DNA of 64,000 nt from Pedobacter zeaxanthinifaciens (GTDB lineage: Bacteria; Bacteroidota; Bacteroidia; Sphingobacteriales; Sphingobacteriaceae). The DNA lies in contig NZ_QMHP01000001.1 in the NCBI RefSeq assembly GCF_003313335.1, positions 310,001 to 374,000 on the forward strand, in the 5' to 3' direction. This document shows, piece by piece, positions 1 through 64,000 of the stretch; positions within the stretch are counted from its first letter, which is position 1, and every line of letters begins with the position of its first letter. The notes beneath the pieces were generated by a model. That model was not told the origin of the DNA, did not search any database, and saw only the letters and a program-made list of their open reading frames with translations. The translations under genes and the position numbers were made by a program.

Positions 1-371
1 ACGGTTATATGAACGGACAAATGATCTTATCGCAATCTGCTTTGAGGCATGGTTTTTCAAAAAGCGCAGGAAATTCGAATACGGGTATCCATGAATTTGT
101 GCATCTCATTGATAAATCTGACGGTGCAACGGATGGAGTGCCGCAACATTTAATCAAACATGAGTATGTGATGCCTTGGGTGAAGATGATGCATCAGGAA
201 ATCCAACGAATAGAAGATAATAAATCTGATATTGACCCATACGCTACCACCAACGAAGCGGAATTTCTTGCGGTAGTTGCCGAATATTTCTTTGAAAATC
301 CAGAACGGATGAAAGATAAACACCCAGAATTATATCAAAACTTAAGTTCGTTATTTAAGCAAAAGCTTTAG
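1..371 (+). CDS. MtfA-like zinc-dependent peptidase (M90 family), 5' end outside window
   Basis: The visible part is the C-terminal ~122 residues of a gluzincin-type metallopeptidase. The reading frame is open back to the first bases, so the true start lies upstream; the ATG at position 9 is internal. An HEFVH motif (HExxH, nt ~90-104) supplies the zinc ligands and catalytic Glu. A downstream NEAEFLAVVAEYFF segment provides the third-ligand Glu region typical of the MtfA (Mlc titration factor A)/M90 family. In enterobacteria MtfA is a cytosolic peptidase that binds the glucose repressor Mlc; Mlc is not expected in Bacteroidota, so the physiological role here is unknown. The stop is followed at once by an AT-rich repeat array. 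Confidence 0.8.
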   Translation, partial: GYMNGQMILSQSALRHGFSKSAGNSNTGIHEFVHLIDKSDGATDGVPQHLIKHEYVMPWVKMMHQEIQRIEDNKSDIDPYATTNEAEFLAVVAEYFFENPERMKDKHPELYQNLSSLFKQKL

Positions 372-601
372 TTGGTACATTAGTTCATTGGTACATTGGT
401 TCATCAGTTCATTGGTTCACTAGATCATTGGGTATTGTTTAACTTATTATTGATTATTGATTATTCGCTATTGTTTAACTGATCATTGGTTATTAGCTCA
501 TTGGTTATTGTTTAATTGATTATTGGTTATTGTTTAACTGTTCATTGGCTATTAGTTCATTGTTGTTTTGTTGTTACTAATTAATTTAGTATTATTGCGG
601 T
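372..601. repeat. AT-rich ~10-nt periodic repeat array (TTCATTGGTT type)
   Basis: Starting right after the preceding stop codon, the sequence is built from short near-repeats of about ten nucleotides (TTCATTGGTT, TTCATCAG, TTATTGTTTAACTG and variants) for nearly 190 bases. It has no coding potential and no clear hairpin. The same word family returns at about 21636-21702 and 52119-52181, each time at the 3' end of a plus-strand gene and in the same orientation. Confidence 0.75.
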
Positions 602-1987
602 ATGGATAGCCCTGTTAAAACTAAAACTCTAAAATCCGTAGCAACACAATATGCCGTGGTGGATATTGAAACCACTGGTGGGAGTGTATCTAACAGTCGC
701 ATTACAGAAGTGGCGGTTATTTTACACGATGGGCAGCGTGTTACTAAGCGATGGAGTAGTTTGGTAAATCCTGAAATGCCAATTCCGTTGCACATTACCG
801 CATTAACTGGAATTGACGAGGAAATGGTGGCTACTGCACCTACCTTCGCTGAAATAGCGGAACAACTAATAGAATTACTTGCTGATAAGGTTTTTGTAGC
901 ACATAATGTAAATTTCGACTATTCATTTTTGCGAGGTCAGTTGGCGGCTTGTGGCATACAGTGGAACGCCACTAAACTTTGCACAGTAAGATTATCCAGA
1001 AAGTTATTGTCTGGTTTGCCATCATACAGTTTGGGCAAGCTTTGTGCCGCTGTAGGTATTGAGCTGAAAGATCGACATCGTGCTTTAGGTGACGCCGAAG
1101 CAACCGCTCATCTTTTCACTTTATTATTGGAAAAAGATGAACAACAGTTGATCAGGGAGATGGTACTTAAAGCTTCACCGGAGCAACGCTTACCAGCAAA
1201 TGTGCCTTTAGCAGATTTTAAAGCGCTACCCGATAGTCCAGGAGTTTACTATTTCCACAATAAAATTGGCAAAGTTATTTATGTGGGCAAAGCCGTTAAC
1301 ATCAAAAAACGGGTAGCCTCTCATTTTACAGGTAACGATTCAGGGGCTAGGCGACAACATTTCTTAAAGGACATCTTTCATATTTCCTTTGAAAAATGTG
1401 GTTCTGAGTTAATGGCCTTGTTGTTGGAATGTACTGAAATTCAGCGTTTGTGGCCCCAGCACAATCGTGCTTTAAAACGATTTGAAGCCAAGTTTGCGCT
1501 GTATCATTATGTGGCGGTAAATGGTTATAGTTATTTAGCGGTAGGTCGTTTAACCAAACAACAGCCACATGTTAAAACTTTTGATAGGGAAATAGATGGG
1601 TTGAATTTTTTAGCTGAAATCACCAATAAATTTCAAATTGACCAGCGATTTTGCAGGTATGGAAAAGCTTCGGTACTGCGTAGTGACGAAAATTTGCCAA
1701 GCGTGGAAAGTCACAATGCGGCAGTTAATAGCTTATTGGAAGATATCCTTACCGAACAACCAAGTTTTGTGATTATTGAAGATGGCAGGAGTAATGACGA
1801 GTTGGGCTGCGTATATGTAGAAAAAGGAAATTTTTGCGGTATGGGCTATTTAACCAGTGACGTTTCTTTTTCTAGCTATCAGGAAGTTAAAGAGCATATT
1901 ACCACTTACAAAGGGAATCATTACATGTTGCAATTGGTGATGAGCTATGCGCAGCGTTACCCTTCAAGAATTAAATGGTTGGGGTAG
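602..1987 (+). CDS. DEDDh 3'-5' exonuclease fused to a GIY-YIG (UvrC-like) nuclease domain
   Basis: This is a two-domain DNA-processing protein of 461 aa. Residues ~16-180 form a DnaQ/epsilon-type exonuclease: DIETTG supplies D21 and E23, HNVNFDY supplies D106, and the DEDDh signature closes with H159 and D164. Residues ~205-290 form a GIY-YIG domain (GVYYF at 214-218, YVGKA at 227-231), as in the N-terminal half of UvrC and in Cho. The last ~170 residues are a conserved tail with no motif I recognise. Similar fusions are annotated as DNA polymerase III epsilon-like or UvrC-like proteins in Bacteroidota and Actinobacteria. The likely role is incision/trimming in DNA repair. ATG at 602 follows a short AT-rich leader. 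The gene stands alone on the plus strand. Confidence 0.85.
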   Translation: MDSPVKTKTLKSVATQYAVVDIETTGGSVSNSRITEVAVILHDGQRVTKRWSSLVNPEMPIPLHITALTGIDEEMVATAPTFAEIAEQLIELLADKVFVAHNVNFDYSFLRGQLAACGIQWNATKLCTVRLSRKLLSGLPSYSLGKLCAAVGIELKDRHRALGDAEATAHLFTLLLEKDEQQLIREMVLKASPEQRLPANVPLADFKALPDSPGVYYFHNKIGKVIYVGKAVNIKKRVASHFTGNDSGARRQHFLKDIFHISFEKCGSELMALLLECTEIQRLWPQHNRALKRFEAKFALYHYVAVNGYSYLAVGRLTKQQPHVKTFDREIDGLNFLAEITNKFQIDQRFCRYGKASVLRSDENLPSVESHNAAVNSLLEDILTEQPSFVIIEDGRSNDELGCVYVEKGNFCGMGYLTSDVSFSSYQEVKEHITTYKGNHYMLQLVMSYAQRYPSRIKWLG

Positions 1988-2043
1988 CTTGTCTGTTATT
2001 TCTACTTACTAGGTAATTATCCCTATTATTCTTTTTGCGAATA

Positions 2044-2051
2044 TAATTTTG
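2044..2051 (+). promoter_or_regulatory. Bacteroidota -7 box TAATTTTG
   Basis: An exact match to TAnnTTTG lies 38 nt upstream of the ATG of the TPR histidine kinase. By analogy with the rnpB promoter in this window (about 8 nt from box to transcript start), transcription would begin near 2059. No TTG at a sensible -33 spacing is evident. Confidence 0.5.
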
Positions 2052-2089
2052 TGTAATCTTTTCTATATTAGGACATTGAAGTTTACTAA

Positions 2090-4306
2090 ATGAAAAGGTA
2101 TGTTTTGTGCTTAACAGCACTAATTTTTAGTTTAACTGTATTAGCTCAAAATAATGAACAACAGTTAGAAAAAATCAAATCGCTTTTACATAAGGCCTCC
2201 GCTGTCCCTTCTCGTGATACTACCAATACTAAAATATATCTTAACGAAGCAGAAAAGCTAGCTATAGCAATTAAGAGTGATACGAGCTTATGCCGCATTT
2301 ATAATAATTATGGCATTATGTACGCTAAATTGGGAGCCGCCAACAATTCATTGACTTATTTTGAAAAACAACTATCGGCGGCTAAACGTAGCGGAAACCA
2401 AAAGTTTGTTGCCATCGCTTTGCGAAATACCGCCAATATTATTTCAGATATGGGTGATAATAAAAAAGCGATTGAAAGATATCAACAAGCTTATCAAATT
2501 GCTAAAAATAGCAATGATCCAAAGGAGCAAAGTGCTAATCTAGTAAATATGGGTATGGTTTATATGACGCAAGGGAATTATAATACTTCCATGCAGACAT
2601 TACTCTCGGCGCTAGATATCAATGAAAAAACCAAAAACTTGCCTGAAGTAGCTTATGTTCAATATGTTTTAGCAGCGTTATATAATCGAATGAAGAACTT
2701 TGATAAGGCCTTGGAGTTGAACTTTCAGGCCCTTGAAAGTTTTAAAAAGCTAAAAGATGAGCACACTGTTGCCGCAATTAGATTCAACATTGCTACCATT
2801 CAAATAAAGCGTAAACAATTTGCCGAGGCAAAAGAAAATTTACTTGCTAACATACCATATTTTGAAAAGATCAATAGTAAAGATAGGTTAATGAAAACGT
2901 ACGGTCAGTTGTTATTGATTGCAGACCAACCTGGAAATGAAAAGGAGGCCGAAAAATATTTGAGGTTGGCATTGCAGTATGCTGTAATGAATGGTGCGAT
3001 AGTAAATGATGTAACAGTGCTCAATAATCAAGCAAGACTAGATATTATTGAGAAGAAATTTAGCGCCGCAGAGCAAAAATTAGACAAGGCACTAGCGCTT
3101 GCTTCTAAGGCGAATCAGTTTTTAGAAGTGTTAAATGTACGCAGGAATAGAATTATTTTATTTCAACAAAGTGGACAGGCGGAGAAAGCGACTGTGGAAC
3201 TGGCAGAGTATGATTTAGCCAAGGAAAAGGTGCTTAATGAAGAAAATCTTGCAAAAATTAATGAGCTGAGGACAAGTTACGATACCGACAAGAAAGAAAG
3301 ACAAATTGAATTGTTAAGTAAAGATAATCGGATTAAAAGTTTGGACTTGCTAAACAGGCAATTGCAGCTAGATAAAAGCAATGCCTTTATCAAACAACAG
3401 GATCAACAGCTTAAAATTAGTCAACTGGAGCTCACCAACAAAAATCAATTGCTTGCCAATCAGCAATTAGATGCAGAAAAGAAAACACAAAATATCAAAT
3501 CGCTTCAGAAACAAAGTAGAATACAAAAGCTTGAGCTTCAAAATAAAAATTTAGAAGTAAAGCAGCGCAACTTGGCAATTGGTTCTTTATTGATGGCATT
3601 TATTGCTGTAGGTGCCATTTCATTTTCTTACTATAAACGCAATAAGCTAAAGCAACAAAATTTACTACAAGCGGAAATCTACAAACAACAGGAAATTGCA
3701 ACGCGGGCTGTATTTGAAGGTGAGCAAAACGAAAGGATTCGGATTGCTAGAGATTTACACGACGGAATAGGTCAGATGCTTTCAGTAGTGAAAATGAATG
3801 TTTCTACCTTAAACTCAGCGGATAAAACGGTAGACAATACTTTGAATTTAGTAGATAAAACTATTGACGAATTGCGGTCTATTTCACATAACTTAATTCC
3901 TGAAGCATTAAATTTCGGGCTTTATGCTGCGTTGGAAGATATTTGCCAAAAAATTAATGATACTGGCAAAACTCAGGTGAACATTCACGTTGCCGAAAAT
4001 GTGCAGCATATTAATTTAGCGCAACAAAATAAGCTTTCGGTTTACCGTATTGTACAAGAGGTCCTCAACAACATGGTTAAACATGCCAATGCCTCACAAA
4101 TTAATGTTGATATTACAAAAGGATCATCCAATATGCTTATTGCCATTAGAGATAATGGGGTAGGATTTGATACCGCTAGAATAGATGATTCAAAAGGTAT
4201 AGGCTGGAAAAATATCTCTGCTAGGGTGCACCTGCTAGATGGAGATATGAACATTAAATCCGAGAAATTATTAGGTACCCAAATTGAAATTAGTATTCCT
4301 GCTTAA
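2090..4306 (+). CDS. TPR-containing sensor histidine kinase (HisKA_3/NarX-LytS type)
   Basis: This is a 738-aa membrane sensor kinase. An N-terminal signal peptide (~1-19, ending LAQ) exports a sensor region of TPR repeats (~60-370). A long Gln/Lys/Leu-rich coiled coil (~380-490) and one membrane segment (~496-515) follow. The cytosolic kinase has the HisKA_3 motif RIARDLHDGIGQ with phospho-acceptor H557, an N-box around 660 (NNMVKHA), and a DNGVGFD G-box from 688. This architecture is standard for Bacteroidota NarL-type two-component systems, in which the periplasmic TPRs probably sense a protein or peptide. The response-regulator ATG follows the TAA with no gap, so the pair is certainly co-transcribed. 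The signal sensed cannot be told from sequence. Confidence 0.93.
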   Translation: MKRYVLCLTALIFSLTVLAQNNEQQLEKIKSLLHKASAVPSRDTTNTKIYLNEAEKLAIAIKSDTSLCRIYNNYGIMYAKLGAANNSLTYFEKQLSAAKRSGNQKFVAIALRNTANIISDMGDNKKAIERYQQAYQIAKNSNDPKEQSANLVNMGMVYMTQGNYNTSMQTLLSALDINEKTKNLPEVAYVQYVLAALYNRMKNFDKALELNFQALESFKKLKDEHTVAAIRFNIATIQIKRKQFAEAKENLLANIPYFEKINSKDRLMKTYGQLLLIADQPGNEKEAEKYLRLALQYAVMNGAIVNDVTVLNNQARLDIIEKKFSAAEQKLDKALALASKANQFLEVLNVRRNRIILFQQSGQAEKATVELAEYDLAKEKVLNEENLAKINELRTSYDTDKKERQIELLSKDNRIKSLDLLNRQLQLDKSNAFIKQQDQQLKISQLELTNKNQLLANQQLDAEKKTQNIKSLQKQSRIQKLELQNKNLEVKQRNLAIGSLLMAFIAVGAISFSYYKRNKLKQQNLLQAEIYKQQEIATRAVFEGEQNERIRIARDLHDGIGQMLSVVKMNVSTLNSADKTVDNTLNLVDKTIDELRSISHNLIPEALNFGLYAALEDICQKINDTGKTQVNIHVAENVQHINLAQQNKLSVYRIVQEVLNNMVKHANASQINVDITKGSSNMLIAIRDNGVGFDTARIDDSKGIGWKNISARVHLLDGDMNIKSEKLLGTQIEISIPA

Positions 4307-4954
4307 ATGGAAATTGAAAAAATAAATATTTTGATTACCGATGATCATCAAATGGTGATTGATGGACTAAAAATGATGTTAGACGGTGATGTTTACCAAG
4401 TAATTTCTGAAGCTAATAATGGGCAGGAAGCTATAGATTTAATCCAAACGCAGCCTGAACAGTATCATTTATTACTTACTGATATTAGCATGCCATTGTT
4501 ATCTGGTACAGAGCTTTGCAAAATGGTCAAATCTCAATTTCCTCATATACAGGTATTGGTGCTATCAATGTATAACAATGCACAGGCGGTTAAGGAAGCG
4601 GTATTAGCAGAAGCTGACGGGTATATCTTAAAAAATTCAGGGCGTACTGAGCTCCTTCAGGCGTTGCACCGAATCACTAATGGCGGAACTTATTTCTCAC
4701 AGGATATTGTGCCAATTATTTATGGGCAGTATCAAAAGCAGAAGGTTAAGGACGAAAAACTTAACGTGCTTTCGCCCCGTGAGCGGGAAATATTATCCCT
4801 AATTGTAAAAGAATTTACGAGCGAGGAAATTGCGGAAAAGCTATTCATTAGCAAAAAAACCGTAGACAACCACCGCCAAAACTTATTCGTTAAGTGCAAC
4901 TGTAAAAGTACGGTCGGACTAGTTAAATATGCGCTAGCCAATGGTTTAGAATAG
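4307..4954 (+). CDS. NarL/FixJ-family response regulator
   Basis: The 215-aa protein has a receiver domain (~7-125) with the acidic pocket D12/D13, phospho-acceptor D59 in LLLTDISMP, and the conserved Lys of GYILKN. A LuxR-type helix-turn-helix follows (~150-212: LSPREREIL ... EEIAEKLFISKKTVDNHR). Phosphorylation by the adjacent kinase would drive dimerisation and promoter binding. It begins directly at the kinase stop codon, which suggests translational coupling. Its targets are unknown; the secreted lipoprotein and type IX cargo genes next in line are candidates by position only. Confidence 0.94.
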   Translation: MEIEKINILITDDHQMVIDGLKMMLDGDVYQVISEANNGQEAIDLIQTQPEQYHLLLTDISMPLLSGTELCKMVKSQFPHIQVLVLSMYNNAQAVKEAVLAEADGYILKNSGRTELLQALHRITNGGTYFSQDIVPIIYGQYQKQKVKDEKLNVLSPREREILSLIVKEFTSEEIAEKLFISKKTVDNHRQNLFVKCNCKSTVGLVKYALANGLE

Positions 4955-5061
4955 ACTATGGGTATTTATACCTATTAAAATGAGTTTTTGTATCTATTGT
5001 TTGCCTTAGCGTTGATTTTCAACTTTGTAATGGCCATTTAAAATCAGGCCTTTACGTAAAA

Positions 5062-5475
5062 ATGAAAACGAAATTGATCAAATTCTCAATGGTGATAGCA
5101 TTATGCATTTTCATCATTTCAGGATGTAAAAAGGAAACTGAAGCTGAAACAAAAGCAGCTTTGGAAGGCAGTTGGAAAATCAGTAAGTATGATGGGCAAA
5201 CCCTTCAGTCGCCAGCTTACGGCACCTTTATAGCCACTTCAACCTCAAGCACTCAAGGAAAATCAGATTTAGTGCTTTCTTTCAATGGCACAACAACCAG
5301 TAAGGAAACAGCTTCTTTTGTAGTTACCGACAACAACAGCAAAGTTACCTTCACCAAAACAGATGGCAACTTCACCGTGCTTAGTGGCGGCGGTACCTGG
5401 ACTATCAATGCAATCAGCAGCAGTAGTTTAAAAATGACTAGCCAGTACGGTTTGGTGCTCGAAATGACAAAATAA
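5062..5475 (+). CDS. Small lipoprotein, lipocalin-like fold probable
   Basis: A 137-aa exported protein. Residues 1-22 form a lipoprotein signal peptide with lipobox ISGC, then a KKE start of the mature chain. The rest is Ser/Thr-rich and beta-strand-like, with the pattern LEGSWKIS...GTWTIN...LKMT typical of lipocalin-like (DUF4923/5004-type) Bacteroidota lipoproteins. The ligand is unknown. It lies 107 nt after the response regulator and 24 nt before the type IX secreted protein, so it may share a transcript with the latter. Confidence 0.7.
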   Translation: MKTKLIKFSMVIALCIFIISGCKKETEAETKAALEGSWKISKYDGQTLQSPAYGTFIATSTSSTQGKSDLVLSFNGTTTSKETASFVVTDNNSKVTFTKTDGNFTVLSGGGTWTINAISSSSLKMTSQYGLVLEMTK

Positions 5476-5499
5476 TTCCATCATCTAAATTCTCTTTTC

Positions 5500-8334
5500 A
5501 TGAAAAAACTATTACTAACTTTTGTGCTGTTGACGTTGTTGGATGCTACTTTTGCTCAAACCAACACTGCTTGGAGCTGGTTTTCCACTTCGGGAGTGGC
5601 CAGTAATGCTCCGGGTAGACAGCTGGTAGACATGACCACCGATGGTAACGGAAATGTTTATGCCATAGGCCGGTTTATGGGGACGCTCACCGTTGGTGGC
5701 CTCAGTGTAAGTACATCTGGCGATGGTACAGCTAATGCAAACTACGATGAAGATGCCTTTGTAGTGAAGTACAATGCTGCAGGCGTAGCGCAATGGCTTA
5801 AGCGACTAGGAAAGGTTGGTACTGCCAATAACGAATGGGCTTCAGTAATTACCGTTGATGCTAACGGAAACACTTACGTTGGCATCACTAACGGCGGGGT
5901 ATCCATAGGTGGCTTAAATTTTTTAACGAAGTTTGATACCAACGGTAATCAGTTGTGGAGTGCCTGCGACTATTCAATTTCTGGAGTAGCGGTACGCGGA
6001 AATGCAGTTTGGGTAACCGGAAATAACCAAATCAAAAAACTCGATTTGGATGGCAACGAACAATGGACCGTAACCAATGCAGGAGCTGGAGCTGCCGATA
6101 ACTTTGTAGATACAGATGGCAATGCTTATGTCACCACTTATGCCTTAGGGTCTTCTTCTGGAACTTTTTTGGGACAAAATTTTACCGCAACAGGTTTGGC
6201 CACTACCTATATTGGAAAAATCAACAGTAATGGAGCGGTGCAATGGATACAAGAAATCAAAGGAAGAAGTGCGAGTTATTATACCGTTGACAAAAATGGG
6301 AGAAGCTACATTTGGCTGGTAGGTGGTTTTGGGGATGTGTTTCAGGGCATCTCAACCAACAATATATCTGGATTTTCTTATTTCGAATTGGATAATGCTG
6401 GTTCAGTAGCAAGGTATTTGAAAAACACACCTTACAAAGGGGCTTTCAAAGTTAGAGATGATGGCATTTATAGCTATTCGCTAGAAGTTGGCAATCCCAC
6501 CCCAAGAGCAATTGCTTATGGCGATTACTTCGTTAATGCGCCAACTGACCCTACAGTGGCCATTGGCATAGCGATAAAATATAATAAGTCTACTGATGCC
6601 GTTGATAAAATAGCGACGCTTGAGCTGAAGGGTGGTGCGTATAATCCGGGACAAGTTTTAGTGGCTCAATATGCTCAAAATTCAAAAATGATGATTGGCG
6701 GTTGGTATGGTAGTTCCTTGAAGCTAAATAACAATACCTATGCGGTAGGCACTAGTTCTGGAAATACGCCTTCGGATTTCTTTTTGGCACAATGTGATTT
6801 ATCTCTAGTACCAGCACCAGAGGTTACAAACTGGACTGGCCAGGCTAATGACGGTAACTGGGACAACGCCGCCAACTGGAGCAATGGCATACCTAATGGT
6901 ACGAAGAAAACTGTATTGCCTAGTGGTTTAACGAATTACCCCACAACTATACCTGCAAATGCCGCTCCAGCTAAACTTGAAGTGGCATCAGGAGCAAGGG
7001 TACAGCTTCCACTCAACTTTTCTGCGCCATTTGGTATTGTAAATAATGGCACTATTGAAATTACTACTGCTGGAACGTTTACAGGCACATTTAACAATGT
7101 TGCGCCTACTGGCACTGGCAAAGTGACTATTAAAAATGCTGGCGTTACATTTTATTTTTCATCGGCCTTTAACCAAACATTGGAGTTAAACTTTAGCGGT
7201 ACGGCTACTACCTATGGCGGCACTATCAACGGTGATTTGATATTAACCAATGGCTCGCTCAACCTTGGTTTCGAGTTATATCCGCTGATTGTGAACGCTA
7301 TTGTGGGAGGTTCGGAAACAAGTTATGTCATGGGAAAAGTAGCTTCTAAAGTAACGGCCAACGGTAATTATAATTTTCCAATAGGTACTAGTGATCGATA
7401 TGCACCAGTAACCTTAAAACTAAACAACGTTACCGGGCCAACAACTATTGCTGCAAGTTTTAGTAAAACAATTAATGGCAGTGCACCTAATGTAACTGTA
7501 GGAAGTAAACAGGTGAGCAGTTTGCTAAATGCCGGCATTTGGACAATTACACCTGATGTTGCATTAACAGCAGGCAATTATACCATTGCGTTAACAGGCA
7601 AGGGCTATACTAACGGAGCGGCAGATGTACGCAATTACGTGGTGCTGAAAAGAAACAATTCTTCATCCGCTTGGGGATTTTTTGGAGAGAATGGAACTTC
7701 AACGGAAGTGAACCGACAAGTAACCGCTCAAGCTGGAAAAATTAACGGGTTTTCCGATTTTGCAATTGGTATTGCTAACGGCGCAGTGCCATCAACTTTG
7801 CCAGTTAAACTGATTGATTTTCAGGTAAAAGCATCGCTATCATCAGTTATGCTTAATTGGAAAACCGCAACCGAATTGAATAACGATAAATTTTTGATTG
7901 AAAGAAGTGCTGATGGGATCAATTTCGAGCAAATTGCAACACTGAAAGGAAATGGCACTACCAATCAGCTAGCCAATTATAACTACGCTGATTTAAAGCC
8001 ATTAGTAGGATATAACTACTATCGTTTAAAACAAATCGATTTTAACGGCGATACCGATATCAGTGAAGTAAAAATCGTAAAATTCGACCTAGGTGCTGAT
8101 CATCAGTTTTCAATTTTTCCTAATCCTGTTAGCGATTTCTTTAAGGTGAGCTATTCGGGCGTGCCTGCGAAACTTGCTCAGTTATTTGATTTTTCTGGTA
8201 AAAAGTTAGTAGATATTGTGCCTGTTGCTAATCAATTTCATATTCCAAGCCACTTGAGTAATGGACTTTACTTAGTGAAAGTCATTTATCAAGATCAGCG
8301 AGTAAGTGAACATAAATTGATCATTAAAAGGTAA
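5500..8334 (+). CDS. Secreted repeat protein with type IX secretion C-terminal domain
   Basis: A 944-aa exported protein. A signal peptide (~1-19, ending TFAQ) precedes a region (~25-440) of repeated motifs such as DGNGNVYAIGRF and DANGNTYVGI, resembling SBBP-type beta-propeller blades. Residues ~445-780 are beta-sandwich-like and Asn/Thr-rich. Near 790-860 comes the common pre-CTD segment (LPVKLIDFQVKA...VMLNWKTATELNNDKFLIERS). The last ~75 residues (FSIFPNPVSDFF ... GLYLVKV ... HKLIIKR) form a type A T9SS sorting domain. It should therefore be carried across the outer membrane by T9SS and released or anchored. No enzymatic motif is visible. A strong terminator follows. Confidence 0.88.
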   Translation: MKKLLLTFVLLTLLDATFAQTNTAWSWFSTSGVASNAPGRQLVDMTTDGNGNVYAIGRFMGTLTVGGLSVSTSGDGTANANYDEDAFVVKYNAAGVAQWLKRLGKVGTANNEWASVITVDANGNTYVGITNGGVSIGGLNFLTKFDTNGNQLWSACDYSISGVAVRGNAVWVTGNNQIKKLDLDGNEQWTVTNAGAGAADNFVDTDGNAYVTTYALGSSSGTFLGQNFTATGLATTYIGKINSNGAVQWIQEIKGRSASYYTVDKNGRSYIWLVGGFGDVFQGISTNNISGFSYFELDNAGSVARYLKNTPYKGAFKVRDDGIYSYSLEVGNPTPRAIAYGDYFVNAPTDPTVAIGIAIKYNKSTDAVDKIATLELKGGAYNPGQVLVAQYAQNSKMMIGGWYGSSLKLNNNTYAVGTSSGNTPSDFFLAQCDLSLVPAPEVTNWTGQANDGNWDNAANWSNGIPNGTKKTVLPSGLTNYPTTIPANAAPAKLEVASGARVQLPLNFSAPFGIVNNGTIEITTAGTFTGTFNNVAPTGTGKVTIKNAGVTFYFSSAFNQTLELNFSGTATTYGGTINGDLILTNGSLNLGFELYPLIVNAIVGGSETSYVMGKVASKVTANGNYNFPIGTSDRYAPVTLKLNNVTGPTTIAASFSKTINGSAPNVTVGSKQVSSLLNAGIWTITPDVALTAGNYTIALTGKGYTNGAADVRNYVVLKRNNSSSAWGFFGENGTSTEVNRQVTAQAGKINGFSDFAIGIANGAVPSTLPVKLIDFQVKASLSSVMLNWKTATELNNDKFLIERSADGINFEQIATLKGNGTTNQLANYNYADLKPLVGYNYYRLKQIDFNGDTDISEVKIVKFDLGADHQFSIFPNPVSDFFKVSYSGVPAKLAQLFDFSGKKLVDIVPVANQFHIPSHLSNGLYLVKVIYQDQRVSEHKLIIKR

Positions 8335-8349
8335 TTTAGTAAAGCTGTT

Positions 8350-8390
8350 GAAGTGAAGAAGTGGCATTAAGCTATTTCTTCACTTCTTTT
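8350..8390. terminator. Bidirectional rho-independent terminator
   Basis: A 16-bp stem (two G-U pairs) runs from GAAGTGAAGAAGTGGC (8350-8365) to GCTATTTCTTCACTTC (8371-8386), with a 5-nt loop and a T run on the plus strand. It sits between convergent genes. The minus-strand gene ends at 8389, so its transcript would enter the same hairpin just after its stop. Confidence 0.85.
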
Positions 8391-9189
8391 ATTTTCCAAC
8401 AGGTTGGAGGTATTTTATTGCCTCAGGACCTTGTGTAATCCCATAAATAAATGCTGCAATGGCAACTACTACCATCAAAATAAAAAAGGCTACTGAAACC
8501 AATCCTAAACTTGCTAATACTTTCCAAATAATTTGCTTTAACGGTTTATGAATATAAAATCCTTTAAAAAACCAAGTTAGCAAGAATGGTGTAAGTATAA
8601 ATGAAAGTGTACTTATGGAACTTACTAGATTTGTATTGTGTCTAACGGCAAATAGTATCGGATAAACAATTACGATAGTCATGATATTATAAGCCGCAAG
8701 GATATAAGCGTTCATTACGATATGCTCGTAATAGTTATTTTTCCAGTTATGAAATGCAATCCAAGTACTTAGTGCAAAAACCGGAATCATGGCCAACATA
8801 ATGAATGAATTATAGCTAGTGACGAATGACATATAATCATTCATAAAAGCCGAATTCATGTGCTGACCTTCGTAAAGCTCACGCATAATTTTCGCAAAGC
8901 CGATGATTTTGAAAGAGATGAAGGCAGAGATACCACTCAACAAAAACGCTAATAGCATTGGCTTGTAGTGATTAACCCTGTTGCCGTCAATAAATTCTTT
9001 AGCGGTTCCACCTGGGCTTTTGATTAGCTTTTTTACAGTGTAAAGGAAACCTTTGTTCGTATGAATCAGTAAATACTGAATTTCGTCAGTTACATATTTT
9101 TTATCGATCCTTTTGAATCTCTTCTGTCCGCAATGCCTGCAATAATTTTCATCAATAGTATAATCGCAGTTTAAACAGGTTTGTTCCAT
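8389..9189 (-). CDS. DUF3667 integral membrane protein with N-terminal zinc ribbon
   Basis: A 266-aa protein starts with a CxxC...CxxC zinc-ribbon-like motif (TCLNCDYTI...YCRHCGQ, residues 5-21). The segment LIKSPGGTAKEFIDGNRVNHYKPM is the signature of the DUF3667 family. About five hydrophobic membrane segments follow (~80-100, 130-150, 165-185, 195-212, 225-250). These proteins are widespread in Bacteroidota and uncharacterised; the ribbon suggests a protein- or nucleic acid-binding head on a membrane body. The gene is monocistronic between two terminators. Confidence 0.85.
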   Translation of the reverse strand: MEQTCLNCDYTIDENYCRHCGQKRFKRIDKKYVTDEIQYLLIHTNKGFLYTVKKLIKSPGGTAKEFIDGNRVNHYKPMLLAFLLSGISAFISFKIIGFAKIMRELYEGQHMNSAFMNDYMSFVTSYNSFIMLAMIPVFALSTWIAFHNWKNNYYEHIVMNAYILAAYNIMTIVIVYPILFAVRHNTNLVSSISTLSFILTPFLLTWFFKGFYIHKPLKQIIWKVLASLGLVSVAFFILMVVVAIAAFIYGITQGPEAIKYLQPVGK

Positions 9190-9226
9190 AAACTATTAAG
9201 GCTTGTTTGTTGGTATGTTTAATAAT

Positions 9227-9264
9227 TAAAAAAGGATTTGAAGTAATTCAACCTCAAATCCTTT
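9227..9264 (-). terminator. Terminator downstream of the ABC-F gene
   Basis: AAAGGATTTGA (9231-9241) pairs exactly with TCAAATCCTTT (9254-9264). Read on the minus strand, the hairpin is followed by TTTTAATTATT. It lies ~100 nt after the ABC-F stop and before the DUF3667 start, so it should end the ABC-F transcript. Confidence 0.7.
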
Positions 9265-9362
9265 CAAAATTAAACAAAAAAGTTGTGATATAAATGCGGA
9301 AATTATGCGGATTTTATGCTATTAGATGAATTTATCCATGATATAACCGAATTTTAAATCGG

Positions 9363-10994
9363 CTATTTCTCTATTTCCTTTAAGCTGTTCATTTTTTTAT
9401 AAGCTAAGAAACCTTTAATATCTTCAAAGTGTTCGCGAACTCGTTTATTTCCAAATTCAAATACTTTTTCAGCCAAGCCATCTAAGAAATCTCTATCGTG
9501 AGAAACCAAAATGAGTGTGCCATCAAAATCACGTAGGGCATCTTTAATGATATCCTTTGTTTTCATATCTAAGTGGTTGGTAGGCTCATCTAGTATCAAT
9601 ACATTTACCGGTTCCAACAAAAGTTTGATCATCGCTAAACGGGTTTTTTCCCCTCCAGATAATACTTTTACTTTTTTGGTGGTATCATCGCCGCTAAACA
9701 TAAATGCACCCAACAAGTCTTTGATTTTCACTCTTACATCGCCTACGGCTATTTGATCAATAGTTTCGAAAACGGTGAGTTCGCCGTCCAATAAGGCAGC
9801 TTGGTTTTGCGCAAAGTAGCCGATTTTTACGTTGTGGCCAACTTTTAATTCTCCCTGATAGTCAATCTCGCCCATAATTGCTTTGATCATGGTTGATTTA
9901 CCTTCACCGTTTTTACCTACAAAGGCAACTTTCTGTCCACGCTCAATTACCATAGCGGCATTTTCGAACACCACATGGTCGCCGTAAGCTTTCGTCAATC
10001 CCTCTACAATTACTGGGTAATTTCCACTGCGTGGCGAAGGAGGGAACTTCAAGCGTAGGGCAGAGGTATCCACTTCGTCAACTTGTATCACCTCCAATTT
10101 TTCCAACATTTTTACCCTCGATTGCACTTGAAGCGTTTTAGAGTAAGTGCCTTTAAACCTGTCAATAAATTCTTGATTATCGGCAATAAAACGTTGTTGT
10201 TCCTCGTATGCTTTCAATTGGTGTTCCCTGCGTTCCTGACGTAACTGCAAGTAGTGGCTATACTTCGCTTTGTAATCGTAAATACGGCCCATAGTAACCT
10301 CAATGGTACGGTTGGTAATGTTGTCTACAAAAGCACGGTCGTGGGAAATTACAATTACAGCCTTAGCAGAATTGATCAAAAAATCTTCCAGCCATTGGAT
10401 ACTTTCAATATCCATGTGGTTGGTAGGCTCATCCAGTAAAATCAAATCTGGCTTTTTCAACAGGATTTTTGCCAGTTCGATACGCATCCGCCATCCACCT
10501 GAAAACTCTGAAGTTTGACGTGTAAAATCAGAACGTAAAAATCCTAAGCCTTTCAGTACCTTTTCTACTTCAGCATCATAGTTCACCTCTTCCATGGAGT
10601 AAAACTTTTCGCTCAGTTCAGATACTCTTTCAATCAACTTCATGTAATCGTCCGAATCGTAATCTGTACGAACATTGAGCTGCTCGTTCAAACTTTCTAA
10701 TTCGTCACGCATTTGGTATACTTCGTTAAATGCTTTAGAAGTTTCTTCAAAAACCGTTACTTTATCTTCAGTAAGCAAATGCTGTGGCAGGTAGGCAATT
10801 ACGGCATCTTTAGGACCTGAAACGTGGCCAGAAGTTGCTTTGCCAACGCCAGCTATAATTTTTAACAGTGTGGATTTGCCAGCACCATTTTTGCCCATCA
10901 AAGCAATTTTATCATTTTCGTTAATAGAGAAAGAAACATCGCTGAAAAGCGTTGTTCCACCAAAAGATACGGAGATGTTATTTACGTCGATCAA
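9363..10994 (-). CDS. ABC-F family ATPase (Ettb/YfmR/Uup-like, ribosome-associated)
   Basis: The 543-aa protein has two ATP-binding cassettes and no membrane segment. First domain: Walker A GKNGAGKS 34-41, signature SGG 165-167, DEPTNH 188-193. A charged interdomain linker spans ~240-320 (the P-site tRNA interaction motif). Second domain: Walker A 360-367, SGGE 446-449, DEPTNH 469-474. ABC-F proteins act on the ribosome at the tRNA exit/P site to resolve stalling; some give antibiotic protection, but this length and linker look like a housekeeping member. The start codon is TTG (MIDVNN); no in-frame ATG precedes it and a -7 box sits 24 nt upstream, which supports the choice. Confidence 0.93.
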   Translation of the reverse strand: MIDVNNISVSFGGTTLFSDVSFSINENDKIALMGKNGAGKSTLLKIIAGVGKATSGHVSGPKDAVIAYLPQHLLTEDKVTVFEETSKAFNEVYQMRDELESLNEQLNVRTDYDSDDYMKLIERVSELSEKFYSMEEVNYDAEVEKVLKGLGFLRSDFTRQTSEFSGGWRMRIELAKILLKKPDLILLDEPTNHMDIESIQWLEDFLINSAKAVIVISHDRAFVDNITNRTIEVTMGRIYDYKAKYSHYLQLRQERREHQLKAYEEQQRFIADNQEFIDRFKGTYSKTLQVQSRVKMLEKLEVIQVDEVDTSALRLKFPPSPRSGNYPVIVEGLTKAYGDHVVFENAAMVIERGQKVAFVGKNGEGKSTMIKAIMGEIDYQGELKVGHNVKIGYFAQNQAALLDGELTVFETIDQIAVGDVRVKIKDLLGAFMFSGDDTTKKVKVLSGGEKTRLAMIKLLLEPVNVLILDEPTNHLDMKTKDIIKDALRDFDGTLILVSHDRDFLDGLAEKVFEFGNKRVREHFEDIKGFLAYKKMNSLKEIEK

Positions 10995-11017
10995 TGTCTG
11001 ATTTTTAAAATGAGCCG

Positions 11018-11025
11018 CAAAGATA
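11018..11025 (-). promoter_or_regulatory. -7 box (TATCTTTG, minus strand) for the ABC-F gene
   Basis: CAAAGATA on the plus strand reads TATCTTTG on the minus strand, an exact TAnnTTTG match. It lies 24 nt upstream of the TTG start and supports starting there. Confidence 0.55.
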
Positions 11026-11166
11026 GTAGAATTGTGATGAAGATGGAAGGATTTGGCGCTATCTGTCGCCGCACTTTACAGGTTAAATAGAATGAAGACG
11101 GCACGACATGTCTTTCATTCTCACGAGCAGCTTTCAACTCGTAACGCACAAACCCAAGAAAAAATG

Positions 11167-11174
11167 TAAATTTG
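11167..11174 (+). promoter_or_regulatory. -7 box TAAATTTG for the amidase gene
   Basis: An exact TAnnTTTG match lies 20 nt upstream of the ATG at 11195. An in-frame ATG further upstream (11108) would lie before this promoter, so the box decides the start in favour of 11195. Confidence 0.55.
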
Positions 11175-11194
11175 AAATACTTAAAAACCTTTAT

Positions 11195-11836
11195 ATGCTG
11201 TTCCTACAAAAATTAATCCCCGCATTTGCCCGAATTTTTATGATTGCATTGCTACTGAGCTCATTTATGGCGAATGCTCAAACTAAGAAGATTGTTGCTG
11301 TTTCAAAGAGAGATACTGTAAAGATTATTCCGAAAAGCGAATGGAACGGTGTGGAGGGACGGCCCTACAAACAACATGTTCCCGTTCAAATTACGGTACA
11401 CCATGAAGGCGGAAAATTGTTGACGATTAATGATGACGCCAAACAACGACTAAAAAATATTCAGACTTGGGGCATGGGACCAGATAGAAAATGGGCTGAT
11501 GTGCCTTATCATTTACTCATAGCTCCAGATGGAAGTGTTTTGCAGGGCAGAAATCCATTAACTGTGGGAGAAACCAACACCGAGTATGATCCAACTGGAC
11601 ATTTGCTGATTTGCTTTCTTGGAAATTATAATCAGCAAAAATTAGATGAAAATTTACTCAAAGTATTGGTAAACTTATTGGCCGATCAATGTATTAAATA
11701 CAATATCTCTCCTAAAGAAATTTCTACGCATCGGGATCATAGTACGCAAACTACTTGTCCAGGTGATGATATTTATTCCTACTTTCAAAATGGCTATATC
11801 GTAAAGGAAGTAAGCAAGTTGGTAAAGGAAAAGTAA
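11195..11836 (+). CDS. N-acetylmuramoyl-L-alanine amidase (Amidase_2/PGRP type), exported
   Basis: A 213-aa peptidoglycan amidase that would cleave the lactoyl-alanine amide bond in the periplasm. The N-terminus MLFLQKL...LLLSSFMANAQ is a signal peptide. The catalytic domain carries TVHHEG (zinc His), WADVPYHLLI (Tyr/His of the PGRP fold), DPTGHLLICFLGNY, and STHRDHSTQTTCPGD, in which the His and the Cys complete the zinc site. The frame is open to 11108, but the -7 box and the signal peptide both favour 11195. The gene appears monocistronic. A role in cell-wall turnover or lysis of neighbours is possible; immunity genes are not visible. Confidence 0.87.
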   Translation: MLFLQKLIPAFARIFMIALLLSSFMANAQTKKIVAVSKRDTVKIIPKSEWNGVEGRPYKQHVPVQITVHHEGGKLLTINDDAKQRLKNIQTWGMGPDRKWADVPYHLLIAPDGSVLQGRNPLTVGETNTEYDPTGHLLICFLGNYNQQKLDENLLKVLVNLLADQCIKYNISPKEISTHRDHSTQTTCPGDDIYSYFQNGYIVKEVSKLVKEK

Positions 11837-11920
11837 ATTGCTAGTTGATATCAATTTCGCTACGCTTATCTTTTTTTATGGAAACTTTAGCGCTATTACA
11901 TCTCCTTATAAAATGAGTTG

Positions 11921-12706
11921 ATGAATAACAAAATTACTTTAGATATACCGCAGCCTTGTAGCCAAGCATGGCATGAAATGAAGCCAACTGCAATAGGTGG
12001 TTTTTGCCAACAATGCAATAAAGATGTAATAGACTTCACCAAAATGACTACCGCTGAATTGCAGCGCTATTTCGCTCAAAATCGAGGGGAAGTATGTGGC
12101 AGGATTGATGCGGGTCAAATGGCGCAATTGAACCAGCTGCCAACCGTTGACATTGCTGCCCAAAGTAGGTTTCAATATAAATGGCTTTTAGCTTCAGCTT
12201 TTACACTTTTTGTACATAGCAGTGCGAATTCTCAGCAGCCTGTGTTGAAGGAACAATCGCCAACTCATTTGGTAGAGCCCGGTCACTTAGAAAAAAAGAA
12301 GTTTACGTATCCGGGCGTATATGAAGTGAAAGGCATTGTGAAGGCAGCAGAGGATCAATCGCCAATACAGCAGGCAAGTGTTAAGGTAGTGTCTACAAAT
12401 CAAGGCATGGTTACCGATAGCTTGGGTAGGTTTAAGTTAATGATAAAGGGAGAGCTCAACCAAAAACTGAAGTTACAGATTAGCTATTTGGGTTATGCAA
12501 CGCAAGACGTAGAGGTTGCGCTAGGCCATAATAAGGAGTTAGTTGTAGAATTGTTTCCAGATAACTTGCTGATGGGTGAGTTTGTAGTTGTCGGATATCA
12601 GTCGAAAAAGTCATCTGTTTTGGTGGGTAGTATAAGGTACGTAATTAAAAAAAGACCGTCTTTTTTCAGACGGGTAATCAATTATGTAGGTGGTCTTTTT
12701 CACTAA
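11921..12706 (+). CDS. Cys-rich N-module + membrane anchor + carboxypeptidase-regulatory-like domain protein
   Basis: The 261-aa protein has a recurring Bacteroidota layout. The N-terminal module runs from IPQPCSQAWHEMKP through GGFCQQCNKDVIDFT to GEVCGRID, with four Cys that probably bind metal or form disulfides. A hydrophobic segment (~87-103, WLLASAFTLFV) follows. The C-terminal domain (~130-215: VKGIVKAAEDQSPIQQASVKV...ISYLGYATQDVEV) matches CarboxypepD_reg-like folds, as in TonB-receptor plug-associated domains. The module order suggests a cytoplasmic Cys module and a periplasmic beta-sandwich. The chosen ATG (11921) follows a TTG at 11918. Its stop codon overlaps the stop of the convergent NUDIX gene. 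Confidence 0.72.
   Translation: MNNKITLDIPQPCSQAWHEMKPTAIGGFCQQCNKDVIDFTKMTTAELQRYFAQNRGEVCGRIDAGQMAQLNQLPTVDIAAQSRFQYKWLLASAFTLFVHSSANSQQPVLKEQSPTHLVEPGHLEKKKFTYPGVYEVKGIVKAAEDQSPIQQASVKVVSTNQGMVTDSLGRFKLMIKGELNQKLKLQISYLGYATQDVEVALGHNKELVVELFPDNLLMGEFVVVGYQSKKSSVLVGSIRYVIKKRPSFFRRVINYVGGLFH
12649..12700 (+). terminator. Possible terminator embedded in the 3' end of the coding region
   Basis: AAAAAGACC (12649-12657) pairs with GGTCTTTTT (12692-12700), enclosing a smaller CCGTCT/AGACGG hairpin. The T-rich right arm ends four bases before the stop codon at 12704. A coding-region terminator would fit the lack of space before the convergent gene, but the structure is only moderately convincing. 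Confidence 0.35.
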
Positions 12707-13164
12707 GCTTTTTCAATCATTTTAGCCAATTGTTCCACTAATTTAGCTTGAGCCGAATTAATTTTAGTCATCGCTGTCGCTTCATCAAACCATTCACCAC
12801 GATCCACTTCTGGTACTTGCAGCATCTTTCCGCTTTTGGGTGGCCAAGGGATTTCTATGAGGTTGCTATTAATGTGGTTTGCATCAATATCACCTTCCAC
12901 AGCCCAAGCATAAATTACCTTACCTGATTTTAATTTCACTGGCTCTAGCGGGATGAAATAACCATCAATCTTTTGTCCGGTTTCTTCTTCAAATTCACGC
13001 TTGGCAGCATCTAATGGATTTTCTCCCATTTCAAATTCTCCTTTTGGGATCGACCAAGCGCCTTCGTCTTTGTTTTTCCAAAATGGACCGCCAGGGTGAA
13101 CCAAAAAAACCTGCAGTTGCGTTCCAATAGTTCGGTAAAGTAAAATTCCAGCGCTAGTTTTCAT
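12703..13164 (-). CDS. NUDIX hydrolase
   Basis: A 153-aa NUDIX protein of the family that hydrolyses nucleoside diphosphates linked to another moiety. The NUDIX box is visible at 42-64 (GEFEMGENPLDAAKREFEEE then TGQ), with the catalytic REFEEETG core at 56-63 binding Mg2+. The substrate is not deducible; the lead-in YRTIGTQLQVFLVHPGGPFW resembles the DR0079/Ap4A-like subgroup. The gene follows exodeoxyribonuclease III by 4 nt, so the two form an operon compatible with nucleotide-pool or DNA-damage housekeeping. Its stop overlaps the convergent gene's stop by two bases. Confidence 0.9.
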   Translation of the reverse strand: MKTSAGILLYRTIGTQLQVFLVHPGGPFWKNKDEGAWSIPKGEFEMGENPLDAAKREFEEETGQKIDGYFIPLEPVKLKSGKVIYAWAVEGDIDANHINSNLIEIPWPPKSGKMLQVPEVDRGEWFDEATAMTKINSAQAKLVEQLAKMIEKA

Positions 13165-13168
13165 CTAA

Positions 13169-13942
13169 TCATTTGCTAAGTTCAATCCAAACGGGAGCGT
13201 GGTCACTCGTTTTCTCCCAGCCACGTACATGTTTGTCTACGCTAGCAGCTTTAAGTCTATCTTTCACTGGCGGACTAAGCAAAAAGTGGTCAATGCGTAG
13301 CCCAGCATCTCTGCCATAAGCATTCCTAAAGTAGTCCCAAAATGTATAAATTTTCTGTTCAGGATAAAGTATTCTTATGGCATCTGTCCAACCTTGCGAA
13401 ATCAGTTGCTGGAAAGCTGCTCTGGTTTCTGGCCTAAATAAGGCATCATCAACCCAACGTTCTGGTTTGTAAACGTCCAGTTCGGTAGGCATCACATTAA
13501 AATCGCCTATCAATAAAGCTGGAACTTTTTTATCAATAAGCATTTTTGCGTGTTGCTGTAACCGTTCAAACCACCTCAATTTATAATCGAATTTTGGCCC
13601 AGGTGCAGGATTTCCGTTAGGCAAATACAAGCAGCAAATTAACAGGTCGTGAACAAATACTTCAAGATACCTGCTTTGTAGATCCTCATCGTCACCTGCA
13701 AGTCCTCGTTGTATTTCTTTCATTGCTGGATCTTTCGACAAAATTGCTACACCATTCCAACTTTTTTGCCCATGCCAAATCGCATAATATCCAGCCTCTT
13801 CAATGGCTTGTAGAGGGAATTTTTCTTGTGGTGCTTTGAGCTCTTGCAGACAAACGACATCAGGTTGTGTTTCATTTAACCAGCGTAAAAGTACCGGTAG
13901 TCGTCCATTTATTCCGTTTACATTGTAAGTTGCTATTTTCAT
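13169..13942 (-). CDS. xth: Exodeoxyribonuclease III (AP endonuclease family)
   Basis: The 257-aa protein belongs to the exonuclease III/APE1 endonuclease-exonuclease-phosphatase fold. N7 (YNVNGI), E34 (CLQELK), the GDFNVMP aspartate/asparagine pair and the C-terminal SDHAPVWIEL His are all present. It would cut at abasic sites and remove 3' blocking groups in base-excision repair. Length and start agree with the family (MKIATYNVNGIN). It is the first gene of a two-gene operon with the NUDIX hydrolase. Confidence 0.93.
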   Translation of the reverse strand: MKIATYNVNGINGRLPVLLRWLNETQPDVVCLQELKAPQEKFPLQAIEEAGYYAIWHGQKSWNGVAILSKDPAMKEIQRGLAGDDEDLQSRYLEVFVHDLLICCLYLPNGNPAPGPKFDYKLRWFERLQQHAKMLIDKKVPALLIGDFNVMPTELDVYKPERWVDDALFRPETRAAFQQLISQGWTDAIRILYPEQKIYTFWDYFRNAYGRDAGLRIDHFLLSPPVKDRLKAASVDKHVRGWEKTSDHAPVWIELSK

Positions 13943-14408
13943 ACCTTAGTTTTGAACAGGTGAAAGATAAGTATTGTTTGTTATGGAGTTATTATCACTG
14001 CATCATCATCACTAATCTTACTCGTCAAATTTTAGATGTGCTTAATCCCGAAACTTTTTCTACCTTAGTGCTCTATTCTAATCGTACACCCTTAAGTGTC
14101 GTCATAAACTGGTTCGGACGTCTTTAAGCAATATCATTGCAACCTGAATCAGCAAAAATAATGAATATCATTTATCAATTGTTATCGGAACGCCTGGCGT
14201 TTGCCGAATTTAATTATTTGTATCATATCAATATCGGAGAGGGATTTTTGAGCCTGCATCAATGCATTTGCTTTGCGGACCTATCGGTACTGAACGAGCA
14301 CTGTAGAAATAGCCTGGATACAGAAAGTCTGAATTAAAAAAAATAAAATTGACGTATTTCACTTATCAAGCAATCATTTAGCCCCTTTATGTTGTTATTA
14401 AAATTATC
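13943..14408. other. 466-nt intergenic region, no supported gene
   Basis: The stretch lies between divergent xth and the LOV kinase. One plus-strand frame (ATG 14161 to stop 14337, 58 codons) is open, but its codons lack the G-first bias of neighbouring genes, and I recognise no domain. I find no clear -7 box near the kinase start, no hairpin with a T run and no repeat. Confidence 0.5.
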
Positions 14409-15926
14409 ATGGAAAACAGAGAAACTATAATTGCAGGGCTTTTGGAAGTCAATTCGGATATTTTCCTTCAGGCAATGGAAGGCTCAGGTAACGGTATTGT
14501 GATTACTGACAATCGTTTGCCTGATAATCCTATTATTTATTGTAATGAGGCTTTCGAACAGCTTACAGGCTATAGTTTTCAAGAAATTATAGGTAGGAAT
14601 TGCCGTTTTTTACAAGGAGAAGTCACTCAAAGCACTGCTCGAACAGCAATTGCAGAAGCTATTGTTAAAGGGGAAAAAGTAAGCGTTGACATTAAGAATT
14701 TCAAGAAAAATGGGGAGATGTTTTGGAATCATCTTATTATCGCCCCTTTGAGAGATTTAAACGATAATATCATTCATTTTATTGGTATACAAGAGGATAT
14801 AACCGAAATGATTACCGCTAAGATGGCGCTGGAAGCAGATATTGCTCACCGTAATTTACAGTTACAAGCCAGTGAGTTCTATCTAGATAGCATTTTTGAA
14901 ACCATTAGAGAGCCAATGTTGGTGCTTGACGGTCAACTCCGAATTGTATCAGCAAATACACAATTTTGCAAAACATTTGAATTGAGTAATGAGGAAATTT
15001 CAGGTCATCCGCTGACTGAAATTAGTGGCGGCGCTTGGGATATTCCAGCTTTGTTGGAATTATTGAGAAATGTGTTGCCTACTAAAAATCCTTTTGAAGG
15101 TTTTGAAATGCAGCATGACTTTAAAAACTTAGGCCGTAAAATTTTGCTATTGAATGCAAGGCAGGTACACCATCATGGCATTAGTCAGGACAGGATTTTG
15201 TTAGCGATGGAGGACGTTACTTTACTTCGGATTAACCAGCAGCGAAAAGCAGACTTTATTAGTTTGGCAAGCCATGAAATTAATACACCACTAACCAGTA
15301 TGAAGGGTTATCTGCAGCTGCTGCGCAGAGAAGTGGCAAAAAGGGGCGACGAAGGATTGAAGGGCTCTTTGGAAGCCGCCTTACGATCTGCTGGAAGGCT
15401 TGAACAAACGACGAGTACGTTATTAGAAATCGCAAAGTTTCAATCGGGTAGCGTTAGCAAAAATTTACAGTCCTTAAATGTGGATCACTTTGTGAAGCAA
15501 ATAATAGATAAACTACAGCCTAGCTATCAAAATCATCAGCTGGTGCTGTCTGCAAACTCAAATACCGAACTCAACATATTACCAAAGCATTTGGAGCAAC
15601 TGATGTTTAACCTCATTGATAACGCGGTGAAATTTTCGCCTGATGCCAACAAAGTAGTTATCGAGGTGAATAAGGTAGCGGATAACGTTGAGATTAGGGT
15701 GATAGATAGTGGGATAGGGGTTTCAACTGAAGATAAAGCTTTAATTTTTCAGCAATTTTACAGAGGTTCGAACGTAGATGCGAGGTTTCAAGGTTTAGGT
15801 ATAGGTTTATACTTGTGTAAGGAAATTGTTGACCAGTTAAAGGGAAGTATCGATGTTCGGCCTAATGAAACCCAAGGGACTTCGTTTGTAGTGACTTTGC
15901 CAATTTCCGAAAGTTCAGATATTTAA
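14409..15926 (+). CDS. LOV-PAS sensor histidine kinase (predicted blue-light receptor)
   Basis: The 505-aa soluble kinase begins with a LOV-type PAS domain (~24-135). GRNCRFLQG places the photo-reactive Cys at 65, and the FMN-contacting Asn, Arg and Gln positions of NCRFLQ, FWNHL and GIQ are kept. In this family blue light forms a cysteinyl-FMN adduct. A second PAS (~150-260) without the NCRFLQ motif follows, then HisKA with H289 (SHEINTPLTSMKG; Asn replaces the usual Arg of HELRTPL), the N-box near 405 (LIDNAVKFS), G-boxes (DSGIGVS from 433, GLGIGLYL). There is no membrane segment and no adjacent response regulator, so it is an orphan kinase whose partner lies elsewhere. A short weak hairpin follows the stop. 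Confidence 0.93.
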   Translation: MENRETIIAGLLEVNSDIFLQAMEGSGNGIVITDNRLPDNPIIYCNEAFEQLTGYSFQEIIGRNCRFLQGEVTQSTARTAIAEAIVKGEKVSVDIKNFKKNGEMFWNHLIIAPLRDLNDNIIHFIGIQEDITEMITAKMALEADIAHRNLQLQASEFYLDSIFETIREPMLVLDGQLRIVSANTQFCKTFELSNEEISGHPLTEISGGAWDIPALLELLRNVLPTKNPFEGFEMQHDFKNLGRKILLLNARQVHHHGISQDRILLAMEDVTLLRINQQRKADFISLASHEINTPLTSMKGYLQLLRREVAKRGDEGLKGSLEAALRSAGRLEQTTSTLLEIAKFQSGSVSKNLQSLNVDHFVKQIIDKLQPSYQNHQLVLSANSNTELNILPKHLEQLMFNLIDNAVKFSPDANKVVIEVNKVADNVEIRVIDSGIGVSTEDKALIFQQFYRGSNVDARFQGLGIGLYLCKEIVDQLKGSIDVRPNETQGTSFVVTLPISESSDI

Positions 15927-15939
15927 TTAACCGCTTAAT

Positions 15940-15960
15940 TACCAACTAATTGGTATTTTT
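15940..15960 (+). terminator. Weak terminator-like hairpin after the LOV kinase
   Basis: TACCAA (15940-15945) pairs with TTGGTA (15950-15955) around a 4-nt loop, followed by TTTTT. It is short, with only two G-C pairs, so termination may be partial. Confidence 0.35.
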
Positions 15961-16007
15961 CTTGATTGTCTGGTTCCTTAGCTTTGATATAGCTAAATAT
16001 TAAGGTT

Positions 16008-16385
16008 ATGAAAAATCAAGATTTAACTGAAGAAGTAATTGTCATTGCAGCAAATGATGCAATTGACGATTTTGCTATTTTCCGCGAACCCACTAACGGC
16101 ACTGGTAAAGGCGAAGATTTACGCATTGAAGAAACTGTTTATCGAACGTGGTCGGGAGTTTCAGGTTGTGGTGCTGAAAGTGAAAAGACACGTCAGGTAA
16201 AGGCAGCCTATGAAGGTTGGGTTTCAAACAAGTTATTTGAATACAGGCACCTAAGGTATAAAACTTACGGCCATGGCGAAGGTCAAATAAGAACTAGCTC
16301 AAGCCAAGAACCTTGGCCAAGTAATCGTAGAAGTTGCCGTGGCTCACTGCAGTTACCGTGCTATATCATTTTTGAACAGCCTTAA
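16008..16385 (+). CDS. Hypothetical protein, possibly frameshifted near its 3' third
   Basis: I do not recognise this 125-aa product. Residues 1-93 have normal coding character: many G-first codons and an acidic stretch (DLTEEVIVIAANDAIDDFAI) followed by TVYRTWSGVSGCG and AYEGWVSNKLFEYRHLRYKT. From about codon 94 (nt ~16287) the frame becomes Ser/Arg/Pro-rich and loses G-first codons, while the +1 frame reads ELAQAKNLGQVIVEVAVAH and continues to a TAA at 16401. That switch suggests a one-base indel or sequencing error. Against this, the frame-0 stop sits neatly 3 nt before a strong terminator, whereas the +1 stop falls inside its loop. Confidence 0.5.
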   Translation: MKNQDLTEEVIVIAANDAIDDFAIFREPTNGTGKGEDLRIEETVYRTWSGVSGCGAESEKTRQVKAAYEGWVSNKLFEYRHLRYKTYGHGEGQIRTSSSQEPWPSNRRSCRGSLQLPCYIIFEQP

Positions 16386-16388
16386 AAG

Positions 16389-16423
16389 CAAAACACCCCG
16401 ATAAATTTCGGGGTGTTTTGTTT
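16389..16423 (+). terminator. Strong rho-independent terminator
   Basis: A perfect 13-bp stem pairs CAAAACACCCCGA (16389-16401) with TCGGGGTGTTTTG (16408-16420), 6-nt loop, followed by TTT. It begins three bases after the stop of the small hypothetical gene. The symmetric A/T tracts mean it could also work in reverse. Confidence 0.88.
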
Positions 16424-16461
16424 AAAAGTCTAAATATCAAATTTTTATTTTAATTTGCTTG

Positions 16462-16659
16462 ATGGATCTTTTAGGCCAAATATTATGGTTCGCTATTTTT
16501 CTAACCCCTTTAATAACTATACCTATTGCTTGGCATTTGGTTAAAGGGAAAATCATCTACCGTATATTGCTAGCTATCGTCTTAACGATAATTGCGTCTT
16601 TTATCCTCTATATGCTGAGTTTAGCAATCCTCTTTAGAAATGGGCTGGGACCAACTTAA
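16462..16659 (+). CDS. Small two-helix membrane protein
   Basis: A 65-aa protein with two hydrophobic segments (~4-24 and ~34-57) separated by a short basic loop (HLVKGKIIYR). I recognise no family. A TTG lies directly before the ATG at 16462; I take the ATG. It lies between a strong terminator and the convergent mnmA gene, so it has its own short transcript if expressed. Confidence 0.5.
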   Translation: MDLLGQILWFAIFLTPLITIPIAWHLVKGKIIYRILLAIVLTIIASFILYMLSLAILFRNGLGPT

Positions 16660-16745
16660 CGCTTAATCCACTTTGGTTTAATATTTAAGCGATTTTAGGA
16701 TGAAAGAATTTTGCTATTTGCTAAATCCCCAATCACTAATTTATG

Positions 16746-17837
16746 TTAAACTAAAAAACCTCCGCCCAATAAATCGTTGCCTTCGTAAAACACTGCCGAT
16801 TGCCCTGGTGCTATTGCCGACACGGCGTGGTCGAAAACTACCCGCATATTATTGCCTTCCTGCACAATAGTGCTTAAAGTTCCAGCATCTTTGTAGCGTA
16901 TTTTTGTAACTACATTATCCAAAGGTTGGTTTACATCGGCATACTTAATCAGGTTAACGTTTCTCACCATCGCCTCTCCACGTTCCAACTCATCGGCCCT
17001 GCCTAAAACAACTGTATTGCTTTCTGGCAAAATTTGAGTCACAAACATCGGTTCGCCAAAAGCTACGCCAAGACCTTTGCGTTGACCGATAGTGTAGAAA
17101 GGATAGCCTTTATGCTGTCCAATGACCATGCCCTGGGTGTTCACAAAATTACCTCCAGCAACACGATCCTCTAAATCTTCCACTTTGTGTTTCAAAAATG
17201 CTCGGTAGTCGTTATCTGGCACAAAGCAAATTTCGTAGCTCTCACTTTTTTTAGCCAGCTCTTCTTGTCCCATATCCAAGGCCATTTGCCTAATTTCAGC
17301 TTTGGTAAAACTTCCTAATGGAAATTTGGTACGGGCTAAGTTTTCCTGAGAAACGCCCCAAAGTACGTATGATTGATCTTTGTTTTCGTCTTTGCCTTTC
17401 GAAATTACATAGCGCCCATTGTCCTGTAAACGGATGTTGGCATAATGTCCGGTGGCAATAAACTCACAATCTAATTTGTTGGCACGCTTGAGTAAAGCTT
17501 CCCATTTGATATGTGTGTTGCAAAGTACGCAAGGGTTAGGTGTACGACCAGCCAAATATTCATCTACAAAATTGTCAATTACGAAATCTCCAAATTCGTC
17601 GCGAATATCCAAGATATAGTGAGGAAAGCCATAATTTACCGCCAAAGTACGTGCATCATTGATGCTGTCTAAGCTGCAGCAGCCGGTTTCCTTGCTATTA
17701 CTGCCCGATGTGGCGTAATCCCAAGTTTTCATGGTTAAGCCAATTACCTCATAGCCTTGTTCATGCAGCATTACTGAAGCTACCGAACTATCAACCCCGC
17801 CACTCATGGCTACTAAAATTCTACCGTGTTTGCTCAT
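16746..17837 (-). CDS. mnmA: tRNA-specific 2-thiouridylase MnmA
   Basis: A 363-aa PP-loop ATPase that thiolates U34 of tRNA-Lys, -Glu and -Gln at C2, receiving sulfur through a relay. The pyrophosphate loop SGGVDSS occupies 12-18. The catalytic cysteines are C106 in TPNPCVLCN and C204 in SYEICFVPDND. ATGHYAN and the GQRKGLGV segment mark the tRNA-binding core and the C-terminal beta-barrel. Length agrees with the family. It stands alone with its own -7 box. Confidence 0.96.
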   Translation of the reverse strand: MSKHGRILVAMSGGVDSSVASVMLHEQGYEVIGLTMKTWDYATSGSNSKETGCCSLDSINDARTLAVNYGFPHYILDIRDEFGDFVIDNFVDEYLAGRTPNPCVLCNTHIKWEALLKRANKLDCEFIATGHYANIRLQDNGRYVISKGKDENKDQSYVLWGVSQENLARTKFPLGSFTKAEIRQMALDMGQEELAKKSESYEICFVPDNDYRAFLKHKVEDLEDRVAGGNFVNTQGMVIGQHKGYPFYTIGQRKGLGVAFGEPMFVTQILPESNTVVLGRADELERGEAMVRNVNLIKYADVNQPLDNVVTKIRYKDAGTLSTIVQEGNNMRVVFDHAVSAIAPGQSAVFYEGNDLLGGGFLV

Positions 17838-17854
17838 TATTGTAAATCAGATTG

Positions 17855-17862
17855 CAAAATTA
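17855..17862 (-). promoter_or_regulatory. -7 box (TAATTTTG, minus strand) for mnmA
   Basis: CAAAATTA on the plus strand is TAATTTTG on the minus strand, an exact TAnnTTTG match, 17 nt before the mnmA ATG. The untranslated leader would be about ten nucleotides. Confidence 0.5.
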
Positions 17863-17941
17863 AATAAATACTTTAAAAGTGCTTCATTGTGGTAGTCGTG
17901 CTAATGTCAAATGTGGGTGTTGAACCTAGCAGTCGAGTTTT

Positions 17942-18961
17942 TTATTTACTAGTGGATTTTCTAATGTGAAGCACGGTATCAAGCAATGTTGTTTCTGCTG
18001 GACCTAAATCTTTCCCTTTTACAAGTTGGATTAAGGTTTTTGCAGCCAACTGCCCAATTTCCCGGGAAGGCTGATGTACCGTACTTAGCGATGGATTTAA
18101 TAGTGGAGCTAAATCGGAATTGCTAAAGCCCAGTAACATAATGTCTTCCGGTACCCGGTAGCCATTTTGGTTTAAATAGGCCAGCGCTTTGGTGCTTAGC
18201 ATATCGGTGGTGGTAAAGATGGCATCAGGTTGCTGTTTTAATAAATGGTCCATCGCTTTTGCAATATTTACATCTATATTTTCAGCATCCGATGTATTGC
18301 AAAACTTAACCAATTCTTCTTTATAACTCAATTGTGCATCTATTATGGCTTGTTTGTAGCCTTCAAAACGCTCAATAGTTAAAGCTAAGTTCGATTTACT
18401 ATTCAAGTGTGCTATCCTTTTGCAGCCTTTGCTAATGAGGTGTTGCGTAGCTTCGTAAGCGCCCTTGAAATTATTTGCTGCAATTTTATGGGCATCTAAT
18501 TCATTTGTAATGCGATCAAAAAGTACTACTGGAAAACCCTGTTGTTGCAATTCTGTCAGGTGGCTAAAATCGGTAGTTTGGTATGATGGAGAAATCATTA
18601 TCCCGTCCACACCACTAGCATATAACAGGTTGATGCAGGCTTTTTCCTGTTCATAAGATTCCTTGCTCTGCATAATGATAATCTGGTAGCCATTGTCGTT
18701 GCATGCTTGGTCAATGCCGTCTAACATTTGGGCTACAAAACTATTATCAATGGAACAAATAACAACGCCAATAGATTTTGTTTTGCCTACTTTAAGGCTT
18801 CTCGCCATGCGGTTAGGTACGTAATTGTGTTCTTTAGCGTAAGCTAAAACCAATTTTTTGGTTTCTTCTCCAATTTCATGGCTGTCGGTTAGTGCCCTCG
18901 ATACAGTAGAAACGGAGATGTTTAAGGCTTTTGATATGTCGCGTAGGGTGATATTGCTCAT
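17942..18961 (-). CDS. LacI-family transcriptional regulator
   Basis: The 339-aa repressor has an N-terminal LacI helix-turn-helix (ITLRDISKALNISVSTVSRA, residues 4-23), the hinge helix NRMARSLKVGKTKSIG, and a periplasmic-binding-protein-like effector domain (~60-335). Such regulators normally sense a sugar and sit beside uptake or catabolic genes. Here neither neighbour is a sugar gene: mnmA is downstream, and the divergent ATP-grasp operon starts 264 nt away across an AT-rich spacer in which I see no clear operator palindrome. Its effector and targets are unknown. Confidence 0.93.
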   Translation of the reverse strand: MSNITLRDISKALNISVSTVSRALTDSHEIGEETKKLVLAYAKEHNYVPNRMARSLKVGKTKSIGVVICSIDNSFVAQMLDGIDQACNDNGYQIIIMQSKESYEQEKACINLLYASGVDGIMISPSYQTTDFSHLTELQQQGFPVVLFDRITNELDAHKIAANNFKGAYEATQHLISKGCKRIAHLNSKSNLALTIERFEGYKQAIIDAQLSYKEELVKFCNTSDAENIDVNIAKAMDHLLKQQPDAIFTTTDMLSTKALAYLNQNGYRVPEDIMLLGFSNSDLAPLLNPSLSTVHQPSREIGQLAAKTLIQLVKGKDLGPAETTLLDTVLHIRKSTSK

Positions 18962-19225
18962 GCTGCTAATTCCAAAGTAAAGATACGCTTTATCAATTTA
19001 ATAGTTGAAGTAATGGTGTGATTACTTGGTTATACGTATAGTTGTGTTTTGTAAAAAAAAACAGTTATTTATAGCTTTTAATTTGATGTAAATTTATTCG
19101 TTTAACATTTTAAAGGATAATTATTATTAAATGACACAATTATTTTATGCTGTTTTAATTTTTTAATAAAAATATTTTGATTTAAGTTATATATTTAAGA
19201 TGTATTTTTAAAATGCTAGTATTTT

Positions 19226-20671
19226 ATGACCGATTTCGACTTTTATAATGACTATAGTTTGATATCTGGTGTTTTTGATGAAATGAAAGGTGAGGATGGT
19301 GTGAGAAAACATTACGAATTATTTATGGCAGCTTTTCAAAACATCAATTCTGATGAGATGTCAATTAAAGATGAGCTAGCAAAAAAGTTGTTTTTAACGC
19401 AGGGCATCACGTTTACGGTATACAGTAGCGGGGAGGGCATAGAGAAAATTTTTCCATTTGATATTTATCCTAGGATTATACAGGCCGCAGAGTGGGAATT
19501 CATTGAAAGTGGCATTAAACAGCGATTGAAAGCACTTAATATTTTCTTGAAAGATGTTTATAGTCATCAATTTATCATCAAGGATGGTATTATTCCAGCT
19601 TCATTAATTTATTCGTGTCCTAATTATTTAAGGGAGATGATGAATGTAGAAGTGCCGTTTAATATTTACACACACATTAGCGGAATTGATTTAATCAGAG
19701 ATCACGATGGATCGTATTATGTATTGGAGGATAATTTACGTACGCCATCAGGGGTGAGTTACATGTTGGAAAATAGAAGCATCAGCTATAGGCTATTCCC
19801 TAATCAAATTCCAGAAAATAAAGTTCGTCCAGTGAGCGATTATCCAGATTTATTGATGAAGAACCTATTGGCGTTGGGAAACCGACATACCAGCAGGCCT
19901 ACCGTGGTTTTACTTACGCCAGGCATTTATAATTCTGCCTACTTTGAACATACTACTTTAGCCCGGTTAATGGGGATAGAGTTGGTAGAAGGTAGAGATT
20001 TGGTAGTAGATAACCATAAGGTTTATATGCGTACCACAAAAGGTTTAAAACGTGTGGACGTAATTTATAGAAGGGTAGATGACGAGTTTTTAGATCCGTT
20101 GATTTTTAGGCCAGACAGCATGCTTGGTGTACCAGGCATTTATCATGCGTATAGGAAAGGAAATGTAGCTATCATTAATGCTATGGGCAATGGCGTAGCC
20201 GATGATAAAGCGGTTTATGCCTATGTACCGGCAATGATTAAGTACTATTTAAACGAAGAGCCGATTTTAAAAAACGTACCAACTTTGCGTATGGAAAATG
20301 ATGATGAAAGGGCTCATGCTTTAGAAAACCTTCATCAAATGGTAGTAAAACGTACCAATGAAAGCGGCGGCTACGGCATGCTAATTGGAAATACGGCTAC
20401 GGAGAAAGAACTGAAGGAGTTTGCTGAGGAAATACAGAAATCGCCACGGCAGTTTATTGCGCAACCCATCATTAGCTTGTCATCTGCACCTTGCTATATT
20501 GATGGCAAATTACAGCCTAGGAGGGTTGATTTACGCCCTTTTGCATTGAGTGGCCCTGACGGAGTAGAGATTGTTCCTGGCGGCTTAACACGGGTAGCCC
20601 TAAAGGAAGGCTCAATTGTGGTGAACTCGTCACAAGGTGGCGGCAGTAAAGATACTTGGGTAGTAGATTAA
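19226..20671 (+). CDS. Circularly permuted type 2 ATP-grasp protein
   Basis: The 481-aa protein belongs to the DUF404/DUF407 circularly permuted ATP-grasp family, predicted amidoligases that join amino groups to carboxylates with ATP. Visible signatures include GIDLIRDHDGSYYVLEDNLR with TPSGVSYMLENR, a DEFLDPL segment, MGNGVADDKAVYAYVP, MVVKRTNESGGYGML (nucleotide-binding), FIAQP, and the permuted tail RRVDLRPF...VEIVPGGLTRVA. It is the first gene of the conserved trio with alpha-E (49 nt downstream) and transglutaminase. By published genome-context analysis of ATP-grasp amidoligases, such trios are predicted to make or tailor peptide-like molecules; the product is unknown. Confidence 0.92.
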   Translation: MTDFDFYNDYSLISGVFDEMKGEDGVRKHYELFMAAFQNINSDEMSIKDELAKKLFLTQGITFTVYSSGEGIEKIFPFDIYPRIIQAAEWEFIESGIKQRLKALNIFLKDVYSHQFIIKDGIIPASLIYSCPNYLREMMNVEVPFNIYTHISGIDLIRDHDGSYYVLEDNLRTPSGVSYMLENRSISYRLFPNQIPENKVRPVSDYPDLLMKNLLALGNRHTSRPTVVLLTPGIYNSAYFEHTTLARLMGIELVEGRDLVVDNHKVYMRTTKGLKRVDVIYRRVDDEFLDPLIFRPDSMLGVPGIYHAYRKGNVAIINAMGNGVADDKAVYAYVPAMIKYYLNEEPILKNVPTLRMENDDERAHALENLHQMVVKRTNESGGYGMLIGNTATEKELKEFAEEIQKSPRQFIAQPIISLSSAPCYIDGKLQPRRVDLRPFALSGPDGVEIVPGGLTRVALKEGSIVVNSSQGGGSKDTWVVD

Positions 20672-20720
20672 TGAAATTGTAGTATTGTAGAACCAACAAT
20701 CTTTTTTTAAAACAGAGAAA

Positions 20721-21650
20721 ATGCTGAGTAGAGTAGCAGAAAATATATTTTGGATGAGCAGGTATATTGAGCGAACGAACATGCAATTGCGTATTCTTCG
20801 TACTTATTATATCGCATCGCAGGATGGTGTTCCTTTTGTGAAATGGGATGAAGTTTTTAGGTATTACAACCAAGGTATGCCAGCCGAAAAAAGCATGAGT
20901 GCTAACCAGGTACTTAATTTTATTTTGTTTGATAGGGATAACGAAAGTTCAGTTGTAAACAATATCCTTAGAGCAAGGGAAAATGCTCGAAGCGCACAGG
21001 ATCACATCACCAAAGAACTTTGGCAGTGTTTGAATGATTTTTATCATTTCATTAGAGATAAAAACCTACAACGTCAATTGAGTTTAGGAGACCCGGTTAG
21101 TGTGCTAGATCAGTTGATTAGACAGTGCATGCTATATTACGGAATAGTTGATATATCAATGTTTAGGAGCGAGGGATTCAACTACTTAAATACTGGAAAA
21201 TATATTGAGCGTTTGCTGCAAATCATCAGTTCACTAAACATGCAAATTGTGCGTACCAACGGCGAAATTAAAGACAGTATGGATATCGTGAGCTGGCGGT
21301 ACTTTTTAGTTTCGATATCAGGATACGAGTACTATTTGAAATCGCATTCAGGCACCGTTAACCCGGCGTTAATTTTTAAACAAGTGCTTTATGAAATGCA
21401 TTTTCCGCATTCTATTGCGTACAGTATTTCGCAGCTTAATAGGTATGCACAACGCTTAAAAGCAGAAAGCTTAGAGGAAAGTTACGATAAACTTGAATTT
21501 TCCATAGGTAAAGCCGCCGCTATTTTGAAATATAATAGTCCCGGTTCAAATTGCGAAGCTCAATTGGCACTTTTACAATCCATCGAAAGTAATTTATTTC
21601 AAGTGGTTCAAGTTTTCAATGAGTATTATTTTGGTTCATTGGTTCATTAG
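20721..21650 (+). CDS. Alpha-E domain protein (DUF403)
   Basis: A 309-aa all-helical protein of the alpha-E family, named for its conserved helices and acidic residues. The N-terminus MLSRVAENIFWMSRYIERT is the family signature. It always travels with circularly permuted ATP-grasp genes and is thought to act with them, possibly as a partner or substrate carrier; no activity has been shown that I know of. The last codons (GSLVH, stop) are written in the TTCATTGGTTCATTAG repeat that fills the following spacer, so the natural C-terminus may have been altered by repeat expansion. Confidence 0.9.
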   Translation: MLSRVAENIFWMSRYIERTNMQLRILRTYYIASQDGVPFVKWDEVFRYYNQGMPAEKSMSANQVLNFILFDRDNESSVVNNILRARENARSAQDHITKELWQCLNDFYHFIRDKNLQRQLSLGDPVSVLDQLIRQCMLYYGIVDISMFRSEGFNYLNTGKYIERLLQIISSLNMQIVRTNGEIKDSMDIVSWRYFLVSISGYEYYLKSHSGTVNPALIFKQVLYEMHFPHSIAYSISQLNRYAQRLKAESLEESYDKLEFSIGKAAAILKYNSPGSNCEAQLALLQSIESNLFQVVQVFNEYYFGSLVH

Positions 21651-21799
21651 TTCACTGGTTCATTAGTTCATTAGTTCACTGGTTCATTAGTTCATTCGAC
21701 AATACAAATTATCACATCATCAAATTATCTAATTATCACATTATCGAATCGTCATATTATCTAATTATCACATTATCGAATCATCTCATTATCACATAA
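21636..21799. repeat. Composite AT-rich repeat: TTCATTAG array, then ATTATCACATTATCGAAT repeats
   Basis: From 21636 to about 21702, TTCATTGG/TTCATTAG/TTCACTGG units of ten nucleotides follow one another and include the alpha-E stop codon. From about 21707 to 21799 a second type takes over: a ~32-nt unit beginning CTAATTATCACATTATCGAA occurs twice in succession with minor changes. The array ends just before the transglutaminase ATG, so it forms that gene's whole leader. Confidence 0.8.
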
Positions 21800-21802
21800 A
21801 AC

Positions 21803-22774
21803 ATGCCTACTTATCACGTTAAACATTTAACCAAATACACTTATCCTTCTGCGGTTACTGATAGCGCTAATCAAATTATACTTAGCCCAACAAGTACACA
21901 GTTTCAGGATATCATCAGTCATCAAATTAAGATTAGTCCATCAACTTCTATAGATAGCTTTTACGATTATTTTGGTAATAAAGTTGGCGTGTTTACCATT
22001 GTACAGCCACATACCGAACTTTCCATTTTAGTTGAGGCCGAAGTAAGCACAAAGCAGATTCCTCCGCCTAATGATTTTTGGCCAGCGAAAGCACAGTGGG
22101 AAAATCTTGCTTCCCTGCATCAGCATATTGATTTTTTAGATTTTATGAAGGCAAACTATGTTGCTGCCCTAACAGAAATCAAACAACATACCGACGAACT
22201 TGTTGATCAACAGCTTACTATCTTCCAGTTTGTAAACAAATTGTCTACTTATGTTTATGAAACATTAACCTATCAAAAAGGCGTTACCGATGTTGAAACA
22301 GATATCGATCAAATATGGTCTTTAAAAGCAGGCGTTTGTCAAGATTTTGCTCATTTATTGATTGAGATGTTGCGCATGTACAAGGTACCATCTAGATATG
22401 TGAGCGGTTATATTTGTCCAGCAGGTAACGAATTGCGTGGCATTGGTGCTACGCATGCATGGGTAGAAGCCTACATTCCTGATTATGGCTGGATGGGAAT
22501 TGATCCTACTAACAATTGTTTGGTAGGCGATAGACACATCAGGATTGCATTTGGGCGTAACTTTAAAGATTGTACGCCAGTAAAAGGTACTTATAAAGGC
22601 TCCTCGGCCCATTCTTTGTCGGTGGCGGTAATTATTACAAATGAAAAACTAAAGCAGGAAGAAGAGGCAGTAGCGGTAGATAGTGTATATGTTAAAGAAG
22701 TTGAAGAGCCTGTAACCATTGTAAATTCGTACCAACGATTTATTGAAATGCAGCAACAACAACAGCAACAGTAA
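21803..22774 (+). CDS. Transglutaminase-like cysteine protease-fold protein
   Basis: The 323-aa protein has an N-terminal bacterial transglutaminase-associated domain (~1-85) and a transglutaminase core with the Cys-His-Asp triad C179 (AGVCQDFAH), H218 (GATHAWVEAY) and D234 (GIDPTNN). In operons with ATP-grasp and alpha-E it is expected to act as a peptidase or amide-transferring enzyme on the ligase product or a linked protein. No signal peptide is evident, so it is probably cytosolic. The C-terminus ends in seven consecutive Gln after Met (CAA/CAG run), a small repeat expansion. The gene is separated from alpha-E by a repeat-filled 152-nt spacer. Confidence 0.9.
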   Translation: MPTYHVKHLTKYTYPSAVTDSANQIILSPTSTQFQDIISHQIKISPSTSIDSFYDYFGNKVGVFTIVQPHTELSILVEAEVSTKQIPPPNDFWPAKAQWENLASLHQHIDFLDFMKANYVAALTEIKQHTDELVDQQLTIFQFVNKLSTYVYETLTYQKGVTDVETDIDQIWSLKAGVCQDFAHLLIEMLRMYKVPSRYVSGYICPAGNELRGIGATHAWVEAYIPDYGWMGIDPTNNCLVGDRHIRIAFGRNFKDCTPVKGTYKGSSAHSLSVAVIITNEKLKQEEEAVAVDSVYVKEVEEPVTIVNSYQRFIEMQQQQQQQ

Positions 22775-22871
22775 CTTAAACCTTTTTAAGCTTGATGACC
22801 GACCTAGTTGTGGAAAACTGGTAGGCTTAAACTCTGAGAAATTTCGGATATTTAGCCTCCATTTTGTGAAT

Positions 22872-24719
22872 ATGAAGATCGTAATTGCCGAAAAGCCATC
22901 AGTAGGAAGAGAATTAGCCAAAGTATTTGGTGCCACTACTCGTAAAGATGGTTACATCGAAGGCAAGGGCTATTCATTTACTTGGGCTTTTGGGCATTTG
23001 CTTCAGCTGGCACCACCACAGGAATATGGTTTTTACGGTTGGCGTAAAGAACACTTACCCATGTTGCCGCAAAAATTCAAGCTATCTATCAGGAAAATAA
23101 AAACAAAAGATGGCATAGTAGAAGATCCGGGGGTGAGAAAGCAGCTGGATACCATAAAAATGCTTTTTGATCAGGCTACTGAAATTATTGTAGCAACGGA
23201 TGCCGGGCGTGAGGGAGAACTGATTTTCAGGTACATTTACTCTTATCTGAAGTGTAAAAAACCTTTCAAACGACTTTGGATTTCATCTCAAACTGATGAA
23301 GCGATCAAAGATGGTTTCCGAAACTTGAAACCGGGTACCGATTACGACACATTATTTAGTTCTGCGCATTGTCGCTCCGTATCCGATTGGCTAGTGGGCA
23401 TGAATGCGACACAGGCTTTGAGCATTTCCGCGGGCAATAGAAGCGTATTGTCGTTAGGTAGGGTTCAAACGCCTACTTTGGCCATGATTTGTGCCAGATA
23501 CTTGGAAATCAAAAACTTCGTACCTAAAATATACTATCAAATTGGTATCCAGTTAGATAAGGAAGGAGTTCTTTTTAAGGCAATGTCCGTAGATAGTTTT
23601 GACGTTAAGGAGGATGGTGAAGCAGTTTTTGCGAAGGTACAGGATGTCGCTTCGGGCTTTAGCAATGGTGGACAAATTACTGATGTTGAGGCTAAACCAC
23701 GTAAAGAGCCACCACCACTTTTGCACGATTTGAGCAGTTTGCAACAGGAGGCTAACAAGCGCAATGGCTTTACTGCCGATCAAACTTTAAGCTTGCTGCA
23801 AAACCTGTATGAAAGCAAATTGGTTACTTACCCACGTACGGGTAGTAGGTATATTGGCGATGATGTTTTTGCGACTGTGCCAGCATTGATTGCCAGCCTG
23901 AATGATCATCCTCAATTTGCAAGACAGGCTGCTTTTTTACAAGAAAATGCTTTGAATAAAAGAAGCGTAAACGCCAAAAAAGTAACTGATCACCATGCTA
24001 TTTTAGTAACTGGTATCAAACCGGGTGGTTTAGGCAAAGACCATCAAGCTATATACGATTTAGTAGCGGGGCGCATGCTTGAAGCTTTCCATCAGGAATG
24101 TATTAAGGAAGTCACTAAAATTACCATCCAATCGGAAATTATTTTTGTGGCCAATGGTACGGTAATTCGTTCTGCCGGTTGGCGTTCTGTTTTTAACGAA
24201 GTAGATGACGAAAAGAAAGATGAAGATAACTCGGCTTTGCCTAAAGTAAAAAAGGGAGAGGCGTTGCCAATTGTTAATAAAGCATTGCTTGAAAAGCAAA
24301 CTAAACCAAAAGCAATGTATAACGAAGCATCCTTATTAAAAGCTTTAGAAACATGCGGTAAAGAAATTGAAGATGAAGAATTGAGGTATGCAATGAAAGA
24401 TAGTGGATTGGGAACACCAGCTACTCGAGCCGCAATCATTGAAACCTTGTTAACCCGTGAATACATCATCCGAGAAAAACGAAATTTAGTGCCTACGGCA
24501 AAAGGCTTGGCAGTTTACGAAGTTGTAAAAGATAAGCGTATTGCACAGGCAGAACTTACCGGCTCTTGGGAAAAACGTTTGGAAGAAATTAGGTCTGGTG
24601 CGTCGGTACAAGATTTTAAAACGGAAATTATTGATTACACCAAGAGCATCACACAAGAGTTGCTTACTGCAGGTGCAACAATATCCAGTCAATTAAGCCC
24701 TACCGCAGTAACAGCGTAA
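22872..24719 (+). CDS. topB: DNA topoisomerase III
   Basis: A 615-aa type IA topoisomerase. It begins MKIVIAEKPSVGRELAKVFG, the canonical TopB Toprim start. The frame is open upstream to 22743, but that would overlap the transglutaminase gene and add non-homologous Asn/Ser-rich residues. Toprim acidic motif: ATDAGREGELIFRYIY. SLGRVQTPTL and the active-site Y320 (VTYPRTGSRYIG) are present, as is the DSGLGTPATRAAIIE motif. It relaxes or decatenates DNA, usually with a RecQ helicase. The C-terminus lacks zinc-finger cysteines, as is common for TopB. It is not functionally linked to the preceding trio as far as I can tell. Confidence 0.94.
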   Translation: MKIVIAEKPSVGRELAKVFGATTRKDGYIEGKGYSFTWAFGHLLQLAPPQEYGFYGWRKEHLPMLPQKFKLSIRKIKTKDGIVEDPGVRKQLDTIKMLFDQATEIIVATDAGREGELIFRYIYSYLKCKKPFKRLWISSQTDEAIKDGFRNLKPGTDYDTLFSSAHCRSVSDWLVGMNATQALSISAGNRSVLSLGRVQTPTLAMICARYLEIKNFVPKIYYQIGIQLDKEGVLFKAMSVDSFDVKEDGEAVFAKVQDVASGFSNGGQITDVEAKPRKEPPPLLHDLSSLQQEANKRNGFTADQTLSLLQNLYESKLVTYPRTGSRYIGDDVFATVPALIASLNDHPQFARQAAFLQENALNKRSVNAKKVTDHHAILVTGIKPGGLGKDHQAIYDLVAGRMLEAFHQECIKEVTKITIQSEIIFVANGTVIRSAGWRSVFNEVDDEKKDEDNSALPKVKKGEALPIVNKALLEKQTKPKAMYNEASLLKALETCGKEIEDEELRYAMKDSGLGTPATRAAIIETLLTREYIIREKRNLVPTAKGLAVYEVVKDKRIAQAELTGSWEKRLEEIRSGASVQDFKTEIIDYTKSITQELLTAGATISSQLSPTAVTA

Positions 24720-24981
24720 TTTTACGGCTTATAACGTCTATATTTCATATCATTTTTCTTGCCTCAGTCTGAAACTGTCTAACACTGTCCATGGGTATCC
24801 ACCAATTGGGGAAGCGCTGTATGAGGTATTTATTTTCTTCAAATGAATTTTACACAGTTGACTTACTATCAAAATTATATGTTTTCAATTACCTAATAAT
24901 TGTTGGCAAATGCCATAGGATGCTTCCAAATTGAAAAAACTTTCCTTATGATATCTTGTTAAGCTTAATAAATAGTCAAAT

Positions 24982-25347
24982 ATGTTAAGCATTATCAGAG
25001 ATACTCCACCACATGTATTCGGTGTAAGAGCCACCGGACAAGTTACAGCCGAGGACTTAAGAAGCGTATTGCTGCCAGGCCTTGAAGTGCTCACTCAAAA
25101 ATATGATGAGATTTATTACCTATTGGTGTTAGAAACGCCGGTAGAAAATTTTACCGTAGGAGCTTGGTTCCAAGACATGATTGCAGGTTTGAAACATTTT
25201 ACAAAATGGAAAAAGGCAGCTGTGGTTACGGACGAAAAGGCCGTCGAAAAATTTACTGATGCCTTCAGTTATATCGCACCTGGAGAATTCAAAGGCTTTG
25301 AGTTAGCGCAATTAGATGATGCGATTTTATGGTTACAAAAAAAATAA
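24982..25347 (+). CDS. SpoIIAA-like (STAS/SEC14-type) protein
   Basis: The 121-aa cytosolic protein matches the SpoIIAA-like family: an alternating beta/alpha pattern, YYLLVLETPVENFT near the middle, and KKAAVVTDEKAVEKFTDAF with FKGFELAQLDDAILWL at the end. Family members are common in stress-related gene sets and bind lipids or act as regulators; the function here is unknown. It is the first of three closely spaced genes (4 and 12 nt gaps), implying a single transcript. Confidence 0.8.
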   Translation: MLSIIRDTPPHVFGVRATGQVTAEDLRSVLLPGLEVLTQKYDEIYYLLVLETPVENFTVGAWFQDMIAGLKHFTKWKKAAVVTDEKAVEKFTDAFSYIAPGEFKGFELAQLDDAILWLQKK

Positions 25348-25351
25348 GATT

Positions 25352-25795
25352 ATGCTACGTTGGATACGAAATACTACCGCGGGATTTGTGGGTGCAATTG
25401 CTCTAAATGCCATTCATGAGATCATTAGAAAAAATGTAAAAAATGCACCTCAAATAAATTTGTTAGGCGCCGAAGCTGTAAATAAAACGCTAAGCATGGC
25501 TGGAGCACATCCCATTCAACATCCTAATGACCTATATAAAATTACGCTTGAAACAGACATCATTGCTAACACCGCGTACTACAGCATTATTGGCGGTAAA
25601 GGAAAATATATTTGGCCAAAGGCGATAATAATGGGCTTAAGCGCAGGAATTGGCGCATTGAAAATGCCAGAGCCTTTAGGTTTGGACGATACGCCGGTTA
25701 CACACACCAATACCACTAAGGCGCTTACTGTAGGATACTATTTATTTGGTGCTTTGGTAACTGCCGCAATGCTTAAAACAATTTTAAAACCCTAA
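25352..25795 (+). CDS. Hypothetical membrane protein of a stress-type cluster
   Basis: A 147-aa protein with hydrophobic segments near the N-terminus (~7-22), middle (~93-108) and C-terminus (~125-142). I recognise no named domain. The start at 25352 is chosen because the longer frame overlaps the previous gene and begins within its coding region. Its place between a SpoIIAA-like and a pyridoxamine-oxidase-fold general-stress protein suggests a role in the same response. Confidence 0.65.
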   Translation: MLRWIRNTTAGFVGAIALNAIHEIIRKNVKNAPQINLLGAEAVNKTLSMAGAHPIQHPNDLYKITLETDIIANTAYYSIIGGKGKYIWPKAIIMGLSAGIGALKMPEPLGLDDTPVTHTNTTKALTVGYYLFGALVTAAMLKTILKP

Positions 25796-25807
25796 AACAC
25801 GATAAAA

Positions 25808-26368
25808 ATGGAAAATTCAAAAATAAGTAGAGATAGCTCTAATAACACACAAGATACTGCTGAACACATTAAAACATTAGAAGGCAAAGAAGCGGTAGAG
25901 AAATTGAAAGAATTGGCAAAAGGTGCTGAAAACTGCTTTTTCTGTACAAGTATTAAAACTGGATTGCCTTTATCCGTGAGGCCTATGTCGGTATTGGACG
26001 TAGATGACGAAGGTAACTTGTGGTTCATGAGTCAAGCAGGAAGTGCAAAAAATCAGGAGATTGAAGCAGATCCTTTTACGCATCTATTCTTTCAGCACCA
26101 CAAAAACTCTGGATTTTTGAATGTGTACGGAATCAGTGAGATTTTGGAAGATCGCAAAAAAATTGAAGAACTTTGGAATCCATTACTTAAAGTTTGGTTC
26201 CAAGATGGAAAAGACGACGAAAAAATCAGCGTCATCAAAGTATCGCCAACACATGTGTATTATTGGGATACCAAGCATGGCGAAGCCGTAGCATTCATTA
26301 AAATGGCAGCATCTATCATTACTGGTAAAACCATGGATGATTCAGTGGAAGGCGAATTGGATTTTTAA
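25808..26368 (+). CDS. Pyridoxamine 5'-phosphate oxidase-fold protein (general stress protein 26-like)
   Basis: The 186-aa protein has the split-barrel flavin-binding fold: LKELAKGAENCFFCTSI, LPLSVRPMSVLDVDDEGNLWFMS, SGFLNVYGISEI and WFQDGKDDEKISVIKVSP align with the GSP26 group. Such proteins bind FMN or FAD and are linked to stress rather than to PLP synthesis. It is the last gene of the three-gene cluster and is followed by a terminator. Confidence 0.88.
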   Translation: MENSKISRDSSNNTQDTAEHIKTLEGKEAVEKLKELAKGAENCFFCTSIKTGLPLSVRPMSVLDVDDEGNLWFMSQAGSAKNQEIEADPFTHLFFQHHKNSGFLNVYGISEILEDRKKIEELWNPLLKVWFQDGKDDEKISVIKVSPTHVYYWDTKHGEAVAFIKMAASIITGKTMDDSVEGELDF

Positions 26369-26390
26369 TTAAAATTCACTAAATATTTCA

Positions 26391-26425
26391 AAGGAGCGGA
26401 GCTGATGGCTTTCGCTCTTTTTGTT
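26391..26425 (+). terminator. Terminator of the stress-type cluster
   Basis: AAGGAGCG (26391-26398) pairs with CGCTCTTT (26413-26420), one G-U pair, followed by TTTGTTTT. It lies 22 nt after the oxidase-fold gene. Confidence 0.7.
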
Positions 26426-26482
26426 TTAGGCTAATTCAAAATTTGTTTGTCAATGGCAATAATATAATAGTAAATTGCCTAC

Positions 26483-27529
26483 ATGAACCGTAAACTATTT
26501 TTAGCCAGTCTATCTGCGTTAGTTCCTACATCTTCTTTTTTGTATGCTTTTAATGGTGCAACTAAACCTAATGCTTCAAGCAATCAGGGTCTAAAGCACA
26601 AGCGTCCTCCTTATTTAAAACAGGGTGATATTATTGGCATTACGTGTCCGGCGGGGTACATTACGAAAGAGGAAATAGCACCAGCAGTGCAACAAATGGA
26701 AAGTTGGGGCTTTAAAGTAGTTTTAGGACAAACGGTTGGCGCCAGAGATTTTACTTTCGGAGGTACAGATCAGGAAAGGCTACAGGATCTGCAGCAAATG
26801 CTAAATGATCCAAGCATTAAGGCAATTATGTGTGCTAGAGGTGGATACGGTGCCGTTAGAATTGTTGATCAACTTGATTTTAGTACTTTTAAAATTTCGC
26901 CAAAATGGATTATCGGCTTTAGTGATATTACTATTTTGCATTGTCATCTTAACACGAATTTCAAATTTGCGAGCATACATTCAAAAATGTGCAACAGTTT
27001 TCCGTCTGATTGGGCTACGGCAGAGCCGATACAAATTGACACCATTAAATCAATTGAGAAGGCATTGAAAGGAGAGGAGTTGATGACTTACGATGTTCCT
27101 TTCCAGATCAACAATAGGTTAGGAGTTGCTGAAGGCGAATTGATAGGCGGAAATTTGCGATGCATAGAGAACTTATCAGGAAGCAAATCTGCAATAGAAA
27201 CCGATGGTAAAATTCTATTTGTGGAAGATGTAGGCGAATACCTTTACAGTATTGACCGTATGTTTTTCAATTTGAAAAGAAGTGGTAAGTTGAATAAACT
27301 AAAGGGCTTGATTGTAGGGGGATTTAGGGTTAAAAAAGATGAAGATAATAGCGAAGGTTTTGGCCAAACGCTGGAACAAATTGTATTGGATAAGGTGAAG
27401 GAATTTGATTACCCGGTATGCTTTGATTTTCCTGTCGGTCATCAACGAGCTAATTTTGCTTTAAAGTGCGGCGTTAAGCACCAACTTAGTGTTGCATCAA
27501 CTGGCACTCAGCTGAAAGAGCTGGCTTAG
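26483..27529 (+). CDS. LD-carboxypeptidase (peptidase family S66)
   Basis: The 348-aa enzyme would cut the L-Lys/mDap-D-Ala bond of murein tetrapeptides, releasing terminal D-Ala during wall recycling. It has the S66 triad: nucleophile S147 in IIGFSDITI, E248 in LFVEDVGEYLYSIDRM, and H320 in PVGHQRANF. The CARGGYG loop (~115) is also typical. An N-terminal hydrophobic stretch (~4-24) suggests export, unlike cytosolic E. coli LdcA. Its last 44 bases overlap the 3' end of the convergent MBL hydrolase gene. Confidence 0.9.
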   Translation: MNRKLFLASLSALVPTSSFLYAFNGATKPNASSNQGLKHKRPPYLKQGDIIGITCPAGYITKEEIAPAVQQMESWGFKVVLGQTVGARDFTFGGTDQERLQDLQQMLNDPSIKAIMCARGGYGAVRIVDQLDFSTFKISPKWIIGFSDITILHCHLNTNFKFASIHSKMCNSFPSDWATAEPIQIDTIKSIEKALKGEELMTYDVPFQINNRLGVAEGELIGGNLRCIENLSGSKSAIETDGKILFVEDVGEYLYSIDRMFFNLKRSGKLNKLKGLIVGGFRVKKDEDNSEGFGQTLEQIVLDKVKEFDYPVCFDFPVGHQRANFALKCGVKHQLSVASTGTQLKELA

Positions 27530-28298
27530 CCACTTTTTCCTGTATGTAATAAACAGGTGTTTCCTGCAAGCGGGAAGCAACAACAATTTCAACACCATCA
27601 GCCACTTCACTGAATAAATTGTGTACCAAATTTGGACAGTTGTTTTCTCTACTTAAGTGAGATAAAAACAAATGGCTCATCAACGGAGAGCGATGATTAA
27701 GAAATAAGTCAAGTGCCTTTTGGTTGGATAAGTGTCCGTTTCCGCTACTAATCCTACGTTTTAAAAAGTACGGATAATTTCCTTTAGCCAGCATTTCATC
27801 ATCATAATTTGCTTCTAAAAAGGCGGCGTGGCATTGCTTGAAATGATAAATTAGATTTTCACAATGATCTCCAATATCGGTAAATACACCAACTTTAACC
27901 TGGTTGTAGCTTATGGTGAAACTATGTGGTTCGGCAGCATCATGTAATTTTGGAAAGGCAGTAACTTCTATGCCGTTAATTTGTATTGGCATCGTACTGC
28001 AAAACGGACGAACGAGGTGCTCGGGTAATAACTGTCGGCCGCTGGTGTGTGTTTTAGCGGTAATGTAAATTGGTAGCTGATGTTTTTTGGCTAAAACAGG
28101 TAAGCCTTTAATATGATCGCTATGCTCATGGCTAATAAATATAGCACGCACATTTTTGATATCTAAACCTAAACGTACCAATCTGGCCTCAGTTTCTTTA
28201 CAACTTAATCCCGCATCAATTAAAATGGCATCGGTTTGGTTGCCGATATAAAAACAATTGCCATTGCTGCCAGTATTAAGAGAAGAGATATATAAAGC
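27486..28298 (-). CDS. MBL-fold metallohydrolase (YycJ/WalJ-like)
   Basis: A 270-aa metallo-beta-lactamase-fold protein. MALYISSLNTGSNGNCFYIG is the typical start of the WalJ/YycJ group, so I place the start at 28298 although the frame is open to 28388. Metal ligands: H58, H60, D62 and H63 in FISHEHSDHIKG, with further ligands in the TDIGDH and LSHLSREN regions. In Firmicutes WalJ is a DNA exonuclease linked to mismatch repair; the same role is plausible but unproven here. Its 3' end overlaps the LD-carboxypeptidase gene tail to tail. Confidence 0.87.
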   Translation of the reverse strand, partial: ALYISSLNTGSNGNCFYIGNQTDAILIDAGLSCKETEARLVRLGLDIKNVRAIFISHEHSDHIKGLPVLAKKHQLPIYITAKTHTSGRQLLPEHLVRPFCSTMPIQINGIEVTAFPKLHDAAEPHSFTISYNQVKVGVFTDIGDHCENLIYHFKQCHAAFLEANYDDEMLAKGNYPYFLKRRISSGNGHLSNQKALDLFLNHRSPLMSHLFLSHLSRENNCPNLVHNLFSEVADGVEIVVASRLQETPVYYIQEKVAKPALSAECQLMQH

Positions 28299-28403
28299 CA
28301 TTGCTACAAATTTGAGCATTTTGTTTGGTTTGTTCCTTATAACTTTTAAACATTGGTGGAAACTAGTTGAGCTTACAAGTGTTTTCATTATAAAAACTAG
28401 GTT

Positions 28404-28799
28404 ATGGAAGAGAAATTTAATAAAGCTACCCCTCAGCGTCCGGCTGGGACAAGGCTATTGGATGCTGAAATTGTACCCGTTGATATTGAAAAATACATTA
28501 GGGACATTGTCGCGGAGAGCGCTTATGAGCAAAATGGCAAGAATGCAATCACCGTTTTTAAGTCAGAAAAAGTAACGATTACGTTATTGGCGTTAAAAAA
28601 TGAAGAATTTTTCCAATCGCTTACTAACGAGGCACATTCATTATTAAGTATACATGTTATCAAAGGTCAAATAACCTTTACTGTAGAGAATGATTCTATT
28701 TATTTATCAGAAAATCAAATAGTTAACTATCATTTAAATTTACCCGTTACGGCAAAAGCATTAGCAGATACGGTTTGTGTATTAACGGTAACCAAATAA
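28404..28799 (+). CDS. Small cupin-like hypothetical protein
   Basis: A 131-aa cytosolic protein with no motif I can name firmly. The C-terminal ~70 residues (HSLLSIHVIKGQITFTVENDSIYLSENQIVNYH, given here by its edges) follow the cupin strand pattern with G-Q-I-x-F and a downstream His, as in metal-free cupins. The start codon at 28404 lies 105 nt from the start of the divergent MBL gene. No operon partner is evident. Function unknown. Confidence 0.6.
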   Translation: MEEKFNKATPQRPAGTRLLDAEIVPVDIEKYIRDIVAESAYEQNGKNAITVFKSEKVTITLLALKNEEFFQSLTNEAHSLLSIHVIKGQITFTVENDSIYLSENQIVNYHLNLPVTAKALADTVCVLTVTK

Positions 28800-28870
28800 C
28801 GAGCGCTTTGAAAATGTGAATTGTTAAAAAAAATTGTACAAAAAACAGTGTCAAAAAATTAAAGAAATAC

Positions 28871-28899
28871 TTGTTTATTCGGTTTAAGTGATATATTTG
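28871..28899 (+). promoter_or_regulatory. Promoter of the histone H1-like gene
   Basis: TTG at 28871-28873 and TATATTTG at 28892-28899 are 18 nt apart and match the Bacteroidota -33/-7 consensus. The predicted leader before the ATG at 28923 is about 16 nt. Confidence 0.65.
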
Positions 28900-28922
28900 A
28901 CCAATAAATTAAAATTATAACA

Positions 28923-29102
28923 ATGGAAAAATTTGCAAAAGTTAAAGAAGTAGTAGCTGCTATCGAGGCAGACGTTGAGAAATTTTATAACGCTGGTAAC
29001 TCAGCTGCAGGAACTAGAGTACGTAAAGCTATGCAAGATTTAAAAGGTTTAGCTCAAGAAATCCGTACTGAAGTTACAGAAAAGAAAAATAGCGCAAAAT
29101 AA
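28923..29102 (+). CDS. Histone H1-like protein (Hc1 type)
   Basis: A 59-aa gene too short for most ORF cut-offs. The product begins MEKFAKVKEVVAAIEADVEK, continues through NAGNSAAGTRVRKAMQDLKG and ends in a Lys/Ser-rich tail (TEKKNSAK). This matches the short Hc1/histone H1-like proteins found across Bacteroidota, predicted helical DNA-binding nucleoid proteins. A consensus promoter lies directly upstream and a perfect terminator directly downstream, indicating a compact, probably highly expressed monocistronic gene. Confidence 0.88.
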   Translation: MEKFAKVKEVVAAIEADVEKFYNAGNSAAGTRVRKAMQDLKGLAQEIRTEVTEKKNSAK

Positions 29103-29121
29103 TCATCGCTCAAAGTATTTG

Positions 29122-29157
29122 AAAAAGACCTTGTCAATGTGCAAGGTCTTTTTTTTG
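29122..29157 (+). terminator. Strong terminator of the histone-like gene
   Basis: AAAAAGACCTTG (29122-29133) and CAAGGTCTTTTT (29142-29153) form a perfect 12-bp stem with an 8-nt loop; the T run continues to 29156. Confidence 0.9.
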
Positions 29158-29213
29158 TGATAAAAAGTTAAAAAATGTTTTGTATAATTACTTCCGTAAA
29201 ACGATAGAACAAG

Positions 29214-29525
29214 ATGATAGCAGTACAAGTTACCTACACAATTAACGCTGATTTTTTGGAAGAGAACAAACGTAACATCGCTACCTTTTTGGCTGATTTT
29301 AAAGAACTGCGCAATAGCAAGTTTCTATATCATGTTTATGCAAAAGATGATGGTTTAACTTTTGTGCATGTATCAATGTACGAAAACGAAGAGATTCAAA
29401 ATGAAGTGCTGAATGTACCTTCCTTTGTAACTTTTCAGCAGGAGAGAGATGAAAAAGGTTTAGTAGCTGCACCCGTTATAGAAAATCTTTCGCATTTGGG
29501 TTCATCTATTAGCATGGTTAAATAG
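29214..29525 (+). CDS. ABM-like dimeric alpha/beta-barrel protein
   Basis: A 103-aa protein with the beta-alpha-beta pattern of antibiotic-biosynthesis monooxygenase-like domains: MIAVQVTYTI, helix EENKRNIATFLADFKEL, FLYHVYAKDDGLTFVHVSMYEN, then VLNVPSFVTFQQERD. Catalytic residues are not diagnostic in this family, and many members are plain dimerising or haem/quinone-interacting proteins. The stop is two bases from the convergent tetR stop. Confidence 0.65.
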   Translation: MIAVQVTYTINADFLEENKRNIATFLADFKELRNSKFLYHVYAKDDGLTFVHVSMYENEEIQNEVLNVPSFVTFQQERDEKGLVAAPVIENLSHLGSSISMVK

Positions 29526-29527
29526 TG

Positions 29528-30169
29528 TTATCGGGTAATCTGCGCTTCGTTGTAGGTTTTTTCTAACATAAACTTTATCGCATCCTTTATTTGGTTTCTT
29601 CCGGTTTCGCTGGTTAAATCAATTCCACAAAAAATTGTACCATTTACTTCTGTGGATAGGTTAAGGTAATATAAGCCAGCAACTATAATTGCGGCAATAC
29701 CTCTGTATAAGTTGGTGAGTTCTCCAAAATGTGGTGCAATGATATGTTCAAAAAGCATTTCGCCGCTCTTTTCTTGCTCCTCGGCCAACTTTTGTAGTGA
29801 TGGTCTTTCTTCAGACAAACGCCAAAGAAGTACTTTCTGGAATTCTTTATTCTGGAAAACGTAATCAAACTGCTCCGTAAGCATTTTTGTAACAAAAGTT
29901 TTACCGCCATCGTCTATCGTTTCCGGCACTTTATTTCCCTTTACATTGCTCCAAAAATCCTGCTGTTGTACGTATTCATCTAACAACTGATTCAATCCGC
30001 CAAAATACCTGTAAATTAGTTTTTTATCTAGCTTGGCTTTAGCTGCAATGTGATTTACCTTTAAGCCACTAAAACCTTTCGTGGTGATAATTTGTCCTAC
30101 GGCCCGTAAAAATTTCTTTTTACTTTCCTCCTTATTACGTAACGATGTTGTGTTTTTCTCTTCTTTCAT
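29528..30169 (-). CDS. TetR/AcrR-family transcriptional regulator
   Basis: The 213-aa regulator has the TetR N-terminal helix-turn-helix (~18-62: FLRAVGQIITTKGFSG, VNHIAAKAKLDKKLIYRYFGG) and a helical effector-binding domain after it, with no recognisable ligand motif. Upstream, the divergent side has a consensus promoter overlapped by an inverted repeat but no substantial coding sequence, so the repressor may control its own region or a small RNA. The convergent ABM-like gene is only 2 nt away, tail to tail. Confidence 0.9.
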   Translation of the reverse strand: MKEEKNTTSLRNKEESKKKFLRAVGQIITTKGFSGLKVNHIAAKAKLDKKLIYRYFGGLNQLLDEYVQQQDFWSNVKGNKVPETIDDGGKTFVTKMLTEQFDYVFQNKEFQKVLLWRLSEERPSLQKLAEEQEKSGEMLFEHIIAPHFGELTNLYRGIAAIIVAGLYYLNLSTEVNGTIFCGIDLTSETGRNQIKDAIKFMLEKTYNEAQITR

Positions 30170-30193
30170 AAATAGTGCAGTAACAAACTATTG

Positions 30194-30223
30194 TTGCTTT
30201 TGCATAAAAAAACTATATATTTG
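30194..30223 (+). promoter_or_regulatory. Plus-strand promoter divergent from tetR
   Basis: TTG at 30194-30196 and TATATTTG at 30216-30223, spacing 19 nt, match the -33/-7 consensus. It points away from tetR, into a region without a sizeable ORF. Confidence 0.6.
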
Positions 30224-30238
30224 TCACCTACTAGTGAC
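30223..30238. promoter_or_regulatory. Inverted repeat, candidate TetR operator
   Basis: GTCAC (30223-30227) and GTGAC (30234-30238) face each other with a 6-nt spacer. The element begins at the last base of the -7 box and spans the predicted start of transcription, a natural repressor site. The arms are short, so this is suggestive only. Confidence 0.45.
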
Positions 30239-30357
30239 CTTTTTATAGCGTGAAAATTGTGGAGAGGTCAATTGTTTTTATCGGCTTTTATTAAAATAAA
30301 ATATTAGTAAATAGCGTCTCTCTTAATTAAGCCCGGCCCATCAAGCTGGGTTTTTTT
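30231..30357 (+). ncRNA. Candidate small RNA between the tetR-divergent promoter and a terminator
   Basis: The span runs from the predicted transcription start (about 8 nt after TATATTTG) to the T run of a terminator-like hairpin, ~127 nt. It contains only a 14-codon frame (GTG at 30250, VKIVERSIVFIGFY). No known RNA family is recognised, so either an sRNA or a leader with a tiny peptide is possible. The call rests on signals alone. Confidence 0.35.
30327..30357 (+). terminator. Terminator-like hairpin
   Basis: AAGCCCGGC (30329-30337) pairs with GCTGGGTTT (30345-30353), including two G-U pairs, and is followed by TTTT. It would end the short transcript from the tetR-divergent promoter. Confidence 0.6.
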
Positions 30358-30695
30358 AATTCAAATGACAAGCAGTTGATCAAACTCAGTTATCATATTA
30401 CGCTAAAAAACTATGCTAAAATTTGCAGCGTCACAAATTTTAATTGCTATGAAAGTAAACTCAAAGAGGCGTAAACAGAGCGTTTCCATAGTAAAGTAGT
30501 TTAGGAACAAATATAAAAGAAACCCAGCACATTAGAACGAGAAAAGTTCAGGTGAATGATGTTACGATGTTGATTTTAAATAGTTTGTTTAGTTTCGGGT
30601 AAAAAGCTACGCCTAAAACACCAATTAGATTGATTTTGGATTAAGCTATTAATTTACGTATTGAGCAAGTACGGCATTCTCGGCGTAGCTTTTTG
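30358..30695. other. Gene-poor spacer with a 13-bp long-range inverted repeat
   Basis: No gene is supported here. AAAAAGCTACGCC (30601-30613) is the exact reverse complement of GGCGTAGCTTTTT (30682-30694), 68 nt apart. The right arm ends one base before the stop of the minus-strand small lipoprotein gene, so on the minus strand the structure could act as its large-loop terminator, ending in TTTTT. Confidence 0.55.
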
Positions 30696-30845
30696 TTAAG
30701 GTCTTTCCATTTTTGTTGTATCCGCAACAACGTTATTGGTATCTACACGCATCGAGTCAGGACTTGTAGCATCAGATGTTCTACTTGTGCCACATGCTGC
30801 AACAAATAGGCCTAATGCAAGTATTAAAAATGTAAGCTTTTTCAT
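30696..30845 (-). CDS. Tiny lipoprotein (49 aa)
   Basis: The frame reads MKKLTFLILALGLFVAAC then GTSRTSDATSP and ends KMERP. The first 17 residues are a lipoprotein signal peptide with lipobox VAAC, so the mature peptide is only ~32 residues, Ser/Thr/Asp-rich and likely unstructured. Similar short lipoproteins are abundant in Sphingobacteriaceae with unknown role. It lies between rnpB and a 13-bp inverted repeat that may terminate it. It is shorter than common ORF cut-offs but the signal sequence is convincing. Confidence 0.7.
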   Translation of the reverse strand: MKKLTFLILALGLFVAACGTSRTSDATSPDSMRVDTNNVVADTTKMERP

Positions 30846-30980
30846 CTTTATAATTTTTAGTTAAACACACTTTATATTACAACAAAGGATATCTTAATCA
30901 GTTTAATGGTCAAATACCTGATTTACATTAAAAATACTTGAGCTAATGCTAAACAAAAAGCGTAGTGTAAAAGAAAAAAA

Positions 30981-31362
30981 TGCAAACCTGTAAGCCGGGT
31001 TCTGTTTTCCGATAATTCGGAACTTCTATCATTAATCTACTATAAACGTTGCCGCTTATCTCTAACGACCTACCCACTAACATCGGACGAGCAGCCCTTT
31101 ATCCCGATAAATCGAAACGTTAGCCTATTTGGTCTTTCAACTCCCGGGGTTTACCAACCTTGCTATCGCTAACAAAGCTCGTGAGCTCTTACCTCACGTT
31201 TTCACCCTTATCCCAATACGAAATCGGGACGGTATATTTTCTGTGGCACTTTCCGTGATTCAGGTCTTCAATCCCAAACCCCTTCCCGTTAGGAAGCGAG
31301 ATGCTCTGTGTTGCCCGGACTTTCCTCCTCAACTTCAAGCTGCGGCGATAGAACGGTTTGCA
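30981..31362 (-). ncRNA. rnpB: RNase P RNA (bacterial type A-like)
   Basis: Read on the minus strand, the RNA starts TGCAAACC at 31362 and ends GGTTTGCA at 30981; these ends pair as stem P1. Conserved blocks are present in order: GAGGAAAGTCCGGGC (plus 31313-31327), an ACAGAAAATATACCG block, and AGAACCCGGCTTACAGG (plus 30987-31003) near the 3' end. The RNA is the catalytic subunit that matures tRNA 5' ends. A T run follows the 3' end on the minus strand, and a -7 box lies 8 nt upstream of the 5' end. Apparent plus-strand reading frames here are by-products. Confidence 0.96.
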
Positions 31363-31369
31363 TTTGTGG

Positions 31370-31377
31370 CAAAGGTA
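31370..31377 (-). promoter_or_regulatory. -7 box (TACCTTTG, minus strand) of rnpB
   Basis: CAAAGGTA on the plus strand is TACCTTTG on the minus strand. Its distance to the inferred RNase P RNA 5' end is about 8 nt, which gives a local ruler for placing transcription starts relative to other boxes in this window. Confidence 0.7.
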
Positions 31378-31482
31378 CGCTTTTTATCCATTAAGCACAG
31401 CAACACAACATTTACTTATTGTTAGTTGAAAAAAGAACTAAAATTTAGTAGCATTGTGTTTTAAACCATCAAATTTAAACGC

Positions 31483-31878
31483 ATGTTCAAAGACATTCTC
31501 TCCTTCAATGGCCGTATCAGACGAACCGAATTTGGATTAATTTATCTACTTTATCTTTTATGCCTACTCATTATTGGCATTATTTCTCAAAGTGGAAATG
31601 AAATGGCAGGATTACTGATCCTATTTCCGTTTTATTTACTAGTTGTGGCCGGTATAAAACGTTGCCATGACAGGGGTAACTCCGGTTGGTGGATGATTAT
31701 CCCATTTTATGGATTTGTAATGCTTTTTGGAGATAGCGATTATGGTCCTAATGAGTATGGTGATAACCCAAAAGGACAAGGCAATGAGCCATTTATTGAC
31801 CCATTTGCACCACAATATGACAAAGCAAAAGATGTATTTGCGGAAGAAGCACCTACTGACAATTATTTAAATCAATAG
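31483..31878 (+). CDS. DUF805 membrane protein
   Basis: The 131-aa protein follows the DUF805 pattern: FNGRIRRTEFGL at the start, hydrophobic segments at ~18-36, ~42-58 and ~70-82, the KRCHDRGNSGWWMIIPF signature between them, and GPNEYGDNPKG after the last helix. The function of the family is unknown. Its 3' end overlaps the convergent cytochrome c gene by 26 bases. Confidence 0.9.
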   Translation: MFKDILSFNGRIRRTEFGLIYLLYLLCLLIIGIISQSGNEMAGLLILFPFYLLVVAGIKRCHDRGNSGWWMIIPFYGFVMLFGDSDYGPNEYGDNPKGQGNEPFIDPFAPQYDKAKDVFAEEAPTDNYLNQ

Positions 31879-32275
31879 CTACTTTTTCATATTTGTACAT
31901 GCCCTGCTTATTACCAAATGAATTGGTGATGTACACAATCACTTGCGCAACATCTATATCATGTAAATCTTTAAATGCCGGCATTTTTTCCTGATAGGTT
32001 TTGCCGTTAATTAGCATTGGCTGATTGGCGCCGTTTTTAATGTAGCAGGCTAATTGTTGTTTATTTGCTTTAAGAAACACAGTGTCGGTTAATGGTGGAG
32101 CTAATTCCCCCAAACCTTCACCATTTTTTCCGTGGCAATTTTGGCAACGAGATTCGTAAATATCTTTACCGTTAGATAAATACTTTGCCATTTCAATTTC
32201 ATCAGCGCTTTGGCAAGCATTAATTATGGCCGCGATTGCCAAAAACAGAAGACTATACAGAATGACTTTTTTCAT
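31853..32275 (-). CDS. Lipoprotein cytochrome c (single haem)
   Basis: The 140-aa exported protein has a lipoprotein signal peptide with Cys ~21 (INAC). Haem-binding CQNCH occurs at 44-48 after KDIYESR, and a distal Met in KMPAF. It would shuttle electrons at the periplasmic face of a membrane. A GTG precedes the ATG by one codon; I take the ATG at 32275. It is the last gene of the nine-gene copper/haem run and lies 11 nt after the SCO1 gene, consistent with electron delivery to or from the upstream di-haem enzymes or an oxidase. Confidence 0.88.
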   Translation of the reverse strand: MKKVILYSLLFLAIAAIINACQSADEIEMAKYLSNGKDIYESRCQNCHGKNGEGLGELAPPLTDTVFLKANKQQLACYIKNGANQPMLINGKTYQEKMPAFKDLHDIDVAQVIVYITNSFGNKQGMYKYEKVAIDLNNCQ

Positions 32276-32286
32276 CACAAATAAGA

Positions 32287-32919
32287 CTACTTTTCTGCCA
32301 ATAAGATGTCCATATCAGCTTTAAGCTTTTCAACTTCTTCTGGTTTGGTACCGTCATAAGCGCCTCTAATATGTTTTTGTTTATCAATCAAAACTAACCA
32401 ACCCTGATGTACATAGCCATCCGTAGCTGCGCTATCTTCTTGAACTGCAACTAAATAATCTTTCTCAGCTAAACCATAAACTTCTTTTTTATCTCCCCAA
32501 ACAAATTGCCATTGAGGTACATCTACTCCCAGTTTTTGCGCATATCTTTTTAATACAGAAGGTTTATCGTACTTGAAATCTATGGTATGAGATAAAAACA
32601 TCACATCTTTATTTCCCTTATATTTATCGAAGATGGTTTTCATATTGCGATGCATAATTGGGCAAATGGTGCTGCAGGATGTAAAGAAGAAATCCGCAAC
32701 GTAGATTTTATCCTTGAACGTATCCTGATTAATGTAAACACTATCTTGATTTAAGAACCTAAAGTTGGGGATTGTTTTGTAAACCGTATCAATTTTTTCG
32801 TTACCATCAGCATCTTTAGTGATTTTTGCCTCTTTATCGCCATAAATAGGAAGTTTTTTATCTTGAGTACAAGAAAAAAGAAGTGCTGCAAGTACCGGTA
32901 TCAATAAGTATTTTTTCAT
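32287..32919 (-). CDS. SCO1/SenC-family copper chaperone lipoprotein
   Basis: The 210-aa thioredoxin-fold protein has a lipoprotein signal (LFSC at 14-17). The copper-binding motif CxxxCP is at C82/C86 (FFTSCSTICPIMH) and the third ligand is H111 (FLSHTIDF). SCO proteins deliver copper to the CuA site of cytochrome oxidase or maintain cysteine redox state. Here the neighbours are YHS, MbnP and di-haem proteins rather than oxidase subunits, so a broader envelope copper role is plausible. Confidence 0.93.
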   Translation of the reverse strand: MKKYLLIPVLAALLFSCTQDKKLPIYGDKEAKITKDADGNEKIDTVYKTIPNFRFLNQDSVYINQDTFKDKIYVADFFFTSCSTICPIMHRNMKTIFDKYKGNKDVMFLSHTIDFKYDKPSVLKRYAQKLGVDVPQWQFVWGDKKEVYGLAEKDYLVAVQEDSAATDGYVHQGWLVLIDKQKHIRGAYDGTKPEEVEKLKADMDILLAEK

Positions 32920-32940
32920 TTTCCGTTTATTTTAATGTTT

Positions 32941-33207
32941 TTAATTTTCCTTTTGCGATTCCTTTTTATTTAGAAAAGCATCAGGATTTTTATCAAATTT
33001 TAACTGACATCCTTTTGCGCAAAACCAGTATTCAGTTTTTTGATAAGTACTAATATGCTTCGCTGGAGATTTCACCTTCATTTTACAAACTGGATCAATT
33101 TTAACACTGTCTGTTAAAACCAACTGCTGGTTGATTTCTGTTGCGTTGCTCTTGTAAACTGAAGTGAAGCCTAGTGCAAAAATACAGATTATTAAAGTGG
33201 TTTTCAT
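32941..33207 (-). CDS. Exported YHS-domain protein
   Basis: An 88-aa protein with a signal peptide (~1-22) and a YHS domain: DPVCKMKVKSPAKHISTYQK, then YWFCAKGCQLKFDKNPDAF. YHS domains are short metal-associated modules, often fused to or beside copper ATPases and haem-copper enzymes; the three Cys (PVCKM, FCAKGC) probably bind metal. The context between SCO1 and the lipoprotein supports copper handling in the periplasm. Confidence 0.85.
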   Translation of the reverse strand: MKTTLIICIFALGFTSVYKSNATEINQQLVLTDSVKIDPVCKMKVKSPAKHISTYQKTEYWFCAKGCQLKFDKNPDAFLNKKESQKEN

Positions 33208-33296
33208 GTGTTATGATGGGTTTATGTAGTTTGAAATAAATTATTAGAAAACAATGAGATTGCATCGCTAATAAACGAAGCAATCTCTATAAAAAG

Positions 33297-33698
33297 CTAG
33301 TTAGTAAACGGTTTAGCCTGTTTAATAGCATCCTCCAGCTGTAGTTGTACTTTTTTAACGCTATCAAGCTGATCTGTAAAGTATTTTAATGCTTCCGCTT
33401 TGCTTCCTTTAAAATCAAGTTGAAAATTATGCATCCAGTCCATCATCTTTTCATCGGCCAAGTTAAGTTGAACAATAGCTTTATTGATTTCTAGCGTATC
33501 CGCTTCTTGCTTCATGCGCTTTTGTTCAAGTAGACTATCCAACTTGAACTTGGTTTTGTTGGCTTTTTCATTTACCGCCATGGCTTCGTTATGCAAACGA
33601 TCGATAGTTTCTTTGATCGCCTCTTCATTATTTTGTTGTTGGCACGACGCAAAAATTAATACTAAGCCAACTATTAGGATATTTTTTATTTTAATCAT
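33297..33698 (-). CDS. Coiled-coil lipoprotein
   Basis: A 133-aa lipoprotein (lipobox FASC at ~16-19, then QQQNNEE). The mature chain is strongly helical, with heptad-like spacing through KETIDRLHNEAMAVNEKANK and LDSLLEQKRMKQEADTLEIN, then a WMHNFQLDF segment and DQLDSVKKVQLQLEDAI. No metal motif is seen. Similar genes recur in Bacteroidota beside SCO1/YHS genes; a scaffold or dimerising role is inference. Confidence 0.7.
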   Translation of the reverse strand: MIKIKNILIVGLVLIFASCQQQNNEEAIKETIDRLHNEAMAVNEKANKTKFKLDSLLEQKRMKQEADTLEINKAIVQLNLADEKMMDWMHNFQLDFKGSKAEALKYFTDQLDSVKKVQLQLEDAIKQAKPFTN

Positions 33699-33710
33699 GA
33701 TTATAAAATT

Positions 33711-34637
33711 TTAAAATGGAACAGAGATGTGCAACATTAGCCTGTTGCCAGCTTTGGCCCGGTTGTTTGCCAGTTCTTGAGAAACCACATTTTGGTAGTT
33801 TGCGCCGAAGGAGAATTTGCTGAAAGCGAACTCCACACCTGTAACTAAGGAGGTAGAATATCCGCCAGAAACTGCTACTTCATATTTCTGATTTTCGACA
33901 TCTTTTGTGGCTGTTTCGAAAAGGATGCCGGCATTTGGCGCAATGGTAAACTTGTGGAATAACCTAAACTTATGGTAAAGTAATGCATTTGTAGTAAGCT
34001 TATTACCATATCGATATTGGTACTTATTTGCTGTATTTACTTTGTAATTTAAGTTGACGTTAACGCCCCAATCGTTCAGCCTTACATCGTACGCGGCGTT
34101 AAAGGTAAAATCGGTACTTGCCGTGCCTAGTTGGAAGTTGTTTGGACTTTCTTGAATGGCAAGTCTTTCTCCGGGCTCATATTTACCAGTTGGCAACTTA
34201 ATTCCTGCGCCTAACCATAGCGAATGCACAAGCAGTTTACTTTTTACCGTGGCACTTTTGGTAAAAACATTATAGTAACCCATTACGGCAATATCACCCA
34301 AACCGTTCTTATCACCATTGCCTGTTTGCGCTATTCGTTGATTGAAGTTATAAGGCAAAAACGCAAGTAACCTGAACTTTTTACCAAAATTCCAAGCTCC
34401 CCAAAGCTCAGCAGTTTGATAGGTTTCATCGGTAGTTAAAGGCGTTACGTTTGCGTACGGACCTAAATGCGTTTGTAATGTTTTGTGCTGATAACGTAAA
34501 CCAATGAAACGCTTGTTGTACTCGGGCAAAATGCCGATGTAATAACTGCCAACGCCACAACCGCAAATATCACAGGCAATTGCCGTAAGTGGAGTGCAAA
34601 AAATGAGCATTACAATTAATTTTTTCCAGTTCATCAT
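33711..34637 (-). CDS. Outer-membrane beta-barrel protein with N-terminal CxxCxC cluster
   Basis: The 308-aa protein has a signal peptide ending TAIA, so the mature chain would begin CDICGCGVGSYYIG, a Cys-rich end suited to binding a soft metal such as copper. The remainder alternates amphipathic strands with aromatic girdles (FIGLRYQHKT, LLAFLPYNF, VNVNLNYKV) and ends in ISVPF, an outer-membrane barrel signature. The start ATG overlaps the preceding stop (ATGA). It could be a receptor or channel for the operon's substrate. It is not TonB-dependent, since no plug or TonB box is seen. Confidence 0.75.
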   Translation of the reverse strand: MMNWKKLIVMLIFCTPLTAIACDICGCGVGSYYIGILPEYNKRFIGLRYQHKTLQTHLGPYANVTPLTTDETYQTAELWGAWNFGKKFRLLAFLPYNFNQRIAQTGNGDKNGLGDIAVMGYYNVFTKSATVKSKLLVHSLWLGAGIKLPTGKYEPGERLAIQESPNNFQLGTASTDFTFNAAYDVRLNDWGVNVNLNYKVNTANKYQYRYGNKLTTNALLYHKFRLFHKFTIAPNAGILFETATKDVENQKYEVAVSGGYSTSLVTGVEFAFSKFSFGANYQNVVSQELANNRAKAGNRLMLHISVPF

Positions 34638-35674
34638 TGCTCGGCTAAAGTTTTATTGTTGATGAAATCTTCATCATTCAATGTGTTTAAAAATGCAGTT
34701 AGTTTATTTTTTTCGTCAGCAGTGATGCTAATTCCCCTTACACCATTTCTATTAAGCAGCGGGTCTAGATTTTCTGTTGGTTGCACTTCGGCGCTATAGT
34801 GTTGAAACACTGCATCAAGTGTTAAAAACCGACCATCATGCATAAAAGGTGCTGTGTACTTCAGGTTGCGCAACGATGGAACTTTGAATTTGTATTTGTC
34901 TGATGAAATTAGTGTAGCTCCATACAGTCCTTTGTCGTTAATAGCGCTTGGTGCCAAGCCATTGTTCCTAAACTCACCGTCAGTAAATAGCGGTTCCTTA
35001 TGGCAGCTGCCGCATTTTTCCTTGAAAATTTCATAGCCCGCCAATTCAGTTGAGGTAAAACTTGCGTTAGCTTCCTTACGCATCACTTTATCATATTTTG
35101 AGTTGCTACTGATACACATGAGCATGAACTGCGACAGAGCTTTCATCAATCTTGCTGTGTTGATTTCATCAGTTCCGAAAGCCGCTTTAAACTGATTTTT
35201 GTAAGTTGAAGATGACTGTAGTTTGGTTAATACGTTTGCTAAACTTTCGTCCATTTCTTCGTGTGCGGTAATTGGGTTAATTGGTTGAAGATCAAGATCG
35301 AATATGCCGCCTCCCCACATGAAAGCCTTGCTCCAAGCTAAGTTCATGATAGGAGGTGAGTTACGTGTGCCCAAACGGTCTTCTATACCGTGGCTAACAT
35401 CATGCCCATGCTGGGTAAAAGCCGAAGATTGAATATGACAGGAACCACAGCTAATGGTGTTATTTCTCGATAATCTGACATCGTAGAATAACTTTCTTCC
35501 CAACTCAAATCCCTCTTTTGTAATTGGATTATTGGCTAAATTATAAACCGGAGCCGGAAAGTTTTTGGGCGATTGAAAGCCTAAAAATGTTTCAGCTTGC
35601 TGCTGAACATCTTCACTTTTTTTACAGGCATAAACAAACACCAACAATAAAAATATGTATTTGAAATATTTCAT
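34634..35674 (-). CDS. Di-haem cytochrome c peroxidase/MauG-MbnH family lipoprotein (copy 2)
   Basis: The 346-aa protein has lipobox VYAC and two c-type haem motifs, CGSCH at 76-80 and 221-225, with MHDGRF (distal ligand region) near 280. The family includes bacterial cytochrome c peroxidase, MauG and MbnH. MbnH converts a Trp of its partner MbnP to kynurenine, creating a copper site. Because this gene directly follows an MbnP gene (2-nt gap), an MbnH-like role is more likely than peroxide detoxification. Confidence 0.88.
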   Translation of the reverse strand: MKYFKYIFLLLVFVYACKKSEDVQQQAETFLGFQSPKNFPAPVYNLANNPITKEGFELGRKLFYDVRLSRNNTISCGSCHIQSSAFTQHGHDVSHGIEDRLGTRNSPPIMNLAWSKAFMWGGGIFDLDLQPINPITAHEEMDESLANVLTKLQSSSTYKNQFKAAFGTDEINTARLMKALSQFMLMCISSNSKYDKVMRKEANASFTSTELAGYEIFKEKCGSCHKEPLFTDGEFRNNGLAPSAINDKGLYGATLISSDKYKFKVPSLRNLKYTAPFMHDGRFLTLDAVFQHYSAEVQPTENLDPLLNRNGVRGISITADEKNKLTAFLNTLNDEDFINNKTLAEQ

Positions 35675-35676
35675 GG

Positions 35677-36516
35677 CTAGTTTTCAGTATGATCGTGGGT
35701 AAAAAGTCCAGTGAAATTGTCGGCAACGCTTGATGAAAAATCGCCAAACATTACATTAGGATTTTGTTGAATACTGATTGTATTTTTTCCGTTGAACACT
35801 TTCATCAAATCCACAAACAAGTGAATATTACTTTGCCTATCTTTTCTAACTTTAGCAATACCTGCAGTAGTCAAGTCAATAGTGACTTTTCGGATATTAT
35901 TGATTGTTTTAACCTCATATCCACCGAAAAAACCGATGTGATATTTGAACTGCTTTTTACCCGTCGGATCACCTAATTGATCGTTACTTACCACATTTGA
36001 ATTGCCTTCGAACCTGAAAAATATATAACCAGAATTCCATCCCCAATACATGCCGCCACTATCATGATCGCCATTTGCTGCTGGGTCTAACACACCGGTT
36101 CTTTTGTCGATAGGCATAGTACTTCGCAGGCTATCAACCCCAACAATGAAACTCACTTGACTGTAATCACCTTCTGGTACTTTAACTTTTGCAAACCGAG
36201 TGGCTTTATCCGAGCCTTTGATTAGGAAATAGGAGCTATCTTGTTTCACCGTGTATTTTTGGCCGCTTGTGGTAGTAACTTCAATATTGCTAATGAAATA
36301 TTGAACCAAGCTGATGGTAAATGATTCACCTTTGGCATTGGTATAAGGCACTGCCGTATTGTTGAATGTTAATGTTCTACCTCCAACAATGTTGTCGAAC
36401 TCCACAGATAGCGGTGCTAAATTTTGCTCTTCAAAATCTGGAGTGATATCTGCTTTTTTTGAGCAAGCAGTTAATATGATTAAAAATGCTACTATTATAA
36501 AATTTGTCCTTTTCAT
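35677..36516 (-). CDS. MbnP-family copper-binding lipoprotein (copy 2)
   Basis: A 279-aa lipoprotein (LTAC, Cys 18) with the MbnP-family beta-sandwich: PLSVEFDNIVGGRTL, FTISLVQYFISNIEV, EGDYSQVSFIVGVDS, then GMYWGWNSGYIFFRFEG. The W158-x-W160 pair sits where the family places its modifiable Trp. MbnP binds copper after its partner di-haem enzyme oxidises a Trp to kynurenine; no methanobactin genes are visible here. The C-terminus ends HDHTEN, adding His ligands. It is co-transcribed with the following di-haem gene. Confidence 0.85.
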   Translation of the reverse strand: MKRTNFIIVAFLIILTACSKKADITPDFEEQNLAPLSVEFDNIVGGRTLTFNNTAVPYTNAKGESFTISLVQYFISNIEVTTTSGQKYTVKQDSSYFLIKGSDKATRFAKVKVPEGDYSQVSFIVGVDSLRSTMPIDKRTGVLDPAANGDHDSGGMYWGWNSGYIFFRFEGNSNVVSNDQLGDPTGKKQFKYHIGFFGGYEVKTINNIRKVTIDLTTAGIAKVRKDRQSNIHLFVDLMKVFNGKNTISIQQNPNVMFGDFSSSVADNFTGLFTHDHTEN

Positions 36517-36521
36517 TTTAA

Positions 36522-37589
36522 TTATCCATTTGGATCACTAACTGTTTTGTTGTTAATCAGTTCTTGATCAGTAAGTGTATTAAGGAAAGCTTTTATTGCT
36601 ACTTTTTCAGTTGTAGTTAATGGTATGCCTAAAGTCCCATTGTTTTGAAACAAATGCTTGTCAACCGTTGCTGATGGTTTGATGCCTGAGCTGTAATGGC
36701 CAAGCACCTCGTCAATGGTTTTAAACCTGCCGTCGTGCATATATGGTGCGGTAAGCATAATATTCCTGAGTGTGGGCGTTTTGAAAGCGCCAAGGTCTTG
36801 CGGATTGAATGTTACCCGGAACCTCCCTTGATAAATCCCCTCTACATCATCACTGAAACTAATGTCGATTCCATTATTGTGAAATTTGTTATCGGTAAAT
36901 AATTCACCTTGATGGCAGCTTTTACATTTTTCTTCCACCAGCTTTAACCCCTGTAGTTCCATTTCACTGAGGGTTATTCCTTCGTTACGTTTAAATTTGT
37001 CGTAGCGGGAACCTGCCGATATTAATGTGCGCTGAAATTGTGCCAGCGCCTTCACCACATTAGCTGAGGTAATTCCGTTATTAAAAGCCTTTTCAAAAAG
37101 TTCCCTATATTTTGGTACCGCCTTTAACTCTGCCTCCAGTTCGTATAGGTTTTGCGCCATCTCGTCTGAACTCGTTAACGGTCCAAAAGCTTGTGATTCT
37201 AAATTAGTAGAACCGCCATCCCAAAAAAGCCCGCTATTGGCCCAAAGCAAATTAAAGATAGTGGGGGTGTGCCGATGTAACTGTTGTTTAGAAACACCAG
37301 TATCATTTAAAGCCACCCCATCACTAAATGCCAATTGCGGTTGATGGCATGAAGCACAAGATAATTGGTTATTTCCCGAAAGTCTTTTATCGTAAAACAG
37401 CAAACGACCTAATGCCACACCACTTTTAGTTAAGGGGTTGTCTACATCATCAACCCAAGCAGGCATGTTATTAGGCAAAGCGAGGTGATACTTTTCATCA
37501 TCGACCATAAGGTTAGTTTCCTCCTTTTTACAGGAAGAAACTAACAGCAATAAAGCTAAGCATAAAGTATACGCAGTAACTTTAGTCAT
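36522..37589 (-). CDS. Di-haem cytochrome c peroxidase/MauG-MbnH family lipoprotein (copy 1)
   Basis: The 355-aa paralogue of the gene at 34634-35674 has lipobox VSSC (Cys 20), haem motifs CASCH at 78-82 and CKSCH at 222-226, and MHDGRF late in the chain. Compared with copy 2 it has different surface loops and a longer lead before the first haem, so the two are divergent rather than a recent duplication. It lies 2 nt after MbnP copy 1, forming the first MbnP/MbnH-like pair. Confidence 0.88.
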   Translation of the reverse strand: MTKVTAYTLCLALLLLVSSCKKEETNLMVDDEKYHLALPNNMPAWVDDVDNPLTKSGVALGRLLFYDKRLSGNNQLSCASCHQPQLAFSDGVALNDTGVSKQQLHRHTPTIFNLLWANSGLFWDGGSTNLESQAFGPLTSSDEMAQNLYELEAELKAVPKYRELFEKAFNNGITSANVVKALAQFQRTLISAGSRYDKFKRNEGITLSEMELQGLKLVEEKCKSCHQGELFTDNKFHNNGIDISFSDDVEGIYQGRFRVTFNPQDLGAFKTPTLRNIMLTAPYMHDGRFKTIDEVLGHYSSGIKPSATVDKHLFQNNGTLGIPLTTTEKVAIKAFLNTLTDQELINNKTVSDPNG

Positions 37590-37591
37590 TT

Positions 37592-38380
37592 TTAGTTTAC
37601 TGAGACTACGCTAAAAACCTTCGTATTATAATTGTTGGCAACGGCTGTCATTGTGGTCGCTTGTGCAGCACCAACAGTTGGTGTAGTTATTACATCAATA
37701 CCGTCTAATGCCATGCCTACATCTGCTTTTAAGTTAATAGCTGTAGCCTTTGATGAGCCAATTTTTACGTTTTGAGGGAAGCTCAACGAAACCGTTTTAT
37801 AGTTGGCATTGAGGCCTGTTTCAACTTTTATTGTTTTGTTGGTTGTTCCCTCGGTAACTTTTCCACCAACGGCGGTAAAAATATAGCTAGTGTGCCACAT
37901 CCAAGATACATTCGTCATTCCGTTCAATTGGGAAAGTTCTCCAATAGTTAAACTTAGGTTGTCGTTATATTTTTGCTCAACGCCAATTCCGAATTTGATG
38001 CCTTTATAATCGCCAGCGGCAATGTTAGTGAGCTCAACTGATTCACGCTTGTTGGCAGGATAGGTATAAGCCCCTTCCTGTACGGCAACTGCTGAAGTTT
38101 CCTCTAACAAATAGCATGATTTAGGAACGCTAACCTCCTCGCCATTGGCCTTGATTAAAACTATATTGCTTACCCAATACCTAAACTTATCAAAGTTGTA
38201 GGTTTTTGTGCCTGAGGTAAAATTTGTATTTAGAGCGAAATCAGATGTCCCAAAAACCGCATCAAAGTTAACAGTAACTTTCCCCGGGATATCTAGTGTT
38301 TCAGTAATAGCATCATCTTTTTTATCGCAAGAAGAGAAAATGATAGCAGCAGTAATTAATAAAAGAATATTTTTTTTCAT
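37592..38380 (-). CDS. MbnP-family copper-binding lipoprotein (copy 1)
   Basis: The 262-aa protein has lipobox FSSC (Cys 18), then GKVTVNFDAVFG, KFRYWVSNIVL, AAGDYKGIKFGIGVE and SWMWHTSYIFTAVGG. W160-x-W162 aligns with the WxW of copy 2, followed by Y-I-F in both. It is the first gene of the operon; a 7-bp inverted repeat lies 16 nt upstream of its ATG. Overall similarity to copy 2 is low outside the motif blocks, suggesting distinct partners or substrates. Confidence 0.83.
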   Translation of the reverse strand: MKKNILLLITAAIIFSSCDKKDDAITETLDIPGKVTVNFDAVFGTSDFALNTNFTSGTKTYNFDKFRYWVSNIVLIKANGEEVSVPKSCYLLEETSAVAVQEGAYTYPANKRESVELTNIAAGDYKGIKFGIGVEQKYNDNLSLTIGELSQLNGMTNVSWMWHTSYIFTAVGGKVTEGTTNKTIKVETGLNANYKTVSLSFPQNVKIGSSKATAINLKADVGMALDGIDVITTPTVGAAQATTMTAVANNYNTKVFSVVSVN

Positions 38381-38396
38381 TTTGTATAAGTGACAA

Positions 38397-38413
38397 TTCT
38401 GCTATAAGCAGAA
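38397..38413. promoter_or_regulatory. Perfect palindrome upstream of the MbnP operon
   Basis: TTCTGCT (38397-38403) and AGCAGAA (38407-38413) form a perfect 7-bp inverted repeat with spacer ATA, 16 nt before the first ATG of the operon. It could be an operator or a leader hairpin covering the ribosome-binding region. No TAnnTTTG box is apparent nearby. Confidence 0.5.
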
Positions 38414-38671
38414 GAAAGTGATTTAATTAATAAGATTGATATCGATTATACCCGTTTGATACTAGTTTACTTGTATTTAGGGTATGTTAAATGCATTACC
38501 GAGATGGTATTCAACATTAAAACATATTTTATGTTAGAGATGATGAACCGCATTCACGATAATTTTAATATGAGTAGTTGTGGCATTTAACCCAACTGAT
38601 TTTTGCAGTATAGCAGAAAAGCAGACCTTATATTTAAGGCCGTAGCATACAGCATACCACAAAAATTGAAA

Positions 38672-39049
38672 TTAAACTGTTTTAGGAGGATGAAAGATAT
38701 TGTTAACAGCGCCGATTGGACTTTTTTGTAGGTAATGAGGAACTGAATAAGGAAGGTTTTCTTCAAAATTTTCGAAAACCAACGATGCCAATTGTGGCGC
38801 CACGCTCTCGATCAAGCGTTTAGAATGCTCCTGTTCCTGTTTGTTTTTTTGCTCCAGCTCTTTCAATTTAATGTCTAAAAAACATTTACCCTCACAATGA
38901 AGTTGAGGTTTATCTTTATTAGAACATAAAACAGTGGAGATATAAGATTTATTGAAGTGGTAAGAAGATGAGATAATCAAGTAGTTGAAGCTATTCGACA
39001 ATACGCCGAACAATAAAACTACTGCAATTAACCTTCTTAATAGTAACAT
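38672..39049 (-). CDS. Small CxGKC membrane protein upstream of the MbnP operon
   Basis: A 125-aa protein with an N-terminal hydrophobic segment (~5-28), a Cys-containing part (VLCSNKDKPQLHCEGKCFLD) and a Lys/Glu/Gln-rich helix. The HCxGKC triad looks like a soft-metal site, on the periplasmic side if the hydrophobic segment is an anchor. Related proteins in Bacteroidota lie near copper/haem genes. A consensus promoter precedes the ATG by only 5 nt. The next gene downstream on the strand is MbnP copy 1 after 291 nt. Function unknown. Confidence 0.65.
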   Translation of the reverse strand: MLLLRRLIAVVLLFGVLSNSFNYLIISSSYHFNKSYISTVLCSNKDKPQLHCEGKCFLDIKLKELEQKNKQEQEHSKRLIESVAPQLASLVFENFEENLPYSVPHYLQKSPIGAVNNIFHPPKTV

Positions 39050-39054
39050 TGTTG

Positions 39055-39083
39055 CAAAAGTAGTAAAAATGTAGTTGCTGCAA
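39055..39083 (-). promoter_or_regulatory. Promoter 5 nt from the ATG of the CxGKC gene
   Basis: On the minus strand, TTG (39083-39081) and TACTTTTG (39062-39055) are 18 nt apart, a good -33/-7 pair. Only CAACA separates the box from the ATG at 39049. With the ~8-nt ruler from rnpB, transcription would begin at or inside the start codon. Confidence 0.6.
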
Positions 39084-39100
39084 AAAGAAAAATCGTTTAG

Positions 39101-41551
39101 TTATTTGAAAACTTCTTTTTTCATACGTTCAATACGTTGCTCCAATTCTTCCGAACTCATATTGGCACGTAAGCTATCTACTTTAATTGGAAACGATAAA
39201 GGAGTGAACCGAGTAGGATAGGTGATAATGATGTTGCTTTGCTGAATACGGTTTAACGCTGCTGCTAATCGTGGTTCTTCCAGCTGCTGATAGAACACCT
39301 CCTCATAAGCTTGTCGCAATAGCAGGTTTTGTTTATCAAAATCGTTAAACACATTAAAAAATAACCCAGCACTACTTTGTAAGTGTTTGTTGGCAACATA
39401 TTTCCCTGGATAACCCTGAAAAACCAACCCAGAAATACAAGCAATATCCCTGAACTTTCTTCTAGCCATTTCAGTAGAATTGATGCTTAACGTGATATCT
39501 TCCGCTAAATTTTTAGGAGAGAAAACCTCGTAGGCAATGCCATCATCCATCGGTATTTCGGTATCGCTAAGCAACTCAAAGCCATAATCATTCATGGCAA
39601 TAGAAAATGTAATAGGCACCAACTTACTTAAACGATAGGCCACCAAAGCGCCTAAAATTTCGTGGACAAGGCGGCCTTCAAAAGGATAAGCAAATAAGTG
39701 AAATCCTTCTCTGTTGTGGATCATTTCAATTAAAAGTTCATCGCTTTGCGGCACATGTGAACGTTCTTGCTGCGTTAAAAATAGGGGGTAAACCACATCC
39801 AATTCTTCATCCTGATGTTGCTTATCCAGTACTTCGTTGTACTTTTTTCGAAGTACTGCACCCAAGTTGGATGAAAGCGGCAATCGACCACCCAACCAAC
39901 TTGGCGACATTGCTTTTTTCTGTTTGCTGCGCCGCACAATTACCGTCATGTCTTTGATTTGCACAAATTCTAAAATTCGGCCGGCTAGCACAAAACTATC
40001 CCCCGGCTTAAGTTTCGAGACAAAATATTCCTCTACCATGCCGATATATCCGCCACTCAAAAACTTTACTTTCAGCATGGCATCGCTCACAATGGTACCA
40101 ATATGTAGCCTATGTCGCATGGCAATTTGCCTGCTTTTCACCTTCCACAAGCCATCTTCATCTTTCACCACTTTTTTAAATTCGTTGTAGGCAGTAAGGC
40201 TGTTGCCTCCCGACGTGATGAACTGCATGGCCCAGTTCCATTCCTCAGGCAAGAGCTCGTTAAAAGCGTTGGTTTGTTTAATTTCCTCGTAGATTATTTT
40301 GTCATCAAAGCCATCGCCAACGGCTAGGGTTACCAAGTATTGGATTAAAGTGTCGAAAACCATTACAAACGGCTCTCTGCTTTCAATGTTGTTTTCTTTG
40401 GCTGCTTCCTTAATGGCAGCGGCTTCCACCAATTCAAGCGCATGGGTGGGTAAAAAATAAATTTTGGAGGTTTCGAAAGGAGAGTGCCCCGAACGACCGG
40501 CACGTTGTAGAAAGCGGGCCACACCTTTTGGAGACCCTATTTGTACTACGGTATCCACTGGCTTAAAATCAACCCCCAAATCCAATGACGAGGTTGCAAT
40601 TACTGCCTTGAGCAGTCCGCTGTGTAAGCTTTCTTCAATCCAATTACGTAATTCAAAATCGATTGAACCGTGATGGATTGCAATACGTCCCGCTAAATCG
40701 GGCTCTACATCCAGCAGGTGCTGATACCAGATTTCAGATTGCCCACGTGTATTGATAAAGATAAGCGTGGTTTTACTTTCGTTGATAATTGGAATGAGCT
40801 TATGCGCTAATTTTAGGCCCAAATGACCAGCCCAAGGTAAGGTTTCAATATGATCAGGTAATATCGACTTGATTACGATTTTCTTTTCCAATTGCGCTCT
40901 GACGATGATTTTTTTAACGTCCTTTTCAGGAACAATTACATCCAAAGCTTCCTGTATATTCCCGATGGTTGCTGAAATGCCCCAAACCCTTAAAAGTTGC
41001 TCGCCATTGGCCTTTTGCAAACCTTTAATTCGAGATACCGCCAACTCTACCATTACGCCGCGTTTACTTCCAAGCAGCTCATGCCACTCATCGGCAACAA
41101 TGCATTTCAACTCCTTAAATAGATTGGAGCTCCCTTTTTGAGCTAAAAGTAAATGCAAACTTTCCGGAGTAATTAGCAGAATTTGAGGCATGGTTTTCTT
41201 CTGCTGCAATTTTTCCGCTTGCGTGGTGTCACCATTGCGTACGCCAACTTGCCAATCTAAATCAAGCGCTTCCAGCACTTCACGCATGGCTCTTGCAATA
41301 TCTTTTGCCAAGGAGCGTAATGGGGTAATCCAAATAAGTTGTAAGCCTTTTACCGGTTTTGGTTGATTTAAACCTTCGATTACTGTGGCTAAAAATACCG
41401 AGAATGTTTTTCCAAATCCAGTTGGTGCATTGACTAAACCACTGTAACCATCTAAATAATACTGCCAGGTGTCTTTTTGAAAATCAAAAGGCTTTCTGTT
41501 ATCGGCTTTTAGCCATGAAATAACTTGCTTATAGCCTTTAGTTTTCTGCAT
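39101..41551 (-). CDS. Ligase-associated DNA damage response DEXH-box helicase (Lhr-like)
   Basis: The 816-aa SF2 helicase has Walker A APTGFGKT at 42-49, a DEWH box (VADEWHELLG), SATIGN motif III, TSSLDLGVDF and QRAGRSGHS motif VI, and the extended Lhr-type C-terminal region. In the usual Bacteroidota/Proteobacteria arrangement it stands beside an ATP-dependent DNA ligase, an exonuclease and the phosphoesterase PdeM. None of these is in this window; its upstream neighbour on the strand is a methyltransferase 119 nt away. Predicted role: unwinding during a ligase-linked repair pathway. Confidence 0.93.
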   Translation of the reverse strand: MQKTKGYKQVISWLKADNRKPFDFQKDTWQYYLDGYSGLVNAPTGFGKTFSVFLATVIEGLNQPKPVKGLQLIWITPLRSLAKDIARAMREVLEALDLDWQVGVRNGDTTQAEKLQQKKTMPQILLITPESLHLLLAQKGSSNLFKELKCIVADEWHELLGSKRGVMVELAVSRIKGLQKANGEQLLRVWGISATIGNIQEALDVIVPEKDVKKIIVRAQLEKKIVIKSILPDHIETLPWAGHLGLKLAHKLIPIINESKTTLIFINTRGQSEIWYQHLLDVEPDLAGRIAIHHGSIDFELRNWIEESLHSGLLKAVIATSSLDLGVDFKPVDTVVQIGSPKGVARFLQRAGRSGHSPFETSKIYFLPTHALELVEAAAIKEAAKENNIESREPFVMVFDTLIQYLVTLAVGDGFDDKIIYEEIKQTNAFNELLPEEWNWAMQFITSGGNSLTAYNEFKKVVKDEDGLWKVKSRQIAMRHRLHIGTIVSDAMLKVKFLSGGYIGMVEEYFVSKLKPGDSFVLAGRILEFVQIKDMTVIVRRSKQKKAMSPSWLGGRLPLSSNLGAVLRKKYNEVLDKQHQDEELDVVYPLFLTQQERSHVPQSDELLIEMIHNREGFHLFAYPFEGRLVHEILGALVAYRLSKLVPITFSIAMNDYGFELLSDTEIPMDDGIAYEVFSPKNLAEDITLSINSTEMARRKFRDIACISGLVFQGYPGKYVANKHLQSSAGLFFNVFNDFDKQNLLLRQAYEEVFYQQLEEPRLAAALNRIQQSNIIITYPTRFTPLSFPIKVDSLRANMSSEELEQRIERMKKEVFK

Positions 41552-41670
41552 ATTTTTTTAACGCCAATTTATAGAATTGTAGGCGATATAGAAACCAATG
41601 AAAATCATTTATGTGTTAAAAAAAGTGATTTTAGTTGAAGATTTTCAGCGTTTGGTTAGCAAAAGCTTAA

Positions 41671-42849
41671 CTAATAATACTGCACAATATTGGTTTTGAC
41701 AACCACGTAGTTTTGACCAAGCTGCGTAAAAAGATAAAAAGTTTGCTGATCAGGTTTGATTTTGAACTTTTTGACTAAGTTTTCCGCTTTTTCTGGAAAG
41801 TTACGTACAATCACGTTGCCAGTTAATTGTTTCGCTTTTTTTAGTTCATTGGGATTTAGCACTGTATCAATTTCAAAAATACGTCCTGCAAAAGACGTTT
41901 GCTTGGTTTTGCTGTAGTAGAGATGACTTTGCTTACCCAATTTCTGCAAGTCGTATAAATTAGCAATGGCGTTAAAAGCACCGCTTTTCATTAAAGCCGC
42001 ATCAGCTTCGTATAAAAAGCCTTCAGTAACATCTTCAATTAAATAGTTTGTTGTTGAGCTGTCGTTTAAGGGGAACTCAACCTGTTTGGTATCGGCATTT
42101 AAGGTAGCGCACACAATTTTTGGTTCACCTTTGAAACCCGCATCCAGTATCCAAACTAGCTCTTTGCACTCGTTTTTAATGCTCAAAATGTGAACTGCTG
42201 AAACTTCCCGAAGTTCACTCAACCCAGCATGAATATCCAACAAAGGTGATGTTTTGATGATTACTCTTTCCGCTTTCTGTAGCAGTAAATCCAAATGTTC
42301 CACCACGTTTGGTGTACAATCAGCAAGTTTGAAAACCTTTCCGCCGCTATTTCTGCGGGCCGGGTCAACGTAAATGGTGCCAAATTTTTCTTTGCTTTTT
42401 TCAAGAAAAGCTAAACCGTCTACCGCTAAGCAGTTGATGTTGTTTAAACCCAAAACTGATGCATTATGGGCAGTAATTTCAGAAAGTTGCGGGTTGATTT
42501 CACAGCTAAAAACCTGTTGCGCTTTTTTTGCAAAATAGTAGCTATCTACACCAAAACCCGCAGTGATGTCCAACACACTACTTCCTCTAATCAATTGTTG
42601 TTTGTAAGCTGCAGTATCTTCTGATGAAGTTTGCTCAATAGATAGGGTACTTGGATAAATAATATTTTCCTGATTAAACCAAGTGGGTAATTTCTTTTCC
42701 GCTTTCTTTTTGGCAGCAATTTGATTGGCCAATTCAGCGGCACTAACCTCAGCAAAAGGAGATTTACCTAATACAATTTTACTCACATCAGCATTGATAT
42801 TGCTGTTGATGTAAAGCTGTACTTCTTTCGCTAACAGGTCAGTATTCAT
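41671..42849 (-). CDS. SAM-dependent methyltransferase with THUMP-like domain
   Basis: The 392-aa protein has an N-terminal ~90-residue helical region, then a class I SAM-binding fold (SVLDITAGFGVDSYYFAKKA, FSCEINPQL, YVDPARRN) and a C-terminal THUMP-like domain (~300-392, with KQLTGNVIVRNFP and FYLFTQLGQ). The family is related to tRNA/rRNA methyltransferases; a nucleic acid substrate is likely but not determined. It lies 7 nt downstream of the aspartate kinase and is the last gene of a five-gene minus-strand run. Confidence 0.85.
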   Translation of the reverse strand: MNTDLLAKEVQLYINSNINADVSKIVLGKSPFAEVSAAELANQIAAKKKAEKKLPTWFNQENIIYPSTLSIEQTSSEDTAAYKQQLIRGSSVLDITAGFGVDSYYFAKKAQQVFSCEINPQLSEITAHNASVLGLNNINCLAVDGLAFLEKSKEKFGTIYVDPARRNSGGKVFKLADCTPNVVEHLDLLLQKAERVIIKTSPLLDIHAGLSELREVSAVHILSIKNECKELVWILDAGFKGEPKIVCATLNADTKQVEFPLNDSSTTNYLIEDVTEGFLYEADAALMKSGAFNAIANLYDLQKLGKQSHLYYSKTKQTSFAGRIFEIDTVLNPNELKKAKQLTGNVIVRNFPEKAENLVKKFKIKPDQQTFYLFTQLGQNYVVVKTNIVQYY

Positions 42850-42856
42850 AAGGTAA

Positions 42857-44122
42857 CTACTGAATATTTTTCATCACCATTTGGCAAGTATTCCTACTTT
42901 TCACCTCCAACCAAACTTTTTTGTTTAGCGTAACCCTGTCAATGGTTTGCTGATTGTAGTAACGGATAGTCACCAATTCCATATCCTTGTTGTATTTCAC
43001 CTTAAAGTTCACCGACAAATCAGCTATTAAGCGTTCAATTTTTTGTTGGTCATCATCAATGCTAACCGAAAAACTGATTGCCGAATTGAGCATGGTGTTA
43101 ACTTTTACCTTGTTTTGATGGAAAATAGCGAATATATCACTTAAATTTTCCTCGATGATGAACGAAAAATCTTTGGGAGAAATCGATAACAACACCTGAT
43201 TCACTTTAAATATGAACGAAGGTACCGGAATGGTGGTAGCCTGAGTACTTACTTCGGTTCCTGTTTCGTTAGGGTGAATAAAAGACCTCACGAATAGCGG
43301 AATGCCTTTATTTTTGATTGGTTTTATGGTTTTCGGGTGGATTACCGTAGCTCCGTAATAGGTAAGTTCAATAGCATCATGGTAGGAGAGTTGAGGTATT
43401 TTCTCTGTTTCATCAAACCATTTCGGGTCAGCATTCAACACACCTGGCACATCCTTCCAAATAGTCATTTTTTCAACGTCCAGTGCAGCGCTAAAAATTG
43501 CAGCAGTATAATCTGAGCCTTCGCGACCTAAGGTGCTGGTGAAGTTTTCGCTTGTAGCACCAATAAAGCCTTGAGTGATGACCACACCTTGCGATAAATA
43601 GCTAGGCAATTGTTTTTGAATCGTAGCAGTGGTTTTGTCCCATTGTACGTTGGCTTCACGGTAGTTGTTATCTGTTTGGATATAATTACGGGCATCTTGC
43701 CAAATGGTAAATGTGCCTTGTTGGTTCAGGTAAGCGGCAATAATTTTCGATGATACCAGTTCTCCAACCGATACAATTTGATCATACAGATAGTCTGCAC
43801 TGTCTTCCGCTTCTTCTTCCAATAGCCATTCTATCTCCACAAAAGTATTCGCTACATCATTGTAAACAGGATTTTGCGTATCTGTAAATAGCTTCGAAAT
43901 AATATCGAAATGAAAGGACTTGATATCCTCCAACAGTTGATGCTTATTGTCGTCGCCGTTGATATGGGCAAAGGCTAATTCCTGCAATCTATCAGTAGTT
44001 TTATCCATTGCGGATACCACAACTAACAGGTTGTTTGTGCCGTAAGCTTGAATAATTTGAGTAACGTTTTTAATTCCTTCGGTGTTTTTGATGGATGCAC
44101 CACCAAATTTATAAACTTGCAT
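42857..44122 (-). CDS. Aspartate kinase, monofunctional (paralogue 1)
   Basis: The 421-aa enzyme phosphorylates aspartate, the entry to Lys/Thr/Met/DAP synthesis. KFGGASI at 5-11 binds ATP/aspartate, LGREGSDYTAAIF forms the catalytic loop, WKDVPGVLNADPKW binds nucleotide, and C-terminal ACT-like regulatory segments follow (~300-415). The ATG directly follows the stop of the RsiV-like lipoprotein gene. A second aspartate kinase lies at 55136-56449, which is more clearly tied to lysine/DAP synthesis by its lysA neighbour. Differential feedback control is likely. Confidence 0.9.
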   Translation of the reverse strand: MQVYKFGGASIKNTEGIKNVTQIIQAYGTNNLLVVVSAMDKTTDRLQELAFAHINGDDNKHQLLEDIKSFHFDIISKLFTDTQNPVYNDVANTFVEIEWLLEEEAEDSADYLYDQIVSVGELVSSKIIAAYLNQQGTFTIWQDARNYIQTDNNYREANVQWDKTTATIQKQLPSYLSQGVVITQGFIGATSENFTSTLGREGSDYTAAIFSAALDVEKMTIWKDVPGVLNADPKWFDETEKIPQLSYHDAIELTYYGATVIHPKTIKPIKNKGIPLFVRSFIHPNETGTEVSTQATTIPVPSFIFKVNQVLLSISPKDFSFIIEENLSDIFAIFHQNKVKVNTMLNSAISFSVSIDDDQQKIERLIADLSVNFKVKYNKDMELVTIRYYNQQTIDRVTLNKKVWLEVKSRNTCQMVMKNIQ

Positions 44123-44932
44123 TTATGGTGTAGGTGTTAAGATGGTTTGTGGTTTGGCGATATCGGTAAGTTTTGCAAACGGAATTGTCAATTCGGTGAT
44201 ACCGCTTGCGTATGGTTTAATTTCATATTGATTATAAAGAAACGTTAAGCCTTTGTTGCTTACATAAAAAGCCGCTGGCAAAGAAAATTTCCCATCAGTG
44301 AAAAAATAACGGTCTTTTAAAGGTTCCGTAGCACTAATGTTTTCATCTTTCCTAAATATTTCTTCCGCAACTTTAAGCAGTGCCAATTTTTTATCAGGCC
44401 TAATTAAAGAATCAAGCGTAATTAAACTGGAGGTTTTTGGATTGAAATTGATGAACGTAATGTTAGTACTGCCATGAGCGCCACCTGCATAGGAAGCATT
44501 GATGTATTTTAGCGCTACATAATTGTGCAATTGCCTTACTACTTTCACATCAATTAGCAAATACCACCATTGTGCAGTACCTGGATTTTCTAAATAAAAT
44601 TGATTGTATTTTCGGATGAAGCTGCTGGCAATATCCTCATAAGCATTGGGATGATCTTCTTCTTTAAAAAAATCGAAGACCTGTTGTTTCACAAAGTTGT
44701 TAAGTTCGTCATTGTCGAAAATTGGATATTTCACCACCGCATTGGCAGTATCAGCATAGCTATTAAGCTCGGGCTTTACCAAATTGTTGCTTAGTACTTT
44801 AACTGAATCATACCTGTAGGTTAAGGTATCATTTTCGGCAGTAATTACATGTGCCACTTTTTTATCGTTATTGCTGTTGGTACAGGCCAATAATAGGCTT
44901 GCTGCTAACAAAGAGAGAACTATTTTCTTCAT
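44123..44932 (-). CDS. RsiV/DUF3298-like lipoprotein
   Basis: A 269-aa lipoprotein (lipobox LLAC, residues ~14-17). The DUF4163 part (VLSNNLVKPELNSY...VVKYPIFDN...NNFVKQQVFDFF) is followed by DUF3298 (GGAHGSTNITFINFNPKTSSLITLDSLI, given by edges, then FYVSNKGLTFLYNQYEI). In Bacillus, RsiV binds lysozyme and controls an ECF sigma factor; here no sigma gene adjoins, so this is an envelope lipoprotein of unknown ligand. ATG at 44932 is preferred over the GTG one codon earlier. Confidence 0.82.
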   Translation of the reverse strand: MKKIVLSLLAASLLLACTNSNNDKKVAHVITAENDTLTYRYDSVKVLSNNLVKPELNSYADTANAVVKYPIFDNDELNNFVKQQVFDFFKEEDHPNAYEDIASSFIRKYNQFYLENPGTAQWWYLLIDVKVVRQLHNYVALKYINASYAGGAHGSTNITFINFNPKTSSLITLDSLIRPDKKLALLKVAEEIFRKDENISATEPLKDRYFFTDGKFSLPAAFYVSNKGLTFLYNQYEIKPYASGITELTIPFAKLTDIAKPQTILTPTP

Positions 44933-44942
44933 CACTTAAGTT

Positions 44943-45410
44943 TTAAAGTTTACCCAATTGCTCTTTGGTGAACGAAGCGTTTAGCCATTCGCTCTCGTAA
45001 TTAGCGCCGTACTTATCATAAAAATTAATAGCTGGCTGGTTCCAATCCAATACTTGCCAGTTCATTCCATTAAAGTTTTTTTCCTTTGCTTCCTTTACTA
45101 CACGGTCGAAAAGTAAATTTCCAATTCCCTTACCTCTGTAATTTTCCGTAACCAAAAAGTCTTCCAAGTATAAACGGCAACCTTTCCAAGTTGAGTATCT
45201 GATGTAAAACAAAGCTAAGCCAACTATGGTTTGCCCATCAAGTGCTACAAAGGCTTTCCATACTGGATTATCGCCAAAGCCGGCCTTCACAAATTCATCT
45301 AAAGTAACTGTTACTTCCTGGGGCGCCTTTTCATAAACGGCCAATTCCATAATCAGTTCCAATAAACGCGGACAATCAGCAGCAGTGGCGGTTCTTATTT
45401 CTATATTCAT
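44943..45410 (-). CDS. GNAT-family N-acetyltransferase (diamine acetyltransferase-like)
   Basis: The 155-aa GNAT enzyme resembles spermidine/spermine or thialysine N-acetyltransferases: an IRTATAADCPRLLELIMEL start, YIRYSTWKGCRLYLEDFLV (beta strand 4), and the acetyl-CoA loop YRGKGIGNLLFDRV. The small-amine substrate is inferred from family similarity. It lies 10 nt upstream of the RsiV-like gene and 21 nt downstream of yggS, in the same operon. Confidence 0.87.
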   Translation of the reverse strand: MNIEIRTATAADCPRLLELIMELAVYEKAPQEVTVTLDEFVKAGFGDNPVWKAFVALDGQTIVGLALFYIRYSTWKGCRLYLEDFLVTENYRGKGIGNLLFDRVVKEAKEKNFNGMNWQVLDWNQPAINFYDKYGANYESEWLNASFTKEQLGKL

Positions 45411-45431
45411 GAAATGTATCTTTCGAAATGC

Positions 45432-46127
45432 TTAATTTTCGTTGTTTTTCCAATGCTTAATTACTCTCTTTCCAAAAATATTGCTTCCAATTCTCACCAT
45501 AGTACTTCCTTCGTCAATCGCTATTTTGTAATCAGAAGACATTCCCATTGAGATCTCTTTGAAAAAATCATCTTTCCTGAAAAAGCTTGTTTTTATGCCA
45601 TCAAAAAGTACCTTTAACTCATTAAATTCAGCACTTGTTTGTTCGTCGCTTGCAGTATTGGTGGCAATTCCCATTAAGCCAACAATACGTACGTTCTTCA
45701 ACGCATCAAATTCTTCAGAGCGTAATAATTCAATTGCCTCATCGAAACCTAAGCCAAATTTGCTTTCTTCATCAGCAATGTAAATTTGTAATAGGCAGTC
45801 GATTACACGGTTGTTTTTTGCAGCATGTTTGTCTATTTCCTTCAATAATTTTAAGCTATCAACCGATTCGATAAGTTTTACAAACGGCGCAATGTACTTC
45901 ACTTTGTTAGTTTGTAAATGTCCAATCAGGTGCCACTCAATATCTTCAGGTAGTTGGCCCTGCTTTTCAACCATTTCTTGTACTAAATTTTCTCCAAAAA
46001 CCCGTTGTCCAGCGTCATAGGCCTCTTGTACAGCCTCCGCCGGATGATTTTTAGATACAGCTACTAACTTTACGCCAGCACTTTCAATTTCTGTTTTATA
46101 TTTTAATAAGTTATCGGCTATGCTCAT
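45432..46127 (-). CDS. YggS-family PLP homeostasis protein
   Basis: The 231-aa TIM-barrel protein binds pyridoxal phosphate without known catalysis and buffers cellular PLP. K26 (VAVSKNHP) is the PLP Schiff-base lysine; FGENLVQEMVEK, WHLIGHLQTNKVKY, GLMGIAT and SMGMSSDYKIAI are all family motifs. It is the first gene of the minus-strand run through the THUMP-like methyltransferase; the divergent plus-strand gene starts 77 nt away. Confidence 0.94.
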   Translation of the reverse strand: MSIADNLLKYKTEIESAGVKLVAVSKNHPAEAVQEAYDAGQRVFGENLVQEMVEKQGQLPEDIEWHLIGHLQTNKVKYIAPFVKLIESVDSLKLLKEIDKHAAKNNRVIDCLLQIYIADEESKFGLGFDEAIELLRSEEFDALKNVRIVGLMGIATNTASDEQTSAEFNELKVLFDGIKTSFFRKDDFFKEISMGMSSDYKIAIDEGSTMVRIGSNIFGKRVIKHWKNNEN

Positions 46128-46134
46128 TTATCGC

Positions 46135-46142
46135 TATTTTTG
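46135..46142 (+). promoter_or_regulatory. -7 box TATTTTTG for the DUF4296/mutS2 transcript
   Basis: An exact TAnnTTTG match 61 nt upstream of the chosen ATG at 46204. It lies in the short spacer between divergent yggS and the DUF4296 gene. Confidence 0.45.
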
Positions 46143-46203
46143 TGGGTAAAATTAGATAACCTTTTTTAATTTGGCTATAAAAGCCGAAGTTTTTAATATA
46201 CAG

Positions 46204-46584
46204 ATGACGAGATTTTTATTGATGTTGCTAGTTGTTTGCTCAATTTTTGCCTGCAAACCTGGTATTCCAAAAGATATCATCCAGCCCGCCGAAATGGAAA
46301 ATATACTACATGACATTCATGTGGTTGATGGATATGTAGCTAACATACCAACACCAGATAGTGCGAAAAAAGTAGTATCGCCGTTATACAAAGGTATTTT
46401 TAAAAAGTACGGGGTCGACTCAGCTTTACATGCCAAAAGCATGACTTATTACTACCTTCACCCTGATGTGCTTACCAAAATGTACGATAACATTAGTACA
46501 AGGTTAGGGAAAGAAAGGGACATCGAAGCAAATAAACAACAAAAATCTACCACTCCAGAAGCGCCAAAGGAGTTGAAAAATTAA
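46204..46584 (+). CDS. DUF4296 lipoprotein
   Basis: The 126-aa protein starts MTRFLLMLLVVCSIFACKPG (lipobox IFAC), so the ATG at 46204 is preferred over a TTG at 46171, which would bury the signal peptide. The body follows DUF4296: IIQPAEMENILHDIHVVDGY, YKGIFKKYGVDSALHAKSMTYY, LTKMYDNISTRL. The family is Bacteroidota-specific, often encoded beside housekeeping genes, and of unknown function. One base separates it from mutS2. Confidence 0.85.
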   Translation: MTRFLLMLLVVCSIFACKPGIPKDIIQPAEMENILHDIHVVDGYVANIPTPDSAKKVVSPLYKGIFKKYGVDSALHAKSMTYYYLHPDVLTKMYDNISTRLGKERDIEANKQQKSTTPEAPKELKN

Positions 46585-46585
46585 T

Positions 46586-48958
46586 ATGCTATATCCAGAA
46601 AATTGTGAAGAGAGATTAGGCTTTAACGAAGTTAGGCAAATGGTGCGTCAGCATTGCTTGAGTACCATGGGACAAAACTTGGTTGATAAAATGCAAGTAA
46701 TGGCAAAACATGATCAGATCGATAAGTTTTTACGCCAAACAAAGGAATTCAAAAGCATTTTAGAAAACCAAGAACCACTACAAATAAGTGCTTTTTTCGA
46801 TATTAAAATATTAGCTGATAAAATTAGGGTTGAAGGAAGTTATCTCATAGAAGATGAACTTTTTAAAATATACACCTCTTTACAAACCGTTTTTGCCGTT
46901 ATTAAATTTTTTGATGATAGAAAAGACGTATATCCTAGCTTAGAGGCACTTTTTGAACATTTGCCTATAGAAAGGAATATCCTCCGGAAAATTGAAGATT
47001 TGCTAGACGCCAAAGGTAAAATTAAGCCCAACGCCTCTAGAGAATTACTTGATATTACTACAGCAATAGCGAAAGGTGAGCAGGAAGTTCGCCGTAAAAT
47101 GGATAGCATTTATAAAAGTGCGGTAGCTAATAATTGGGTGGCAGATGGTAGTTTGACAGTTCGTGACGGTAGGATGTGTATTCCTATTTTGGCCGAAAAT
47201 AAGCGTAAACTTAAAGGTTTCATCCATGATGAATCTGCCAGCGGCCAAACTGTTTATTTGGAGCCAGAAGAAGTTTTTACGCTCAATAATAAGTTAAGGG
47301 ACTTGGAATTTGATAGGAGGCGGGAAATTATCAGGATTTTGATTGCCACCACCAACGAGCTTCGTCCTTACATTCCCATCTTGTTATCGTACCACGGTTT
47401 TTTAACTAAACTTGATTTTGTTAGAGCTAAGGCCTTATTTGCCATTCAGGTTGGTGCACAAATGCCGGTATTGTTGAAGGAAGCTAAAACCAAGCTGATC
47501 AATGCTCGCCACCCTTTGTTATTGTTATCCTTCGCTGCCGATCAAAAAACAGTAGTGCCGCTTAATATTCAATTAGATGAAGGTACTAGGGCGGTGCTGG
47601 TTTCTGGACCAAATGCCGGAGGAAAATCGGTGTGCATGAAAACCGTAGGATTGCTACAAATGATGTTGCAAACTGGGCTACTTGTGCCGGTTGATGAGCA
47701 CAGTGAAATGGGTATTTTCCATCAAATTTTCGCTGATATTGGTGATGATCAATCTATTGAATCGGATTTGAGTACCTACAGTGCCCATTTAAATAAGATG
47801 CGCTATTTCGTAGCTCATGCCAACGCAAAAACTTTGGTTTTAATTGATGAATTTGGCACAGGAACAGATCCTCAATTTGGCGGGCCAATGGCCGAAGCAG
47901 TACTGGAAGTGCTTAATAACAAGAAAGTAAGAGGTGTGATTACGACGCACTATAGTAATTTGAAATTGTTTGCTGGCGATACCGATGGACTTGAAAATGC
48001 ATCGATGTTGTTTGATAATAGCAGGATGAAGCCACTGTATATTCTTGATATTGGGAAACCTGGAAGTTCCTATGCGTTTGAGATTGCCCAAAATATTGGT
48101 TTGCAGAAAGATGTGTTGGAATTAGCGAAGCAAAAAATCGGAACTAATCAAAACAGTATTGATAGCTTATTGGTGGATTTAGAAAAGGAAAAGCGCCAAG
48201 TACATGAGTCAAAAGTAAAGCTGGCCAACCAGCAAAATAGGCTAAATCAGTTATTGGCAGAAAACGAAAAGCAGAAATTATATCTTGAGGAGAATAAGAG
48301 AAATTTAATTAAAGACGCCAAATTACAGGCTCAAAATATCATTAAAGATGCCAATAAGTTGGTAGAAAATACCATCGCACAAATCAAGAAAAAACAGGCT
48401 GATAAGGAAGCGACACGTGAGTTGAGGCAAAATTTACAAAAAGGCTTGGTTAAGAACGAAGTGAAGATTGAGGAGCCTAAACCGGTTGTGGTTTACGAAA
48501 ATACGGCAATTGAAGTTGGCGATTGGGTACAACTCAACGGAACAGAAAGCACTGGACAGGTGATGGAAGTGAACAAAAGTAATTTGGTTGTTGCTTTTGG
48601 TGATTTGCGATCGGTGGTTAAAATGAACCGTGTACAGAAAATTAGCAACAAGCAAGTGAAGAAACTAGTTCAGCGTAGCTCTTATACCAATAGTTTAAGT
48701 GATGCAGTGAGCAGCTTTAGAGCCGAGTTGGATTTGCGAGGAATGAGGGGAGAAGTTGCACTACAAGAGCTAGAAAATTACTTCGATAAGGCAATTATGC
48801 TTGGCTTTCCATCTGTTAAAATTATTCATGGCAAAGGTGATGGTATTTTACGTAAGTTAATTAGGAATCATCTTAAATCATACAAACAAGTGGATAGGAT
48901 GGAGGATGAGCACTTGGATAGAGGTGGAGATGGAATTACCTACGTTTACATGAAATAA
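46586..48958 (+). CDS. mutS2: Endonuclease MutS2
   Basis: The 790-aa MutS-family ATPase lacks the mismatch-recognition domain. Walker A GPNAGGKS lies at 341-348, Walker B in LVLIDEFGTGTDP, ABC-like DLSTYSAHL, a long coiled coil (~515-630), and a C-terminal Smr nuclease domain (~710-790: LDLRGMRGEVALQELENYF, IIHGKGDGILRKLIR). MutS2 suppresses recombination and in some species acts on collided ribosomes. Co-transcription with DUF4296 is likely. Confidence 0.96.
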   Translation: MLYPENCEERLGFNEVRQMVRQHCLSTMGQNLVDKMQVMAKHDQIDKFLRQTKEFKSILENQEPLQISAFFDIKILADKIRVEGSYLIEDELFKIYTSLQTVFAVIKFFDDRKDVYPSLEALFEHLPIERNILRKIEDLLDAKGKIKPNASRELLDITTAIAKGEQEVRRKMDSIYKSAVANNWVADGSLTVRDGRMCIPILAENKRKLKGFIHDESASGQTVYLEPEEVFTLNNKLRDLEFDRRREIIRILIATTNELRPYIPILLSYHGFLTKLDFVRAKALFAIQVGAQMPVLLKEAKTKLINARHPLLLLSFAADQKTVVPLNIQLDEGTRAVLVSGPNAGGKSVCMKTVGLLQMMLQTGLLVPVDEHSEMGIFHQIFADIGDDQSIESDLSTYSAHLNKMRYFVAHANAKTLVLIDEFGTGTDPQFGGPMAEAVLEVLNNKKVRGVITTHYSNLKLFAGDTDGLENASMLFDNSRMKPLYILDIGKPGSSYAFEIAQNIGLQKDVLELAKQKIGTNQNSIDSLLVDLEKEKRQVHESKVKLANQQNRLNQLLAENEKQKLYLEENKRNLIKDAKLQAQNIIKDANKLVENTIAQIKKKQADKEATRELRQNLQKGLVKNEVKIEEPKPVVVYENTAIEVGDWVQLNGTESTGQVMEVNKSNLVVAFGDLRSVVKMNRVQKISNKQVKKLVQRSSYTNSLSDAVSSFRAELDLRGMRGEVALQELENYFDKAIMLGFPSVKIIHGKGDGILRKLIRNHLKSYKQVDRMEDEHLDRGGDGITYVYMK

Positions 48959-49006
48959 AACCAATGCTGCCCAAAGTTGTTAATCAAAAAACAAAACGTA
49001 TTGGGT

Positions 49007-50086
49007 ATGAAAAAGGTAGTGTTCTTTGCAGCTATTTTAATTTTAGCTTTGTCGTGTAAAAAAGATCGTAATGATGTTGAAGATTTAACACCAGTAGACT
49101 TAAAAACAAAAGTCTTAGTTGGAAATTTAACCATGCCTTGGGAGTTAGTTTATGGCCCAGATGGTTTGATTTGGTTTACGGAAAAATCAGGCAAAATCAG
49201 TCGATTAAACCCAAGTAGCGGTCAAGTTAGCCTATTACACACCATTAGCGAAGTTAGAATGCAAGGTGAAGGTGGTTTATTGGGGATGGCCCTGCATCCT
49301 AATTTCAGCACCAATCCATATGTTTACGTATTTTACGGCTACGGCAGCAGTTACAAAAATAAGTTAGTGCGCTTCACGTATGGGAATAATTCCTTGAATA
49401 GCGCAATAACACTGTTAGACAATATTCCTGCGTCCAACAATCATAACGGTTCGAGAATATTGATTTCTGGAGATAAACTGTTTCTTACCACTGGTGATGC
49501 CGAAGATTTAAGTACTCCTCAAAATATTAACTCGCTAGCTGGGAAAATATTGCGTTTAAATTTAGATGGGAGCATTCCTTCGGATAACCCTTTTCCGAAT
49601 AATCCCGTATGGTCATACGGACATCGAAACCCTCAAGGCCTAACTTTAGTGGGAAATAGGCTGTTTTCTTCTGAGCATGGACCATCATCAGATGATGAAA
49701 TCAACATCATAGAAAAAGGCAGAAATTATGGCTGGCCCAATGTTACGGGTAAATGCAATGCAACAAATGAAACGGCTTTCTGCAATCAAAACAATGTAGC
49801 CGAATCGATTTTCGAGTGGACTCCAACTATTGCACCTAGTGGAATGACTTATTACAATTCTAATTATATCCCTCAATTTAAAAATTCGCTACTCCTTTGT
49901 TTGCTTAAAGATAGTAGATTAAAACAGCTAGTATTAAATGATGCCCAAAATGCCATTAGTGAAGTGAAGGATTTTTATGTTGGGGAATATGGCAGATTAA
50001 GAGCAATATGTCAATCTCCTGAAGGTAAAATTTACTTTTGCACAAGTAACGGCAGCGCCGATAAGATTGTTGAAATTTCAAAATAA
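49007..50086 (+). CDS. PQQ-type sugar/sorbosone dehydrogenase-like lipoprotein
   Basis: The 359-aa beta-propeller protein starts MKKVVFFAAILILALSCKKD (lipobox), which fixes the ATG at 49007 over an upstream TTG. Family motifs: LTMPWELVYGPDGLIWFTEK, GEGGLLGMALHPNF, SNNHNGSRI, GHRNPQGL, SSEHGPSSDDEINI, GRNYGWPNVTG. Soluble PQQ glucose dehydrogenases (GSDH family) have this layout; a PQQ-dependent oxidation of a sugar is inferred. PQQ synthesis genes are not present here. Confidence 0.88.
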   Translation: MKKVVFFAAILILALSCKKDRNDVEDLTPVDLKTKVLVGNLTMPWELVYGPDGLIWFTEKSGKISRLNPSSGQVSLLHTISEVRMQGEGGLLGMALHPNFSTNPYVYVFYGYGSSYKNKLVRFTYGNNSLNSAITLLDNIPASNNHNGSRILISGDKLFLTTGDAEDLSTPQNINSLAGKILRLNLDGSIPSDNPFPNNPVWSYGHRNPQGLTLVGNRLFSSEHGPSSDDEINIIEKGRNYGWPNVTGKCNATNETAFCNQNNVAESIFEWTPTIAPSGMTYYNSNYIPQFKNSLLLCLLKDSRLKQLVLNDAQNAISEVKDFYVGEYGRLRAICQSPEGKIYFCTSNGSADKIVEISK

Positions 50087-50284
50087 TTACGGTTCAAGGT
50101 AGTTGAATAATAAGCTGAAATTTTGGTACTTACAAGTTGTAAACGTGTGGTTTAACTTATGTTTAGAAGTTGACGTTAGTGTATAAATTACAACACACCG
50201 CTACAACTTTTGCTTTTGTAAAGCAGTAAAGAAACCCTAATTTAGCCAACGCTTTACCCGAACATTCGGGAAAATATACCAAAT

Positions 50285-50998
50285 ATGATTAATAAAGTTG
50301 TAGCAAATGCTAATGAGGCCGTAGCTGATATTACGGACGGTAAAACCTTAATGTTAGGCGGGTTTGGTTTGTGCGGTATCCCAGAAAACTGCATCGCCGC
50401 TTTAGTGGAAAAGGGTGTTAAAGAACTTACCTGTATTTCAAATAATGCCGGAGTTGATGATTTCGGAATTGGTTTGATGTTGAAACAACGCCAAGTCAAA
50501 AAAATGATTTCTTCTTATGTAGGTGAAAACGCTGAATTTGAACGTCAGCTGTTGAGCGGAGAGTTGGAAGTAGAGTTGATTCCTCAAGGCACCTTAGCCA
50601 CGCGTTGTTTAGCTGCTGGATACGGTATGCCAGCAATTTTTACCCCTGCTGGTGTTGGAACCGAAGTTGCCGATGGCAAAGAAACAAGAAATTTTAACGG
50701 CAAGGATTATTTAATGGAATATGCTTTTGATGCTGATTTTGCCATCGTTAAAGCATGGAAAGGAGATACCGCAGGGAATTTAATCTTTAGATCTACCAGT
50801 AGAAATTTCAATCCCGTAATGGCCATGGCTGGAAAAATCACCATTGCAGAAGTGGAGGAACTGGTAGAAGTTGGTCAACTAGATCCTGATCATATTCATA
50901 CCCCAGGTGTTTACGTACATCGTATTTTTCAAGGAGCAGCTTATGAAAAGCGCATTGAACAGCGAACTGTTAGAAAATTAGATGATATGAAAATATGA
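50285..50998 (+). CDS. scoA: 3-oxoacid CoA-transferase subunit A
   Basis: The 237-aa alpha subunit of the SCOT-type CoA transferase (succinyl-CoA:acetoacetate) contains [13 protein letters not shown] at the start of the CoA-binding fold, [16 protein letters not shown], and the motifs [15 protein letters not shown] and [22 protein letters not shown]. With subunit B it activates acetoacetate for beta-ketothiolase cleavage. An unrelated four-helix-bundle gene separates it from scoB. A short CCCGA/TCGGG hairpin (50257-50270) lies in its leader. Confidence 0.93.
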
Positions 50999-51000
50999 TC

Positions 51001-51436
51001 ATTAGCTAATTAATACCTACCTATGAATGATGAGAGAATTAAAAACAACATTATTGTTAAAACAAGCTTCGAGTTTGCGTTAGAGATAATAAAATTTGCT
51101 GAAGAGTTGGAGGAGAGAAGAAAATTTGTGGTTGCAAATCAGCTATTAAAGTGTGGTACTAGCATAGGTGCTAACATTTGGGAAGCACAAAATGCTGAAA
51201 GTAAAGCCGATTTCGTTCATAAAATGAAAATCTCTGCAAAAGAGTGCGAAGAAACCAAATACTGGCTATTGCTGTGTAAACATTCCGATAATTATCCAAA
51301 CAGTAGCAACCTGTTAAATAGCATTGAAGTTGTTCAAAAAATACTAAACAAAATTATAACCACTGCTAAACATAATTAACTCAGCGGATAATTATAGGCA
51401 ATGATAGCCCGCTAGTTCATTATCAAATTAGCTAAT
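51001..51436. repeat. Paired palindromic 10-mers flanking the four-helix-bundle gene
   Basis: ATTAGCTAAT, itself a perfect palindrome, occurs at 51001-51010, immediately after scoA, and again at 51427-51436, just before scoB. The two copies enclose only the inserted gene and its trailer. Such flanking identical words resemble a target duplication, although ten AT-rich bases could also arise by chance. Confidence 0.5.
51023..51379 (+). CDS. Four-helix-bundle protein (23S rRNA intervening-sequence protein type)
   Basis: The 118-aa protein has the S23/IVP pattern: IIVKTSFEFALEIIKFAEEL, VVANQLLKCGTSIGANIWEA, AESKADFVHKMKISAKECEE, TKYWLLL. Homologues are encoded in 23S rRNA intervening sequences and, in Bacteroidota, at scattered chromosomal spots, where they form pentameric bundles of unknown function. 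Here it interrupts scoA-scoB, a pair normally adjacent. It is flanked by matching ATTAGCTAAT words. Confidence 0.92.
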   Translation: MNDERIKNNIIVKTSFEFALEIIKFAEELEERRKFVVANQLLKCGTSIGANIWEAQNAESKADFVHKMKISAKECEETKYWLLLCKHSDNYPNSSNLLNSIEVVQKILNKIITTAKHN

Positions 51437-51458
51437 AAGCAAATCATCACATTAATAT

Positions 51459-52118
51459 ATGCTTGATAAAAATGGTATAGCGAAACGCATCGCTAAAGAA
51501 ATAAAAGACGGTTACTACGTTAATTTAGGTATCGGTATCCCAACCTTGGTTGCAAACTATATACCTAATGGTGTTAACGTAGTTTTACAGTCGGAAAATG
51601 GATTGCTTGGGATGGGACCGTTCCCGTTTGAAGGGGAGGAAGATCCTGATTTGATCAATGCAGGCAAACAAACCATTACTACACTTCCAGGTTCGTCAAT
51701 CTTCGATTCGGCCATGAGCTTTGGAATGATTAGAGCGCAAAAGATAGATCTTACTATTTTGGGAGCGATGGAAGTTTCTGAAAATGGAGATATCGCTAAC
51801 TGGAAAATTCCTGGTAAAATGGTAAAGGGAATGGGCGGTGCAATGGATTTAGTGGCATCTGCAAAAAATATCATTGTAGCAATGCAACATGTAAACAAAG
51901 CCGGAGAAAGCAAATTATTACCTGCCTGTACTTTACCCTTAACTGGTGTGAACTGCATTAAAAAAGTGGTAACTGAACTTGGTGTTTTTGATATTTTGCC
52001 TGAAGGCGGATTTAAATTGTTAGAACGAGCACCAGGAGTAACAGTAGAAGAAATTAGGAATGCTACGGCCGGCAAATTGTACGCTGATAACGATGTTCCT
52101 GAAATGATAGTGGATTAG
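51459..52118 (+). CDS. scoB: 3-oxoacid CoA-transferase subunit B
   Basis: The 219-aa beta subunit carries the catalytic Glu in VVLQSENGLLGMGPFP, preceded by YYVNLGIGIPTLVANYIP, with GAMEVSENGDIANWKIPGKM and GGAMDLVASAKNII following. It pairs with scoA 460 nt upstream; the ~460-nt interruption (an unrelated gene) may affect stoichiometry. The upstream spacer again has ATTATC/TTCATTATC words of the repeat type seen elsewhere. Confidence 0.94.
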   Translation: MLDKNGIAKRIAKEIKDGYYVNLGIGIPTLVANYIPNGVNVVLQSENGLLGMGPFPFEGEEDPDLINAGKQTITTLPGSSIFDSAMSFGMIRAQKIDLTILGAMEVSENGDIANWKIPGKMVKGMGGAMDLVASAKNIIVAMQHVNKAGESKLLPACTLPLTGVNCIKKVVTELGVFDILPEGGFKLLERAPGVTVEEIRNATAGKLYADNDVPEMIVD

Positions 52119-52181
52119 TTTGGTAATTAGTTCATTGGTTCAATAGTTCACTGGTTCAATAGTTCATTGGTTCAGTAGTTG
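52119..52181. repeat. Short TTCATTGG/TTCAATAG repeat array after scoB
   Basis: Six to seven ten-nucleotide units (TTCATTGG, TTCAATAG, TTCACTGG, TTCAGTAG) follow the scoB stop in the plus orientation, as at 372-560 and 21636-21702, and run into the TTACGAA palindrome. Confidence 0.75.
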
Positions 52182-52214
52182 AGATTTACGAAGTTTTTAA
52201 AACTTCGTAAATCT
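52182..52214. repeat. Perfect 15-bp palindrome (TTACGAA/TTCGTAA family)
   Basis: AGATTTACGAAGTTT (52182-52196) pairs with AAACTTCGTAAATCT (52200-52214) around a 3-nt loop. It lies between convergent scoB and the oxidoreductase gene and may double as a terminator, but no long T run follows. A related hairpin lies at 53137-53166. Confidence 0.8.
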
Positions 52215-52240
52215 TGCATTGCCACAGCAAAAATATCAGT

Positions 52241-53086
52241 CTACTTCATCGCTTCAATGATAGCAATCACATCTTTTTTACCCAAGCCCTTTTCATGCGC
52301 ATCTTGGTAAGTGGAAATCATAGCCTGCGACAAAGGAAAACCAGCTCCTGCTTTTTGAGCTAACAGAACATCCTTAAGCATCAAATCCAATGCGAAAGCT
52401 GCCGGATATTCGTCCTTAATAAGAAGTGGTGTTTTAATTTTAGTTGCACCGTTTCCACAAGCACTCTCATTGATAATTTCCAGCATGTCTTTGCGTTCAA
52501 TGCCCATTTTTTCAGCAAATAATACCGTTTCCGCCAATCCTTGGTAAATTAGCGAAAGGAAATAATTGATGGAAAGCTTTGCAGCAATGCCACTTCCATT
52601 TTTCCCTAAATGCTTGGTTAATTTTCCTAAAACATCAAAGTAAGCACTAGCTCGTTTCACATCATTTTCTTCGCCGCCAACCATCATAATCAATGTTCCG
52701 TCGGTAGCAGGAGCAGTACTCCCAGCAACTGGTGCATCTAGAAACGCCGCATTTTTAGCTTTAATTAGTTCGGCTATTTTCAAAGAACAGCTTTGTGATA
52801 TCGTACTACAGTCTATAAATAATTTGCCTTCAATATCCTGCTCAGAAATTTCATTGTAAACTTCAGTCACGGCATCATCATTAGTAAGCATGGTGAAAAT
52901 TACATCGCTTTGCGCAATCAAATCCGCAATACTGGTAGAAATGGTTGCCTTGTCCTTAAAGTCTGTAGCTTTATCTGAAGATCTGTTATAAACTGATAAT
53001 GGAAAACCAGCTTTAATCAAATTGTTGGCCATTGGTTTCCCCATATTTCCTAAACCTATCCAGCCTATTTTTTCGTTACTCATCAT
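52241..53086 (-). CDS. 3-hydroxyisobutyrate dehydrogenase-like NAD(P)-dependent oxidoreductase
   Basis: The 281-aa beta-hydroxyacid dehydrogenase has the Rossmann motif IGWIGLGNMGKPMANNLIKA, substrate-binding FLDAPVAGSTAPATDG, and the catalytic-Lys segment GSGIAAKLSINYFL. The family includes 3-hydroxyisobutyrate, tartronate semialdehyde and glyoxylate/succinic semialdehyde reductases; the exact substrate is unclear. The gene is bracketed by related palindromes on both sides and preceded by a terminator that separates it from the phosphohexomutase. Confidence 0.88.
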   Translation of the reverse strand: MMSNEKIGWIGLGNMGKPMANNLIKAGFPLSVYNRSSDKATDFKDKATISTSIADLIAQSDVIFTMLTNDDAVTEVYNEISEQDIEGKLFIDCSTISQSCSLKIAELIKAKNAAFLDAPVAGSTAPATDGTLIMMVGGEENDVKRASAYFDVLGKLTKHLGKNGSGIAAKLSINYFLSLIYQGLAETVLFAEKMGIERKDMLEIINESACGNGATKIKTPLLIKDEYPAAFALDLMLKDVLLAQKAGAGFPLSQAMISTYQDAHEKGLGKKDVIAIIEAMK

Positions 53087-53095
53087 TTTAATTCA

Positions 53096-53120
53096 TAAAA
53101 AAAGCGTTTATAAAAACGCT
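53096..53120 (-). terminator. Terminator between the phosphohexomutase and oxidoreductase genes
   Basis: AGCGTTT (53103-53109) pairs with AAACGCT (53114-53120) with a short loop. On the minus strand the hairpin is followed by seven T residues. It lies 56 nt after the phosphohexomutase stop. Confidence 0.8.
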
Positions 53121-53136
53121 GCTAATTAAAAGAAAA

Positions 53137-53166
53137 GACTTACGAAATCGTAAAACTTCGTAAGTC
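53137..53166. repeat. 10-bp palindrome (TTACGAA/TTCGTAA family)
   Basis: GACTTACGAA (53137-53146) and TTCGTAAGTC (53157-53166) pair perfectly with a 10-nt loop. The core matches the palindrome at 52182-52214. Confidence 0.75.
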
Positions 53167-53175
53167 TGAAAATTG

Positions 53176-54909
53176 TTATGCCTGTAAATCGTTCATGATA
53201 GTTTTAATCTTATCATTGAGTTTTTGTTCAGTGGCTTTAAAATCACTAGCGCTTGCCAATGGTTCGTTTACACTGCAATAAAACTTAATTTTGGGCTCGG
53301 TACCACTTGGCCTTGCCGAAATAATGCTACCATCAGCGGTAATAAACTGCAAAACATCAGATTTAGGAAAACCTAACTTTTTACTTGTGCCAGCATTAAT
53401 ATCGGTTTCCTTATTTAATTCATAGTCTTTTAAGGTAACTACCGCCGATCCTCCCAACGTTGCCGGAGGGTTGTTTCTAAACTTCTCCATCATCGCTTTA
53501 ATTTCCTCAGCTCCAGTTTTTCCTTTTTTAGTGATAGAAACTAAATCTTCTTTGTACATGCCATATTTCACATACATTTCAATCATCGCTTCATATAAAC
53601 TACTTCCCTTATCTTTATAAAAGGCAGTCATTTCGGCAATAAAAGCACAAGAAATCACGGCATCTTTATCACGAACTAAATCACCAACTAAATAACCATA
53701 ACTTTCCTCGCCACCAACAACAAATTGTTTCTTGCCCAACAATTCAGTCATTACTTTTCCTATCCACTTAAATCCTGTTAGGGTATCAAAATATTCCACA
53801 CCTTTTTCATCAGCTATAGCTTTAATTAGTGGAGTGGTCACAATAGTACTTACTACATACTCATTTCCAGTTAGCTTTCCTTTTTCTTGCCAAGCTGTTA
53901 AAACGTAGTTTACCAACAAGCTTCCCGTCTGATTTCCATTAAGTAGAACGAAATTGCCGTCCGTATTTTTTACGGCAATACCTACACGGTCTGCATCAGG
54001 ATCGGTCGCTAAAACTAAGTCAGCGTCAATTTCCTCCGCTTTCTTTAATGCAAGCGTTAAAGCTTCTTTTTCTTCAGGATTAGGATAAACGACAGTTGGG
54101 AAATTACCGTCGGGTTTACTTTGCTCTTCAACCACAGTTACATTGGTAAAACCAAACTGGGCTAATGCTGGCGGCACTAAAGTAATCCCGGTACCGTGAA
54201 TAGGGGAGTAAACAATTTTTAAGTTTTTTTGACGTGAAATGGCATCAGGAGATACCGAAAGCGCTGTAATTTGATTGAGGTATTTTTGGTCGATTTCATC
54301 ACCAATCATTTCAATATTAGCTTCATTCCTTTGGAACTTCACTTCATCAATGCTTTGAATCGCTGCAACTTCGTCCATCACCATTTGATCATCAGGAGAG
54401 GTAAATTGACCGCCATCCGGACCGTACGCTTTGTAACCGTTATATTCCTTCGGATTATGCGATGCCGTTAGCATTACGCCACTTTTACAATCTAATTCGC
54501 GTATGGCAAAAGAAAGTTCTGGTGTTGGACGTAATGCAGTGAAGAAATAAACCTTAATTCCATTTGCAGAAAAAACATCAGCAGTAATGTTTGCGAAAAC
54601 ATCAGAGTTATTTCTGCTATCATGAGCAATAGCTACACAAATCTTCTCCGATGGATATTTTTTTAGCAAGTAGTTAGAAAGTCCTTGTGTTGCGGTACCA
54701 ATGGTGTATTTGTTAATCCGGTTAGATCCTACGCCCATGATTCCACGCAAACCGCCAGTTCCAAACTCTAAACTTTTATAAAAAGAATCTGTCAGTTCTG
54801 TGCTTGCTTGCTCATCTATAAGCTGTTGTATGGTTGATTTTGTTTTTTCATCGTAGTTTCCGCTTAGCCAAGTATCAATGGTTTTCTGCGTTTGTGGATC
54901 TAATTGCAT
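53176..54909 (-). CDS. Phosphohexomutase (phosphoglucomutase/phosphomannomutase)
   Basis: The 577-aa alpha-D-phosphohexomutase interconverts sugar 1- and 6-phosphates. The active-site Ser is S150 in GVMLTASHNPKEYNGYK; the metal loop is DPDADRVGIAV, and GGEESYGYLVGD plus the C-terminal RPSGTEPKIKFYCSV phosphate-binding loop are present. The start at 54909 (MQLDPQTQKTID) is preferred over a Met eleven codons upstream. It feeds glycogen, nucleotide-sugar and cell-wall precursors. It has its own terminator. Confidence 0.93.
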   Translation of the reverse strand: MQLDPQTQKTIDTWLSGNYDEKTKSTIQQLIDEQASTELTDSFYKSLEFGTGGLRGIMGVGSNRINKYTIGTATQGLSNYLLKKYPSEKICVAIAHDSRNNSDVFANITADVFSANGIKVYFFTALRPTPELSFAIRELDCKSGVMLTASHNPKEYNGYKAYGPDGGQFTSPDDQMVMDEVAAIQSIDEVKFQRNEANIEMIGDEIDQKYLNQITALSVSPDAISRQKNLKIVYSPIHGTGITLVPPALAQFGFTNVTVVEEQSKPDGNFPTVVYPNPEEKEALTLALKKAEEIDADLVLATDPDADRVGIAVKNTDGNFVLLNGNQTGSLLVNYVLTAWQEKGKLTGNEYVVSTIVTTPLIKAIADEKGVEYFDTLTGFKWIGKVMTELLGKKQFVVGGEESYGYLVGDLVRDKDAVISCAFIAEMTAFYKDKGSSLYEAMIEMYVKYGMYKEDLVSITKKGKTGAEEIKAMMEKFRNNPPATLGGSAVVTLKDYELNKETDINAGTSKKLGFPKSDVLQFITADGSIISARPSGTEPKIKFYCSVNEPLASASDFKATEQKLNDKIKTIMNDLQA

Positions 54910-55081
54910 ATTTAAATGGGTTATAATCGATATAGATAACAAATATTATTTGGTAGGGTTCATTAAAAATAAAAAAATCAACATTTTATTTCGGTGTTTT
55001 GACTAAAATTAACAGTCTTTTATTTATTTTCACACCCCGTTACAATAATAACAAAAATCTATATCCTATAACTTAAAAATG

Positions 55082-55112
55082 AAAACATTTCCGCTTTAAT
55101 GAAATGTTTTTT
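55082..55112 (+). promoter_or_regulatory. Leader hairpin with T run just before lysC
   Basis: AAAACATTTC (55082-55091) pairs with GAAATGTTTT (55101-55110), loop 9 nt, followed by TT. It sits 24 nt before the lysC ATG and encloses a 6-codon frame (MKTFPL). It resembles a leader terminator/attenuator, but the stem is AT-rich. Confidence 0.4.
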
Positions 55113-55135
55113 AAAGTAAAAACAATTAAACTTAA

Positions 55136-56449
55136 ATGAAAATCTTAAAATTCGGTGGCACCTCGGTTGGCAGCCCAGAACGTATGAAAAAACTGTTGGA
55201 CATTATTGATCCATCAGAAAGACAAATTGTAGTGTTATCGGCAATGTCTGGTACTACAAATAACTTGGTTGAAATTTCAAATGCGTTACTGAAGGAAGAC
55301 AAGAAGAAGGGCATCGAATTAATTAATACGTTAAAGGAGAAATACGATGCAGTTGTTGTAGAGCTTTTGCCCGAAGGCGAGTTTAGAGAGCAAGGACAGG
55401 AAGTAATTGATTATCATTTCAATTTCCTATTGAATTTGGCTAACAACCTGTTTACGGCTATCGAAGATAAAGTGGTATTGGCACAAGGCGAACTATTATC
55501 TACTACTTTATATCATGTTTACCTGAAGTCTATCAATGTGCCATCTGTTTTATTGCCGGCGTTGGATTTTATGAAGATAGATGAAGACAACGAGCCTGTA
55601 ATTCCATTTACTACAGAAAATTTAACGCCTTTATTGGAAGCTAATCCGGATAATAAGCTTTTCATTACACAAGGTTTTATCTGTAGAAATAGCTTTGGCG
55701 AAGTAGATAATTTACGCCGTGGTGGTAGTGATTATACGGCATCATTACTTGGTGCAGCCATTTTAGCAGAGGAGGTTCAAATTTGGACTGATATTGATGG
55801 AATGCACAACAACGACCCGCGTATTGTAAAAGGCACTAAACCTATTGCAAACCTATCTTTTGATGAGGCTGCAGAGTTAGCTTATTTTGGTGCTAAAATT
55901 CTACATCCACAATCTGTTTTTCCTGCTCAGAAATACAAAATTCCGGTTCGTTTACTTAACACCATGGAACCGAAAGCTTTGGGTACAGTAATTAGTACGG
56001 AGAGTGAAAAAGGTAAAATCAAATCCATTGCGGCTAAAGATGGTATTACAGCCATCAAAATACAGTCGAGCCGAATGTTGCTAGCTTACGGTTTTTTACG
56101 TAAGGTGTTTGAAGTATTTGAGCGTTATAAAACGCCAATTGATATGATTACCACTTCGGAAGTAGCGGTGTCATTAACAATAGATTTTACCGATAACTTA
56201 GATAAAATTATTGATGAATTAAATGCTTTCGGAAGTGTTGAACTGGATAGAAACCTTACTATTGTTTGTGTAGTGGGCGATTTTGGAGCGGAAAGACATG
56301 GTTATGCCGCTAAAGTTTTGGATTCAATCAAACACATCCCTGTACGAATGATTTCTTACGGAGGCAGCGCTTACAATATTTCGCTATTGGTAAATACCGA
56401 CGACAAAGTGGAGGCTTTGAGAAGCTTGCACAACAGGATTTTCGAATAA
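55136..56449 (+). CDS. lysC: Aspartate kinase, monofunctional (paralogue 2)
   Basis: The 437-aa enzyme catalyses the first step of the aspartate pathway. KFGGTSVGSPERMKK at 5-19 and FGEVDNLRRGGSDYTASLLG are the substrate loops; IWTDIDGMHNNDPRIV is the nucleotide loop. The C-terminal ACT domains (~300-437: ITAIKIQSSRMLLAYGFLRK and YGGSAYNISLLV) suggest allosteric control. lysA follows 244 nt downstream, so this copy is likely dedicated to diaminopimelate/lysine. A leader hairpin precedes it. Confidence 0.93.
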   Translation: MKILKFGGTSVGSPERMKKLLDIIDPSERQIVVLSAMSGTTNNLVEISNALLKEDKKKGIELINTLKEKYDAVVVELLPEGEFREQGQEVIDYHFNFLLNLANNLFTAIEDKVVLAQGELLSTTLYHVYLKSINVPSVLLPALDFMKIDEDNEPVIPFTTENLTPLLEANPDNKLFITQGFICRNSFGEVDNLRRGGSDYTASLLGAAILAEEVQIWTDIDGMHNNDPRIVKGTKPIANLSFDEAAELAYFGAKILHPQSVFPAQKYKIPVRLLNTMEPKALGTVISTESEKGKIKSIAAKDGITAIKIQSSRMLLAYGFLRKVFEVFERYKTPIDMITTSEVAVSLTIDFTDNLDKIIDELNAFGSVELDRNLTIVCVVGDFGAERHGYAAKVLDSIKHIPVRMISYGGSAYNISLLVNTDDKVEALRSLHNRIFE

Positions 56450-56520
56450 TTTATTACAACACTTGAATTAAACTAGCGTATTTAGGTTGATTTTTCTCAG
56501 GTGTTTTAATTGAAAAACCT

Positions 56521-56688
56521 TTAACGATAGTAGAAGTAAATAAATATTATAATTAACAGTAAAAAAATCCAGATGCGAACTCTTCTTTGAAGTTCTAAAC
56601 GGGTGATGTAGCCACGGCGATATTCAAAGTAATTGCCGATGTAAATTACGCCCAATAGCAACAAAAAAAGAAGTACTAGAATTTTCAA
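56521..56688 (-). CDS. Small two-helix membrane protein with TTG start
   Basis: A 55-codon frame between lysC and lysA, opposite strand. It starts TTG at 56688 (MKILVLLFLLLLGVIYIG), has a charged middle (NYFEYRRGYITRLELQRRVR) and ends in a second hydrophobic run (IWIFLLLIIIFIYFYYR). The helix-loop-helix hydropathy pattern is too regular to be casual and matches many small Bacteroidota membrane proteins. The start lies 5 nt from the lysA ATG. No family is recognised. Confidence 0.5.
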   Translation of the reverse strand: MKILVLLFLLLLGVIYIGNYFEYRRGYITRLELQRRVRIWIFLLLIIIFIYFYYR

Positions 56689-56692
56689 GATT

Positions 56693-57844
56693 ATGTTTTC
56701 CGATAAAGATATAGCACATTTTTCGAATTTAGAAACACCATTTTATTATTACGACCTTAACTTGCTGCGCAAAACTTTAGAAGCTTGTAGCGAGGCTGCA
56801 AATAAACATCGTTTTCATGTGCACTACGCAATGAAGGCTAACTTTAACGATAAAGTGTTATTGCAAATTAAACAGGTTGGTTTTGGTGCCGATGCCGTGA
56901 GTGGAGGAGAAGTCAAAAAGGCAATTGACAGCGGTTTTCCTAATCAAAAGGTGGTTTTTGCCGGTGTAGGTAAATCCGATAAGGAAATTAATTACGCTTT
57001 AGACCAAGATATTTTTTGCTTCAACGTAGAATCACTACAAGAATTGGAAGTAATTAATCAGTTGGCCGAACAAAAAGGAAAAATTGCCAAAGTAGCTATT
57101 CGTATTAATCCAAATGTTGATGCGCATACCCATGCCAATATTACAACTGGTTTAGATGAAAATAAGTTTGGTATCAATTCATGGGATATGCCCGCTTGTG
57201 CAGATATCTTGAACATTTCGGCTAACCTGGAGTTTGTAGGTATTCATTTCCACATTGGTTCTCAAATCACCAATTTAGATGTTTACAAAAACCTATGCGT
57301 ACGTGTAAACGAATTTGCCGCTTGGTTTGAAGACAAAGACTTTAGGGTGAAAGTTTTAAATGTTGGCGGAGGCTTAGGGATCGATTATCACAATCCAAAT
57401 GAGCAAATTCCAAATTTTGAAGCCTATTTCAAGATTTTTGCAGATTTCCTAGAAGTAAAACCGCATCAGGAAGTACATTTCGAATTAGGAAGGGCATTGG
57501 TGGGGCAATCATCATCACTGATTAGTCGTGTGCTTTACGTGAAAAATGGTAAAAAGAAAAATTTCATTGTGTTGGATGCTGGCATGACAGAGTTAATGCG
57601 CCCAGCATTGTACCAAGCTTATCACCAAATTGAGAACTTGAGTCAAAAATCGAATGCAGTTAAGTATGATGTTGTTGGCCCAATTTGCGAAAGTACCGAT
57701 TGCTTTGGAAAAGAAGTACCATTGCCAGAAACATTTAGGAACGATTTAATAGCCATTAGAAGTACAGGAGCTTACGGTGAAGTAATGGCCTCAAACTACA
57801 ACTTACGCGATGCTATCGTTACTGTTACTAGCGAAGATTATTAA
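56693..57844 (+). CDS. lysA: Diaminopimelate decarboxylase
   Basis: The 383-aa PLP enzyme of the fold-type III (alanine racemase-like) group decarboxylates meso-DAP to lysine. PLP Lys is K48 (HYAMKANFN); FVGIHFHIGSQIT, LNVGGGLGIDYH, the ELGRALVGQ loop, and GPICESTDCFG with the active-site Cys are conserved. It lies downstream of lysC on the same strand; the small minus-strand frame lies between them. A strong bidirectional terminator follows. Confidence 0.94.
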   Translation: MFSDKDIAHFSNLETPFYYYDLNLLRKTLEACSEAANKHRFHVHYAMKANFNDKVLLQIKQVGFGADAVSGGEVKKAIDSGFPNQKVVFAGVGKSDKEINYALDQDIFCFNVESLQELEVINQLAEQKGKIAKVAIRINPNVDAHTHANITTGLDENKFGINSWDMPACADILNISANLEFVGIHFHIGSQITNLDVYKNLCVRVNEFAAWFEDKDFRVKVLNVGGGLGIDYHNPNEQIPNFEAYFKIFADFLEVKPHQEVHFELGRALVGQSSSLISRVLYVKNGKKKNFIVLDAGMTELMRPALYQAYHQIENLSQKSNAVKYDVVGPICESTDCFGKEVPLPETFRNDLIAIRSTGAYGEVMASNYNLRDAIVTVTSEDY

Positions 57845-57867
57845 CGTAACGCACATGAATAGATATG

Positions 57868-57898
57868 ACAAAGCCAGTAATTTATTTACTGGCTTTGT
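57868..57898. terminator. Bidirectional terminator after lysA
   Basis: ACAAAGCCAGTAA (57868-57880) and TTACTGGCTTTGT (57886-57898) form a perfect 13-bp stem with a 5-nt loop, between lysA and the convergent small membrane gene, whose stop lies 2 nt away. Confidence 0.85.
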
Positions 57899-57900
57899 TG

Positions 57901-58113
57901 TTATTTACGTTTGGATAAAGCAAAAATTGCAACGCCTGCAATTACAGCAACGCCACCAACATAAGGCGGCCAATTCACAGTTTTCTGTTTATCCGCTGAA
58001 ATCTGTATCGGTCCTGCGTCAACAATTTTTTCCTTCTTGGTATAAGTAAAACCACTCCATACCAACATAATTAATCCAATTACAATTAATAATATTCCAA
58101 AAGGCTTGCCCAT
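57901..58113 (-). CDS. Small two-helix membrane protein
   Basis: A 70-aa protein with hydrophobic segments at ~5-24 and ~50-66 and a polar loop containing EKIVDAGPIQISADKQ. The loop pattern (VD-GP-I-I) recurs in short Bacteroidota/Proteobacteria membrane proteins of unknown function (DUF3185-like); I am not certain of the family. It ends at a bidirectional terminator and is probably monocistronic. Confidence 0.65.
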   Translation of the reverse strand: MGKPFGILLIVIGLIMLVWSGFTYTKKEKIVDAGPIQISADKQKTVNWPPYVGGVAVIAGVAIFALSKRK

Positions 58114-58158
58114 AATAAGTTGTTTTTTATTACGGAACAGCTACAGATATGTTTTGTT

Positions 58159-58956
58159 TTAGAAAGCGTAGCCTAATGTTATTTTTCCGGAGTTACTAAG
58201 CTTATTTGCGCCGCTGCTTAAAATTCCGTAAGCATTTCTTATTTTAAGATAGAAAGAAAAATCGCTAGCCAAGCCATTAATTTTCTCACTAGTATAGTTA
58301 ATATTGCGCTGTAAACCTACTGTGGTTCCCAAAAACAAACGAAAGCCATACTGTCTATCTCTGTTTTTCTTTCCATACCAAATAATTTCTGTGGATCCAC
58401 CTGTGGTAAATAAAGTGGTTTGGTTAGCGGCTATAGCTAACGGATCAGCTTTGGATCTTACGTTTTTTCGAAATTCGGCGTAGTTTCCTCCTTCAAAACT
58501 GAGTGAATTTTCCCAATTCAATATCCTAAACTCTGTATTGCCAGATTGTTCAGCAAATCCAACAGAGGTTCTTAATCCAAAGCCGTGGAAACCTTTTTCA
58601 TAATATTCTTCACTAACTTTTCGGGTAGAGTTTTCATAACCTCTAGATGTACCACCAAAGTAAGCAAAACCGCCATAAGAGAAGTTCAGGTTTTTTAATA
58701 CATGAGACCTATTGTAGTTAACGAATCCTGTGAGCATTTCTGCAGTTTCATACGGCAAAACACTGTTAGAAAAACTGCCACTAATATAGTTCTTTACTTT
58801 AACGCTGTCAGACATCATGGGTTTAGGCATGTACGAAACATCGTTTGAAACTGCTGCAGGTGTATAAAATACTGGTAAATTATTTATAGCACTTCCACAG
58901 GATTGTAGCAAAATCGCACCTGCGACTATGGCTAATAAAGAGAGAGATTTTTTCAC
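58159..58956 (-). CDS. Lipoprotein with outer-membrane barrel-like sequence, unknown function
   Basis: The 265-aa product begins with a lipoprotein signal (LLQSC, Cys ~20); the start codon is GTG. The mature chain alternates amphipathic strands with aromatic residues (FSYGGFAYFGG, GFGLRTSVGFAEQ, YGFRLFLGTTVGLQ) and ends ITLGYAF, like a small outer-membrane barrel. No named domain. It is separated from neighbours by short AT-rich gaps. Confidence 0.6.
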   Translation of the reverse strand: MKKSLSLLAIVAGAILLQSCGSAINNLPVFYTPAAVSNDVSYMPKPMMSDSVKVKNYISGSFSNSVLPYETAEMLTGFVNYNRSHVLKNLNFSYGGFAYFGGTSRGYENSTRKVSEEYYEKGFHGFGLRTSVGFAEQSGNTEFRILNWENSLSFEGGNYAEFRKNVRSKADPLAIAANQTTLFTTGGSTEIIWYGKKNRDRQYGFRLFLGTTVGLQRNINYTSEKINGLASDFSFYLKIRNAYGILSSGANKLSNSGKITLGYAF

Positions 58957-59053
58957 GAATTTAGTTGGTAATAATTTGATTTATAAAAATATAAAAATAG
59001 ATTTTGTTACCGTGTTAAATAATGTTAATAGCTGATAAATAGCGGAATAGTTC

Positions 59054-59443
59054 TTAAAGCATCTCTTCCTCAAAAAAATCTTCCAAACCACCTAAGTAAT
59101 ATTCTTTTATTCCTTCCGTAAAATCATCGAAATCTTCATCAGGAATATTAGTTTGTGAAAATTCTAGCGAAGTTCCTTTTTTATCGGGGTGTAATTTAAT
59201 TGTAACTATAGATGGTTCGTTATCTTCACCAAAATACCATTGTTGAACAATTTTTTTTCCGTATTCAAATGATATGTTTTTGCCTACAATATCACCATCC
59301 CAAAAAGAAAATTCTGTATCTGGCAACTCTTCAAATTCTACCTCAGCGCCAGTCCATAATTGAATGCTTTGTGCTTTGGTAAGCGCTAAATAAACTTCTT
59401 CGGGAGGGGCGGGCAGGAGTATGTATTTTTTAAAAGGTTTCAT
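59054..59443 (-). CDS. SRPBCC/AHSA1-like protein
   Basis: A 129-aa START-like fold protein: FKKYILLPAPPEEVYLALTK at the start, IQLWTGAEVEFEELPDTEFS with FWDGDIVGKNISF, and a C-terminal amphipathic helix rich in Glu and Asp (EGIKEYYLGGLEDFFEEEML). The family binds hydrophobic ligands or, in Aha1, Hsp90; the role here is open. It appears monocistronic. Confidence 0.85.
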   Translation of the reverse strand: MKPFKKYILLPAPPEEVYLALTKAQSIQLWTGAEVEFEELPDTEFSFWDGDIVGKNISFEYGKKIVQQWYFGEDNEPSIVTIKLHPDKKGTSLEFSQTNIPDEDFDDFTEGIKEYYLGGLEDFFEEEML

Positions 59444-59565
59444 CTGGATATTTTCTGTCTGTATCAGGATTTGCTTGATTTTAGGATTGTCAGGATTTCG
59501 GAGGCTTAATTTAATTTACTCTTACATTTAAAAATTAATCTTAAAATCCTGATGATGACATTATA

Positions 59566-60756
59566 CTATTTAAACGCATTAAGACCAGTAACGTCCATTC
59601 CCGTGATTAGCAAATGCACATCATGCGTACCTTCATAAGTAACTACCGATTCCAAGTTCATCATGTGTCGCATGATTGAATATTCACCAGTAATACCCAT
59701 TCCGCCAAGCATTTGTCGGGCATTGCGGGCAATATCTAAGGCAATTTCTACGCTGTTGCGTTTCGCCATCGAAATTTGTTCAGCCGTAGCTCTATTCTCG
59801 CTTTTTAATTGTCCCAAACGCCAAACCAATAGCTGACCTTTGGTAATTTCAGTGATCATTTCCGCTAATTTTTTTTGCTGCAACTGAAACCCGCCAATAG
59901 GTTTTCCAAACTGCACACGCTCTTTTGAATAGCGTAAAGCGGTGTCGTAGCAATCCATTGCGGCTCCTAAAGCGCCCCAAGCAATGCCATACCTAGCTTG
60001 GTTTAGGCAGCCCAACGGACCTTTGAGGCCTCTAATATCAGGAAACACATTTTCCTTCGGAACTTTAACATTATCGAAAACCAATTCACCGGTTGCTGAA
60101 GCTCTTAAGCTCCATTTATGATGTGTTTCAGGCGTACTGAAGCCTTCCATTTCTCTTTCCAGCACCATTCCTCTAATCTTGCCTTCCTCATCTTTTGCCC
60201 AAACCACGGCTATATCGGCGAAAGGGGCATTAGATATCCACATCTTAGCACCATTAAGCAAAAAATGGTCGCCCATGTCCTTAATGTTACTCACCATACC
60301 ACCAGGGTTTGAACCGTGGTCTGGCTCAGTTAATCCAAAACAGCCCATTAATTCTCCTGTTGCCAACTTAGGGAGATATTTTTTTCGTTGTTCTTCGGTG
60401 CCGTAAGTATAAATTGGATACATCACCAATGAGCCTTGTACTGATGCCGTAGAGCGAATCCCAGAATCGCCGCGTTCAATTTCTTGCATAATTATGCCGT
60501 AAGCAGTATAATCTAAGCCAGCGCCGCCATATTCCACCGGAATTGTTGGTCCAAAAGCTCCAATTTCTCCAAGCCCTTTAATTAAGTGTCTTGGAAATTC
60601 TGCTCGTTGTGCATAATCTTCAATAATCGGACTTACTTCTTTTTTCACCCAATCTCTTACCGATGCCCTTATAAGCAAATGCTCTTCTGATAAAAGTTCA
60701 TCAATTAAGTAATAGTCTGGTGATTCGTAAAGGTCTTTTCTTGAAGTATTGCTCAT
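59566..60756 (-). CDS. Acyl-CoA dehydrogenase, glutaryl-CoA dehydrogenase-like
   Basis: The 396-aa FAD-dependent dehydrogenase carries GCFGLTEPDHGSNPGGM, KMWISNAPFADIAVVWAK, the RVQFGKPIGGFQLQQKKLA motif, and the C-terminal SVVTYEGTHDVHLLITG catalytic-Glu region (YEGT). The pattern of SVQGSLVMYPIYTYGTEEQR matches glutaryl-CoA dehydrogenase, which oxidises and decarboxylates glutaryl-CoA in lysine degradation. The start MSNTSRKDLYE (60756) is supported by a -7 box at 60792-60799, which lies inside any longer N-terminus. Confidence 0.92.
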   Translation of the reverse strand: MSNTSRKDLYESPDYYLIDELLSEEHLLIRASVRDWVKKEVSPIIEDYAQRAEFPRHLIKGLGEIGAFGPTIPVEYGGAGLDYTAYGIIMQEIERGDSGIRSTASVQGSLVMYPIYTYGTEEQRKKYLPKLATGELMGCFGLTEPDHGSNPGGMVSNIKDMGDHFLLNGAKMWISNAPFADIAVVWAKDEEGKIRGMVLEREMEGFSTPETHHKWSLRASATGELVFDNVKVPKENVFPDIRGLKGPLGCLNQARYGIAWGALGAAMDCYDTALRYSKERVQFGKPIGGFQLQQKKLAEMITEITKGQLLVWRLGQLKSENRATAEQISMAKRNSVEIALDIARNARQMLGGMGITGEYSIMRHMMNLESVVTYEGTHDVHLLITGMDVTGLNAFK

Positions 60757-60791
60757 TTCTGTAAAGATTTTGGTTTTAAATGGTTGTCTTC

Positions 60792-60799
60792 CAAAGTTA
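60792..60799 (-). promoter_or_regulatory. -7 box (TAACTTTG, minus strand) for the acyl-CoA dehydrogenase
   Basis: CAAAGTTA on the plus strand is TAACTTTG on the minus strand, 35 nt upstream of the ATG. A TTTG word ~22 nt further upstream (60825-60822) may be the -33 element. The box rules out the Met at 60813 as start. Confidence 0.55.
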
Positions 60800-60894
60800 G
60801 CAAAATACCGCAATCCTTAAACAAAATTTAGCTATTATTGTCCGTTAAATCATCAGTAATTAAATGTGGAGTTGTAAGTACTGCAGCAAATAAA

Positions 60895-61260
60895 ATGGAT
60901 CAAATGTATATACAAACCGTCGCTTTGCGAGATGTAAAATGCCATGCATTACATGGATATTATCCAGAAGAACAGCTAATTGGATGTTATTTTGTTGTTG
61001 ATGTAGAAGTGAAATTTAACGCAAGTAGCGAAACCGAAAATTTGGATAAAACAGTAAATTACGAGGTGCTTAACCAAATCATTATTGATGAGATGGCTAA
61101 AACCCAAAAGCTGCTAGAAACCGTAGTTATGAATATTTTAAACGCAGTTAGAAGCAATTATCCATTTCTAATTAGCGGTACGGTGGGCATTAAAAAACTA
61201 AACCCACCTATGCAAGGGGAAATTGGTCATTCGTACGTCGCGTTAAGTTTTAACGTTTAA
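60895..61260 (+). CDS. folB: Dihydroneopterin aldolase
   Basis: The ~121-aa enzyme of folate synthesis cleaves dihydroneopterin to 6-hydroxymethyl-dihydropterin and glycolaldehyde. HALHGYYPEEQLIGCYFVVD has the conserved His and Glu, LDKTVNYEVLNQII and the catalytic-Lys GIKKLNPPM are present. The frame opens at a TTG at 60838; the first ATG is 60895, and ATG 60904 (MYIQTVALRD) is also possible. It is divergent from the dehydrogenase and convergent with the thioesterase, whose stop is 12 nt away. Confidence 0.9.
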   Translation: MDQMYIQTVALRDVKCHALHGYYPEEQLIGCYFVVDVEVKFNASSETENLDKTVNYEVLNQIIIDEMAKTQKLLETVVMNILNAVRSNYPFLISGTVGIKKLNPPMQGEIGHSYVALSFNV

Positions 61261-61271
61261 TAAAACATCTG

Positions 61272-61763
61272 CTAAAACTGGTCTAACTGCTCAAACTCTA
61301 TCATTTTAGCTCGCTCACGGGCTGGAATAGCAATAGGACTTTTGGTTTCATAGTCGTAAACCACACACACGGTTTTGCCTTTACTACAAACTACCTCTCT
61401 TCCATTAATGGTTTTAACAATAATATATTCTAGGTCGAAACTCGTAGTTCCAATCCTTGCCGTTCTAACGTAAATGCTAATTTTATCGCCTAAATGGATG
61501 GGTTTCATATAATTGATACCTGCTTTTCCAATTACTACACCAGTTTTTTTCCAATCCCATTGTATAGTTTGTTGCCAATATTTGGTTCGGGCAATTTCCA
61601 TGTACGTAAAATACATCGCGTTGTTCACATGCCCCATCATATCTAAATCAGTGAAACGCATGTCAATGTCTGTGCGGTACTTAAAAATGTCGGTTTTTAT
61701 TTCTATATCTGACTTTTTGTCTTTTGAAATTTCTTTTTTACGCCAAAATGTCTTAAAAATCAT
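61272..61763 (-). CDS. Acyl-CoA thioesterase (hotdog fold, YbgC/4HBT-like)
   Basis: The 163-aa protein has the 4-hydroxybenzoyl-CoA thioesterase signature RFTDLDMMGHVNNAMYFTYM with the catalytic Asp, then KTGVVIGKAGINYMKPIHLGDKISIYV (given by its outline) and EYIIVK. A basic N-terminal tail of ~28 residues precedes the domain. The acyl substrate is unknown; a housekeeping lipid or dicarboxylate role is likely. Confidence 0.88.
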   Translation of the reverse strand: MIFKTFWRKKEISKDKKSDIEIKTDIFKYRTDIDMRFTDLDMMGHVNNAMYFTYMEIARTKYWQQTIQWDWKKTGVVIGKAGINYMKPIHLGDKISIYVRTARIGTTSFDLEYIIVKTINGREVVCSKGKTVCVVYDYETKSPIAIPARERAKMIEFEQLDQF

Positions 61764-61828
61764 ATTTTTTTGGATTGGAATGTAGTTTGAACAAGGATAG
61801 TTATCAATTAAAAATTAAAAAAATACAC

Positions 61829-61834
61829 GGAGGA
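61829..61834 (+). promoter_or_regulatory. Canonical Shine-Dalgarno GGAGGA before hsp20
   Basis: GGAGGA lies 7 nt before the ATG. Bacteroidota genes usually lack a strong Shine-Dalgarno, and other leaders inspected here do not have one, so this is conspicuous for a stress chaperone that must be translated quickly. Confidence 0.75.
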
Positions 61835-61841
61835 TATAAAA

Positions 61842-62276
61842 ATGAGCTTAGTTAAATTCAACAACAGAACCAGAAACACAGCACCTTACTTTAACAACGT
61901 ATTTGATTCATTGTTTAGCGATGCATTAAATAAAAACTATGGTATCAGCAAAATGCCTGCTGTTAACATTGCCGAAACTGCTGTGAGCTACAAAATTGAG
62001 TTAGCTGCCCCAGGTTTAAATAAAGAAGATTTTAAAATTGAATTGAAAAAAGATAATTTATCAGTATGGGCAGAGAAAAAATCAGAACAAACTGAAGAAC
62101 AAAAAGATTACACAAGAAAAGAGTTCGAATATCTGTCTTTTGCTAGGTCGTTCGTTTTACCTGAAGGCGTTGATACAGAAAAAATTAGCGCAGAATATGT
62201 AAATGGTGTATTGAACATCACACTAGGTAAAAAAGAACCAGCTAAAGATGAGCATAAAGAAATTGTAGTTTCATAA
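61842..62276 (+). CDS. Hsp20/alpha-crystallin small heat-shock protein
   Basis: The 144-aa chaperone binds unfolding proteins as large oligomers. The alpha-crystallin domain (~40-135) has MPAVNIAETAVSYKIELAAP, GLNKEDFKIELKKDNLSVWAE, FARSFVLPEGVDTEKISAEY and VNGVLNITLGK; the I-x-V-like tail (EIVVS) follows. The start is set by the Shine-Dalgarno GGAGGA at 61829. A terminator follows 44 nt downstream. The divergent thioesterase gene is 78 nt away. Confidence 0.95.
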   Translation: MSLVKFNNRTRNTAPYFNNVFDSLFSDALNKNYGISKMPAVNIAETAVSYKIELAAPGLNKEDFKIELKKDNLSVWAEKKSEQTEEQKDYTRKEFEYLSFARSFVLPEGVDTEKISAEYVNGVLNITLGKKEPAKDEHKEIVVS

Positions 62277-62319
62277 TACAATGGTTTGATACGCCCTTAA
62301 TGGGTGTGAGTTTAAGGTT

Positions 62320-62359
62320 GCAAGGGCACAAGTAAAATTGATGCCCTTGTTTTGTTTTT
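62320..62359 (+). terminator. Terminator after hsp20
   Basis: CAAGGGCA (62321-62328) pairs with TGCCCTTG (62342-62349), followed by TTTTGTTTTTA. GC-rich enough to be effective; it lies 44 nt after the hsp20 stop. Confidence 0.75.
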
Positions 62360-62360
62360 A

Positions 62361-62596
62361 GCCACAGATTTTTAATTATTATCCGTTCACTAATATTAGG
62401 TTGATATCTGTGCATCTGTGGCCAAACATCTCAAAGTCTTTTTCAGCCACAGATACACAGATTAATTTTTGTCTAATTCATCGAATATCAGATTTATCTG
62501 TGCATCTGTGGCCAAACATCTCGAAGTCTTTTTTAGCCACAGATACACAGATTTTTAATTCGTTAAATATCAGATTGATATCTGTGCATCTGTGGC
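62361..62596. repeat. Three tandem ~85-90 nt units, each a GCCACAGAT inverted repeat
   Basis: Units begin at 62361, 62446 and 62536. Each opens GCCACAGAT(ACACAGATT) and closes with ATCTGTGCATCTGTGGC about 70-80 nt later, so each can fold as a hairpin. Between units sits CCAAACATCTC(A/G)AAGTC followed by T-rich sequence. The apparent 74-codon frame over them (SVHLWPN repeated three times) is an artefact. Confidence 0.88.
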
Positions 62597-62656
62597 CAAA
62601 CTTGTTTAGAACCAAACCAAATTAAAACACATCATATCCTAATTAAGTGATTTTTG

Positions 62657-62664
62657 TAATTTTG
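62657..62664 (+). promoter_or_regulatory. -7 box TAATTTTG 4 nt before the ATG at 62669
   Basis: An exact TAnnTTTG match separated from the ATG only by CAGC. The transcript would have essentially no leader. No obvious TTG at -33. Confidence 0.5.
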
Positions 62665-62668
62665 CAGC

Positions 62669-63982
62669 ATGCAACAGGAAACTATCGATATCAAACGCAA
62701 GGCATTAAAAATTAATTTAAACCCTAAAATCTACGGAACTTTCGCTGAAATTGGCGCCGGACAAGAAGTCTCTAGGGCTTTTTTTAACGTAGGCGCTGCT
62801 TCAGGAACCGTTGCAAAAACCATTTCTGCTTATGATATGACTTTCAGCGACGAGATTTATGGTGCTGAAGAATCTGGCAGGTATGTAAGTCAAACCCGAC
62901 TTTTAAAAATGCTTGATCATGAATACACTTTGCTGATTGAGCGTTTAAAAGGAGAAAAACATAAAGACAAAACCTTTTTTGCGTTTGCTAATACAGTAAC
63001 TACGTTAAACTACACTCGTACCAACGACCCTCATGGTTGGGTTGGTTTACGTTTTCAAAGCGAACCAGGCGGGCTGCCAAATGAAATTTACTTTCACGTA
63101 CGCTTATTGGATACCGATGTGCAAATGCAACAGCGTGTGCTGGGCATGATTGGCGTTAATTTAGTTTACGCTGCATTTTACTATGCTAATGATCCACGAA
63201 AAATGATTGAATCATTGGTAGATAATTTGAACGTCGGTTCGGTGGAAATAGATTTGATTTCTGTACAAGGGCCAGCTTTTAAGGATGTAAATAACTTGCT
63301 GCTAAACCTTTATTTAATAGTAAAAGATTTTTCTACTGCAGCGATATTTGATTCAGATTCGCATCCTAGACAGGCGAAGGACTTGCTTTACAAAAAGGAT
63401 GTGATGATTTTGCGTACCAAATACGGACAAAAATCAAATCCTAACTTTAGCTTATTTAATAAGGCAGCCGACCAGTTTAAGTTAGTAAACAAAGTGGAAG
63501 ACAATAACTTAATTGTAATGATTGAGGTATTAATCACCAACGTACTTACGGCAGCACAGGAAACACCAGATGATATTGATTTAGAGGTGGTAGCAAAAAG
63601 GGCAGAAGAGATGTGTAAAACAGGTAACTTTGTAATCGTTTCCAATTTTACCCGTAAAAACAGGTTGGCAAAATACTTGGATAGATGTAGGCCTAAAAGC
63701 GTGGGGATGTCAACCAACATCAACAACTTAAAATTTGTATTTAATTCGGCTAATTTTGGTGAAAACTACACCGGACATTTGTTAAGCTATGTTAACGATA
63801 TGTTTAGCAGAAATGTAAGGCTTTTTGCTTACCCATTTTTGGATAAAAAGAGCAATACAGTAATTACTACCGAAAATATGCCGGTTTCTCCAGAAGCTAA
63901 ACCATTGTTCGATTTCTTGATTATGAACGGATATATCACAGATATCAAGGATTACGCTGAAGGGGAAGTAAAAACTGTTTAA
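62669..63982 (+). CDS. Conserved protein of unknown function (437 aa)
   Basis: A complete 437-aa cytosolic protein I cannot assign to a characterised family. It begins MQQETIDIKRKALKINLNPK, then IYGTFAEIGAGQEVSRAFFN and VGAASGTVAKTISAYDMTFS, a Gly-rich stretch that looks ligand-binding; GSVEIDLISVQGPAFKDVNN and RKNRLAKYLDRC come later. No membrane segment, signal peptide or catalytic triad is evident. Codon character is normal. The -7 box sits almost on its start codon. The repeat cluster just upstream separates it from hsp20. Confidence 0.8.
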   Translation: MQQETIDIKRKALKINLNPKIYGTFAEIGAGQEVSRAFFNVGAASGTVAKTISAYDMTFSDEIYGAEESGRYVSQTRLLKMLDHEYTLLIERLKGEKHKDKTFFAFANTVTTLNYTRTNDPHGWVGLRFQSEPGGLPNEIYFHVRLLDTDVQMQQRVLGMIGVNLVYAAFYYANDPRKMIESLVDNLNVGSVEIDLISVQGPAFKDVNNLLLNLYLIVKDFSTAAIFDSDSHPRQAKDLLYKKDVMILRTKYGQKSNPNFSLFNKAADQFKLVNKVEDNNLIVMIEVLITNVLTAAQETPDDIDLEVVAKRAEEMCKTGNFVIVSNFTRKNRLAKYLDRCRPKSVGMSTNINNLKFVFNSANFGENYTGHLLSYVNDMFSRNVRLFAYPFLDKKSNTVITTENMPVSPEAKPLFDFLIMNGYITDIKDYAEGEVKTV

Positions 63983-64000
63983 CCGTTATTAATCGTCTGC

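Follow-up and report, generated by a model that had tools for sequence, protein, structure and literature searches.

The window, the whole 64,000-nucleotide stretch of DNA of a Pedobacter-type bacterium analysed here, carries on its minus strand a run of ten genes in the order UP, P1, H1, P2, H2, BAR, LPP, YHS, SCO1 and cytochrome c (Table 1). A sequence-only reading had listed nine of them as minus-strand ORFs between 31853 and 38380, and an ORF check reproduced their coordinates and order, with gaps of -4 to 89 nt inside this run. The tenth gene, UP, was absent from that list and lies 291 nt upstream of P1 on the same strand. Both proteins that had been called MbnP match PF20243 in Pfam (126.2 bits for P1 and 167 bits for P2, gathering cut-off 27), and BAR and LPP have no Pfam match. 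The CxxxCP motif of SCO1/SenC is present in 53/55 relatives and a WM[HRKN] motif in 34 of 38 LPP relatives. In BAR the residues C22, C25 and C27 are invariant in 31/31 aligned sequences, and CxxCxC is found in 81 of 85. The promoter scan gave 24 promoter-like sites (25.6 expected) and the terminator scan 8 terminator-like sites (5.0 expected), and neither scan was informative.

Table 1. Positions of genes and motifs of the operon within the window
Feature	Coordinates	Strand	Basis
UP, 125-aa CutF/CruR-like leader	38672..39049	-	motif conservation in 134 relatives
UP CxGxC motif, C52-x-G-x-C56	38882..38896	-	ORF coordinates
UP C-terminal PP, P121-P122, within HPP, 3 residues then stop	38684..38689	-	conservation
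UP-MbnP1 gap, 291 nt, strong local RNA fold, not conserved	38381..38671	-	RNA folding
P1, divergent MbnP lipoprotein, 262 aa, His to Glu187, Met to Gly237	37592..38380	-	PF20243, clade analysis
P1 WMW (W160-M161-W162)	37895..37903	-	alignment
P1 Glu187 at MbnP His position	37820..37822	-	alignment
H1, di-haem MauG/MbnH-like lipoprotein, partner of P1	36522..37589	-	CCP_MauG PF03150, 188 bits
P2, canonical-type MbnP lipoprotein, 279 aa, WGW, His193, Met256	35677..36516	-	PF20243, conserved columns
P2 WGW (W158-G159-W160)	36037..36045	-	alignment
P2 His193, the family's one near-invariant His	35938..35940	-	alignment
P2 Met256; most MbnPs have Met or His here	35749..35751	-	alignment
H2, di-haem MauG/MbnH-like lipoprotein, partner of P2	34634..35674	-	CCP_MauG PF03150, 180.5 bits
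BAR, outer-membrane barrel, predicted mature N-terminus CDICGC (CxxCxC)	33711..34637	-	alignment, model
LPP, coiled-coil lipoprotein with W-M-H motif	33297..33698	-	no Pfam family
YHS-domain protein	32941..33207	-	PF04945, 45.6 bits
SCO1/SenC copper chaperone, CxxxCP	32287..32919	-	PF02630, 76.7 bits
Monohaem cytochrome c lipoprotein	31853..32278	-	PF13442 and PF00034

The same gene order recurs in other Bacteroidota, and because it is common to other genomes we regard the arrangement as beyond chance. Both complete pairs were present in 66 of the 79 loci found with P1, and the P1-H1 pair stays together in three different gene orders. P1 occurs in 33/145 genomes of the genus, with a second MbnP within 3 kb in 31 of these 33, and it is rare across the class, where the only one of 395 sampled genomes to carry it was that of the window itself.

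Conserved residues of the two MbnP-di-haem pairs

P2 possesses WxW, His and Met together, and its profile matches the MbnP structure 7l6g (E 0.00037); the single P2 sequence has no match among PDB sequences. In the matching region, 7l6g and a TIGR04052 protein have the His and a Met in common. These two residues are reportedly named as the copper ligands in the paper on the MbnP structure, and the support for this role here is their conservation. The His is present in 109 of 116 MbnPs outside the P1 clade and Met or His in 106, and a phylum-wide sample of 95 MbnPs has the His in 93, Met or His in 81 and WxW in 86, with no P1-type MbnP among them.

P1 also has a WxW motif, with E187 and G237 at the positions of the conserved His and Met. 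When the ligand and WxW columns were removed before tree building, P1 fell within a clade of 83 sequences from many genera (support 1.0), from whose counts we left out 8 of the 91 sequences labelled P1 by best score, since they fall outside the clade (7 of them with His). The His column is acidic in 83/83 members, and the Met column is Gly in 57, Ser in 15, Asn in 10 and Asp in 1. WMW is found in 83/83, many of which came from a search pattern that contained WMW; a pattern-free profile search gave 30 P1s, with WMW in 30/30 and Glu in 30/30. An acidic residue in the His column also occurs in two sequences that lie outside the clade and have retained the Met. At least 95% conservation within the clade and less than 50% elsewhere distinguishes 20 columns, including R67, W69, E148, M155, M161, E187, N191 and M244; W69 is a third invariant Trp besides the two of WMW. 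A literature search whose reach stopped short of the original MbnP and MbnH papers found no report of MbnPs without the ligand residues.

The predicted structure of P1 (pLDDT 88.4) was compared with 7l6g, giving a VIA Z of 15.5 over 204 residues at 3.9 A (next match 6.9) and a moderate TM of 0.42-0.49 by Foldseek. Judged from this model, P1 is a protein of the MbnP fold.

The di-haem partners had been described as MbnH-like, and MbnH-type features were indeed found in both: the best solved relative is MbnH (6e1c) for H1 (E 1.2e-47) and for H2 (E 3.8e-41), two CxxCH haem motifs are present in all sequences, and a Tyr lies 14 residues after the HDG His in 82/83 H1 and 99/99 H2. We take this site to be the position of MauG Tyr294, where peroxidases presumably have Met. 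H1 forms a clade of its own with SH-aLRT 99 on 66 rows and with support of just 0.51 in a larger FastTree tree. Pairing followed type, with 88 P1-H1 and 104 P2-H2 combinations and 3 mixed ones with near-tied scores. Both pairs stay under the NCBIfam equivalog cut-offs TIGR04052 (MbnP equivalog, 140 bits; P1 37.5, P2 38.6) and TIGR04039 (MbnH, 362.85 bits; H1 243.5, H2 219.5).

The leader gene UP

UP has a visible hydrophobic N-terminal segment, C42, and a variable spacer between CxGxC and HPP. In its 134 distinct relatives C42, C52, G54 and C56 are present in 134/134 and the two prolines in 132/134 and 133/134, and the spacing from the Cys motif to PP is 64-73 residues in 128/132. Named genomes contain 43 contiguous sets of P1-H1-P2-H2, and a member of the UP family directly precedes 41 of them; UP is single-copy in the host genome. 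It has no Pfam match at E 0.01, DUF2946 included, and no NCBIfam match.

The gap behind UP is long, with medians of 149 and 111 nt versus 4-10 nt inside the operon. In the window a strong hairpin follows the UP stop codon (z -4.81, 341 nt), and a conserved RNA switch at this place was considered and rejected: the fold is absent in the close relatives L072, L073 and L065 (z 0.2, 0.0 and -0.8), and the mean z of 182 post-UP stretches, -1.64, hardly differs from that behind P (-1.20), BAR (-1.40) and SCO (-1.18).

Proposed roles of the two pairs

On balance, we favour the reading that this is a copper-sensed envelope copper operon combining a standard kynurenine-copper pair with a neofunctionalised pair unable to build the known Cu(I) site. 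The operon would then be a copper-responsive envelope operon of Bacteroidota, in which, by analogy with CutF and CruR, nascent UP may sense copper via its Cys motif during export and may pause or release the ribosome at the C-terminal PP, which would set the expression of the downstream genes. Given the residues present, H2 would oxidise the first Trp of the P2 WxW to kynurenine, P2 would then hold Cu(I) via His193 and Met256, and SCO1, YHS, the cytochrome c and the Cys-tailed BAR may carry copper and electrons to or from the P2-H2 site.

The pair had earlier been described as doubled, with kynurenine-copper chemistry proposed for it. Two MbnP + MbnH-like gene pairs are indeed present; however, they are not equivalent, and because the conserved His and Met are missing from P1 this chemistry can be assumed just for P2-H2. 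P1-H1 would be an old, neofunctionalised copy in which P1 still folds like MbnP and has kept the two tryptophans and a di-haem enzyme of its own. A Trp of P1 probably remains a substrate of H1, and the product would differ from the known Cu(I)-kynurenine site because the His/Met ligand pair is missing. With the ligand residues gone and the tryptophans and enzyme kept, P1 has probably acquired a second job. An accessory role of P1-H1 to P2-H2 is the more likely one, because P1 is rarely found without P2-H2 nearby and P2-H2 often occurs without P1.

What this job is can be suggested only tentatively. P1-H1 could be another system of MauG type built on the MbnP fold, in which H1 makes a Trp-derived group other than copper-kynurenine at WMW, perhaps with W69. 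Controlled by the same copper-sensing leader as canonical P2-H2, P1 would then work beside it, either as a redox partner or as a station for metal transfer. P1 has three invariant or near-invariant Mets of its own (within the clade M155 and M161 reach 100% and M244 96%, and each is below 50% elsewhere), so that its sequence may allow another mode of Cu(I) binding. A rebuilt copper site, with these Mets, Trp and Glu187 standing in for His/Met in the manner of CusF-like Met/Trp Cu(I) sites and with copper passing between two pairs of different affinity or redox state, would also agree with the invariance of W69 and with the location of P1 in one operon with the same copper neighbours as P2; an acidic residue instead of the sole conserved His is nevertheless unusual for Cu(I), and we consider such a site possible but doubtful. 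It is unlikely that P1-H1 makes a different, metal-free MauG-type Trp product (a cross-link, a quinone or some other oxidised form of Trp) for redox or structural use: WMW with the third invariant Trp points to it, as does the separate H1 clade, whose members have intact haem motifs and the MauG-type Tyr, but it would have no known precedent in the MbnP fold.

Two further explanations were weighed. P1 might be a decaying or pseudo-substrate copy retained by linkage, in line with the loss of both ligands and with a second P1 copy carrying an internal stop in one genome of the genus. We rejected this very improbable reading on the 20 newly fixed positions in 83 sequences from many genera; the retention of the partner enzyme and of the pair in three gene orders also speaks against it. 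A reading of H1 and H2 as ordinary peroxidases and of the MbnPs as unrelated copper-storage lipoproteins is hardly credible. The CCP_MauG family is broad and both pairs score under the equivalog cut-offs, but MbnH is the best solved relative of both enzymes, Tyr occupies the MauG-type position, and an H gene adjoins 92/95 MbnPs in the phylum sample.

To our knowledge, MbnP is among very few proteins known to make a metal site by Trp oxidation. A paralogue that kept the Trp and a dedicated enzyme and swapped the ligands splits the two halves of this chemistry, and the P1/P2 contrast offers a way to test if Trp can be oxidised without the metal site, what other products a MauG-type enzyme can form, and why both forms are kept together. 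UP in turn would tie the operon to nascent-chain copper sensing in Bacteroidota.

Comparison with known systems

The BAR model (pLDDT 82.5) has the barrel fold of outer-membrane channels, with FapF (5o67, E 1.5e-10) as best Foldseek match and the COG4313 channel 4rl8 as another; BAR differs from them in sequence (12-14% identity), and its N-terminal CxxCxC is absent from the comparison. UP resembles CutF of Rhodobacter capsulatus and CruR-DUF2946 of Bordetella pertussis: all are small proteins, exported in CutF and CruR and probably also in UP, that head copper operons and combine a Cys motif, which is CxxxC in CutF and CXXC in CruR, with a PP near the C-terminus at an almost constant distance. 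Unlike these, UP has an extra invariant Cys42 and no DUF2946 match, and its motif-to-PP distance contrasts with 45 residues in CruR. CutF-like proteins were already reported to be common in Bacteroidota in a paper whose main text names neither MbnP nor MauG (PMC9973294).

The sequence-only reading had also proposed a pathway different from the methanotroph one, without methanobactin genes. The latter holds for MbnB, whose family PF05114 has no match in the whole host genome; the former is not new in itself, since MbnPH has already been stated to occur far beyond methanobactin producers (PMC3621798), and MbnPH-like genes to be part of copper operons with CruR as their first gene (PMC9426467). 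Copper proteins with a Trp-derived kynurenine are further known in CorA-CorB of Methylomicrobium album and MopE-SACCP of Methylococcus capsulatus, where the CorA and MopE genes adjoin a gene for a di-haem protein like cytochrome c peroxidase (PMC3912023); CorA and MopE differ from the MbnPs of the operon by two His ligands and a Kyn-x-His motif. Compared with MbnP-MbnH of Methylosinus trichosporium OB3b (7l6g, 6e1c), the operon has no methanobactin genes nearby, and P1 and P2 are short lipoproteins far under the TIGR04052 cut-off, unlike OB3b MbnP. Both pairs share with it the fold or family, the gene pair and the WxW, and P2, unlike P1, shares the conserved His and Met as well.

Operon structure and distribution

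The two MbnPs (PF20243), P1 upstream and P2 downstream, and their di-haem MauG/MbnH-like partners, H1 and H2, lie in an operon whose gaps from P1 onward are -4 to 89 nt, and the CutF/CruR-like leader UP lies 291 nt upstream of P1. P1 and P2 are the only MbnPs of this genome, which also encodes six CCP_MauG proteins (H1 and H2 among them), a single UP and two haem-copper oxidase subunits I; no MbnB family protein was found in it. Judged by P1, Pedobacter chitinilyticus and P. ureilyticus are the closest named organisms.

Genes of the operon, window coordinates
Gene	Coordinates	Strand	Transcription order
UP (leader)	38672-39049	minus	first
P1 (MbnP)	37592-38380	minus	second
H1 (di-haem)	36522-37589	minus	third
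P2 (MbnP)	35677-36516	minus	fourth
H2 (di-haem)	34634-35674	minus	fifth
BAR (barrel)	33711-34637	minus	sixth
LPP (coiled-coil lipoprotein)	33297-33698	minus	seventh
YHS	32941-33207	minus	eighth
SCO1	32287-32919	minus	ninth
Cytochrome c	31853-32278	minus	last

Lipobox-like Cys residues occur in P1, H1, P2, H2, LPP, SCO1 and the cytochrome (31853-38380), with Lys/acidic runs after them in P1 (CDKKDD) and H1 (CKKEE) that we take to recall Bacteroidota lipoprotein surface-export signals. The W-M-H motif of LPP (33297-33698), a lipoprotein that often adjoins SCO1, is kept in 34/38 relatives and is possibly a copper-binding motif. Elsewhere in the window, the sequences of three genes at 19226-22774 suggest a set made up of a circularly permuted ATP-grasp protein, an alpha-E protein and a transglutaminase-like protein.

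MbnP is present in 49/59 related genomes and in 78/296 genomes across the phylum; of the 95 MbnPs in the phylum sample, 92 adjoin an MbnH-like gene, 37 are immediately preceded by UP and 31 have BAR nearby. The tandem of pairs recurred in nine further genus genomes in a first set of 40 stretches, other stretches of which have P2-H2-BAR without P1-H1 (e.g. G033, with genes close to the window's). The P1 search of named genomes retained 79 loci, in which P1 is present by construction and a neighbouring P2-H2 is not. The order P1-H1-P2-H2 is conserved in 43 of them and is P2-H2-P1-H1 in 9 (Flavobacterium, Leeuwenhoekiella, Sinomicrobium); both pairs occur in other orders in 14, mainly from Dyadobacter, where each block is separately headed by UP, and of the remainder 2 run into a contig end and 11 fall outside these classes, several of them also truncated. 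UP directly precedes 41 and BAR directly follows 42 of the 43 contiguous tandems. P1 is rare and patchy, and also wide-ranging, since the phylum sample has no P1-like MbnP (0/95), a class-wide sample of 395 genomes has P1 in the window's genome only, and the P1 search reaches Myxococcota and Comamonas records. One Comamonas record (L149:5879-13951) has a P1-clade gene and its di-haem partner between two TIGR04052-type MbnP-MbnH pairs and a SCO1 gene.

Probable copper-ligand columns of P1 and P2

Across 199 distinct MbnPs both Trp residues of WxW are nearly invariant, as is one His column (P2 His193, P1 Glu187), and another column is Met or His (P2 Met256, P1 Gly237). In a tree built without the Trp, His and Met/His columns, the window's P1 falls in a single clade (n=83, support 1.0), in which the His column is acidic in 83/83, the second column is Gly (57), Ser (15), Asn (10) or Asp (1) and Met or His in 0/83, and WxW is WMW in 83/83. 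Among the 116 MbnPs outside this clade, the His column holds His in 109 and the second column is Met or His in 106. Because one pattern of the P1 search included WMW, the check was repeated by profile search of 145 genus genomes, which gave 35 P1-type matches of at least 313 bits in 33 genomes, with all others at 119.6 bits or less; the 30 P1-type sequences fetched have WMW and Glu (30/30 each). Of the 95 MbnPs in the phylum sample, 93 have the His, and the second column is Met or His in 81. The alignments show the ligand swap in P1.

The published MbnP site reportedly comprises His, Met, solvent and a kynurenine from the first Trp of WxW. P2 His193 is the only near-invariant His in the MbnP alignments, and the Methylosinus trichosporium OB3b MbnP structure 7l6g has an aligned His; the C-terminal part of this 7l6g alignment retains Met, which was matched to P2 Met256 by region and not residue by residue. 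P1, as aligned, is therefore beyond doubt without the conserved His and very probably without the Met.

Judged from its sequences, P1 is not in decay. The P1 sequences have 20 columns that are fixed to 95% or more and lie below 50% in other MbnPs, including R67, W69, E148, M155, M161, E187, N191 and M244, and R112-E113 is an insertion. Its predicted model (pLDDT 88.4) had Methylosinus MbnP as the only strong Foldseek match (six chains, E about 1e-7, TM 0.42-0.49) and by VIA gave Z 15.5 over 204 residues, the next match being 6.9. One genus genome carries a further P1-type copy on the opposite strand (G354:C24:677148-677903), interrupted by an internal TAA. Four Dyadobacter MbnPs scored as P2 (L104:4320-5231, L106:4323-5234, L109:4455-5276, L112:4421-5290) have lost WxW (S/T..A) and have Gln for His, with an intact di-haem gene adjoining, and by these residues represent another type of altered MbnP, distinct from P1.

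Di-haem partners and proposed roles of the pairs

Neighbours were paired as P1-H1 in 88 cases and P2-H2 in 104, with 3 mixed at near-tied scores. In a tree of 66 randomly drawn rows (27/74 P1 partners, 39/102 others), a branch with SH-aLRT 99 divides H1 from the rest (support 0.51 in a larger quick tree), and P1's partners, as sampled, form a separate clade. H1 and H2 each have two CxxCH motifs, and MbnH (6e1c) is the best solved relative of both. Tyr, not Met, occupies the position we take to be MauG Tyr294 (82/83 H1, 99/99 H2), and Trp is found at W123/W120 in 81/83 H1 and 93/99 H2.

We infer that kynurenine would be formed in P2 and that P1 would have a different product or role. A second MbnP lies within 3 kb of P1 in 31/33 genus genomes with P1, which suggests that P1-H1 assists P2-H2; the two exceptions are G424 (= L077), cut by a contig end, and an incomplete genome.

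Barrel and leader compared with known systems

The model of BAR predicts an outer-membrane barrel whose fold resembles those of FapF and the COG4313 channel. In BAR, a typical AxA cleavage site precedes CxxCxC, which would become the mature N-terminus, a putative copper clamp at the pore mouth.

C42, C52-x-G-x-C56 and a C-terminal PP are common to the 134 distinct UP relatives; conservation stays below 50% in every column of residues ~69-118, and the spacing from Cys motif to PP is 64-73 residues in 128/132 relatives with both. A strong RNA hairpin (38590-38670) lies directly 3' of the UP stop codon in the window's genome and is not common to close relatives. The CutF (PMC9973294) and CruR (PMC9426467) reports show that copper control needs their Cys motifs and C-terminal Pro motifs, with copper acting in opposite directions in the two cases, so that the sign of a response through UP is not predictable; since CutF-like proteins of Bacteroidota were reported in the former, UP is at most a new member. 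In anatomy (Cys motif, spacer, C-terminal PP) UP is like CutF and CruR, and by this analogy it would sense copper and adds evidence for a copper-responsive operon.
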